Assembly: GCA_017398585.1 (NCBI GenBank)
Contig: JAFQFS010000055.1
Location: forward strand, 1 to 38,701
Length of the DNA stretch: 38,701 nucleotides
Origin: Clostridia bacterium
GTDB taxonomy: Bacteria; Bacillota; Clostridia; Oscillospirales; CAG-272
Reading direction: 5' to 3'
Shown here: positions 1 through 38,701 of the stretch, piece after piece
Layout of the letters: every line of letters starts with the position of its first letter
How positions within the stretch are numbered: the first letter of the stretch is position 1
Position numbers and translations under genes: made by a program
The notes under the pieces: generated by a model
Databases searched by the model: none
What the model was told of the DNA's origin: nothing
What the model saw: only the letters and a program-made list of their open reading frames with translations

Positions 1-1
1 G

Positions 2-60
2 AAAAGGTTTTGAGAGGGGTTCGGGGAGAACCTTTACCTCAAAAAGGTTCTCCCCGAGAA
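2..60. repeat. Palindromic intergenic repeat, single copy
   Basis: The stem 22-35 (CGGGGAGAACCTTT) pairs with 41-56 (AAAGGTTCTCCCCG). On its left is the arm AAAAGGTTTTGAGAGGGGTT. The same arm-plus-hairpin design recurs at 5484, 9665, 11027, 12320, 21812, 32843 and 33040. It lies just downstream of the proS stop codon, so it could also end that transcript, although no clean U-run follows the stem. Confidence 0.8.
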
Positions 61-71
61 ACTCCATTTAA

Positions 72-1511
72 TCAATACGCAATGCCCCAGTAGACCATGT
101 GCTTTGCGGGTTTTCCGCAGCAGACACAGACGTCGGAGAGGTTTTCCTGATCGAACGGGATGCAGCGGGAGCCGACGCCGGTGAGTTCCTTCACCTTGTC
201 TTCGCATTCTTCGTCGCCGCACCACATTGCCTTGATGAAGCCTTCGCCGTTCTTTGCGAGGGATTCCTTGATTTCGTCGATGGTCGTGCACGCGAAGGTT
301 CTCTTTTCGCGGTTTGCGAGAGCCTTTTCGTACATGCCGTCGCGGACTTCCTGAAGCTTTGCCGCTACGGTTTCTTCGATGTTTTCAATGGAAACAACGG
401 TCTTTTCCATGTTGTGACGGGTCACGATGACGCACTGACCGTTTTCGATGTCGCGCGGACCCATTTCGATACGGACCGGAACGCCCTTCATTTCGTATTC
501 CGCAAACTTCCATCCGGGGCTGTTGTCGGTGTCGTCGAGCTTCACGCGGAACTTGTCTGCGAGGCGGTCATAGAGAGCTTTGTTCGCTTCCACAACGCCG
601 TCCTTGTGCATCGCAACCGGTACGATAACGACCTGGATCGGTGCAACAGCCGGAGGCAGAACGAGACCGTTGTCGTCGCCGTGGGTCATGATAATACCGC
701 CGATCATACGGGTGGTTACGCCCCAGGACGTCTGGTAGGGATAACGGAGGGTGTTGTCACGGTCGGTGAACTGGATGTCGAACGCTCTTGCGAAGCCGTC
801 GCCGAAATAGTGGGACGTACCGGCCTGGAGCGCCTTGCCGTCGTGCATCATTGCTTCGATGCAGTAGGTGTCTTCCGCGCCCGCGAACTTGTCGGACGGG
901 GTCTTCGCACCCTTGACCACCGGGATCGCGAGGTCGTTGATGTGGAAGTCCGCGTAAACGTTCAGCATCTGTACGGTTTCCGCACGTGCTTCTTCTGCGG
1001 TCGCGTGCATGGTGTGACCTTCCTGCCACAGGAATTCACGGCTGCGGAGGAACGGACGGGTGGTCTTTTCCCATCTTACAACGGAGCACCACTGATTGTA
1101 GAGCTTCGGAAGGTCACGGTAGGAGCGGATGATGTTGGCGTAATGTTCGCAGAAGAGAGTTTCGGAGGTCGGACGGACGCAGAGCTTTTCAGTCAGACGT
1201 TCGGAACCGCCGTGGGTAACCCATGCAACTTCGGGAGCGAAGCCTTCCACGTGGTCCTTTTCCTTCTGGAGAAGGGATTCCGGAATGAACATCGGCATAT
1301 ATACGTTTTCGTGGCCGAGTTCCTTGAAACGGGTATCGAGGATCTTCTGGATGTTTTCCCAGATCGCGTAGCCGTACGGGCGGATGATCATGCAGCCCTT
1401 GACGCTGGAGTAGTCAATGAGGTCAGCCTTTTTGCAGATGTCGGTATACCACTTCGCAAAGTCCACGTCCATGGAAGTGATATCCTGTACCAGTTTCTTG
1501 TCGTTCTTCAT
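72..1511 (-). CDS. proS: Prolyl-tRNA synthetase, type 3 (no editing insertion)
   Basis: This enzyme charges tRNA-Pro with proline in the cytoplasm. The 479-residue protein has class II signatures: RPTSET at 113-118, motif 2 from R146 ([20 protein letters not shown]) and motif 3 around [13 protein letters not shown]. Motifs 2 and 3 follow without the roughly 180-residue INS editing domain of the usual bacterial form. The C-terminal tail carries cysteines near 431, 436, 462 and 465 and ends in Tyr, as in archaeal/eukaryotic-type (type 3) enzymes with a zinc-binding end. The ATG at 1511 has GAAAGGA nine bases upstream. A TTGACA (complement of 1584-1589) lies upstream, but with a poor -10. No T-box leader is visible. 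The family assignment is firm. Confidence 0.97.
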
Positions 1512-1617
1512 AAAATTGAATCCTTTCAGATATATTTATGGAAGTATATTAAAAAACATAAAAATGCCGCTGAGGAATAATGCTGTCAACTTAAGAGGAA
1601 ATAAGGCTATCAAAATG

Positions 1618-1830
1618 CCTTCCTTTGAAGACCGTTCCGGTCTTCAGAGGAAGGTGGCGGCGAAGCCGTCGGAAGGAGAACGCGTTACTATAAATTTGTA
1701 TCTCTGCAGAAGGCATGCGGCTGTAATATTCGTTCAGTCTGCACCCATTCGCCTGCGGCGGCGAACCAAACTTCACGTGACGCATTCTCCCTCAGTCACT
1801 TCGTGACAGCTCCCTCCCGGAGGGAGCCTT
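1618..1830. repeat. Compound interspersed repeat between proS and pcrA
   Basis: The 321-base gap 1512-1832 has no gene. It contains a 16-bp hairpin with one G-U pair (1618-1633 with 1639-1654, around GAAGACC/GGTCTTC), a GGCGGCGAAGCCGTC hairpin, GTCACTTCGTGAC at 1795-1807 and the palindrome GCTCCCTCCCGGAGGGAGC near 1809-1827. The last two lie directly after the pcrA stop on the minus strand and probably end that transcript. The mosaic of hairpins with CTCCCTCAGTCAC...GGAGGGAGCC resembles interspersed repeats I associate with gut Clostridia genomes; that comparison is from memory. Confidence 0.65.
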
Positions 1831-1832
1831 AA

Positions 1833-4250
1833 TTACACCTTGGTCAGTCTTGCGTAGGTCGCCATGAGCTTCTTCGTGCCGACCTTGTCAAACGCGATCT
1901 CGTACAGCGTGTCGCCGCCCATCTTCTTCGAAGACAGGATCGTGCCTTCGCCGAAGGTCACGTGCTTCACGCGGTCGCCGTCCGCAAACGCAGACGATGC
2001 GGCTGCCGCTGCGGCGGGGGTCTTGAGTGCGGTCAGCGCGGGGGACGGCTTCGACGTTTCCTTGACGAAGTGGTTCACCGGCTTCTGCTTGACCGGACGC
2101 TGGCGGAGCTGACGGAGTTCCGCATCCTGCGGTGCTTCGTCTTCGCGTTCCGTGAGTTCCGGCGGAATCTCGCACGCGAATCTCGACAGTGCGTTCGAGC
2201 CGGAACGGCCGTTCATCATGCGGTCGCGTACATGCGTTATGTACAGGCTCTTCTTCGCGCGGGTGATCGCAACGTACGCCAGACGGCGTTCTTCTTCGAT
2301 CTCCTCTTCCTTGAAAGTCGTCTGGAAGCTCGGGAAGATGTTCTCTTCCATGCCGGGCAGGAAGACCGTCGGGAATTCGAGACCCTTCGCGGAATGGATG
2401 GTCATGAGAACCACCGCGTCGGCGGTTTCGTCGTACTTGTCGACGTCGGAAACAAGCGCGACATCTTCGAGGAATCCGATGAGCGAAGGTTCTTCCGCAG
2501 TCTCTTCGTACTGACGTGCCGCGGAAACAAGTTCGCCGATGTTGTTCAGGCGGTCGTCGCGTTCCGCGAGGTCGGTCATGTCGTGCAGCATCCGGTTGTA
2601 TCCGGACTGTTCAACCACCAGTTCGATGAGTTCGGACGGCGGCATCTGCGCGGCTGCTTCACGGAAGCTGTCGATGAGGTAAACGAACGCGACCATCTGG
2701 TTCGCCGTCGCCTGGGAAATCGCGCTGTAGCGCTTCGCACGGCGGAGGAATTCGAGCATGGGACATCCTTCCTCGTACGCGAGTGCTTCCGCGATCTGGA
2801 TGGACTTGTCGCCGATGCCGCGGCGGGGAGTGTTGATGATGCGGCGGAGACGGAGGTCGTCGTTCGGGTTGTTGATGAGGGCGAGGTAGGCGATGATGTC
2901 CTTGACCTCCATGCGGTCAAAGAAGCGCATGCCGCCAAGCATACGGTAGGGGATGCTGCTCTTGGTGAACGCCTGCTCGATGTTTCTCGACTGGGAGTTC
3001 ATACGGTAGAGCACGGCAAAATCCTTGAACTTCGCGCCGTCCTTCACGCCGTTCAGGACCATTTCCGCGATGTAGCGGCCTTCGTCGTTCTGGTTGCCGA
3101 GGTTCTTGATGACGATCTTGTCACCTTCGTTTCCTTCGGTCCAGAGAGTCTTGCCGAGACGTCCGCTGTTCTTTGCGATAACGGCGTTCGCGGCATTCAG
3201 GATGGTCCTGGTGGAACGGTAGTTTTCTTCGAGCTTGATGACGGCGGTGTTGTCGTAGTTCTTGTCGAAGTTGAGGATGTTTTCGATAACGGCGCCGCGG
3301 AACTTATAGATGCTCTGGTCATCGTCGCCGACAACCATGATGTTGCGGTGCTTTGCGGAGAGGAGCAGGGTCAGTTCCAGCTGCGCGTAGTTGGTGTCCT
3401 GATACTCGTCGACGGAGATATACTTGTAGCGGTTCTGCAGCATCAGACGGACGTCCTCGCATTCGGTGAGAAGGCGGACGGTCTGCATGATGATGTCGTC
3501 GAAGTCGAGGAGATTCTGGGACTTGAGCTTGTTTGCGTACAGTTCGTAGACGGCGGCAATCTGCTTGAGCTTGGCGTCCGCTCCCGCCTGTACGGCGTAT
3601 TCCTCGGGACCGATGAGCTTGTCCTTCGCACGGCTGATGGTGTTCTGGACGGTCTTCACGGGGAGAACTTTATCGTCGATATTGAGCTGCTTCATGCAGA
3701 GCTGAAGCTGCTTCTTGCTGTCGTCGGTATCGCAGATGGTGAAGCTGCGGTCGTAACCGATGTGATCACCGTACTTCCGGAGAATCTGCACGCAGATGGA
3801 GTGGAAGGTACCGCTCTTGATTTCGGAGGCTTCCGCGCTGTCTTCGCCGAAGATAGAGCCGATGCGCGCCTTGATCTCGCGTGCGGCCTTGTTGGTGAAA
3901 GTGATCGCCATGACCTGCCACGGCTGCGGCGGATTTACGGCAAATTTCGTCAGGTAATTGCCGAGCTCCTCCCTGGGAAGATCTGCGGCGTTCTGCATTT
4001 CGGCGAGCAGAGCCTCATTCACGTCGGTAGGGACGAGATCGGACTTGTACGCGTCGCCGTAGCGGATAAGATAAGCAAGCCGGTTGACGAGAACGGTGGT
4101 CTTACCGCTTCCGGCACCGGCAAGGATCAGCAGGGGACCGTTAATGGTATAAACGGCTTCCCGCTGTTTGTCGTTGAGGGTTTCGTAATATTTGTCGAAC
4201 AATGCCCTTTTCGCGGAAAGGTACACTGTCCGGAGTTGTACTTCTGTCAT
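1833..4250 (-). CDS. pcrA: UvrD/PcrA-family SF1 DNA helicase
   Basis: This is an ATP-dependent 3'-5' DNA helicase for repair and replication-fork clearance. All SF1A motifs are visible in the 805 residues: Walker A GAGSGKT 45-51, TFTNKAA near 118-123, DEYQD 284-288, GDDDQSIYKFRG 311-322, a YRS motif, MTIHSAKGLEFPTVFLPG, and RRLAYVAITRAKKSLY. The C-terminal 45 residues (from FADGDRVKHVTFGEG) match the Tudor-like RNA-polymerase-contacting domain of PcrA. An odd point is about 45 extra residues (66-110, acidic, rich in Leu and Ala) between Walker A and motif Ia, where typical family members have only a few. The gene has its own promoter at 4287-4315. The ribosome site before the ATG is weak (GAAGTGAG). 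Confidence 0.95.
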   Translation of the reverse strand: MTEVQLRTVYLSAKRALFDKYYETLNDKQREAVYTINGPLLILAGAGSGKTTVLVNRLAYLIRYGDAYKSDLVPTDVNEALLAEMQNAADLPREELGNYLTKFAVNPPQPWQVMAITFTNKAAREIKARIGSIFGEDSAEASEIKSGTFHSICVQILRKYGDHIGYDRSFTICDTDDSKKQLQLCMKQLNIDDKVLPVKTVQNTISRAKDKLIGPEEYAVQAGADAKLKQIAAVYELYANKLKSQNLLDFDDIIMQTVRLLTECEDVRLMLQNRYKYISVDEYQDTNYAQLELTLLLSAKHRNIMVVGDDDQSIYKFRGAVIENILNFDKNYDNTAVIKLEENYRSTRTILNAANAVIAKNSGRLGKTLWTEGNEGDKIVIKNLGNQNDEGRYIAEMVLNGVKDGAKFKDFAVLYRMNSQSRNIEQAFTKSSIPYRMLGGMRFFDRMEVKDIIAYLALINNPNDDLRLRRIINTPRRGIGDKSIQIAEALAYEEGCPMLEFLRRAKRYSAISQATANQMVAFVYLIDSFREAAAQMPPSELIELVVEQSGYNRMLHDMTDLAERDDRLNNIGELVSAARQYEETAEEPSLIGFLEDVALVSDVDKYDETADAVVLMTIHSAKGLEFPTVFLPGMEENIFPSFQTTFKEEEIEEERRLAYVAITRAKKSLYITHVRDRMMNGRSGSNALSRFACEIPPELTEREDEAPQDAELRQLRQRPVKQKPVNHFVKETSKPSPALTALKTPAAAAAASSAFADGDRVKHVTFGEGTILSSKKMGGDTLYEIAFDKVGTKKLMATYARLTKV

Positions 4251-4286
4251 GGGGATACGCTCACTTCTTCAGGATAATCAATTGTT

Positions 4287-4315
4287 ATTATACCACAAAA
4301 TGCAGATTTTTTCAA
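4287..4315 (-). promoter_or_regulatory. Sigma-A promoter of pcrA
   Basis: On the minus strand TTGAAA (4310-4315), a 17-bp spacer and TATAAT (4287-4292) lie 37 bases before the pcrA start. Confidence 0.8.
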
Positions 4316-4410
4316 GATTATTGTCAACAACAATGTGGTTGGATGGCGGAATTATCTTGTGACAAAAGTCAGTGAAACGGAATTTTTAAAGGGAAAATAA
4401 GAATTCTGCG

Positions 4411-4472
4411 AAAACAAAAAGAAGTGCTGGGGGCGAAAAAAGAGCACATCTCTTTCCTCCGCCGCAGCACTT
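4411..4472 (-). terminator. Rho-independent terminator of the sialidase-like gene
   Basis: AAGTGCTG near 4422-4429 pairs with CAGCACTT at 4465-4472, with an inner AAAGAG/CTCTTT stem. On the minus strand the stem is followed by CTTTTTGTTTT. It lies 17 bases after the stop codon of the upstream gene. Confidence 0.75.
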
Positions 4473-4488
4473 ACAATATTTTATAATT

Positions 4489-5454
4489 TTACACCTCAAT
4501 GCACATATAGGCGATGGTCTCGCGGTTCCACGTATAGGTCAGATGAAGTTTTCCGTTTTCATACCGGATCGCGGGATAGGAGAAACCATCCGGAAGATTT
4601 TCCGTGATGACATGGGTGAAATGCTCCCAGGTTTCGCCGTTGTCGGACGATACCGCGAGGGAGAGGGGCGTACGTTCCGCCCAGTTGCCGCAAACAGGGT
4701 TGTAAGCGAGGTAGAGACGGCCGTCGTCCGCCTGCGCGAGGTCGATGCCGCTGTTGTTGTTCGGAAGGGACGTCGCATACGCTGTGCACCATGTACGGCC
4801 GAGGTCGGAGGAGTCGGTGCGGCAGATGTACCCTTCCGACGAACGCAGAAGAGCGTGGACGCCGTTTTTATCTTCCCAGATGGTCGGCTGGATGATGCCG
4901 CGGCGGAAAACGCAGTCTCCCGGAATCAGAACGTCTTCCGTACGTTCCCACGTTTTTCCGTTGTCGGACGAGCGGTCGAAGAAGCAGCGCCAGTCGTCAA
5001 GTTCCGTCGAACCGGGGGCTAATATCGTACCGTCGGAGAGGGTCACGCATTTGTTGCGCACGGGACCTCTGCCGCCGATGTTGCCCGGAACCATTTCGAC
5101 CGGATCGCTCCATGTCCGGCAGCCGTCCGTAGAAACGCAGTAATAGGTCTGCCAGGTCGGGATGCGCTTGCCGACCTTGTAAAAAAGGATGACGGTGCCG
5201 TCGTCAAGCGGGAGAAGCACGGGATTCCAGTGCGGAAGACCGTCGTCGGGCGTGATGGGCGTGGGTTCGCTCCAGTTCGCAACCACGCCGGGCTCGCGCA
5301 TGCTGCCGAAGATGCGCACGTCATCGTGCCCTTCTCCGGTACCGCAGAAGTAAACGGCGTAAATGCCGCCGTCCGGGAGAACGATAAAGCTGCTGGCATG
5401 GCAGGAACGGCCTGCCTTCAGCGGGAGAACGAATTCATTGGCGAGAATTTTCAT
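4489..5454 (-). CDS. Sialidase-like BNR/Asp-box repeat protein
   Basis: The 321-residue protein has repeated Asp-box motifs (S-x-D-x-G-x-T-W type): STDGCRTW, SSDNGKTW, a degenerate SSDLGRTW and SSDNGETW. They are spaced as in the six-bladed propeller of exo-sialidase-like proteins (BNR_2 family). No signal peptide is present, so it should act inside the cell, perhaps on imported glycans. The start at 5454 is preferred because AAGGAGG lies six bases upstream; a longer reading to 5520 would run through the neighbouring palindrome. It is bounded by a terminator downstream and a repeat upstream, so it appears monocistronic. The true substrate is unknown; BNR_2 also includes non-sialidase hydrolases. 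Confidence 0.8.
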   Translation of the reverse strand: MKILANEFVLPLKAGRSCHASSFIVLPDGGIYAVYFCGTGEGHDDVRIFGSMREPGVVANWSEPTPITPDDGLPHWNPVLLPLDDGTVILFYKVGKRIPTWQTYYCVSTDGCRTWSDPVEMVPGNIGGRGPVRNKCVTLSDGTILAPGSTELDDWRCFFDRSSDNGKTWERTEDVLIPGDCVFRRGIIQPTIWEDKNGVHALLRSSEGYICRTDSSDLGRTWCTAYATSLPNNNSGIDLAQADDGRLYLAYNPVCGNWAERTPLSLAVSSDNGETWEHFTHVITENLPDGFSYPAIRYENGKLHLTYTWNRETIAYMCIEV

Positions 5455-5483
5455 GGAATGCCTCCTTGATGGATGGAAATTTT

Positions 5484-5678
5484 CTTGGGGAAAACTTTTT
5501 TGAAAAAAAGTTTTCCCCAAGTTGCCTCGGCAACTTGTAACCCCATTTCAAAAAACTTTATACTGGGAAAAAGGACAGAGTTTGTGCAGATTTGCACTAC
5601 ACTTTGTCAACTCATTTGTCTGAAAGTTTTTGAAGATAGGGCTTGGGGAAGAAACTTTTTTCAAAAAGTTTCTTCCCC
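5484..5678. repeat. Composite facing pair of palindromic repeats (MITE-like)
   Basis: The left hairpin is 5484-5521 (CTTGGGGAAAACTTT / AAAGTTTTCCCCAAG) with its arm pointing right. The right hairpin is 5643-5678 with its arm (AAAGTTTTTGAAGA) pointing left. Between them GACAGAGTTTGTGCA (5574-5588) faces TGCACTACACTTTGTC (5593-5608). The left arm carries an additional small hairpin AAGTTGCCTCGGCAACTT (5519-5536) that the sister copy at 32843 lacks. The segment separates two minus-strand genes. Confidence 0.8.
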
Positions 5679-5696
5679 ATATTCCGTTTAATATGT

Positions 5697-6368
5697 TTAA
5701 TATTGTATACAGGATGAAAACAGTTCGTTGCAGAACGAGGACGACGTAAACAGGTATTCGTTGAAGATCCAGTCGCCTTCGTAGATTTCCTTGCCGGACG
5801 CCTTGAATTCGACCGGCTTGTGCTTTTCAAAGAGATAACTCGGGCGCATGACGGTGTCGTTCACGACCATTTTGGTCTCCGCGCGCTTGATGTACAGCGG
5901 GACGGGACAGACCATCAGGACGGAGATGATCCGTCCGCTGTCCGCTTCGGAAAGTCCCTCCGTGTAGTCGACGGGACGGAGCTTCCGGATGCCGGTCTCC
6001 GGTGCAAACATCATCAGCGGCACACGGCCGGAATATTTCTGCAGATGCATGTACTCGTTTTTCCACTGGTACTTGTCCCCGTCGATGAGGTAGAGCGTGT
6101 TGCGCTTCCAGAGCGTGCCGAACAGCTTGACGCAGTACGTGCGGGAACCGTCGTTCTTGCGGACGAAAAAGTCGACTTTCCCCGTGTTGTTCGGAAAGAA
6201 AAACGGCAGAGGATGCGCGGGAATGAGCCGGAAGCCGTTCCGGCGGCAGGCGCGGCGGATTTTCAGCTCCGCCCGGATCCGTACATAGACGAACCGCAGA
6301 TACGGCAGCAGGCACAGCACCAGAACGAGGAGTCCGAGGGTGATCCAGAATTTCATGATGTAACCCAT
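5697..6368 (-). CDS. Single-pass membrane protein of unknown function
   Basis: I do not recognise this 223-residue protein. A hydrophobic segment at about 8-27 (ITLGLLVLVLCLLPYLRFVY) is followed by a very basic stretch (RIRAELKIRRACRRNG), so the remainder should lie in the cytoplasm (positive-inside rule). The C-terminal part has no motif I can name. The start could be ATG 6368 or ATG 6356; neither has a strong ribosome site. A good promoter lies at 6410-6438. The gene ends at the composite palindromic repeat. Confidence 0.6.
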   Translation of the reverse strand: MGYIMKFWITLGLLVLVLCLLPYLRFVYVRIRAELKIRRACRRNGFRLIPAHPLPFFFPNNTGKVDFFVRKNDGSRTYCVKLFGTLWKRNTLYLIDGDKYQWKNEYMHLQKYSGRVPLMMFAPETGIRKLRPVDYTEGLSEADSGRIISVLMVCPVPLYIKRAETKMVVNDTVMRPSYLFEKHKPVEFKASGKEIYEGDWIFNEYLFTSSSFCNELFSSCIQY

Positions 6369-6409
6369 ACTTTCATGATAAAATTTGATGCGTTCACGAG
6401 ACTGTGTTC

Positions 6410-6438
6410 AGTATAGCACAGAAACAGGCGGATGTCAA
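6410..6438 (-). promoter_or_regulatory. Sigma-A promoter of the membrane protein gene
   Basis: TTGACA (complement of 6433-6438), a 17-bp spacer and TATACT (complement of 6410-6415) lie about 42 bases before the start at 6368. The -35 box abuts the U-run of the preceding terminator. Confidence 0.8.
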
Positions 6439-6469
6439 CAAAAAAATACGGACGGGAGCCGTCCGTATT
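6439..6469 (-). terminator. Terminator of the sigma/GLUG-protein operon
   Basis: AATACGGACGG-GAG-CCGTCCGTATT (6445-6469) is a near-perfect stem followed on the minus strand by a run of T (6439-6446). It lies ten bases after the stop codon of the upstream gene. Confidence 0.9.
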
Positions 6470-6479
6470 CTCGTGGAAT

Positions 6480-7994
6480 TCAGTCTTTGATTTTGATCCA
6501 GCCGTTTTCGTAGGCAGTCATGGCATCGGATTTCCGGACTTCGCGGAACAGCCGCAGTTTCGGGGAGGTACGGTCGTACCAGATAAAGTCAAAATCGAAC
6601 CCTTCAAACGTGCAGTCGGGGGTATCGCGCAGGTCGTAGCACGCGTAGTAGCCGGATTTGATGTGGTGTTCGATGCAGAACTCGCGGAATGTGTTGTCCG
6701 GGAACGCGAGAGCGATGATTTTGGACAGTTCATCGTATTCGCGCATTTTCGTTTCCGGGTCGAGCAGATAGTATTCTCCGGAACCCGCTTCGTCTGAAGT
6801 GATATAAGTCTGATAAGGCAGATCAAGGTAATCGAAATACACATTGCTACAGTAGAACGCATTTAATGTCAGAGCATCCCATGAATGACCGTATTTTTCG
6901 AGAGATTTTATTTTTTTCGGATCGGTCGGCGGTTCCGCCTGAGCGTCAATGCGGGCAATGATCTCATCCATCATGGAAGTGGTCAGAATTAAAGGAACAT
7001 CATATTCCTGACAATAGGTCACGCCGTAATCCGGATAAATTCCACTGTCGACTGTACCATTGAAATAGGAAGTTACGCAGGAGAAGGAAAAGCCTGCAAC
7101 GCCGCTGACATAAATTTCTTCCGCTTCTTCCGAAGCCGTCCCCCGCAGGACAACATCTGCCGAGGAATAACAGCTATCTACATAATACGCACGCCCGACA
7201 ACACCTCCGACGGCAATGTTTCTTATGTTGCTGATATCGTTTTCAATATGAGATGTAACCGTGAAATTTTCCGTATAACATCCGACAACATAATCGGCAT
7301 ATCCTGCTATTCCGCCTGTATAGGACTGGTTGAACAGATGAGCCGATTCAAGATCGTGATAATCTCCCGTGGAGTTTACAATCCCGTCCGTCAGACCAAG
7401 ATTTTTGATAATGCCTCCGGAAATCTGAAGTTCTTCCTCTTTTCCACTCCAGTCACTGAACCTCCGGCAATACCCGAACAGCCCCGCATAATCGTACGCA
7501 CCATCCACGACCAGACCGGAAATCACATACCCGTTCCCGTTGAAAATCCCCGTGAACGGATCGCCGCTGTCCCCGATCGGAACAAAATTCTTCCCGCCGA
7601 GGTCAATATCGTTCATTAAAATGTACTTCCCGTTCAGGTCATTCCGCACATTGTCCAGGTCCTCCGCCGTGTACACGCCGGTGTACCCGTCCGGCACTTC
7701 CGTCAGCCGTCCCGCGCTGTCCTCACGCAGGAACAGCATGTTGATGTACTCCCGCACCGCCGGGCTTGCCGCATACACGACCGCCGACGATACCAGCACC
7801 AGCGCACACACCAGTGCCGCCGCAAACCGTTTCTTCATGGGAAACCTCCTTTGTATGGTTTTCTTTGATTTCGACGTCATTTCTTCCGCTTTCCGCTCGT
7901 TTTCCGGAACGTATTCGTGCGGCACATCGGAGGAATACTCCGTTTCCACGTACCCCGAAAGGGCTTCGTTCAGCCGCTTGTCAAACTCACTCAT
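6480..7994 (-). CDS. Membrane protein with GLUG-like outer domain, likely partner (anti-sigma) of the ECF factor
   Basis: The 504-residue product has a charged cytoplasmic N-terminus of about 50 residues, one transmembrane helix at about 57-76 (FAAALVCALVLVSSAVVYAA) and a large outer part. From about residue 100 it shows YTAEDLDNVRNDL..GKYILMNDIDLGG and GIFNGNGYVISGL, then several glycine-rich turns (YAGLFGY, YTGGIAGYA, VGGVVGRAY, VSGVAGF). This pattern fits GLUG-type beta-helix or beta-solenoid domains. The ATG at 7994 has GGAGGG eight bases upstream and overlaps the sigma gene stop by 8 bp, indicating translational coupling. Position and topology suggest an anti-sigma or sensor role; no zinc-finger anti-sigma motif is seen, so this is inference. 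Confidence 0.75.
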   Translation of the reverse strand: MSEFDKRLNEALSGYVETEYSSDVPHEYVPENERKAEEMTSKSKKTIQRRFPMKKRFAAALVCALVLVSSAVVYAASPAVREYINMLFLREDSAGRLTEVPDGYTGVYTAEDLDNVRNDLNGKYILMNDIDLGGKNFVPIGDSGDPFTGIFNGNGYVISGLVVDGAYDYAGLFGYCRRFSDWSGKEEELQISGGIIKNLGLTDGIVNSTGDYHDLESAHLFNQSYTGGIAGYADYVVGCYTENFTVTSHIENDISNIRNIAVGGVVGRAYYVDSCYSSADVVLRGTASEEAEEIYVSGVAGFSFSCVTSYFNGTVDSGIYPDYGVTYCQEYDVPLILTTSMMDEIIARIDAQAEPPTDPKKIKSLEKYGHSWDALTLNAFYCSNVYFDYLDLPYQTYITSDEAGSGEYYLLDPETKMREYDELSKIIALAFPDNTFREFCIEHHIKSGYYACYDLRDTPDCTFEGFDFDFIWYDRTSPKLRLFREVRKSDAMTAYENGWIKIKD

Positions 7995-8508
7995 CCAATC
8001 TTCCCTCCTTTTCCGCAAGCCGTTCTTTCAGCCACGCCCGTGCGCGGCTCAGTCTTGTCCGCACCGTTCCGCCGCCGATCCCGAGGATATCCGCGATCTC
8101 CCGGTCGCTCATTCCGTACCGGCACCGCAGCAGAAGTACATCCCGGTACGACGGCGGCATCTGCCGGATCAGCCGCAGCAGCCCGTCCGCGCTGTCTTCC
8201 GCCGCAATGATCTCCTCCGGCGAATCCATCGTATCTACATCCTCCGGCAGTTCGTCCACCGGATACGGACGTTTCCGGTTCTTCCGGTAAATATCGATCG
8301 CCGCCCGACGGACACAGATCACCGCCAGCGCACGCATGTCACATTCCGCGAGTCCGGCGAATTTTTCTTCGTTCTGCACAATCCGGTACATCGCGTCCAT
8401 CACGGCGTCCTCCGCGTCGGCACGGTTCCGGAGAATCTCGTACGCCGTACGGTACATCACACCGTTCGCGCACTCCCAGACGGCACGCGATGTCGTTGTT
8501 CCCTCCAT
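7987..8508 (-). CDS. ECF-type RNA polymerase sigma factor
   Basis: The 173-residue protein has a region 2 helix set (VMYRTAYEILRNRADAEDAV) and a region 4 helix-turn-helix (MSDREIADILGIGGGTVRTR followed by LSRARAWLKERL). Size and layout are those of extracytoplasmic-function sigma factors, which redirect RNA polymerase to stress promoters. The ATG at 8508 is chosen because AAGGAGG lies eight bases upstream; longer readings start in non-conserved sequence. The stop codon is embedded in the ribosome-binding and start region of the membrane partner. A possible self-recognised promoter lies at 8535-8562. Confidence 0.92.
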   Translation of the reverse strand: MEGTTTSRAVWECANGVMYRTAYEILRNRADAEDAVMDAMYRIVQNEEKFAGLAECDMRALAVICVRRAAIDIYRKNRKRPYPVDELPEDVDTMDSPEEIIAAEDSADGLLRLIRQMPPSYRDVLLLRCRYGMSDREIADILGIGGGTVRTRLSRARAWLKERLAEKEGRLDE

Positions 8509-8534
8509 GGTCTCCGCCTCCTTTCGTATAAGTA

Positions 8535-8562
8535 TAACGGACAGAAGGGGGGATTTGTTACA
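8535..8562 (-). promoter_or_regulatory. Candidate autoregulated ECF promoter
   Basis: On the minus strand TGTAAC (8557-8562), a 16-bp spacer rich in C and CCGTTA (8535-8540) lie 26 bases before the sigma start. ECF promoters commonly have an AAC-bearing -35 and a CGT-bearing -10. A TATACT hexamer overlaps, so vegetative use is also possible. Confidence 0.5.
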
Positions 8563-8684
8563 TCCGTTTCTGAAATTTTTCTCCTGATTTTTCTCCGTCG
8601 GCACGATTGCCGTCCGAAGACTTCGCCCCCTCCTGTGCGGCAAAAAAACTTTTCCCCGAAACCGTCGATTTTTCCCGCGGATTA

Positions 8685-8693
8685 TGTTATAAT
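8685..8693 (+). promoter_or_regulatory. Extended -10 promoter of the DMT transporter gene
   Basis: TGTTATAAT is an extended -10 sequence; the -35 (TCGATT, 8665-8670) is weak. A small CAAGC/GCTTG stem lies between it and the start codon. Confidence 0.5.
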
Positions 8694-8741
8694 GGGGGCA
8701 ACTACATCACAAGCTCCAAGGCTTGACATTCCGAGGTTTTT

Positions 8742-9635
8742 ATGGCTAATTTACTCGTCGTTCTCCTGATCCTGCTGTACACCTGTCAGTCCGGGTTCGC
8801 AAATATGTTCCAGCGGAACTATCCCGGCGACAAGCGGTATGCATCGCAGATCTACTCCGTTTTCTACGGGGTGATCGTCTCGCTGGCAACTCTTATTTTT
8901 GCCGGATTCTCCGTCCATCCGTCCATGACGACCGTCCTGCTCGGCGTTCTCAACGGCGCGGTGCTTGTCACCTACAACGCCATGCTCATCAAGGCGTCGG
9001 CGGCCGGTCCGTTCTCGATCGTTATGATCTTCAATCTCTCCGGCGGTATCCTGATCCCGATGTTCCAGTCGATCATTGAAGATCCGACGCAGCTTTCCAT
9101 TCTTCAGTACGGCGCGATCGCGCTCATGCTCGTTTCGTTTGTTTTCCTGAATCTGGAGGACAAAAAGAGCGGTGAAACGGCGGTTTCCGCGAAATTCCTG
9201 CTGTACGCACTCCTGCTCGGTCTCGCAAACGGGATTTACGGTACCCTTCTCAACGTCCAGAAGACCCTCATGAACGAATCCGAAAACGCGGAAATGATCG
9301 TCTGCACATTCCTCTCCTCCGCGGTCTTCGCGTTCGCACTCCTGCTCATTCAGGCGGGCAGATCCGCACTTCCCGGCTTCCGTCAGAACACCAAGTCCGC
9401 AATCTTCGTCACCGCGGCGTCCGTTTCGGCGGCAGCGGCGGTCAATCTGCTGATGTACGCGCTCGGTCTCGTCAACGTTGCCGTCCTCTACGCGATGGAC
9501 AACGGCGGCGTCCTGCTCGTTTCTGTCCTCTGGTCGGTCGTCATCCTCAAGGAAAAGATCGGCCGGAACAAAATCATCGGTCTTGTTCTCGCGACCATCG
9601 CCATCTTCGCGCTCGGCTTCCTGCACGGGGTATGA
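8742..9635 (+). CDS. EamA/DMT-superfamily transporter
   Basis: The 297-residue protein is almost entirely hydrophobic, with about ten predicted membrane helices in two halves. The second half begins at about residue 145 after the charged linker LEDKKSGETAVSAK. The end (GGVLLVSVLWSVVILKEKIG then KIIGLVLATIAIFALGFL) is characteristic of EamA domains, where an acidic/basic turn precedes the last helix. Members export metabolites or amino acids; the substrate cannot be read here. The ribosome site is weak (GAGG five bases before ATG). The gene is alone and followed by a palindromic repeat. Confidence 0.85.
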   Translation: MANLLVVLLILLYTCQSGFANMFQRNYPGDKRYASQIYSVFYGVIVSLATLIFAGFSVHPSMTTVLLGVLNGAVLVTYNAMLIKASAAGPFSIVMIFNLSGGILIPMFQSIIEDPTQLSILQYGAIALMLVSFVFLNLEDKKSGETAVSAKFLLYALLLGLANGIYGTLLNVQKTLMNESENAEMIVCTFLSSAVFAFALLLIQAGRSALPGFRQNTKSAIFVTAASVSAAAAVNLLMYALGLVNVAVLYAMDNGGVLLVSVLWSVVILKEKIGRNKIIGLVLATIAIFALGFLHGV

Positions 9636-9664
9636 CATAAATAATTAAAAAAGCAAATAGAAAT

Positions 9665-9723
9665 GCGGGGGAAAAACTTTTTGAAAAAAGTTTTTCCCCC
9701 GCACCCCTTTTTCAAAAACGTTT
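9665..9723. repeat. Palindromic intergenic repeat, single copy (reverse orientation)
   Basis: GCGGGGGAAAAACTTTTT (9665-9682) pairs with AAAAGTTTTTCCCCCGC (to 9702). The arm ACCCCTTTTTCAAAAACGTTT follows on the right, the reverse of the copies at 12320 and 33016. It lies between the ends of two convergent genes. Confidence 0.85.
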
Positions 9724-9783
9724 CAACGGAATGAAAAAGGAGATGGTTCTATACGTTGGAAGATACCGGACGGTACCCTGCAC

Positions 9784-11016
9784 TTATCCTCTGGGAATCA
9801 GCGCGTCATCGAAGTGGATCATGACATTTTCGCTTTCCAGCACCGACTGCAGCTTCCGGATGTCGCAGTCCGCAACCGCGCAGCCTTCGTCGATGGCATG
9901 GCTCGCCGCCGCTGCCGCCGCCTGACCGGTCAGGATCGCCGGAGGGATCACGCGGAACACGTCCCACGCATAGCCGTCTGCGGATGCGCTGCGTCCCGCC
10001 GTGATGATGTTGTCGAAACCGCGTCTTGTCAGCGAGCGCAGCGGGACTTCATAGAGATAGTCGCGGCGGTCGAAGTCACAGATCGCGCAGACCGAGTCGT
10101 CGAAATGGCGGTATTTGTCCTCTTCGTGTACGGTGATATCCCCGTCGATGCGGCGGGTCGTACGGAACTGCGGCATCATCGGAAGGGTCGTCACTTCGCG
10201 GAAGAGGCGGTCGTCCTTTTTCAGCTTTTCGAGCATGTCGATCTGGTTCCGGATGAGGTAGTCGCTGACGTTTTCCACACTCGTACCCCAGTACAGCGGG
10301 ATGTTTTCCGGCTGTCCGCCGCCGTAAAGGTTCGCGCTGCCGCCGGAAATCGTCATGACCGCACGGTGCGCCTGTCCGCTCTCGACCGCACGCTTACAGC
10401 TTTCGATGGAAATCTGCCGCGCGAAATACGAATAGAAATTGCGTCCGTCCACGGTCGGGATGCCTGCACGCTGTACGATGTCGCAGTCGCCGGTCGCGTC
10501 GATTACCTGACGCGCGCCGTAGAATTCAAGACCGGATTTGCTGTCGGTGACAATGCCCGTGCAGCGTCCGCCGTCCATGACGGGATAGGAGGCAATGCAG
10601 TCGAACAGCAGCTTCACGCCCGCATCGCGCAGGAGTTCGGTCAGCTGCATCGCAAAAATGTACGGCGAATACGCCGTATCGTAGCGGCGTCCGATGTCGG
10701 CGGGTGCATCGACGTTCGATTCCTTCCAGACCGGATGCAGAGTGTCGTAGCCGTACTTGATCGACAGGCGCAGGAATTCCTCCGCCATGCCTTTGCAGAT
10801 CGGGATGCCGCGTCCGTTGCACATGGGAACGAAATAGTTGATCAGCCCCATCGTGGCAAGTCCGCCGAGGACGGTGGACTTTTCCAGAAGCATGACCTTT
10901 TTGCCGTGGCGCGCGCCTTCCAGTGCCGCCGCACATCCGGCAATCCCGCCGCCGCAGACGATGATGTCGTACGAATCCCGCACCGGGATCGTCATTTTGA
11001 AATCCATGGTATTCAT
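9784..11016 (-). CDS. FAD-dependent oxidoreductase (FAD_oxidored type)
   Basis: The 410-residue protein opens with a dinucleotide-binding fold: CGGGIAGCAAALEGARHGKK at about 21-40, then VMLLEKSTVLGGLAT. A second cofactor-contact segment is VIDATGDCDIVQRAGIP, and near the C-terminus is NIITAGRSASADGYAWDVFR. This layout matches the FAD-dependent oxidoreductases that often sit near carbohydrate-use genes in gut bacteria; the substrate is unknown. No signal peptide. The ribosome site before ATG 11016 is poor, with the palindromic repeat only ten bases upstream. The downstream GTPase-like or kinase partners sometimes seen are absent. Confidence 0.85.
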   Translation of the reverse strand: MNTMDFKMTIPVRDSYDIIVCGGGIAGCAAALEGARHGKKVMLLEKSTVLGGLATMGLINYFVPMCNGRGIPICKGMAEEFLRLSIKYGYDTLHPVWKESNVDAPADIGRRYDTAYSPYIFAMQLTELLRDAGVKLLFDCIASYPVMDGGRCTGIVTDSKSGLEFYGARQVIDATGDCDIVQRAGIPTVDGRNFYSYFARQISIESCKRAVESGQAHRAVMTISGGSANLYGGGQPENIPLYWGTSVENVSDYLIRNQIDMLEKLKKDDRLFREVTTLPMMPQFRTTRRIDGDITVHEEDKYRHFDDSVCAICDFDRRDYLYEVPLRSLTRRGFDNIITAGRSASADGYAWDVFRVIPPAILTGQAAAAAASHAIDEGCAVADCDIRKLQSVLESENVMIHFDDALIPRG

Positions 11017-11026
11017 AGAAAATTTC

Positions 11027-11083
11027 TCGGGGAAAAACTTTTTGAAAAAAGTTTTTCCCCGAACCCCTTTTCAAAAACTTTCA
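11027..11083. repeat. Palindromic intergenic repeat, single copy (reverse orientation)
   Basis: TCGGGGAAAAACTTTTT (from 11027) pairs with AAAAGTTTTTCCCCGA (to 11062), followed by the arm ACCCCTTTTCAAAAACTTT. It fills most of the gap between two minus-strand genes. TGTGCAGTACAG at about 11102 may be a relic of the core seen in the composite copies. Confidence 0.85.
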
Positions 11084-11117
11084 GATAAAATGTTTTATTT
11101 TTGTGCAGTACAGATTT

Positions 11118-12164
11118 TCAGTCAATGTCGCGGATGTAGTATCTGTCCCCGCCTTCGAAGAAATCGTGCCGGCGCATGGCGTCCTCGCCGAGGAGCTCCA
11201 TCAGTTTGACGTGACGGGTTTCGAACCGTCCGTCTTCATACAGATCAATGATGCGGCCGCCGCGCATGTCGTCGTGCGCAGACATATCGTAGCCGACGCA
11301 GCTGTCGTACGCCATTGTGATGCCGCAGTATTCGCCCTGAAAGTCACAGAGATGCTCGTGCCCGCAGAAGATCCCCTTCACGTCGCCGCGCTGGAGACAT
11401 GCCATGAACAGTCCGGAATTCAGCTCGCCCGCGCAGATTTTCTCGCGCTTGCGTCCGATGAAGCCCGTCACCTCCGGATTGCGGTACAGGAGGTTGTATT
11501 CGATGAGCGGCACGTGCATGAACATCACCGCCGGAATCTTCCGTCCGGCTTCGGCTTCCCGCCGCTTCGACTCCGTGTAGTACCACACTGCCTGGTCGAA
11601 CATCGGCGATGCCTGTACGCTTCCGCCGCCGAAATGCTTCGGCAGGATGAACCGCGTATCCTCCGGAAGATGGAAATACGAAACATAATCCCGCACCTCG
11701 CTGTGCGAATCGAGTGCCCAGAGATGGTACGCCGGTGCGGTTCCGTCTGCGGAATACACCGTCAGACAGTAATTTCCGACGCCCGACACGTCCTCCGGTC
11801 CCGCTTCCGACAGACAGAGCGGAAAGCTCTCGTAGACCGGCTGCATCTCCTCTTTGGTCATCCGGTTTTCGGGGTCGTGGTTTCCATAGACATGCGCCCA
11901 CGGGATCCCGCGCCGCTGCACCGGCTCCATCGCACGTTCAAGGAAACCGTGAAGCGTCTCCGCGTCGATGCCGCAGAGCTGGTCACCGCCGAGCATGACA
12001 AAGTCCGGTTCCGCATAAGCAGTGAGTGCCTCGATCCCCGCCGTCAGCTTGGGGTTGAAATCCGGCTTTCCGTGGAAATCGGACATCATCAGAATACGGA
12101 AATGTCCGTCCGGACGAAACCGCAGAACCGGCTTTTCCTTTGTATTTACATAGTCATCGGACAT
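11118..12164 (-). CDS. Calcineurin-like metallophosphoesterase
   Basis: The 348-residue protein contains the metal-ligand set of the calcineurin-like fold in order: MSDFHG (D-x-H) near 28, VMLGGDQ near 57, YGNHDP near 93, MFMHVP near 215 and FCGHEH near 265. These residues bind two metal ions that activate water for phosphoester cleavage. It has no signal peptide, so the substrate is probably intracellular; it cannot be named from sequence. ATG 12164 has GGGAGGT five bases upstream. It is divergent from the GH116 gene. Confidence 0.9.
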   Translation of the reverse strand: MSDDYVNTKEKPVLRFRPDGHFRILMMSDFHGKPDFNPKLTAGIEALTAYAEPDFVMLGGDQLCGIDAETLHGFLERAMEPVQRRGIPWAHVYGNHDPENRMTKEEMQPVYESFPLCLSEAGPEDVSGVGNYCLTVYSADGTAPAYHLWALDSHSEVRDYVSYFHLPEDTRFILPKHFGGGSVQASPMFDQAVWYYTESKRREAEAGRKIPAVMFMHVPLIEYNLLYRNPEVTGFIGRKREKICAGELNSGLFMACLQRGDVKGIFCGHEHLCDFQGEYCGITMAYDSCVGYDMSAHDDMRGGRIIDLYEDGRFETRHVKLMELLGEDAMRRHDFFEGGDRYYIRDID

Positions 12165-12247
12165 AACATACCTCCCGTGACTCTTTTTTTACAGCATACC
12201 ACACAAATATGAATACCTCATGAATTTATACATTTTTTCAGAAATTC

Positions 12248-12276
12248 TTGCAATTTTTTCGTTCATCTGTTATAAT
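12248..12276 (+). promoter_or_regulatory. Sigma-A promoter of the GH116 gene
   Basis: TTGCAA (12248-12253), a 17-bp spacer and TATAAT (12271-12276). The resulting leader of roughly 105 bases carries the palindromic repeat at 12320-12378. Confidence 0.75.
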
Positions 12277-12319
12277 CAGATCAGTATTTTACGAACGTTC
12301 TGTTCTCAAATTTATTCAA

Positions 12320-12378
12320 AAAGGTTTTTGAAAGGGGTTCGGGGGAAACTTTTTCCTTAAAAAAGTTTCCCCCGAGAA
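12320..12378. repeat. Palindromic intergenic repeat inside the GH116 leader
   Basis: The arm AAGGTTTTTGAAAGGGGTT is followed by CGGGGGAAACTTTTT (12340-12354) pairing with AAAAAGTTTCCCCCG (12360-12374). It lies between promoter and start codon and ends with GAGAAAGG, which seems to supply the ribosome-binding site. Confidence 0.85.
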
Positions 12379-12389
12379 AGGTAATTTTC

Positions 12390-14936
12390 ATGAAACGAAC
12401 CACCTATGAAGGACACCGCACGGATTACATCTCGTTCCCGCTCGGCGGCATCGGCACCGGATCGGTCGGACTTGCCGGAAACGGCCGCTTTGTCGACTGG
12501 GAGATCGCGAACCGTCCCGCGAAAGGCTCCACGCTCGGCAACTCGCACCTCGCCATCAAGGCGGAGGACGAAACCGGCACACTCATCGACGCCCGCGTTC
12601 TCAACGGCGACTGCCATCTGAACTACGCCGGTCAGTACGCCATGAACTACGGTCACGGCATGCCCGGCTCCACCATGGCAAGCTTCCCGCACTTCCGTAA
12701 GTGCGTGTTCGACGGACGCTTCCCCGTTGCCGGCATCGACTTCGAGGACTATCACTTCCCCGGCAAGCCGCATCTGACCGCATTCAACCCGTTCATCCCG
12801 CGCAACGACCGCGACTCCAGCATCCCGGCGGCGTTCTTTGAAATCACCGTCACCAACCCGACCGACCGTCCCGTCACCTACACCGGCGTGTTCGCGCTCT
12901 GCAATCCGAACGGCAACGGGGTCAACAACCTCCTCGACGAAGACGGCATGCACGGCATTTTCCTCGGTCAGGACAACGTCCCCGACGACAGCATCGACAA
13001 GTACGACCTCACCGTTGCCACCCCCGACGCGAACGTCAGCCGTCAGCAGGCGTGGTACCGCGGCGGATGGAGCGATGCCCTCGAAACCTACTGGCGCAAC
13101 TTCACCGAAAAGAACGAATTCCCCGCACGTTCCTACGACAATCCCGGACGTGACCACTGTACCCTCGCCGTCCGCAAGACCGCAAAGCCCGGAGAAACCA
13201 TCACCCTCCGTTTCGTCATGACGTGGAGCAGGCCGAACAACTTCAACTACTGGAATCCCATGAAGGACGAAAACGGCAAGGACGTCACGTGGAAGAACTA
13301 CTACGCGACCCTGTTCCGTGATTCCCGCGACAGCGCGGCATACTGCATCGCAAACTGGGACCGCCTGTCCGCCGATACGCTCCGTTTCCGCAACGAACTG
13401 TTCGCATCCACCCTTCCGGAAGAAGTCATCGAAGCGGCGTCCGCAACGATGTCCGTCCTCAAAACCGCGACCGTTCTCCGCCTCGAAAACGGCGAATTCT
13501 ACGGTTGGGAAGGTCTGAACCAGAACACCGGTTCCTGCGAAGGCACCTGCACGCACGTATGGAACTACGCCTACGCGCTCTGCTTCCTCTTCCCGTCCCT
13601 CGAACGCAGCATCCGCGACACCGACTACAAGTACAACATCGACGAAAACGGACGTATGCAGTTCCGCATGCAGCTCCCGCTCGGCAGACCGCACGGCAAC
13701 TGGCGTGCCTGCGTCGACGGTCAGATGGGCGGCGTCATCAAGTCCTACCGCGAATGGAAGATCTCCGGCGACGACGAATGGCTGAAATCGAACTGGCCGG
13801 CGATCAAGAAGTCCCTCGAATACGCGTGGAACCCCGAAAACTTCGACGGCTGGGACGCGGACTGCGACGGCATTCTCGAAGGACGTCAGCATCACACGCT
13901 CGACATGGAACTCTTCGGTCCGTCCTCGTGGCTCGAAGGCTTTTACCTCGCGGCACTGAAGTGCGGCGCGGAAATGGCGGAATATCTCGGTGAAGCGGAA
14001 TCCGCGGCAATGTACCGCGATCTCTTCGCTAAGGGTCAGAAGTGGTCGGACGAAAATCTGTTCAACGGCAAGTGGTACATGCAGAAGGTAGACCTCACCG
14101 ACAAATCCACCCTCGAAAAGTACAAGGTCTGCGGCGACGCGATGGGCTACTGGAACAGCGAAGCCGGCGAAATCAAGTACCAGATCGGCGAAGGCTCCGA
14201 AATCGACCAGATGCTCGCCCAGTGGCACGCGAACATCCTCGGCATCGGCGACATTTACGACAAAAAACAGCGCATGACCGCCCTGAAGTCGATGTACAAA
14301 AACAACTTCAAGCACGACATGCGCGAATTCTACAACCCGTTCCGCCTGTACAGCGTCAACGACGAGGCAGGCGCGGTCATCTGCGACTATCCGGACGGCG
14401 CGAAGAAGCCCGCCATCCCGATTCCGTACTGCCAGGAAACCATGCACGGCTTCGAATATGCCCTCGCCGGTCTGATGATCTCCGAAGGCATGATCGACGA
14501 AGGGCTTGAGATCGTCCGCTCCGTCCGCGACCGCTACGACGGCGAAAAGCGCAACCCGTGGAACGAGATCGAATGCGGCTCCAACTATGCACGCAGCATG
14601 GCAAGCTTCTCCTTCCTCCCGATCTTCGCGGGCTTCACATTCGACATGACGAAGAAACAAATCGGCTTCGAACCGATCGTCGACCGCCGCGGATTCCGCA
14701 CCATCTGGTCGCTCGACTGCGGCTGGGGCAATGTCCGTTTCGGTGCGGAAGACAACCACGTCAAGATCGACGTCATCGGCGGTAAACTTCCGCTGAAGAG
14801 CCTCCGCATCCCCGCAGACATGGAGATCCACTATGTCCTCGCCGACGGCGTGAATGTGCCCTTCACGAAGGACGGCGGTCTGCTCACCTTCAAGGAAGAG
14901 ATCACCGCGGAAAAGTCCCTCTGGCTCGTCCGTTAA
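12390..14936 (+). CDS. GH116-family glycoside hydrolase (beta-glucosidase-like)
   Basis: The 848-residue protein starts with the family N-terminal signature (FPLGGIGTGSVGLAGNGRFV) and continues into an (alpha/alpha)6 barrel. By alignment from memory with human GBA2 and TxGH116, Glu384 in SCEGTCTHVWNY corresponds to the nucleophile and Asp505 in HHTLDMELFGPSSWLEG to the acid/base. GH116 enzymes remove beta-linked glucose, xylose or N-acetylglucosamine. No signal peptide, so it should act on imported oligosaccharides. The ATG uses AAAGG from the preceding repeat. The coding sequence is notably rich in C and G at third positions. Its TAA directly abuts the stop codon of the convergent next gene. 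Confidence 0.88.
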   Translation: MKRTTYEGHRTDYISFPLGGIGTGSVGLAGNGRFVDWEIANRPAKGSTLGNSHLAIKAEDETGTLIDARVLNGDCHLNYAGQYAMNYGHGMPGSTMASFPHFRKCVFDGRFPVAGIDFEDYHFPGKPHLTAFNPFIPRNDRDSSIPAAFFEITVTNPTDRPVTYTGVFALCNPNGNGVNNLLDEDGMHGIFLGQDNVPDDSIDKYDLTVATPDANVSRQQAWYRGGWSDALETYWRNFTEKNEFPARSYDNPGRDHCTLAVRKTAKPGETITLRFVMTWSRPNNFNYWNPMKDENGKDVTWKNYYATLFRDSRDSAAYCIANWDRLSADTLRFRNELFASTLPEEVIEAASATMSVLKTATVLRLENGEFYGWEGLNQNTGSCEGTCTHVWNYAYALCFLFPSLERSIRDTDYKYNIDENGRMQFRMQLPLGRPHGNWRACVDGQMGGVIKSYREWKISGDDEWLKSNWPAIKKSLEYAWNPENFDGWDADCDGILEGRQHHTLDMELFGPSSWLEGFYLAALKCGAEMAEYLGEAESAAMYRDLFAKGQKWSDENLFNGKWYMQKVDLTDKSTLEKYKVCGDAMGYWNSEAGEIKYQIGEGSEIDQMLAQWHANILGIGDIYDKKQRMTALKSMYKNNFKHDMREFYNPFRLYSVNDEAGAVICDYPDGAKKPAIPIPYCQETMHGFEYALAGLMISEGMIDEGLEIVRSVRDRYDGEKRNPWNEIECGSNYARSMASFSFLPIFAGFTFDMTKKQIGFEPIVDRRGFRTIWSLDCGWGNVRFGAEDNHVKIDVIGGKLPLKSLRIPADMEIHYVLADGVNVPFTKDGGLLTFKEEITAEKSLWLVR

Positions 14937-15848
14937 TCAGACGTCCATCCCTCCGCGCAGGATGATCTGCCGGATCACGTTCCGCAGGTCGTCCACATTG
15001 TGCAGAGCGGAGCGGTCGTCGGTAAGATCGCCGATGATGTGCGCGCCGAACCGGTGCAGGCAGAACCCGTATGTGAGCTGTTCCGCCACGGTCTCCGCGT
15101 CCCATTCGCCGAAAAATCCGTTGAGATACGGCGCTTCCAGACGGAACAGTCCCGGAAACAGCGACGCGTATTCGTATTCCACGGGAGCGGTCACGGAATC
15201 CGCGAAATCGAGGATCCAGATTGCACCGTCGTCTCCGAGAATGGCGTTGTCGGCATGGATGTCACCGTGGACGTACACGGGTGTACCGTGGGGATGGTTC
15301 CGGATGTAATCCGCACGTGACTGCCGGAAATCCGCCGGGAAGCCGTCCCATTCGTCGTCGTCGATCGCATCCTCAATGAAATCGTAATCGTTGAACCGTT
15401 CGCACGGAACGTTCATTCTGTCACAGATCCCCCGGAGCTGTTTTCCGACGTTCACCTTTTCGTCGGCGGACAGCTCTGTTTTTCCGAATTCCGTCCCGTG
15501 AACGAACGTCTGGATGAGGTAGCGGAACTCGTACCGGTCATAAACCCGTCCGTGCGCGACGAGGTCGGGAACGGAAATGCCGAGACGGTTCGCGCGGCGC
15601 ATCGCCGCGATCTCCGTGAGAAAATCGCTCTCGCACGGCCAGCCGAAACAGTCGGGCGCGTAAACCTTGACGAGGTACTTCCCCGCGCGGAAAACGGCAT
15701 GGGAACCGGGCGTGGTGTTCGCAATCTCCGTCTGCGGAAGTCCGTGCCGGCCAAGGATATGACGCACGAGCGGCTCGAACGCTTCGATGTTCTGAAACAC
15801 CGCCGCCCAGCCGTCCAGGTCAACAATCGTATGGTCAAAGAGGTACAT
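14937..15848 (-). CDS. Aminoglycoside-phosphotransferase-like kinase (APH fold)
   Basis: The 303-residue protein has the APH/choline-kinase catalytic loop VYVHGDIHADNAIL and the metal-binding ILDFADS. An N-terminal lobe lysine (KYLVKVYAP) probably contacts ATP. Such proteins phosphorylate aminoglycosides, macrolides, choline, homoserine or sugars; the substrate cannot be assigned. ATG 15848 is chosen because GGAGG lies six bases upstream; a longer reading to 15884 lacks such a site. It converges with the GH116 gene without any intervening base. The divergent attenuated operon starts about 125 bases upstream. Confidence 0.8.
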   Translation of the reverse strand: MYLFDHTIVDLDGWAAVFQNIEAFEPLVRHILGRHGLPQTEIANTTPGSHAVFRAGKYLVKVYAPDCFGWPCESDFLTEIAAMRRANRLGISVPDLVAHGRVYDRYEFRYLIQTFVHGTEFGKTELSADEKVNVGKQLRGICDRMNVPCERFNDYDFIEDAIDDDEWDGFPADFRQSRADYIRNHPHGTPVYVHGDIHADNAILGDDGAIWILDFADSVTAPVEYEYASLFPGLFRLEAPYLNGFFGEWDAETVAEQLTYGFCLHRFGAHIIGDLTDDRSALHNVDDLRNVIRQIILRGGMDV

Positions 15849-15974
15849 AAAAATCCTCCGGTATTGTTCGTGATTTTTCCCCATTCTATCACATTTCGGC
15901 CGATTTTACAACACAGCTCCGCAAAAGTTTGTATTTTTTGTGAACTATTGAAGTCGCATTTTTGAATTATCCGG

Positions 15975-16003
15975 TTGACAAACGTCCGGAAGAGTGGTAT
16001 AAT
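15975..16003 (+). promoter_or_regulatory. Consensus sigma-A promoter of the attenuated operon
   Basis: TTGACA (15975-15980), a 17-bp spacer and TATAAT (15998-16003). Both hexamers are perfect consensus, so initiation should be strong and control must come later, which fits the attenuator downstream. Confidence 0.92.
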
Positions 16004-16044
16004 ACGGTCAAATTTTTCAAAATCAACGAAAGGAACCCGTCACG

Positions 16045-16167
16045 ATGGATAAGAACCTGCATATCTGCATGAATGTCAAAGTGAATATGAATGTGATCTC
16101 CTATCCCGCATGGAACGCCGATTATACCGCGTTTCAGCCGTCCGGGTTTTCCTTTTTATACCCATAA
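16045..16167 (+). CDS. 40-residue leader peptide of the methyltransferase/GNAT operon
   Basis: ATG 16045 opens a 40-codon frame beginning MDKNLHICMNVKVNMNVISY and ending QPSGFSFLYP, stop TAA at 16165. AAAGGA lies about ten bases upstream. It follows a consensus promoter by about 40 bases and is followed by a terminator and then the methyltransferase gene, the classic order of a leader peptide. The first half is rich in Met, Asn and Val; the second half is rich in aromatic residues. The last nine codons overlap the RNA segment that can pair with the terminator stem. I infer that ribosome position on this frame controls read-through. It is not similar to any stable protein I know. Confidence 0.75.
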   Translation: MDKNLHICMNVKVNMNVISYPAWNADYTAFQPSGFSFLYP

Positions 16168-16255
16168 TTATACAATACCCTCATAATTCTGGAAGTATAA
16201 AATTCATAAACCCGACGGTGTACCGATAAATTTTTATCCGGACACCGTCTTTTTA
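16138..16255 (+). promoter_or_regulatory. Transcription attenuator with competing antiterminator and terminator
   Basis: The terminator is GACGGTGT-a-CCG (16214-16225) pairing with CGG-ACACCGTC (16239-16249), followed by TTTTTAT. The antiterminator is CCGTCcGGGTTT (16138-16149), inside the leader peptide frame, pairing with AAACCCGACGG (16208-16218): eleven pairs and one bulge. The two structures share 16214-16218, so only one can form. A ribosome moving freely to the leader stop covers 16138-16149 and lets the terminator form. A ribosome stalled earlier leaves it free and favours read-through. The structures are seen in the sequence; the direction of control is inferred. Confidence 0.75.
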
Positions 16256-16290
16256 TATTCATTTTCAAAATTCACAGGAGGTACATTACC

Positions 16291-17085
16291 ATGAACACCG
16301 CATTCGACTTTCTCAACAGCTACTACAGCGCACGCGACGAACACGAACGTTTTGCATCCCGCCACGGTTCCGTCGAATTCCTCACGACCGTCCGCTATAT
16401 CGGACGGTATCTCGAACCCGGCATGAAGATCCTCGAGATCGGCGCGGCCAGCGGACGCTATTCGCATTACTTCGCCCGTCAGGGATACAAAGTCGACGCC
16501 GTCGAACTGATCCCGCACAACATTGAGCTGTTCCGTGCGAACACCGGGGACGGCGAAAACGTCCGCATTTTCGAAGGAAACGCGACCGATCTGACCATGT
16601 TTGCGGACAACACGTACGACATCGTTCTCCTGCTCGGTCCAATGTACCACCTGTTCACGGACGAAGACTGTGCCAAAGCCCTCTCCGAAGCCGTCCGCGT
16701 CACGAAAAAGGGCGGCATCCTGATGGCGGCGTACTGCATGAACGACGCGACGGTCATCCAGTACCTCTTCGGACGGCACAAGGTCTTTGACGAAAGTCTG
16801 CAGGGGCTTGTCGACCGGGAGACATTCAAACTCGCATCCACACCGGAGCAGCTGTTCGTCCTCTGGAGACAGGAAGACATCCGACGCTTCACGGACGGAC
16901 TTCCCGCCGAACGCCTGCATTTTGTCGGTACGGACATGTACACGAAGTATTTTGAGGACATGGTCGACTCCCTCGACGACGCGGAATTCGAACAGTACCT
17001 GAATTACCACTTCGCCGTCTGCGAACGTGCGGATATGGTGGGGATCTCACATCACACACTGGATATTTTACGGAAGGAAGGATAA
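16291..17085 (+). CDS. Class I SAM-dependent methyltransferase A
   Basis: The 264-residue protein has the Rossmann-fold SAM motifs: motif I KILEIGAASGRYSHYFA near 48-64, an acidic residue after the second strand (VDAVELIP), and motif IV-like YDIVLLLGPMYHLFTDED near 110. It resembles protein B (17572-18396) in the N-terminal FLNSYYSARDEHER segment, the LLLGPMYHL box and the C-terminal layout, so the two look like paralogues. GGAGG lies nine bases before the ATG. The gene lies directly behind the attenuator and is followed after four bases by a GNAT gene. The methyl acceptor is unknown; an antibiotic, a ribosomal component or a small toxic molecule are possibilities. Confidence 0.88.
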   Translation: MNTAFDFLNSYYSARDEHERFASRHGSVEFLTTVRYIGRYLEPGMKILEIGAASGRYSHYFARQGYKVDAVELIPHNIELFRANTGDGENVRIFEGNATDLTMFADNTYDIVLLLGPMYHLFTDEDCAKALSEAVRVTKKGGILMAAYCMNDATVIQYLFGRHKVFDESLQGLVDRETFKLASTPEQLFVLWRQEDIRRFTDGLPAERLHFVGTDMYTKYFEDMVDSLDDAEFEQYLNYHFAVCERADMVGISHHTLDILRKEG

Positions 17086-17089
17086 CCTC

Positions 17090-17575
17090 ATGACAATCAC
17101 GACAAGACGCGCGGTCATGGACGACCGCATCCGGATCATACCGATTCAGAAGGAGATCGCGGACCTGCACCACAACGGACGCCCCGATCTGTTCCGCACG
17201 GAAGCACATTACTACAGCGAAAACGACTTTTTCGCAAGGCTGACCAATCCCGATCACCGCATTTTCATCGCGGAAGCGGACGGAGAGGTCGCAGGATATG
17301 TCTTTGCCATGGTCAGGCACATCCTGAATCATCCGTCGTACGTGGATTTTGACACGTTCTACATCGATGATATCTGCGTTGCCGAACGGCACCGCCGTCA
17401 CGGCATCGCGACCGCCCTGTTTGAACGATGTATCACGCAGGCACGCGAAGCGGGGTGCAGGAACATCGAGCTTGGCGTGTACTGCTTCAACGGGAATGCC
17501 ATTGCGTTTTACGGGGCAATGGGGATGCGGCCGGTCATGCAGCGAATGGAACTGAGACTGGAGGAAACATTATGA
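17090..17575 (+). CDS. GNAT-family N-acetyltransferase
   Basis: The 161-residue protein shows the acetyl-CoA-binding signature VAERHRRHGIATALFERCIT (Q/R-x-x-G-x-G/A type), preceded by FYIDDICV and followed by NIELGVYCFNGNAIAFYGAMG, a typical GNAT C-terminal half. It transfers an acetyl group to an amine; the acceptor is unknown. AAGGAAGGAT lies six bases before ATG 17090. The stop overlaps the start of the next gene as ATGA, so translation is coupled. Confidence 0.9.
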   Translation: MTITTRRAVMDDRIRIIPIQKEIADLHHNGRPDLFRTEAHYYSENDFFARLTNPDHRIFIAEADGEVAGYVFAMVRHILNHPSYVDFDTFYIDDICVAERHRRHGIATALFERCITQAREAGCRNIELGVYCFNGNAIAFYGAMGMRPVMQRMELRLEETL

Positions 17576-18396
17576 ACGACCGTGACATCATCCGTCAGTT
17601 TTATGACAGCGGAACGGAGCATGAGTGGCAACGGATCGAAAACCGTCCGGAATTTCTGCTGACCTGCCGCTTCCTCGACCGGTATATCCAAAAAGGCGAC
17701 ACCGTCCTCGACATCGGCGGCGGTCCGGGACGGTATTCCGTCCGTCTGGCAGAGTGCGGATGCCGCGTGACTCTGCTCGACCTCTCGGACGAAAATGTCC
17801 GTGCTGCAAAACTCCATGCGGAAGAAGCGGGGGTAGAAATCGAAGCCGTACCGGGGGACGCCTGTGAAGCGGACAAAATTCTTGCAGGACGGCAGTTCGA
17901 CCATGTTCTGCTGATGGGACCGCTGTATCATCTGCTGACGGAGGACGAACGCACGGCGGCGGTGAACGCCGCGCTTGCCCTGCTGAAACCGGGTGGTATC
18001 CTGTTCGCGTCATTCATCGGCATGATGGGCGGGATCATTTTTGAAATGCTGCATCCGGAGATGATTCTCTCGCAGGAACTGCCGGATATTGAATTCCGCC
18101 GATGCTTCCGCGAAGGAAAAAGCTATTCCGGCGACGCGTTCACCCGCGCATACTTCTCACAGATTATCGACACGGAGGAATTCATGAACCGGTTCGGGCT
18201 GGAAAAACTCCACTTTTTCGGCCAGGAAGGAATTCTGTCCCCCTGTGAAGAAAAAATCATGGCCTGCTCTCCCGCTGTCATCGAAGCATGGCTCGACCGC
18301 TCGGAACATCTCTGTGAAAAACCGGAATATCTTACGTGGTCGGAACATCTGATGTACGTTGGGAGAAAAACGAAAACGGAGGAACCGTCATGCTGA
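17572..18396 (+). CDS. Class I SAM-dependent methyltransferase B (paralogue of A)
   Basis: The 274-residue protein has SAM motif I VLDIGGGPGRYSVRLAECG, the acidic CRVTLLDLSDEN and DHVLLMGPLYHLLTEDERTA. The opening (IIRQFYDSGTEHEWQRIENR) parallels methyltransferase A. It starts at ATG 17572 inside the stop of the preceding GNAT gene (4-bp overlap). Its own stop overlaps the next start by 7 bp, so three genes are translationally coupled. Two related but divergent enzymes in one operon suggest either two acceptor sites or two steps of one modification. The substrate is unknown. Confidence 0.88.
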   Translation: MNDRDIIRQFYDSGTEHEWQRIENRPEFLLTCRFLDRYIQKGDTVLDIGGGPGRYSVRLAECGCRVTLLDLSDENVRAAKLHAEEAGVEIEAVPGDACEADKILAGRQFDHVLLMGPLYHLLTEDERTAAVNAALALLKPGGILFASFIGMMGGIIFEMLHPEMILSQELPDIEFRRCFREGKSYSGDAFTRAYFSQIIDTEEFMNRFGLEKLHFFGQEGILSPCEEKIMACSPAVIEAWLDRSEHLCEKPEYLTWSEHLMYVGRKTKTEEPSC

Positions 18397-18896
18397 AACT
18401 CGTAAAACTCACCGAAGAATATCGTCCTCAGCTCTGCGGCATGATGGACGAATGGACAGCCTCCGGCGAAAAAATCATCCCGTGGGCGATCCGCAAATGC
18501 GACTGCCACGACTTCCCCGCCTACCTTGACAGCCTGGAAGTCCGGGAATCCGACGGAATCCACGTCCCCGACTCCACCTTTTTCTGCCTCGATACCGACC
18601 GGAACATCTTCGTCGGCGCGGTCAACATCCGGCATTGCCTGAACGAACGCCTTCTCTTTTCCGGCGGTCACATCGGCGACGGCATCCGTCCGGGCGAACG
18701 CGGAAAGGGGTACGGAACAAAAATGATCGCGCTCGCACTCGAAGAATGTGACCGGCTCGGCATCCGCGAAGTACTGATGTGCTGTGACAAAGACAATCCC
18801 TCCTCCGCGCGGACGATCGTCAAAAACGGCGGCGTTCTCGAAAACGAAGTCACGGCCGGCGGTACGGTCATCCAGCGTTACTGGATCAAACGATAA
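18390..18896 (+). CDS. GNAT-family N-acetyltransferase
   Basis: The 168-residue protein has GIRPGERGKGYGTKMIALAL (the R-G-x-G-x-G acetyl-CoA loop) and VLMCCDKDNPSSARTIVKNG. This pattern is widespread in Bacillota acetyltransferases of unknown substrate. The ATG at 18390 has GGAGG six bases upstream and overlaps the methyltransferase B stop. The product is full-length for the family. It is the fourth gene of the attenuated operon. Confidence 0.9.
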   Translation: MLKLVKLTEEYRPQLCGMMDEWTASGEKIIPWAIRKCDCHDFPAYLDSLEVRESDGIHVPDSTFFCLDTDRNIFVGAVNIRHCLNERLLFSGGHIGDGIRPGERGKGYGTKMIALALEECDRLGIREVLMCCDKDNPSSARTIVKNGGVLENEVTAGGTVIQRYWIKR

Positions 18897-18921
18897 TCAG
18901 AAAATTGAAAGGAAAATTACC

Positions 18922-20058
18922 ATGTTAAACCATAAAGGAACCAAAACCATCGCAACGCCGCGTCTGCTCCTGCGTCCCTTCATCGTGGAGGACGCGCAAG
19001 AGATGTACGAAAACTGTGCGTCCGACCCGCGCGTCACGAAATACCTCACGTGGATGCCCCACGAATCCCCCGAAGCGACCGCCGAACTGCTCGCGCTGTG
19101 GATTCCGAACTACGAAAATCCCGCGTACTACAACTGGGTCATCACCCGTGACGGTCACGCGGTCGGCAACGTCTCGATCGTCCGGCAGTCCGATAAGAGC
19201 GAATACATGGAGTTCGGCTACTGCCTCTCCGCCGCGCACTGGAATCAGGGGATCATGCCCGAAGCTGTATCCGCCGTCCGCGATTTTCTCTTCCGCGAGG
19301 TCGGTGCGCACCGTCTGGTGATCCGCCATGCGTCGAAAAATCCCGGCTCCGGCAAGGTCGCGCGCAAATGCGGCTTCACATGGGAAGGACGTCAGCGGCA
19401 GGAATTCCGCTCCGCGTGGGGCGAATACCTCGACATCGAAGCCTATTCCCTGCTCCGTGACGAGTGGGAGGAAATGCAGAAAACCGGCATTCCGGCAAAG
19501 CTGACCCTTGACACGCCCCGTCTGACACTCCGTCCGGCGGGCATCGGGGACTTCGAAGCCGTTCACGCGTACGCGGGAAGTCCGGAGAACACGAAGTACA
19601 TGTCGTGGGGACCGAACGACGAAAAAATGACCCGTGACTATCTCCTGCACTGCGAGAAAGCGTGGGCGCAGGAAAGAATCACGGATCATGAATTTGTCAT
19701 GGTTCAGAAGGAGACGGGCAGGGTCATCGGCGGATGCGGACTGTTCCTCGACGAGGACGGATTGAGTTGCTTCGCAACTCAGGCAAATCTCGGCTGGATC
19801 CTGCACCGCGATTACTGGAAGCAGGGGTACACGTCGGAAGCGGCACGTGCGATGGTGGACTACGCGTTCGGCACGCTGGGCGTGCATCGGGTTTACGCGA
19901 CGTGTGATGGGGAAAACTACGGTTCGTACCGCGTGATGGAGAAGATCGGAATGCGGCGCGAGGCGGAATTCAAACAGGCGCGGTACTGCCGCGGCGAATG
20001 GCACGACGAGTATATGTACGGGATTCTGAAAGAAGAATGGGAAAAAGCGGATCGTTAA
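18922..20058 (+). CDS. Tandem RimJ/RimL-type GNAT fusion
   Basis: The 378-residue protein contains two complete RimJ/RimL-like acetyltransferase domains. Domain 1 (about 8-190) has IATPRLLLRPF, YCLSAAHWNQGIMPEAVSAV and HRLVIRHASKNPGSGKVARK. Domain 2 (about 198-375) has LDTPRLTLRPA, GWILHRDYWKQGYTSEAARA and HRVYATCDGENYGSYRVMEK. Single domains of this family are about 180 residues, so this is a fusion or duplication. Targets may be protein N-termini or antibiotics. GAAAGGA lies eight bases before the ATG; the gap from the previous gene is 25 bases. It is the last gene before the 36-nt palindrome. Confidence 0.9.
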   Translation: MLNHKGTKTIATPRLLLRPFIVEDAQEMYENCASDPRVTKYLTWMPHESPEATAELLALWIPNYENPAYYNWVITRDGHAVGNVSIVRQSDKSEYMEFGYCLSAAHWNQGIMPEAVSAVRDFLFREVGAHRLVIRHASKNPGSGKVARKCGFTWEGRQRQEFRSAWGEYLDIEAYSLLRDEWEEMQKTGIPAKLTLDTPRLTLRPAGIGDFEAVHAYAGSPENTKYMSWGPNDEKMTRDYLLHCEKAWAQERITDHEFVMVQKETGRVIGGCGLFLDEDGLSCFATQANLGWILHRDYWKQGYTSEAARAMVDYAFGTLGVHRVYATCDGENYGSYRVMEKIGMRREAEFKQARYCRGEWHDEYMYGILKEEWEKADR

Positions 20059-20060
20059 GA

Positions 20061-20099
20061 AAGGTGAAGTCAACGCCATGGCGTTGACTTCACCTTTTC
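20061..20099. terminator. Bidirectional terminator, 36-nt perfect palindrome
   Basis: AAGGTGAAGTCAACGCC is followed by ATGGCGTTGACTTCACCTT and TTTT on the plus strand; the mirror arrangement has AAAA... on the left only weakly. It lies between two convergent genes with stops at 20058 and 20104. Perfect symmetry over 36 bases (centre CCATGG) is longer than usual. Confidence 0.85.
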
Positions 20100-20103
20100 A
20101 CTA

Positions 20104-21738
20104 TTATGCGTCATAAATACATTCATACACAATCGTGCATGCCGCACCGAGATTTTCCGGAATTTTCAGCCGTCCGGTGTCCATAAGGTGCCACAGCACT
20201 GCCGCGTGCGGGTCGAACGAGGTACGGTAATGCGCCCTCTCGTTTGCACATACATAGTCGGGGATGAACCGGTCGATATACTCCGCGTAGCCGATGAACT
20301 TCGCGTAAACCGCTTCCGTATCCATCATCGCCGCCGCGCGGTCGAGAATTTCGTTCACCTTCGCCATCTCCGCACGGTTGATATACGGGACGTTCAGCCG
20401 GGCATATCCTTCCGTGATCGTGACGTAGCCTTCCTGTGACAGAAGTGCGAACTGTTCTCTTTCAAAATCGTTCCCGCGTTCGCCCCTCCGCTGATGCTCC
20501 GCCGCACAGGACAGCATGGTGATTTTGTCCTGTTTCATATCCCGTCCGTAATAGTCTTTCATACCAAGTATCCTCAGATCATACTGGTACGACCGCACCG
20601 AACCGTCAGAATTACTCGAGCTTTTCAATCCGTAGTAACCGGAATTTTCTATATATTCCCGCATTTCGTCCGTCATATCCGGCGAAGCGTTCAGTTCCTC
20701 CTTCGTGATTCCCGCGCGTACCCAGTGCTTCGACCCGTCCGGACGCATCGGTGCGCCGTGTTCCAGACCGAGTTCCGCGATCATCCGGTCGTCCAGCCGA
20801 CCGATCACCCGCATGAGGAAATACGCGTAAATGTCCCATTTCAGATCGTTTTCCGGCAGGTCACAGCCGACGAAGCCGACACCGGTCAGCTCGTCCCAGA
20901 CCGCGTTCAGCGCGCGGTCGAATTCCTCCGCGACAAACGGCGCGTGCTCCATCCGATACCGCAGATGCGCCAGATCGAACGTGACATCCCGGATAAAGAA
21001 ATTCGTGCGGTACTTTCCGTTTTTCTCCACCATATACTCCATCGAACACAGGTCGGCAAGTTTATCTTCGAGATACACCGCCGCCACGCCGAGGGTGCGT
21101 GAAATGTCTTCCACAGACAGCGGCGTTTTCCGGCAGATGTAGACAATGTTCTGCATCAGCAGGTCGGATTCCAGTGCGGCGTATACTCTGCTGCGCCAGT
21201 AACCGTAGTGACCCACGTTCAGTTTTTTGGGTCGGTAGATTTCGTCCGTCATAGTGATTCTCTCCTTCAGATCGCTGCGGATTTTCGAAAGGTGCCACCG
21301 CACCGTCGACGGCGCAAGACCGAGCCGTTCCCCGATTTCCGCCGCATTCATGCGTTCATAGTAATACAGGATGATGATCTCCCGCCGCACACCCGAGAGG
21401 TACATGACCTCCCGCCGCAGACAGTCGTACGTCTCCCGCTCGCTCACACATTCCTCCGGTGTCCGGTGATCCGTGAAATCCACATAATCCTCCAGCTTCC
21501 CGGACACCGTCACCGCGTCCCACGCCGGTTTGTTTTTCCGCAGAAATTTCGACCACGTATACCGGCAGACGGTGTGAATGAACGCGTCCATGTTCTCCAC
21601 GCCTTCAAAATCGGCGGTGCACAGATTCAGCAGGATCTCCTGCGAAAGGTCGGCGGCATCAGCGGAATTTCCGGTTTTTGAATACGCAAAGCCGTAGATT
21701 TTTTCGGCATAGCAGCGGATCGTTGCGTCGTCCAGCAT
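20104..21738 (-). CDS. ECF-like sigma factor with about 375-residue C-terminal extension
   Basis: The first 165 residues form a sigma-70 unit: region 2 with DAADLSQEILLNLCTADFEG and WSKFLRKNKPAW, and region 4 with NAAEIGERLGLAPSTVRWHL followed by SKIRSDLKERI. Another 375 or so residues follow, without obvious membrane helices. They start with a second DNA-binding-like section (LSVEDISRTLGVAAVYLEDK, then LADLCSMEYMVEKNGKYRTN) that looks like a winged helix, then an alpha-helical part I do not recognise. ECF factors with soluble C-terminal extensions may sense a ligand directly instead of using an anti-sigma factor. ATG 21738 fits AAAGGAT about ten bases upstream better than ATG 21750. Confidence 0.82.
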   Translation of the reverse strand: MLDDATIRCYAEKIYGFAYSKTGNSADAADLSQEILLNLCTADFEGVENMDAFIHTVCRYTWSKFLRKNKPAWDAVTVSGKLEDYVDFTDHRTPEECVSERETYDCLRREVMYLSGVRREIIILYYYERMNAAEIGERLGLAPSTVRWHLSKIRSDLKERITMTDEIYRPKKLNVGHYGYWRSRVYAALESDLLMQNIVYICRKTPLSVEDISRTLGVAAVYLEDKLADLCSMEYMVEKNGKYRTNFFIRDVTFDLAHLRYRMEHAPFVAEEFDRALNAVWDELTGVGFVGCDLPENDLKWDIYAYFLMRVIGRLDDRMIAELGLEHGAPMRPDGSKHWVRAGITKEELNASPDMTDEMREYIENSGYYGLKSSSNSDGSVRSYQYDLRILGMKDYYGRDMKQDKITMLSCAAEHQRRGERGNDFEREQFALLSQEGYVTITEGYARLNVPYINRAEMAKVNEILDRAAAMMDTEAVYAKFIGYAEYIDRFIPDYVCANERAHYRTSFDPHAAVLWHLMDTGRLKIPENLGAACTIVYECIYDA

Positions 21739-21811
21739 GATGTAAGGCATCCTTTCGAATTTATTTTTGCAGCTTCCTGTTATAAGAGTACCGCGGAATC
21801 CGGAAGTGCTG

Positions 21812-21924
21812 GCGGATTTTCAAACTTTTTTCAAAAAATCCGCACTGCACTCTGTCATTATCCTGTTTAAAGTTTTTTGAAAAGGGGTTTGGGGAGAAAC
21901 TTTTTGCAAAAAGTTTCTCCCCAA
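21812..21924. repeat. Palindromic repeat, extended variant with extra hairpin
   Basis: GCGGATTTT (21812-21820) pairs with AAAATCCGC (to 21843). Then comes CTGCACTCTGTC (21845-21856), the same core as in the composites at 5484 and 32843. The arm AAAGTTTTTTGAAAAGGGGTT and hairpin TTGGGGAGAAACTTTTT / AAAAAGTTTCTCCCCAA (21889-21924) complete it. It is half of a composite with a replaced second half. Confidence 0.75.
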
Positions 21925-21937
21925 TCACTTTATATTT

Positions 21938-22300
21938 TTATCTCACCACTTCCGCGCCGAACGGCATGAGCGCCAGTTTTGCCAGTTTGAAATGCTGCTT
22001 TCCGAAGGGGATGCCGATGATTGTCACACACAGGATCAGCCCGATCGTCAGGTGTTCGATCGCCAGCGGAACGCCGGAGAGGATGATCCACAGGACGTTC
22101 ACGATCAGCGAAACCGCGCCGTCGCTCCAGCGGACATGCTTCCCGAACGGACAGCACGACAGTTTCGCAAATTTGAAACACTGCACGCCGAGCGGAATCC
22201 CGACGATCGTCAGGCACCACAGCAGACCGTACACAAACCACGAGAGCGCCGCAAGAAATCCGCCGAGGACAAACCATAAAATATTTCCGAGAAATCTCAA
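21938..22300 (-). CDS. yccF: YccF-family inner-membrane protein
   Basis: The 120-residue protein has two repeats of the YccF (DUF307) unit: NILWFVLGGFLAALSWFVYG with LTIVGIPLGVQCFKFAKL, and NVLWIILSGVPLAIEHLTIG with VTIIGIPFGKQHFKLAKL, each followed by a PFG turn. Function is unknown. I choose a TTG start at 22300 because GGAGGT lies seven bases upstream and the reading begins exactly at the conserved N-terminus (xRFLGNILW). An upstream in-frame ATG would add about 40 unconserved residues. A likely -10 (TATAAT, minus strand) lies about 30 bases upstream. Confidence 0.88.
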   Translation of the reverse strand: MRFLGNILWFVLGGFLAALSWFVYGLLWCLTIVGIPLGVQCFKFAKLSCCPFGKHVRWSDGAVSLIVNVLWIILSGVPLAIEHLTIGLILCVTIIGIPFGKQHFKLAKLALMPFGAEVVR

Positions 22301-22499
22301 TTGAATTACCTCCGTGTCTTTGGATGACTTCATTATATCATAAAAATTCATGCCGGCGGGAGATTTTTTCATATTGTAATGGAATTCTAATCCCGTTTTA
22401 ATCTTCCGTTGTGCGGAATGCATCAGTCTTGCCGTGAAAATTCCGTTCCGTCACGAAAAATTTGTGTTTTGCACTATTTATTTGTCATACAATTTGTGG

Positions 22500-22505
22500 T
22501 ATAAT
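22500..22505 (+). promoter_or_regulatory. -10 element of the asnB operon
   Basis: TATAAT lies 55 bases before asnB in an AT-rich stretch. The -35 region (TTTATT, 22477-22482) is weak. The 260 bases between yccF and asnB hold the two divergent promoters and no other gene that I can see. Confidence 0.55.
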
Positions 22506-22560
22506 AAAAAATAAATGAATTCACCACCTTAAATTATCGTTATCGAAAGGTTTTAAATAT

Positions 22561-24426
22561 ATGTGCGGTTTTATCGGATTTACCGGAATCGTTGACCGCC
22601 GCGAGGATGTCATCCGCCGCATGGCGGACCGGATCATCCACCGCGGTCCCGACTCCGGCGGCTTTCATATGAGCGGCGAAACGGAACTTGACGCCGTCAC
22701 TCTCGGCTTCCGCCGTCTCTCCATCATCGACCTCGCGGACGGTTCCCAGCCGATGTACAACGAAGACGGCTCCGTCGTCATCACCTTCAACGGCGAAATC
22801 TACAACTTCATGGAACTGCGCGAACAGCTCATCTCCGCAGGACATGTCTTCAAGACCCGCTGCGACACCGAAGTTCTCGTTCACGGCTACGAAGAATGGG
22901 GCGAAAAGCTCGCGGAAAAACTGCGCGGCATGTTCGGCTTCGTCATTTATGACACAAAGACCGGCACCCTCTACGGCGCCCGCGACCCCTTCGGCATCAA
23001 GCCGTTCTATTACTACAAGACAGAAAAAGGTGCGCTCCTGTTCGGCTCGGAAATCAAGAGCTTCCTCGAACATCCCGATTTCCATCCCGAAGTCAACGAA
23101 AACGCGCTCCGTCCCTACCTGACGTTCCAGTATTCCTCCATGGAGGAAACCTTCTTCAAGGGAACGTTCAAGCTCCCGCCGGCGCATTATTTCACCTACA
23201 AAAACGGCACGCTCACCAAAACCCGCTACTGGGACGTCGATTTTTCGAAGAAAACCTCTATGTCCTACGCCGAATGTGCGGAACAGATCGACGCACGCGT
23301 GCATGAATCCGTTGCCGCGCACCGCATCAGCGACGTAAAGGTCGGCTCCTTCCTCTCCGGCGGCGTCGACTCCTCCTACATCACCGCCGTTCTCATGCCG
23401 AATGACACCTTCTCCGTCGGCTTCAACTACGAAAAGTTCGACGAAACCAGCGAAGCGGCGGAACTCTCGAAGCGTCTCGGCGTGCAGAACTACCTCCGCC
23501 ACATCACCGCGGACGAATGCTTCGACGCCTTCCCGACCATCCAGTACCACATGGACGAGCCGCAGTCGAACCCGTCCTCCGTCCCGCTGTACTTCCTCTC
23601 GAAGCTGGCGGCGGAACACGTCACCGTCGTTCTCTCCGGCGAAGGTGCAGACGAAATCTACGCGGGTTACGAAGAATACGACGTGCGCGGACTTTCGGCA
23701 AAGTACCGCAAAATCCCCGGCTTCCTCCGCAGAGGTGCCGCAGGAATCGCGAAGAAACTCCCCTACTTCAAGGGTCACGACTTCATCATCAAGAACAGCG
23801 GCGTCCCGGAAGACCACTTCATCGGTCAGGCGCTCGTCTTCCCCGAAAACGAAGCGGTCGCCATTCTGAAGGACAAATACAAAAAAGGCCCGTCCGTGAA
23901 GGATATCACCCGTCCGGTCTACGACAAAGTGGGGCATCTCTCCGAACTCGAAAAAAAGCAGTACCTCGACATGAACCTGTGGCTGCCCGGCGACATCCTG
24001 CTGAAGGCGGACAAAATGAGCATGGCACATTCGCTCGAACTGCGCGTTCCCTACCTTGACAAGGAAGTCATGCGGGAAGCACAGGAACTCCCCCACAAGT
24101 ACAAGATTGACGGAAACGACACCAAGGCGGTTCTCCGTACGGCGGCAAACAAGACCCTGCCCGACGAATGGGCGCACCGTCCGAAGAAGGGCTTCCCCGT
24201 ACCGATCCGTCAGTGGCTCCGCGAGGACAAGTACTACAACATCGTAAAGGAATACTTCACCTCCGACGCGGCGGCGGAATATTTCGACACCGACGCGCTT
24301 ATGAAACTGCTCGACGACCACAAGGCGGGTACGGCGAACAATCAGAGAAAAATCTGGACGGTCTACACCTTCCTGACCTGGCATAAAGAGTTTATCGAAG
24401 GCGACGCAATGCGCCGCGCAAAGTGA
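22561..24426 (+). CDS. asnB: Asparagine synthase (glutamine-hydrolysing), probably amidating a cell-wall residue
   Basis: The 621-residue protein has an N-terminal glutaminase with catalytic Cys2 (MCGFIGFTG) and IIHRGPDSGG, and a C-terminal ATP-pyrophosphatase domain with SGGVDSS at 266-272. Length is normal for AsnB. Family members amidate free Asp, meso-diaminopimelate (LtsA, B. subtilis AsnB) or the D-Asp cross-bridge (AsnH of lactococci). The following D-Asp-ligase-like, racemase and MurE-like genes, with 8, 3 and 18 base gaps, favour a peptidoglycan role. That part is inference. GAAAGG lies ten bases before the ATG. Confidence 0.93.
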   Translation: MCGFIGFTGIVDRREDVIRRMADRIIHRGPDSGGFHMSGETELDAVTLGFRRLSIIDLADGSQPMYNEDGSVVITFNGEIYNFMELREQLISAGHVFKTRCDTEVLVHGYEEWGEKLAEKLRGMFGFVIYDTKTGTLYGARDPFGIKPFYYYKTEKGALLFGSEIKSFLEHPDFHPEVNENALRPYLTFQYSSMEETFFKGTFKLPPAHYFTYKNGTLTKTRYWDVDFSKKTSMSYAECAEQIDARVHESVAAHRISDVKVGSFLSGGVDSSYITAVLMPNDTFSVGFNYEKFDETSEAAELSKRLGVQNYLRHITADECFDAFPTIQYHMDEPQSNPSSVPLYFLSKLAAEHVTVVLSGEGADEIYAGYEEYDVRGLSAKYRKIPGFLRRGAAGIAKKLPYFKGHDFIIKNSGVPEDHFIGQALVFPENEAVAILKDKYKKGPSVKDITRPVYDKVGHLSELEKKQYLDMNLWLPGDILLKADKMSMAHSLELRVPYLDKEVMREAQELPHKYKIDGNDTKAVLRTAANKTLPDEWAHRPKKGFPVPIRQWLREDKYYNIVKEYFTSDAAAEYFDTDALMKLLDDHKAGTANNQRKIWTVYTFLTWHKEFIEGDAMRRAK

Positions 24427-24434
24427 GGTACATC

Positions 24435-25667
24435 ATGGATAAGAAAATCACTCCCGTCATTCTCGGGGCAGACTTAAACTGCTACAACCTCGCCCGTGCG
24501 TTCCACGAACAGTACGGCGTAAAATCCTACGCATTCGGCCGCTATGCCGTTTCTGCAACCAAATATTCGAAAATCATCCACTTCACCTGCGTTCCGAAGA
24601 TCGATGAAAACCCCGTCATGCTCGACACGCTTCACCGGTTCGCGGACGCACATCTCGGGGAAAAGCTCATCCTCTTCGGATGCACCGACGAATATGTCGA
24701 AATGATTATCCGCAACAAGGAAGAGCTGTCCGACTATCTCTGCCCCTATCCGTCCGTGGACGTTCTCGAAACCGTCGCGAAGAAGGCGGAATTCTACGAA
24801 ACCTGCGACAAGTTCGGCATTCCCTATCCGGACACCGTCGTTCTGACCGGCAAGACCCCTGCGTCCGAACTGACGGCGGAAAAGCTCGGCTTCAAGTACC
24901 CGATCATCGTCAAGCCGTCCTCTTCCGCAGACTACTGGAAGTTCCCCTTTGACGGCATGAAAAAGGTCTATACCGCCGATTCCCCCGAAGAAGCGGAAAA
25001 GATCATGAACGAAATCTACGGCGCGGGTTACCCCGACAAGATGATCCTTCAGGAATTCATCGACGGCGGCGACTCCCAGATGCGCGTATTCACTGCCTTC
25101 TCCGACAAAAACGGCAAGGTACGCGCGATGTGCCTCGGCCACACGATGCTCGAGGAACACACCCCGAAGGGACTCGGCAACCATGCCGCGATCGTCACCG
25201 AACCGGTTACATCCTTCCCGCTCTCCGAAAAGCTGAAGGACATGCTTGAGGATATGGGCTACACCGGCTACTCCAACTTCGACATCAAGCTCCGCGAAGG
25301 CACCAAGGACGACTACCGCGTCTTCGAAGTCAACCTCCGTCACGGACGCAGCAATTACTATGTCACCGCAGCCGGCATCAACCTCGCGAAGCTCGCGGCG
25401 GAAGTTTTCGAATCCGAAGGCGACGACTGCATCCGCTGTGACAAGAGCGTCTTCTGGCACCACATTCCGCGCAGCACCGTCTACGCCTACACCGACGACC
25501 GTCAGCTCGTTGAAACCGCAAAGAAGCTCGACCGCGAAGGAAACGAAAGCTCCTCCGTATGGTACAAGCCCGACTTCGTGCTCAATCCCCTCCGTTTCAT
25601 CTGCGTTCTCGAACAGCTTCGCCGTCAGAAGAAGAAATACAAGATCTACTGCGTCAAAAAGGGTTGA
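24435..25667 (+). CDS. ATP-grasp ligase, D-aspartate-ligase-like
   Basis: The 410-residue protein opens with ILGADLNCYNLARAFHEQYG, reminiscent of the opening of the enterococcal D-aspartate ligase (comparison from memory). It has the ATP-grasp lobes: FKYPIIVKPSSSADYWKFPF (ATP-binding lysine), ILQEFIDGGDSQMRVFTAF and FEVNLRHGRSNYYVTAAG (metal-binding E-x-N). It would join a carboxyl group, here plausibly D-Asp from the neighbouring racemase, to an amine such as the Lys side chain of the stem peptide. ATG 24435 has GAGGT five bases upstream; a GTG at 24423 overlapping the asnB stop is less likely. Confidence 0.85.
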   Translation: MDKKITPVILGADLNCYNLARAFHEQYGVKSYAFGRYAVSATKYSKIIHFTCVPKIDENPVMLDTLHRFADAHLGEKLILFGCTDEYVEMIIRNKEELSDYLCPYPSVDVLETVAKKAEFYETCDKFGIPYPDTVVLTGKTPASELTAEKLGFKYPIIVKPSSSADYWKFPFDGMKKVYTADSPEEAEKIMNEIYGAGYPDKMILQEFIDGGDSQMRVFTAFSDKNGKVRAMCLGHTMLEEHTPKGLGNHAAIVTEPVTSFPLSEKLKDMLEDMGYTGYSNFDIKLREGTKDDYRVFEVNLRHGRSNYYVTAAGINLAKLAAEVFESEGDDCIRCDKSVFWHHIPRSTVYAYTDDRQLVETAKKLDREGNESSSVWYKPDFVLNPLRFICVLEQLRRQKKKYKIYCVKKG

Positions 25668-25670
25668 TTT

Positions 25671-26408
25671 ATGAGCACAACTGAAAAACGTCAGCTTCTC
25701 GGCATCCTCGGAGGTCTCGGACCGATGGCAAGCGCGTATTTCTACGAGCTGATTACCGAGCACACCGCTGCAGCGTGCGATCAGGATCACATCGACATCA
25801 TCCTTTCGAGCCGTGCGACGACCCCCGACCGTACCGATTACATCGTCGGCAGAAGTGACAGAAATCCGCTCCCGGCCATGATCGACGACGCCCGTTCGCT
25901 TGAACAGTACGGCGCGACGGCGATCGTCATCCCCTGCAACACCGCGCATTACTTCATCGACGCGGTGCGCGATTCCGTGAACGTTCCGATGCCGAGCATC
26001 ATCACCGAAACCGTTCTTCACCTGAAGCGGTGCGGCTTCAGAAAGCCCGTCATCCTCGCGACCGAGGGTACCGTTTCGACCCGCTCGTACCAGCTGGAAC
26101 TGGAGCAGAACGGCATGGAATGGGCGGTCCCCGACGAAGCAGGACAGCGTGCCATCATGGACATCATCTACGGCAAGGTCAAGAGCGGCGTGATTCCCGC
26201 CCCGGCGGAACTGTACGCCATCGTCGATCCGCTGTTCGCGGACGGCTGTGACTGCGCCATCCTCGGCTGTACGGAACTTTCCCTCATCGGGAAGAAAATG
26301 ACGGACGACCCGCGCATCGTCGACTCGCTCACCGTTCTCGCCGCCTGTGCCATCCGCCTGATGGGACACAAAACCACCGGGTTCCCCTCCTCCTACGACA
26401 TTCAGTAA
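25671..26408 (+). CDS. Aspartate/glutamate racemase
   Basis: The 245-residue protein has the family start LGILGGLGPMASAYFYELI and the two catalytic cysteines, Cys89 in IPCNTAHYF and Cys200 in LGCTELSLIG, which act as the acid/base pair that inverts the alpha carbon without a cofactor. In the context of an ATP-grasp D-Asp-ligase-like enzyme three bases upstream, L-Asp to D-Asp conversion is the likely reaction. Starts only three bases after the previous stop, so translation is probably coupled. Confidence 0.92.
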   Translation: MSTTEKRQLLGILGGLGPMASAYFYELITEHTAAACDQDHIDIILSSRATTPDRTDYIVGRSDRNPLPAMIDDARSLEQYGATAIVIPCNTAHYFIDAVRDSVNVPMPSIITETVLHLKRCGFRKPVILATEGTVSTRSYQLELEQNGMEWAVPDEAGQRAIMDIIYGKVKSGVIPAPAELYAIVDPLFADGCDCAILGCTELSLIGKKMTDDPRIVDSLTVLAACAIRLMGHKTTGFPSSYDIQ

Positions 26409-26426
26409 ATCAAAGGAGCTTTCCTT

Positions 26427-27914
26427 ATGTCCATTCTTCTTTCCGAACTGATCCGGAACTATCCCTGCCGTCTCTGCGGCACCGGCGATCCCGTCATCAC
26501 GGACGTTGAGTACGATTCCCGCAAAACGGTCGCCGGAAGTCTGTTCTTCTGCATGCCCGGGGCGGTTACCGACGGTCATTCCTACGCCGGAAAGGTCTAC
26601 GAAGCCGGCTGCCGCGCGTTTGTGGTGGAACGGGTTCTCGATCTTCCGGAGGACGCAGTCCAGGTCGTTGTAGAGTCCTCCCGCGCCGCACTTGCCGTTC
26701 TGTCCGCGGTTTTCTACGGAAATCCTGCCGACCGGCTCACTCTCATCGGTGTCGGCGGTACCAAGGGCAAGACCACCACGGCCATTCTCATCAAGGAAAT
26801 TCTCTGCGCACGCGGATTCCGCTGTGCCTACATCGGTTCGAACGGCATTACCTATCTGGGACGGTACTTTGAAACCGTCAACACCACGCCGGAAAGCCGC
26901 GAACTTCACCGCCATTTTCTCGCTATGGCCGAAGCGGGCGTGACCCATGTCGTTATGGAAGTCTCCTCGCTCGCTCCCTGCACGCACCGCGTGGACGGTC
27001 TGACCTTCGACACCGTCCTGTTCACCAACCTCGGACGCGACCACATCGGTCCGACGGAACACGCCTCCTTTGAGGAATACCGCGACGCGAAACGCCGTCT
27101 CTACACGGATTTCGGTGCGAAAAACGTCATCTGGAACGCCGACGACCCGCACGGTATGTACATGGTCGAGGGAACCGACGCGAACCGGATTTCCTATGCT
27201 ATCCGGAACGATGCGGATTTCCGCGGCTCCGATCTGCTCCCCTACCGCGATTCCACCTCCCTCGGGATCGACTTTGCCGTCGCATACGAAGGGGAACGCA
27301 CCGCCGTACGCCTCCGTACCCCCGGTTCGTTCAGCATTTACAACGGTCTTGCGGCAATCGCCGCCTGCACCCGTTACGGCGTAACCGTCGGCGGCTGTGC
27401 CGATGCCCTGCGGAAAATCTCCATCACCGGCCGCTTTGAGGTCGTGGATGCCGTTCCGGGCGCGACTTTCCTCATCGACTACGCGCACAACGGTCTGAGT
27501 CTTTCCACCGCGCTCCGCGAACTGCGTACATACACACCGAAACGTCTGATCTGCATTTTCGGTACGGTCGGCGGACGGACGCAGGAACGCCGTCAGGAAC
27601 TCGCGGAAGCCGCTTCCGCCCTTGCGGACTACTCGATCATCACGTCCGACAACCCGAACTTTGAGGATCCGAACGCCATCATCGACGAGATCGTCTCGCA
27701 CATGGACAAAAACGCCCTGTACACGACCATCGCCGACCGCGAAGAAGCCGTCCGCTTTGCCGTACGTATCGCGGAGGAAGGAGACATCCTTCTCTTCGCC
27801 GGGAAGGGGCACGAAACGTATCAGCTCATCGAAGGTGAAAAAGTTCCCTTCTCCGAACGGACGATCATCCTCAGCGAAGCCGAAAAGGTACGCGAAAAAC
27901 TCGTTCTTCTTTGA
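26427..27914 (+). CDS. murE: MurE-like UDP-MurNAc-tripeptide ligase with atypical DNPN motif
   Basis: The 495-residue protein has the Mur ligase architecture: N-terminal UDP-binding part (VEYDSRKTVAGSLFFCMPG), P-loop GVGGTKGKTTT, central NTTPES and EVSSLAPCTHRVDGL, and C-terminal domain with IDYAHN, TSDNPNFEDP and LFAGKGHETYQ. In mDAP-adding MurE the third-residue signature is DNPR (E. coli Arg416); here it is D408-N-P-N411. The GKGHE segment (459-463), also used by mDAP enzymes, is retained. It would add the third stem residue, the acceptor of the cross-bridge. AAAGGAG lies eight bases upstream. Which diamino acid it takes is open. Confidence 0.88.
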   Translation: MSILLSELIRNYPCRLCGTGDPVITDVEYDSRKTVAGSLFFCMPGAVTDGHSYAGKVYEAGCRAFVVERVLDLPEDAVQVVVESSRAALAVLSAVFYGNPADRLTLIGVGGTKGKTTTAILIKEILCARGFRCAYIGSNGITYLGRYFETVNTTPESRELHRHFLAMAEAGVTHVVMEVSSLAPCTHRVDGLTFDTVLFTNLGRDHIGPTEHASFEEYRDAKRRLYTDFGAKNVIWNADDPHGMYMVEGTDANRISYAIRNDADFRGSDLLPYRDSTSLGIDFAVAYEGERTAVRLRTPGSFSIYNGLAAIAACTRYGVTVGGCADALRKISITGRFEVVDAVPGATFLIDYAHNGLSLSTALRELRTYTPKRLICIFGTVGGRTQERRQELAEAASALADYSIITSDNPNFEDPNAIIDEIVSHMDKNALYTTIADREEAVRFAVRIAEEGDILLFAGKGHETYQLIEGEKVPFSERTIILSEAEKVREKLVLL

Positions 27915-27922
27915 AAACACTC

Positions 27923-27960
27923 ACGGGAGGTACCGGATATCCGGCATCTCCCGTTTTTTT
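27923..27960 (+). terminator. Terminator of the asnB-murE operon
   Basis: ACGGGAG pairs with CTCCCGT around an inner CCGGATATCCGG stem, followed by TTTTTTT. It starts nine bases after the murE stop. Confidence 0.92.
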
Positions 27961-27964
27961 ATTC

Positions 27965-28276
27965 TTATTCCACCGCCGCGCGGGTCACGTTGGCTTCGCG
28001 GATCTTCGCGCAGGTTTCTTCGGAGAACTTCGGGCGGCCGCAGGCGCAGAGACCGTTCTGCTCCTGTCCGATGTCCGTGAGCTGCGTGCAGCAGAAGACG
28101 CAGATGCGCGGATGTCCGGGAAAAACCTTCGTCAGTCCGGCATAACGTTCCGCGAACGCTGCCCCGGACGCCGGTTCGGAGCCGTAACCCCAGCCGTCCT
28201 CACGGTTCCCGGGCTTCCAGGCTTCCAGTACGTTCCGTCGTATTCACTGACCCAGACGGGTTCGCCGCGGCATACA
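27965..28276 (-). pseudogene. Decayed 3' end of a GH2 glycosidase (beta-galactosidase/glucuronidase type)
   Basis: On the minus strand two frames together read GEPVWVSEYDGTYW, then WKPGNREDGWGYGSEPA, AFAERYAGLTKVFPGHPRIC, VFCCTQLTDIGQEQNGLCAC and REANVTRAAVE, stop at 27965. This follows the usual C-terminus of GH2 enzymes (VSEYGG, GFCYTQLTDVEQEQNGLY). The frames are separated by an 8-bp tandem duplication, GGCTTCCA twice at 28212-28227 (plus strand); removing one copy restores a continuous frame. Only about 100 codons remain of a gene normally over 550 codons. The rest of the 508-base gap 27915-28422 holds a terminator and the next promoter. Confidence 0.8.
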
Positions 28277-28358
28277 TGCTTTTTCCTCCGTATAGCAGAA
28301 TTATAACGGATGCCTGTGGGATTGTCGAGTTTTCCGCGCACAATGTCGGATTTCTCTC

Positions 28359-28387
28359 TTGAAACTCACGGAAGCTTATGCTATAAT
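28359..28387 (+). promoter_or_regulatory. Sigma-A promoter of the esterase-like gene
   Basis: TTGAAA (28359-28364), a 17-bp spacer and TATAAT (28382-28387), 35 bases before the ATG. Confidence 0.85.
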
Positions 28388-28422
28388 ACACAAAAAAGGA
28401 CAATTCAGAACGGAGGAACATC

Positions 28423-29433
28423 ATGAACACACAGCCTTTGCAGCATCACATCGAACTGGCGGCGGATATGCGTCCGCTCCTGCGCTGGGACGGTTCCGTC
28501 GACATGGAAACGTGGCGCGAAACCTGCACGGAAACCCTGCGCGATCTGCTCGGGATGGACGAATTCGTCGAATGCGAACCGATTTTCGAGATCACGGAAG
28601 ACGGCGAGCTGAACGGAAACCGTCGGATCCACTTCATGCTTCAGACCGAGGAAGGTTACTTTACGCACTGCGACCTGCTTCTGCCGAAAGAACAGGACGG
28701 TCCTCTCCCGCTCTGCGTCTGCCTTCAGGGACACGCGAAGGGATCACACATCTCGCTCGGCGTGCCGATCTATCCCGGCGATGAAGAAACCATCAAGGGC
28801 GGCGACCGCGATTTTGCCGTACGTGCGGTAAAGGAAGGCTATGCGGCGCTCGCGATCGAACAGCGTGCCTTCGGAAAGTGCGGCGGCACGGCGAATGGCC
28901 CTGCATGCGAACGTCCGGCGATGACCGCGTTCCTGCTCGGACGTACCCTTATCGGCGAACGTATCTGGGACGTCAGCCGTGCGCTTGACGCGGTTCTGCG
29001 CCACTTCGGTGACCTTGTCACCATGGACGGTTCCGTTCTCACGGGCAACTCCGGCGGCGGCACGGCGACCTACTACACGGCGTGTCTCGAACACCGCTTC
29101 GACGGCTTCATGCCGTCCTGCGCGGTCTGCACCTACCGCGATTCCATCGTGAATCTGCACCACTGCTCCTGCAACTACGTCCCGCGCATCGCGAAATTCT
29201 TCGACATGGGCGACCTCGCGGCAATGATCGCGCCGAAGAAACTCGTCGTGGTCTGCGGCAAGGACGACCCGATTTTCCCGCTGAAGGGGGTTGAAGAAAC
29301 GTTCGGCATCATCAAAGAGCTGTACGGAGCGGCGGGCGTTCCCGACAGCTGCGCGATGGTCGTCGGTGACGGCGGACACCGGTTCTACGCGGACGCCGGA
29401 TGGAAGGCAATGAAGGAATTATTGAAGAAGTAA
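28423..29433 (+). CDS. Alpha/beta hydrolase, acetyl-xylan-esterase/Abhydrolase_7-like
   Basis: The 336-residue protein has a catalytic triad pattern: Ser210 in LTGNSGGGTATYY, Asp281/Asp282 in VVCGKDDPIFPL and His319 in VVGDGGHRFYAD. An oxyanion-side segment is LCVCLQGHAKG. The extended N-terminal region before the hydrolase core and the size fit the acetyl-esterase or Abhydrolase_7 group often found with plant-glycan enzymes. No signal peptide. GGAGG lies six bases before the ATG. The decayed GH2 gene behind it suggests that this locus once held a glycan-use cluster; the substrate is not determined. Confidence 0.85.
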   Translation: MNTQPLQHHIELAADMRPLLRWDGSVDMETWRETCTETLRDLLGMDEFVECEPIFEITEDGELNGNRRIHFMLQTEEGYFTHCDLLLPKEQDGPLPLCVCLQGHAKGSHISLGVPIYPGDEETIKGGDRDFAVRAVKEGYAALAIEQRAFGKCGGTANGPACERPAMTAFLLGRTLIGERIWDVSRALDAVLRHFGDLVTMDGSVLTGNSGGGTATYYTACLEHRFDGFMPSCAVCTYRDSIVNLHHCSCNYVPRIAKFFDMGDLAAMIAPKKLVVVCGKDDPIFPLKGVEETFGIIKELYGAAGVPDSCAMVVGDGGHRFYADAGWKAMKELLKK

Positions 29434-29572
29434 GAGAATACAGATAATTTCTAACAATCCATAAATTATTTGATTCAGATGAGTCTATTGATTAAATGTA
29501 ATTCATAATTTATTAACAATATATATATTTGTGTGTTAAAATATGAAAAAATCCTAAAATAAAGAGGTAATT

Positions 29573-31051
29573 ATGAGAAAATCCCAAAAACTCATCACCC
29601 TTCTGCTCCTCTGTTCTCTGCTCGCAGGTACTTTCCTGACCTCGTGCAGTGAAACAACCTCCGAAGATCCGGCAAAGGTCGGCGGCGAAATTTCGGCGGA
29701 TGCGGCGGAAACCGTACTGGAAGAAGTGGAAGTCAATCCTCTGGAAGAACTCCCGGTGAAGGATTTCGGCGGAGCAAACTATCATATGCTCGGTGACACC
29801 AACTCGAACTGGTGGATCATCTCCCTGAACAGCGAAGAAATCACCGGGGAAATCATCAACGACACTGTCTACGAACGGAATCAGTTCGTGGAAGAACGGT
29901 ATAACGTCAATATCACCTCGCAGGAAACCACGGAAGCCGTTCCGGAACTCCAGAGAGCGGTCCAGGCGAACAGCGATGACTACTCCGTCGTATGGGAACG
30001 GATCAACAATCTGATTCCCACGGCGCAGGCAGGCAATCTGAAAAATCTGAAATCCGTCTCCGCGTTCGATCTGGAAGCCAAGTGGTGGGACGTCGACTCG
30101 GTCAAGGCGCTGGCGATCAACGACAAGCTCTTCTTCGCGTGCAACGACATCAACGTCCACACGATGGAAGGGTGCAGTGCCATGTACTTCTCCAAGGTTC
30201 TGATCAACAACAATCAGCTGGAAAACCCCTACGATCTCGTCCGGGAACAGCGCTGGACGCTGGATAAGATGGGCGAAATGATGCAGACGGTTTCTTCCGA
30301 CGCCAACGGCAGCGGTGTGCGCGACGAAGGGGATACCTACGGTCTCGTCACCGGCATCGGTCAGTACCTGTCCCTGGTCAACGGCGGCGGCGTACAGCTC
30401 GTTATCCTTGAAAATGGCGAAGAAGGCGACAATTTCATCCTCAATTATGCCTCCGAACCGGTCATTCAGGTCACGGAAAAGGTCAGCAGCCTGCTGAACG
30501 ACAAGAACCTGACCGTCATCGTCAACGACGACAGCTGGGGATACAACGCCTTCTACACGGACAAGAGCCTGTTCTACATCATGCAGCTCGGCTCCGTCAT
30601 CGGCATCCGCGACAATATGGAAAACGATTTCGGTATCCTTCCCTTCCCGATGTGGTCGGAAGATCAGGGATACTACACCACCTCCATGGAAGCGACCGCA
30701 CAGGCCATGTGCATCCCGCTCAGCGTCGCCGACACGGACATGGTCGGTACGGTCACGGAAGCCATGGCGGTTTATTCCGACCTGTATCTGATCGACGCTT
30801 ACTACGATACCACGCTCAAGGGCAAGATCGCGCGTGACCAGGACACCACGGAAATGCTCGACATCCTGACCGGCAACCGTACCTTTGACTACTCCACCTG
30901 CTACGGCTCGTGGAACGTCTACACCAGCTATCTGGCAAGCGTTCAGGCAAGCGGCGCGGAAAATCTTGCATCGCTGTATTCCAAGAATTCCAAATCCTTC
31001 GCAAAAATTGTGCAGAGAGTTATCGACGCCTATGCAGGCATTCCGGACTGA
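29573..31051 (+). CDS. Extracellular solute-binding lipoprotein (sugar ABC type), orphan
   Basis: The 492-residue protein has a lipoprotein signal peptide: MRKSQK, a leucine-rich core and the lipobox LTSC with Cys25. The mature part has family 1 solute-binding features: VYERNQFVEERYNVNI near 110, RWTLDKMGEMMQTVSSDANG and LPFPMWSEDQGYYT. It would bind an oligosaccharide outside the membrane for an ABC importer. No permease or ATPase gene adjoins it; the gene has its own terminator, so it must use a transporter encoded elsewhere. AAAGAGGT precedes the ATG. The 140 bases upstream are strikingly AT-rich with several weak promoter matches (TTAACA-18-TAAAAT near 29513-29542). Confidence 0.9.
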   Translation: MRKSQKLITLLLLCSLLAGTFLTSCSETTSEDPAKVGGEISADAAETVLEEVEVNPLEELPVKDFGGANYHMLGDTNSNWWIISLNSEEITGEIINDTVYERNQFVEERYNVNITSQETTEAVPELQRAVQANSDDYSVVWERINNLIPTAQAGNLKNLKSVSAFDLEAKWWDVDSVKALAINDKLFFACNDINVHTMEGCSAMYFSKVLINNNQLENPYDLVREQRWTLDKMGEMMQTVSSDANGSGVRDEGDTYGLVTGIGQYLSLVNGGGVQLVILENGEEGDNFILNYASEPVIQVTEKVSSLLNDKNLTVIVNDDSWGYNAFYTDKSLFYIMQLGSVIGIRDNMENDFGILPFPMWSEDQGYYTTSMEATAQAMCIPLSVADTDMVGTVTEAMAVYSDLYLIDAYYDTTLKGKIARDQDTTEMLDILTGNRTFDYSTCYGSWNVYTSYLASVQASGAENLASLYSKNSKSFAKIVQRVIDAYAGIPD

Positions 31052-31070
31052 TTGTCACCGGAATCCGATT

Positions 31071-31108
31071 TCCCGCGGAACTTTTTCAGAGAGTTCCGCG
31101 GGATTTTT
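31071..31108 (+). terminator. Terminator of the lipoprotein gene
   Basis: TCCCGCGGAACT pairs with AGTTCCGCGGGA (31071-31103), followed by TTTTTT. Confidence 0.92.
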
Positions 31109-31131
31109 TCCGGAAAAATTCATTTTCCGTC

Positions 31132-31160
31132 TTTCCAAAAACTTTGTTCTGTGATATAAT
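31132..31160 (+). promoter_or_regulatory. Promoter of the ACT/UPF0210 operon
   Basis: TATAAT (31155-31160) with TTTCCA 17 bases upstream as a weak -35. Confidence 0.6.
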
Positions 31161-31199
31161 AAATATTATTTTATAAATCCCCTGCAGGAGTATATACAA

Positions 31200-31469
31200 A
31201 TGAAAGCTGTTATCACCGTTATCGGTCACGATACCGTCGGTATTCTCGCAAAGGTCAGCACCCGCTGCGCCGAACACAACGCCAATATCATCGAAGTCAC
31301 CCAGTCCGTCATGGAAGACCTCTTTGCCATGGTCATGCTCGTTGACATCACGAAGATCACCTGCGACTTCACCGATCTTCAGAACGCCCTCGTCGAACTC
31401 GGCGATCAGATCGGCATGAAGATCCACGTCATGCACGAAGACATCTTCAACTCCATGCACCACATCTGA
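31200..31469 (+). CDS. ACT-domain protein, UPF0237 family
   Basis: The 89-residue protein is a single ACT domain: [40 protein letters not shown] and a second helix [20 protein letters not shown]. The G-x-D-x-x-G-I-x-x-x-V turn is the usual ligand-contact site of ACT domains, which bind amino acids or other small effectors. It is 14 bases ahead of a UPF0210 gene, a pairing conserved in many Bacillota, so the ACT protein may regulate its partner. CAGGAG lies nine bases before the ATG. Confidence 0.93.
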
Positions 31470-31483
31470 GCCGGAGGAACACC

Positions 31484-32842
31484 ATGCTGAACACCAAAGA
31501 TATTCTCGAAACCGTCCATATGATCGACGCGGAAAACCTCGACATCCGCACGATCACGATGGGCATTTCCCTTCTCGACTGCGCGGACAGTGACATCGAC
31601 ATCTCCTGCCGCAAGGTCTACGACAAGGTCTGCCGCCTCGCGGAACGTCTCGTTCCCGTGGGCTGCGAAATCGAAAAGACTTACGGCATTCCGATCATCA
31701 ACAAGCGCATTTCCGTCACTCCGATCGCACTTCTGACCGCGGTTTCCGGCGGCAATCCGGTAAAATATGCGCAGACGCTCGAAAAAATCAGCCAGACCGT
31801 CGGTGTGAACTTCATCGGCGGCTACTCCGCGCTCGTCCACAAGGGATTTTCCGCGGGCGACCGCGAACTGATCGAATCCATTCCGGAAGCTCTCGCCTGC
31901 ACGTCCCACGTCTGCTCTTCCGTAAATATCGGCTCGACGAAAGCGGGCATCAACATGGACGCGGTCGGCATGATGGGCAAGGTCGTACGCCGTGCGGCGG
32001 AACTGACGAAGGATGACAACTGCATCGGCGCGGCGAAGCTTGTCGTATTCTGCAACGCGCCGGAGGACAACCCGTTCATGGCGGGTGCGTTCCACGGCAT
32101 CGGCGAACCGGACTGCGAAATCAACGTGGGCGTATCCGGCCCGGGCGTTGTTCGTCACGCACTGCAGAAGTGTCCGGACGGCGACCTGACGGAAGTTGCG
32201 GACATCATCAAGAAGACGGCATTCAAGATCACCCGTATGGGTCAGCTCGTCGGCACGGCGGCGTCGGAAAAGCTCGGCGTACCGTTCGGCATCGTTGACC
32301 TTTCCCTCGCACCGACACCGGCGGTCGGCGACTCGGTCGCGCACATTCTCGAAGAAATGGGTCTGGAAATCTGCGGAACCCATGGCACCACGGCAGCGCT
32401 CGCTCTGCTGAACGACGCGGTCAAGAAGGGCGGTGTCATGGCGTCGTCCCACGTCGGCGGTCTCTCCGGCGCGTTCATTCCGGTATCGGAAGATGCTGGC
32501 ATGATCGCGGCGGCACGTTCCAAAGATCTCTCCATTGAAAAGCTCGAAGCCATGACCGCCGTCTGCTCCGTAGGTCTTGACATGATCATCATCCCGGGAG
32601 ACACCCCGGCGTCCACCATCTCCGCCATCATCGCGGACGAAGCGGCAATCGGTATGGTCAACAGCAAGACCACCGCCGTCCGTGTGATCCCCGCCATCGG
32701 CAAGCAGCCGGGCGAAGAACTCGAATTCGGCGGACTCCTCGGCAGCGGTCCCATCATGAAGCTCCACAACGACCGCTCCTCCGAAAAATTCATCGCAAGA
32801 GGCGGAAGAATCCCCGCCCCGATGCAGGCATTGAAGAATTAA
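31484..32842 (+). CDS. UPF0210 (PFL/DUF711) family protein
   Basis: The 452-residue protein matches the UPF0210 family along its length, starting [20 protein letters not shown] with [15 protein letters not shown] and including [31 protein letters not shown] and [16 protein letters not shown]. Length is normal. The fold is related to glycyl-radical enzyme folds but no radical glycine function is established; the role is unknown. It follows the ACT-domain gene with GGAGG six bases before the ATG and is the last gene of the operon. It ends right at a composite palindromic repeat. Confidence 0.93.
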
Positions 32843-33077
32843 AGTTTTTTCGTGGGGAAACCCTTTTTAAGGAAAAGGGTTTCCCCACACCCCTTCCGAA
32901 AACCTTTTCAAATAAGAAAAAGACAGAGTTGGGTGCAGCCCCTTCGTACAAGGTACGGTCTATAGACGGTACTTTGTTCCGAATGGTCTGCACTGACTTT
33001 GTCTTTTTACATAGTATGAAAGTTTTTGAAGATGGGGTTCGGGGAAGGAACTTTTTTCAAAAAGTTCCTTCCCCGAA
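32843..33077. repeat. Composite facing pair of palindromic repeats, 235-bp imperfect inverted repeat
   Basis: The left hairpin is 32852-32888 (GTGGGGAAACCC / GGGTTTCCCCAC) and the right hairpin 33040-33075 (CGGGGAAGGAACTTT / AAAGTTCCTTCCCCG). Inside, GACAGAGTTGGGTGCAG (32922-32938) faces CTGCACTGACTTTGTC (32988-33003), ACAAGGTAC faces GTACTTTGT, and the exact centre is GTCTATAGAC (32959-32968). All arms share one centre near 32963. It fills the gap between convergent genes. Confidence 0.85.
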
Positions 33078-33086
33078 AAACATCAC

Positions 33087-33806
33087 TTATTCAAACTCAT
33101 ACCCCTGTTCCTTCATGTCGCCTTCGAAGAAGTCGTACATGTGGATGCCGGTATCGGTTTTGTAGCGGCCGACGGAATCGGGGCGCATTTCGATTTTTGC
33201 CATGGGGATGCCGAGGTAGTCGGAGATGCGTGCGAGGGTATTGTCCTGGTCGAAGACCATATCTTCGAAGCGGACGTAGAGCGCATTCTTCGGTACGGGA
33301 GTAGCGCGGACGATTTCACGCTGATAGTACCAGCTGAGCGCGCGGTTGCGGCGGACGTCGTCAGTCTTTTCGTACTGGATGCCGAAGGTATTCAGGTCGT
33401 CGGTGACATGGCCGCCGAGGATGCAGTCACGGGGGTCACGTACCCAGAAGATGTACTTGATGTCCGGGAACATACGGACGATCCAGGGATAGATGAGGGT
33501 GGTTTCGGGAATCTTCCAGCCCTTGTTTTCCGCGGGGGAAGTCAGGACACTGTGGAGGTATTCTTCGATGAGGGTGGTGAATTCGGTGGGGATGGGGCAG
33601 GTCTGGACCTGGCTGAAGTCCCACTTGTTGTTGCCTTCGTACTTTACATACTTCGCGAAAACGCGGCATGCGTCGTACATTTTTTCCGGAGGAATGAGGT
33701 CGCCGGAACCGTTGAGGGGAGCCCCCATGAACACGCCGCTCGCGGTGAGGGTGTGGGACATGGAACGGGTACCGGAATGGCCTCTGCCGATGACGGTAAT
33801 AAGCAT
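33087..33806 (-). CDS. Sulfotransferase family protein
   Basis: The 239-residue protein has the 5'-phosphosulfate loop VIGRGHSGTRSMSHTL at 5-20 and the 3'-phosphate segment IKYIFWVRDPRDCILGGH near 112-130, as in PAPS-dependent sulfotransferases. It moves a sulfate from PAPS to a hydroxyl or amine, for example on a polysaccharide, lipid or small molecule; the acceptor is unknown. ATG 33806 is chosen because the P-loop follows directly; the ribosome site (AAAGG) is far at about 12 bases. A consensus promoter lies just upstream. PAPS-making genes are not in this window. Confidence 0.85.
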   Translation of the reverse strand: MLITVIGRGHSGTRSMSHTLTASGVFMGAPLNGSGDLIPPEKMYDACRVFAKYVKYEGNNKWDFSQVQTCPIPTEFTTLIEEYLHSVLTSPAENKGWKIPETTLIYPWIVRMFPDIKYIFWVRDPRDCILGGHVTDDLNTFGIQYEKTDDVRRNRALSWYYQREIVRATPVPKNALYVRFEDMVFDQDNTLARISDYLGIPMAKIEMRPDSVGRYKTDTGIHMYDFFEGDMKEQGYEFE

Positions 33807-33843
33807 TGTAATAATCTGCCTTTCGATGATTTTGGTTATCTTT

Positions 33844-33872
33844 AGTTTATCACACTCGCCCCTTCCTGTCAA
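33844..33872 (-). promoter_or_regulatory. Sigma-A promoter of the sulfotransferase gene
   Basis: TTGACA (complement of 33867-33872), a 17-bp spacer and TAAACT (complement of 33844-33849). The 343-base gap 33807-34149 otherwise contains an imperfect hairpin (AAAGGAGAAG near 33970 with CTTCTCTTTT near 34005) and the promoter of the next gene; I see no further gene. Confidence 0.8.
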
Positions 33873-34095
33873 TACGGGAATTTTCATTTGCGCTCCGTGG
33901 AATCACCGGACCGCGGACAGAGTAAATTTTTGAAGAAAATCCCCGACAACAGAGGACGAGGTAGTTTAAAGGAGAAGATACTATAAAATACCACCAAAAT
34001 TCTTCTCTTTTGCAAAAAAATCAAAGTGTTTTTTTGTTCAATCCTACAAAGTTATAAAAAATGTTGAATTGGGCTATAAAAATTCATACAGAATA

Positions 34096-34104
34096 TGCTA
34101 TAAT
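34096..34104 (+). promoter_or_regulatory. Extended -10 promoter
   Basis: TGCTATAAT is an extended -10; no good -35 is present 17 bases upstream. It lies 45 bases before the next ATG. Confidence 0.6.
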
Positions 34105-34149
34105 GTAAGGCAGACACATTCCACATAAATACATAGGAGGATTATTACT

Positions 34150-34575
34150 ATGGCTATGAAAATGAGAGTTATGTACTCTTCCAAGAAGGGCAAGGTTGTC
34201 ACCTACGCAGAAGCAATCGGACAGGCATGCGGCTGTCTCGTAAACGATATTCCCCCGGCATATCCGGCAGACAAGGAACGCCTTGTTCTCATCGTTGTTA
34301 CCATGAACGGCGAACCCAATGACGCTGTAAGACGTTTCTGCAGCGAACTCTATCCGAACCGCGCTCAGAACGTTGCCCTCGTTATCGACGGCCCCGAAAA
34401 GAGCTCCGGCGAAGCTACCCTCCGCAACATCCTCAAGCAGGCCGGCACCAACGTTCTCGAAGAAGCGTACTACCTCAAGAAGTGCGGCATCTTCGGCAAG
34501 AAGATCACCCTTGAAGAACGTCAGGCAATCGTTGACTGGGCACGCAAGATGCAGGAAGTCGTTTCCGAAGCGTAA
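34150..34575 (+). CDS. Small flavodoxin-like protein of unknown function
   Basis: The 141-residue protein begins MRVMYSSKKGKVVTYAEAIG, similar in layout to the first strand and FMN-phosphate loop of flavodoxins (YSSxTGNT), but the TGNT consensus is replaced by KKGK. Alternating hydrophobic strands (LVLIVVTMNG, NVALVIDGPE) and amphipathic helices fit a flavodoxin-like Rossmann fold. The C-terminal AYYLKKCGIFGKKITLEERQ with a helix WARKMQEVV resembles flavodoxin-domain tails. FMN binding is doubtful. AGGAGG lies nine bases before the ATG. Codon use (many TAC, AAG, GTT) suggests good expression. Confidence 0.6.
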   Translation: MAMKMRVMYSSKKGKVVTYAEAIGQACGCLVNDIPPAYPADKERLVLIVVTMNGEPNDAVRRFCSELYPNRAQNVALVIDGPEKSSGEATLRNILKQAGTNVLEEAYYLKKCGIFGKKITLEERQAIVDWARKMQEVVSEA

Positions 34576-34601
34576 GTTTATCAAATATCGTTTTTTTCCC
34601 G

Positions 34602-34630
34602 GGGGAACCTTTTCAGAGGAAAGGTTCCCC
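34602..34630 (+). terminator. Hairpin after the flavodoxin-like gene (repeat-family related)
   Basis: GGGGAACCTTT pairs with AAAGGTTCCCC around TCAGAGG. The stem resembles the dispersed palindromes but the arm is missing and a T-rich stretch lies before it. It probably ends the transcript in either sense. Confidence 0.55.
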
Positions 34631-34685
34631 TCAGACTTTCCTCTCCCCTCTATCAAAAAAAAGCAGGAATTTTTGAGGAAAGCAC

Positions 34686-34714
34686 TTGAAATTCCGCCAC
34701 TGCTGTGATATAAT
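34686..34714 (+). promoter_or_regulatory. Sigma-A promoter of tRNA-Glu
   Basis: TTGAAA (34686-34691), a 17-bp spacer and TATAAT (34709-34714), 15 bases before the tRNA. Confidence 0.85.
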
Positions 34715-34728
34715 AATTTCCGCAGAAA

Positions 34729-34800
34729 GGTCCGTTGGTCAAGCGGCTAAGACGACGCCCTCTCACGGCGTAAACAGGAGTTCGATTCTCCTACGGATCA
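34729..34800 (+). tRNA. tRNA-Glu (anticodon CTC)
   Basis: The acceptor stem GGTCCGT (34729-34735) pairs with ACGGATC, with discriminator A at 34800. The anticodon stem ACGCC/GGCGT (34755-34771) encloses loop CTCTCAC, anticodon CTC at 34762-34764, reading GAG. The T loop has TTCGATT. CCA is not encoded. It closely follows the tRNA-Glu consensus. It stands alone with its own promoter and terminator. Confidence 0.95.
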
Positions 34801-34802
34801 GT

Positions 34803-34836
34803 ACACCATCTGGTAAACAGGTGGTGTTTGTTTTTT
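34803..34836 (+). terminator. Terminator of tRNA-Glu
   Basis: ACACCATCTG pairs with CAGGTGGTGT around GTAAA, followed by TTGTTTTTT. The ribosome site of the next gene follows four bases later, so that gene depends on read-through or on a promoter I cannot see. Confidence 0.85.
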
Positions 34837-34850
34837 CACAGGAGGTTTTT

Positions 34851-35828
34851 ATGGATCCGGTAATTCTCGAAGATCTGCGGAAAACGTTCGGACTTGAGAT
34901 TCCCGAAGCACAGACCGTGGACGGCGGATGGCTCAACCGGAAGTGGAAAGCACGGACAAACCGCGGTGATTTTCTGATTAAGCAGTTCAGCAGGAAACGG
35001 TTCGGTGATCGCCAGCTTCGGCAGATTGAAGAGGCGCTTGTCCGGCAGAGGATCGCAGGCGAAGCAGGGGTTCCCTGCCCGACGATCCTGTTTGCTCCCG
35101 ACGGACGTCCGATGCGGTTCCTCTGCGACAGCGCGGGTACCGTCTACATGGTCATGACGTTCTGCGAAGGACACATCGAAACGCCCGAAACCGTAACGGA
35201 AATACAGATGCGCAACCTCGGCAACGCCTGTGGAAAAATACACCGTACCTTCTCGCAGCTCACGAACGCAGGTACCAAGGGATATCCCATCGACAGCGCA
35301 CGGATTCCCGCCGAACTCAAGGAAAACCACACCGCACGGCGGAACGATCCCGCTCCGTCCGTAAAATACCGCGCCGCCGTCGCTGCACAGAAACCCATCC
35401 TCAATGCCCTCTCCGCGGATTTTTTCGAACGCCTGCCGAAGGGGATCGCGCATGAAGATTTTTCACCCGACAATATCCTGTTTGATGACCGCGGCGTCAC
35501 CGCTGTACTCGATTTCGACCGCTCCTGCTATAGCTTCCGGTATCACGATATCGGACGCGCGCTGATGTCCCTCGCATGGGACAGCCGCTCCGGAACACTC
35601 GATTTTCCGAAAATCCGCGCGTTTATTGACGGCTATGCCGCTCATATGCCGCTGAAGGTGAACGATCTGCCGGACATCCTGCGGATCACGTGGTGCATCG
35701 AAGCGCCGTGGTGGATCCGTCCGGAATTTTTCGCGGAATGCTCGCCGAAGGTGGAACGATTCCGCGACGAAATCCTGTGGCTGACGGAACACTGGGATGA
35801 ACTGGATACTATTTTCTCCAACCGATAG
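34851..35828 (+). CDS. APH-family phosphotransferase (homoserine-kinase-II/aminoglycoside-kinase-like)
   Basis: The 325-residue protein has the catalytic loop IAHEDFSPDNILFDD (H-x-D-x-x-x-x-N, with Glu after His) and the metal ligand TAVLDFDRSCYS. The N-lobe has FLIKQFSRKRFG for ATP. The acceptor is unknown; the family includes homoserine, choline, fructosamine and antibiotic kinases. GGAGG lies five bases before ATG 34851. It is distinct from the APH-like protein at 14937-15848 (different length and loop). No dedicated promoter is visible between it and the tRNA terminator. Confidence 0.82.
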   Translation: MDPVILEDLRKTFGLEIPEAQTVDGGWLNRKWKARTNRGDFLIKQFSRKRFGDRQLRQIEEALVRQRIAGEAGVPCPTILFAPDGRPMRFLCDSAGTVYMVMTFCEGHIETPETVTEIQMRNLGNACGKIHRTFSQLTNAGTKGYPIDSARIPAELKENHTARRNDPAPSVKYRAAVAAQKPILNALSADFFERLPKGIAHEDFSPDNILFDDRGVTAVLDFDRSCYSFRYHDIGRALMSLAWDSRSGTLDFPKIRAFIDGYAAHMPLKVNDLPDILRITWCIEAPWWIRPEFFAECSPKVERFRDEILWLTEHWDELDTIFSNR

Positions 35829-35854
35829 TTGTAAAAAACTCGAATTCACGCCGA

Positions 35855-35883
35855 TTGACACCTGACGATTCCATCCGTATAAT
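35855..35883 (+). promoter_or_regulatory. Consensus promoter of the XRE-PRT gene
   Basis: Perfect TTGACA (35855-35860), a 17-bp spacer and perfect TATAAT (35878-35883), 52 bases before the start. Confidence 0.88.
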
Positions 35884-35934
35884 AGTATTCAGATGACAGG
35901 CCTGCATCACATCCATAATCCAAGGAGAATCCGA

Positions 35935-36732
35935 ATGAATATAATCGGCAGAAATATCAAACGACTGCGGCAAAGCAAAGCAGTTACTCAGGAACAGGTT
36001 GCAGAACAATTACATGTTTCCTCCCAAGCGGTGAGCAAATGGGAATGCGGCTCGGCAATGCCGGACATTGCGCTGCTTCCTGCTCTGGCGGATTATTTCG
36101 GTGTATCGACCGACGAACTGCTTGGTTATCGTCGCGGCGGCTATACTGAAAAAGAGAATCTGATCCGCTTGATGTATGCAGGAGGTGTCCTGACCTTTCC
36201 GAATGGAAAAATCGAAAATTTCCGTCTTGACACAGAAAGATTTACTACCAACGCACAGATTGCAAAAATCGGCGGCTGTTTTGCCGACTGTATCCGCGAC
36301 AATCATCTTGCTCCGGATATGATCCTCGGTATTGCATACCATGGCATTGCTTTTTCATCTGCGGCATCTTACGCTATGTTCGAAAAATATGGCACAACCG
36401 TTCATTACGGCTGTGACCGCATGATACCGGACTCCCGCGGACGCTGGTTCTGCGGCTACACACCGCAGGACGAAGACCGTATCGTCATTGTGGATGATTT
36501 GATCTATTCCGGAACCAACCTTTCCGAACGCCTTGACCGGTTATTGAAATATGCAAAAGTCAAAATCGCAGGCATCGCCGTGATCGCCGATGTATATCCT
36601 GAAGACGGAACTTCCGCCAGCGGAAGGCATCAGATTGAAGAACGCTATAAAACAAAAGTTTTTCCGCTTCTTACTGCGGAGGATATTACGGCAGCGTACC
36701 GTGACGGAATAATCTCCCCAGAATCAATCTAA
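35935..36732 (+). CDS. XRE helix-turn-helix fused to an orotate-type phosphoribosyltransferase domain
   Basis: The 265-residue protein starts with a Cro/CI-type DNA-binding domain (IKRLRQSKAVTQEQVAEQLH then VSSQAVSKWECG, residues 8-39, and FGVSTDELLGY). From about 70 it is a type I phosphoribosyltransferase: ILGIAYHGIAFSSAASYAMF at 130-149 and the PRPP loop IVIVDDLIYSGTNL at 183-196. This layout is like an orotate phosphoribosyltransferase with a DNA-binding head. PurR of Bacillus is a precedent for a PRT domain used as a PRPP sensor, but with a different DNA-binding domain. Base composition is more AT-rich than in neighbours, suggesting transfer. AAGGAG lies seven bases before the ATG. Confidence 0.85.
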   Translation: MNIIGRNIKRLRQSKAVTQEQVAEQLHVSSQAVSKWECGSAMPDIALLPALADYFGVSTDELLGYRRGGYTEKENLIRLMYAGGVLTFPNGKIENFRLDTERFTTNAQIAKIGGCFADCIRDNHLAPDMILGIAYHGIAFSSAASYAMFEKYGTTVHYGCDRMIPDSRGRWFCGYTPQDEDRIVIVDDLIYSGTNLSERLDRLLKYAKVKIAGIAVIADVYPEDGTSASGRHQIEERYKTKVFPLLTAEDITAAYRDGIISPESI

Positions 36733-36742
36733 ATACTTCTCA

Positions 36743-36786
36743 TGCCGCAGGCTCATTTCTGAAAAGTCTGCGGCACGAGTTTTTTA
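36743..36786 (+). terminator. Terminator of the XRE-PRT gene
   Basis: TGCCGCAG (36743-36750) pairs with CTGCGGCA (36768-36775), followed after four bases by TTTTTT. The T-run overlaps the stop codon of the convergent flippase gene. Confidence 0.82.
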
Positions 36787-38334
36787 TGCAGGGCAAGTTC
36801 CATCTTTCCTGCCGTCCGCCGTGTACAGAAGATACGCACACAGAATATAGAGCGCCGCGAACGTCAGCAGAGCGCAGAACGGCGGCATGCACCGCAGGAA
36901 CACCTGTCGGACAACCGACAGAACCGCACACAGGATCGCCGGTGCGAGGTAAAACCGTACCGCCGCCGCAATTCCCTCGCCCGTGACATGGCCGAGTTTC
37001 CGGATGCTCGCCCAGAGATTCCCGAGTTCGCACAGCCACACGGTCAGCAGGTATCCGTAAATCCCGAGCTTCGGCGTGAGAAAGTACACCAGTACCAACC
37101 CCGATGCCGCGTCGGCGATGTTGACCTTCATCGTATAGACCTGTTCGCCCATCCCCTTCAGAAGGGAATCGACGGCGGTATCAAGGTACATGAACGGCAC
37201 GAGAAGCCCGAGCAGGAGCGTATACACCGCTGCTTCGGTGGAATCATAAACCATACGTCCGAGTTCCCCGGCGAAGTTGACGAAAATCCCGCACGCGCCG
37301 ACGGAAAACAGCGCGGAACAGCGGTAAACCTGTCTGGTAAGATCCGCGATCCCCTTCCGGTCGCCGCGTTCCTTCCGTTCCGCCATTTCGGGGATCAGCA
37401 GGGACGTGAACGATCCGATGACGGCATACGGAAACATGACGAGCGGGAACGCGATCCCCTGCAGAAGCCCGTACACGGCGAGAGCACGATCCTGCGTGAG
37501 ACCGTTTTTACGGAGTCCGGCGGGGATGGCGAGGTGTTCGAGGGTGGTAAGCCCCTGTCTGGCGTACGCGCCGACGGCGGACGGAAGCGAGATGACGGCG
37601 GTATCGTGCAGGGTGGTCGAAAGTCGGACGGAACGTCCTTCGCGCAATTCCGGTGTTCCGCCTGCGGGACGTCCGGAATCGGTGAGATAGAAGACGACAT
37701 TCACGACCAGCGACCACGCCTCCGCGAAGGCGGAACCACCGACGACAGAAAGGCAGGCAGACTCCACGCTGCCGGGCAGAATCATGGCAAGCGCGGTGGA
37801 TGTGACAATGATCTTGATGAACTGTTCCGTCACGGCGGTGACAGCATTTTTCGAGACCTTGCGCAGTCCGGTAAAGTACCCCGACAGAGCGGACGACAGC
37901 GAAATGGCGGGCAGGCTGACAGCAAGCACACGCAGCGAACGCACCGTCCGCAGATCACCGAGCAGGTACCTTGCAGCGGGTTCCGCCGCCGCAAACAGCA
38001 GCACACCGGTCGCCGTCCCGAACATCAGGCTGTACAGGCACACCGACCGCACAACCCTCCGCATGGCAAACTTCCGCGACGCCCGGTCGGCTCCGGCATC
38101 CTCCAGTGCCGCACACCTCTCCGATGTGAGCCGCACCGCCGCCAGATTCACGCACGACAGCGCCAGCGTGACCGCAAATCCGTAAATGCTCATGACAAGC
38201 GTGAACAGTCCCATCGCCTCCGCGCCCGTCTTCCGGCTGATATACGCATTGAAACTGACGGCGATCCCCCGCATAACGATATTCACGCCGGACAGGAGAA
38301 GGGCATTTCCAAGAAACAAATTCCGTTTTTTCAT
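36784..38334 (-). CDS. SpoVB/MurJ-like polysaccharide flippase (MOP superfamily)
   Basis: The 516-residue membrane protein has about 12-14 hydrophobic helices. It starts with NALLLSGVNIVMRGIAVSFN and YISRKTGAEAMGLFTLVMSI, the usual opening of SpoVB and related lipid-linked-sugar flippases, and includes YFTGLRKVSKNAVTAVTEQF and FPYAVIGSFTSLLIPEMAER. It would flip lipid II or another undecaprenyl-linked sugar across the membrane. A sporulation role cannot be decided, because no sporulation gene adjoins. AAAGGAG lies six bases before the ATG. Confidence 0.88.
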   Translation of the reverse strand: MKKRNLFLGNALLLSGVNIVMRGIAVSFNAYISRKTGAEAMGLFTLVMSIYGFAVTLALSCVNLAAVRLTSERCAALEDAGADRASRKFAMRRVVRSVCLYSLMFGTATGVLLFAAAEPAARYLLGDLRTVRSLRVLAVSLPAISLSSALSGYFTGLRKVSKNAVTAVTEQFIKIIVTSTALAMILPGSVESACLSVVGGSAFAEAWSLVVNVVFYLTDSGRPAGGTPELREGRSVRLSTTLHDTAVISLPSAVGAYARQGLTTLEHLAIPAGLRKNGLTQDRALAVYGLLQGIAFPLVMFPYAVIGSFTSLLIPEMAERKERGDRKGIADLTRQVYRCSALFSVGACGIFVNFAGELGRMVYDSTEAAVYTLLLGLLVPFMYLDTAVDSLLKGMGEQVYTMKVNIADAASGLVLVYFLTPKLGIYGYLLTVWLCELGNLWASIRKLGHVTGEGIAAAVRFYLAPAILCAVLSVVRQVFLRCMPPFCALLTFAALYILCAYLLYTADGRKDGTCPA

Positions 38335-38515
38335 GATTGGCTCCTTTGTTTGGGGGGAGTGAGTGCAGGACGTTTGTTCGGGGGAAACGGTCGCTTTCTT
38401 GAAAGAAAGCTCCGCAAAGAACTTTAATCTGTTGTAGCCGGTTTTTGAAACTTATATGATGGAGTTTTTAGGGGATTTTGGAGGGGTCTGTGCGCTGACA
38501 TATAGACTATCCCAG
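38335..38515. other. Gene-free stretch upstream of the flippase
   Basis: No coding region is supported. GCTTTCTT/AAGAAAGC (about 38394-38411) forms a small hairpin next to TTCGGGGGAAAC, perhaps a worn copy of the palindromic repeat. No strong minus-strand promoter for the flippase is visible. Confidence 0.5.
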
Positions 38516-38653
38516 CTGACAAAATGGGAGCAATCCAATTTCTGAGGAAGGGTGGAGACGGAAGTCAGGGGCCACCGAGACCCTGACTTCCCTCGCCGGT
38601 TAGGATATACGTGATATAGTGCGAAGGAGAGAAATTCTTCTACATTTTGTCAG
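38516..38653. repeat. Nested inverted repeats: structured RNA or small non-autonomous element
   Basis: The outer 11-bp repeats CTGACAAAATG (38516-38526) and CATTTTGTCAG (38643-38653) are perfect. A middle pair is AATTTCT (38537-38543) and AGAAATT (38630-38636). The centre is a perfect 11-bp hairpin GGAAGTCAGGG (38560-38570) / CCCTGACTTCC (38581-38591) with a ten-base loop. No coding frame fits. The window ends 48 bases later, so the right context is missing. Confidence 0.55.
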
Positions 38654-38701
38654 TGCCCGCTCGGCTTGGCTGTCGCCGTCCTCGCTTCTGTCAGTTCTGT
38701 C

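Follow-up and report, generated by a model that had tools for sequence, protein, structure and literature searches.

The window analysed here is the whole stretch of 38,701 nt read on the forward strand of contig JAFQFS010000055.1 (assembly GCA_017398585.1) of Clostridia bacterium (CAG-272). At 15975..16003 (+) lies a sigma-70-type promoter, TTGACA and TATAAT at a spacing of 17 with TG before the -10 element, which matches the consensus at 12/12 positions. On the same strand it is followed by a ribosome-binding site, AAAGGA (16029..16034), and a leader ORF of 40 aa, MDKNLHICMNVKVNMNVISYPAWNADYTAFQPSGFSFLYP (16045..16167), confirming the promoter and the 40-codon frame with a ribosome site of the original prediction. 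Codon 23 is UGG (16111..16113), which we propose as the regulatory codon; it occurs only once in the leader, without the tandem UGG of a trpL-type attenuator. Within the end of the ORF we find the antiterminator arm 2, CCGTCcGGGTTT (16138..16149), which pairs with 16208-16218, and a 20-nt RNA motif, GGGTTTTCCTTTTTATACCC (16144..16163), the window form of GGGCUUGYAUUGUCRUACCC. Arm 3, AAACCCGACGG (16208..16218), is common to the antiterminator and to the intrinsic terminator (16214..16254), and both pairing arms lie where they had been predicted, arm 2 inside the leader end. The terminator consists of a hairpin at 16214-16249 and the U tract TTTTTATATT; it was absent from the output of a simple scanner, though the hairpin folds at -17.9 kcal/mol.

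Five genes follow the leader in tight order on the same strand, successive genes overlapping or lying a few to 26 bases apart. They encode MT1, a class I SAM methyltransferase (16291..17085; Pfam Methyltransf_11/25), GNAT acetyltransferase 1 (17090..17575, start set by the ribosome site), MT2, another class I methyltransferase with 27% identity to MT1 (17572..18396), GNAT acetyltransferase 2 (18390..18896) and GNAT acetyltransferase 3 (18922..20058), which has two GNAT domains; the GNATs were assigned by Pfam, the last one in two stretches. The structure model of MT1 (pLDDT 92.9) has 2avn and CmoM (4htf, 8joz) as nearest Foldseek neighbours, with TM 0.72/0.74 for 8joz, and natural-product methyltransferases lower in the list at TM of about 0.5-0.6. 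The model places MT1 confidently in class I, as a generic fold with a broad neighbourhood that points to no one substrate; no NCBIfam family reached its cut-off among the 25 listed of 32 matched families. Matches to PADLOC mad2 were taken to reflect the shared methyltransferase domain. No Trp biosynthesis genes were seen within the leader-headed operons themselves. Elsewhere in the window, an APH-family phosphotransferase gene (14937-15884, -) is divergent from the leader promoter, a sigma-70-like gene of 548 aa that extends far beyond the sigma domains (20104-21750, -) is convergent with the operon, and tRNA-Glu (ctc) at 34729-34800 is the sole tRNA found.

The region 16120-16262 folds at -39 kcal/mol (z -5.9), and 0/200 shuffles were equally stable. 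With both arms free, the predicted minimum free energy structure holds a GGGTTT/AAACCC pairing together with the full terminator; since these are compatible, true competition in the window is confined to CCGTC/GACGG. The predicted competition between the stems hence stands as regards the shared bases 16214-16218, but it involves only 5 bp, against about 12-13 bp of arm 2 in 21 relatives (alignment A2, below). An Rfam search of the window leader (15960-16300) up to E 1 gave no match, T-box included, and in six relatives, likewise searched at E 1, it found a T-box elsewhere along with three matches below threshold; a riboswitch or other known RNA family was accordingly rejected for the leader. 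The leader peptide matched no leader family of Pfam or NCBIfam, and searches of plasmids (two peptides) and phages (one peptide) gave no match, hence a known resistance leader was rejected as well. A whole-peptide search of 146 family genomes at E 0.01 returned only the window itself, because the leader peptides diverge.

MT1 homologues were collected from 19/25 genomes of the genus at E 1e-30, along with 15 loci of genome contigs, and at E 1e-75 from 25/391 genomes of the class and 42/196 of the family. A leader frame and terminator precede MT1 in 45/89 distinct upstream regions. When scored automatically for a promoter, a ribosome site, a short frame and a terminator, forty of the 89 pass, L022 having been dropped from 41 automatic positives as its frame resembles ribosomal protein S21 by eye. 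Four were added by eye (L027, L040, L062 and L071; L040 and L062 have no clear promoter), and the leader of L080, farther upstream than the automatic test reached, was found by the RNA model R1 described below (as L102). In an inner MT1 group with a profile score of about 399 or more the leader is present in 42/48 regions, against 3/41 below that score; it is absent within the stretch examined from L007, L022, L031, L061, L070 and L077. The original prediction had named homologues lacking the short frame or one of the stems as evidence against it. In the inner group it withstood this comparison, and the recurrence of short frame, both stems and terminator supports ribosome-controlled attenuation well. 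A tryptophan codon (W) is in frame in 43/45 of the MT1 leaders. The exceptions, L084 (the same place as L120) and L040 (as L179), look like broken leaders, through real decay or assembly error. Upstream of the MT1 homologues of L055 and L095 we observed a different common leader stretch, AAGAGCAUACCUAGAGGAAAyUCGAGCGGUAUGAAGUAACsAAUA, followed by a strong hairpin and a U tract.

In 42 aligned leaders the 20-nt motif or a variant of it forms arm 2, followed by a spacer, often with a hairpin; then come arm 3 (e.g. ACGGUGCAAGUC), a loop, and an arm 4 that carries the U tract. The distance from UGG to the motif is 30 nt in the window against the usual 8-9. The codon phase of the motif varies, falling 31, 17 and 1 times in the three frames among 49 leaders measured (49/59 MT1-led leaders; in the others W was missing or the motif was anchored beyond it). 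In L006, whose MT1 is 81% identical, the tail of the peptide is read in another frame than in the window with both stems and W retained, which argues that the RNA and not the tail peptide is kept there.

Alignment A2 comprises 21/43 leaders; outside its covariation count are the window clade, the L008-L013/L029 and L017-L020 groups, and L024, L026, L027, L032, L067, L076, L079 and L084. In A2 90.5% of the antiterminator cells are paired (slid controls 33-47%) and 92.7% of the terminator cells (slid controls 29-46%). Changes on both sides occur in 10/13 terminator pairs, a count reached by 0/500 shuffles, and in 3 antiterminator pairs, a count reached by 220/500; the paired cells and the score of the antiterminator were above those of the shuffles (0/500 reach). 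The alignment of 5' regions that had been proposed shows both stems to be kept. Pairing in the window clade was seen in the window folds, separately from the A2 count. When arms were swapped between loci, over wide regions, to look for co-evolution, the duplex of the window group's own arms scored -20.5 against a mean of -19.6 with arms of other groups, an equivocal difference; own pairs were most clearly favoured in the L009-L013/L029 and L017-L020 groups, and L024 was worse than its control (-17.4 vs -19.2). The model R1, built from A2 with the window not in training, recovers the window leader at 16131-16255 (E 1.2e-3, 29.7 bits); at the stricter cut-off of 1e-5 the window is not listed. 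At E 0.01 R1 matches 66/196 genomes of the family, many of the weaker matches being probably due to chance; at 1e-5 it matches 60/395 genomes, in a draw overlapping the 196-genome one, and across the class only 3/391.

R1 also matches sites that are not 5' of MT1, which allowed us to compare the codons of leaders of one RNA type before different genes. From 68 R1 loci 63 leaders were tabulated, leaving out L171 and L176 (no frame) and L107, L126 and L165 (an incorrect frame chosen); in the comparison of W with MT1, L107 and L126 are represented through L066 and L062. Among the 63, 39 have W, with MT1 as first gene in 37 (counting L119, which is truncated, and L157, where MT1 comes after a 65-aa frame) and GNATs, without MT1 in first place, behind the other two, L153 and L169. 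Of the 24 without W, MT1 is first in two (L120, L179); one of the 24, a GNAT-methyltransferase fusion (L180), was left out of the counts. The weak matches L135-L140 are not in the table (in L136 and L137 a W stands in the tail, past the control place), and L141-L148 duplicate L106, L111, L113, L116, L118, L119, L121 and L127. Merging rows with common first 60 bases (e.g. L019 with L018), the combined table has 57 leaders with both W and MT1, 2 with W only, 2 with MT1 only and 21 with neither. An in-frame W is hence found in 57/59 MT1-led leaders vs 2/23 leaders of this RNA type that head other genes (Fisher p 3e-15, a value which ignores the relatedness of the leaders), and a recount with W restricted to the control zone gave identical numbers. 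The leader tree is poorly resolved (14/79 inner branches starred); on it W changes at least 15 times and MT1 13, and of three supported independent contrasts of MT1 state W agrees in about two and opposes in none. The clearest close pair is L106 (AYRYRSGL, GNAT first) and L177 (IYWYRSGL, MT1 first).

Two control-zone W occur in only 2/57 MT1-led leaders with W (L032, L158). The position of W ranges over codons 12-27, the flanking residues and the N-terminal part vary widely, and no nascent-chain motif common to the leaders was seen. The N-terminus of the window leader has LHIC, for which a TnaC-like arrest was considered; most other leaders lack LHIC, and such an arrest was rejected. Around UGG a small hairpin has a mean z of -1.21 vs +0.21 for an upstream control stretch (49 leaders each, mononucleotide shuffles).

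To 41/43 leaders (L084 and L027 left out) we applied equilibrium folding, which carries no kinetics, with a masked ribosome assumed to cover the 18 nt 5' of the A-site codon and the 12 nt that start with its first base, and with the transcript ending at the terminator loop. For a ribosome at W the mean antiterminator pairing was 0.61, for one at the stop codon 0.18 and for one at codon 2 0.72, against 0.52 with no ribosome. Pairing was higher at W than at the stop by over 0.1 in 32/41 leaders, with the reverse in 1. In the window the values were 0.61 at W vs 0.01 at the stop. Averaged by codon, pairing was 0.66-0.70 before W, 0.62 at W and then 0.52, 0.33 and 0.22, hence UGG is on average the last codon where a stall is predicted to leave the antiterminator free. 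By equilibrium folding the ribosome position would thus select the stem. Pairing at W was low in L009-L013 and L029 (0.01-0.45; L009 0.01, L010 and L011 0.18), L075 (0.12) and L078 (0.15), and the window profile 5' of W dips to 0.13. As stalls at earlier codons, a ribosome at codon 2 or the lack of a ribosome are also predicted to leave the antiterminator available, the fold by itself does not impose specificity for Trp.

The leaders without W show other codons, in samples that are small and related. All four leaders before another methyltransferase type, MT3, have CAG, at the control place in L116, L127 and L161 and two codons earlier in L113; L131, with a GNAT first, has CAG too. An MT3 search of 196 genomes returned 3 intact genes, all already in the set, and one broken copy with no leader in the stretch. 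In one genus L134 and L173-L175 have CGA, and the gene behind it resembles a RimL-like GNAT (in L174 it matches Pfam GNAT), with argS further downstream in L173-L175, one sequence cluster (TIGR00456, 467.8 bits for L175). The weak matches L136 and L137 of the same genus have KRVSVR/KRVAVR leaders and an argS-like gene downstream (by resemblance). CGG precedes other genes in L106 and L172, and the remaining leaders show Gly, Leu, Cys, Met, Asn or Ile codons in no pattern. Genes preceded by this RNA type encode GNATs, a PNP/AMP-nucleosidase-like enzyme, a peptidase S51 and a 2'-5' RNA ligase superfamily protein. A kinase-like protein (GPHAVGKMTVGQ; L118:331-921, L111, L103, L104) is among the commoner gene clusters in the leader operons; its L118 copy had no Pfam match at 1e-5 and no NCBIfam match at 1e-8. 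By eye, the second gene after MT1 resembles a HIT hydrolase in L156 (137 aa) and asparaginyl-tRNA synthetase in L168 (a 463-aa frame).

A scan of 20 loci found a T-box 3' of MT1 in four related ones that form one group, L017-L020 (Rfam, above gathering: L017 5324-5556, L018 4848-5081, L019 5307-5539, L020 5330-5561). It holds GAAUGGGC, which we read by eye as a Trp (UGG) specifier, and is followed in each locus by a trpB-like frame (TIGR00263, 536 bits in L018 and 525 in L017, the two tested). A trpL-type attenuator controls genes of Trp synthesis or TrpRS; here MT1 comes first, and trpB is only adjacent, with its own T-box.

We propose, with a probability of roughly 0.7, that the leader is a ribosome-mediated transcription attenuator sensing slow decoding of the single UGG codon. 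RNA polymerase would start at the 15975 promoter, with a ribosome following on the 40-codon leader. With ample Trp-tRNA the ribosome would move past codon 23 and be covering arm 2 when arm 3 leaves the polymerase; the terminator (16214-16254) would then form. A ribosome held at UGG by uncharged tRNA-Trp, by TrpRS inhibition or by damage to tRNA-Trp would leave arm 2 free to pair with 16208-16218, giving read-through into MT1-GNAT-MT2-GNAT-GNAT. The anatomy, the two conserved alternative stems, the UGG conservation tied to MT1 and the place of UGG at the permissive limit are computed here; from them we infer charged tRNA-Trp as the signal and the resulting read-through. Enzymes modifying small molecules are then probably turned on by ribosome delay at a Trp codon, through a switch present in many gut Clostridia. 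The Trp-looking T-box beside MT1 in L017-L020 is counted in favour of it. Counted against the attenuator on Trp are the kinship of the leaders, the low pairing at W in several of them, the predicted effect of earlier stalls, the W leaders L153 and L169 with no MT1 first, the antiterminator's low count of changes on both sides, the lack of Trp biosynthesis genes in the operons and, in the window, the 30-nt distance and the 5 bp in competition. The presence of one UGG also counts against it, as the Corynebacterium and Streptomyces trp attenuators have two or three UGG codons (PMC1262725) and few regulatory codons would in theory give low sensitivity (PMC1183508).

The same operon could be read as protecting against an antibiotic that stalls the leader ribosome in the style of erm(K), vmlR, tet(M) or toiL, W being part of the stall motif. 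In favour, the window operon is made up of GNATs and methyltransferases, and the antiterminator is predicted on average to stay free wherever the ribosome stalls as far as W. In E. coli the uORF toiL, which responds to multiple antibiotics, precedes topAI-yjhQ (acetyltransferase)-yjhP (methyltransferase) (PMC12121999). Against it, the residues around W and the N-terminus vary widely, with W anywhere from codon 12 to 27; when this RNA type heads genes other than MT1 its leaders mostly have no W, and MT1 is a generic class I fold that reached no NCBIfam cut-off among the families listed. We regard drug sensing as unlikely. Of the two inputs that the original prediction allowed, starvation for a leader residue is favoured, namely Trp. 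The response of erm(K)/tet(M)/vmlR type finds no specific support: the residues beside Trp vary, the tail changes frame, and no leader family and no plasmid (two peptides) or phage (one peptide) match was found.

That W is tied specifically to MT1 would also agree with a feedback in which MT1 acts on Trp decoding, e.g. by methylating tRNA-Trp or a decoding factor, such that low MT1 slows UGG and raises MT1, and CmoM, a tRNA methyltransferase solved with tRNA, is among its nearest folds (8joz). The breadth of that fold neighbourhood, natural-product methyltransferases included, and the lack of a listed NCBIfam assignment at cut-off speak against it, and UGG decoding is not known to need a CmoM-type mark; we find this feedback quite improbable. 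Very improbable, in our view, is that UGG is a mere slow pacing codon which synchronises ribosome and RNA polymerase with no signal read: the small hairpin around it resembles pause hairpins, yet the same RNA chassis stands before other genes without UGG in 21/23 cases.

Extending the attenuator on Trp to the other leaders, we tentatively speculate, at odds well below even, on a cassette, within one family of gut Clostridia, in which one RNA chassis has a control codon swapped to match its enzymes (Trp with MT1, Gln with a second methyltransferase type, Arg with GNAT and argS), and in which the enzymes disarm toxins that each block a single aminoacyl-tRNA synthetase, such as microcin C-like aminoacyl-nucleotides. 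HIT hydrolases confer microcin C resistance (PMC7157772), and acetylation is given as another possible route (PMC3817062). The gene set behind the leaders hints at a possible defence against aminoacyl-nucleotide toxins. If the sensed codon does change with the enzyme, the leader codon would reveal which aminoacyl-tRNA is depleted by the stress that the enzyme answers, and dozens of anonymous GNAT and methyltransferase operons would become testable cases.

Attenuators that sense amino acids are familiar from genes of biosynthesis and of tRNA synthetases, and trpL is a ribosome-mediated attenuator with UGG codons in its leader. UGG-codon attenuators have been described for the trp operons of Corynebacterium and Streptomyces and for trpS2 of S. 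avermitilis (PMC1262725). The present leader is like the trp type in its frame, here predicted to be translated, its UGG 5' of the antiterminator arm, and its mutually exclusive antiterminator and intrinsic terminator. It differs in having one UGG as a rule instead of two or three, in having MT1 first with no Trp synthesis or TrpRS gene, and in lacking an Rfam match. T-box riboswitches similarly sense the charging of one tRNA, and a Trp-looking T-box adjoins MT1 in L017-L020, whereas the window leader has a frame predicted to be translated and no Rfam T-box match. A 2005 statement holds that no Firmicutes synthetase gene is under classical attenuation (PMC1262725); argS behind an Arg-codon leader (L173-L175, L136, L137) is a possible exception.

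The drug-induced leader attenuators erm(K), vmlR and tet(M) share with the window a leader peptide and an antiterminator/terminator switch; unlike them, the present leaders reveal no drug-stall motif, and in the MT1 case the codon identity follows the downstream gene. E. coli toiL is likewise a short upstream frame responding to translation stress before acetyltransferase and methyltransferase genes, but acts on translation start and Rho with no intrinsic terminator (PMC12121999), and YjhP/YjhQ are similar to the proteins compared at the superfamily level at most. Among the matches listed in our literature search, which left subscription journals mostly outside, none dealt with this leader or with Trp-codon attenuation of Clostridia methyltransferase/GNAT operons. 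The same attenuator logic appears to drive modifying enzymes, the sensed codon changing with the enzyme. Compared with the known systems, this is a real attenuator that works by a known mechanism; its target is unusual, and so is the way in which the codon sensed is tied to the effector.
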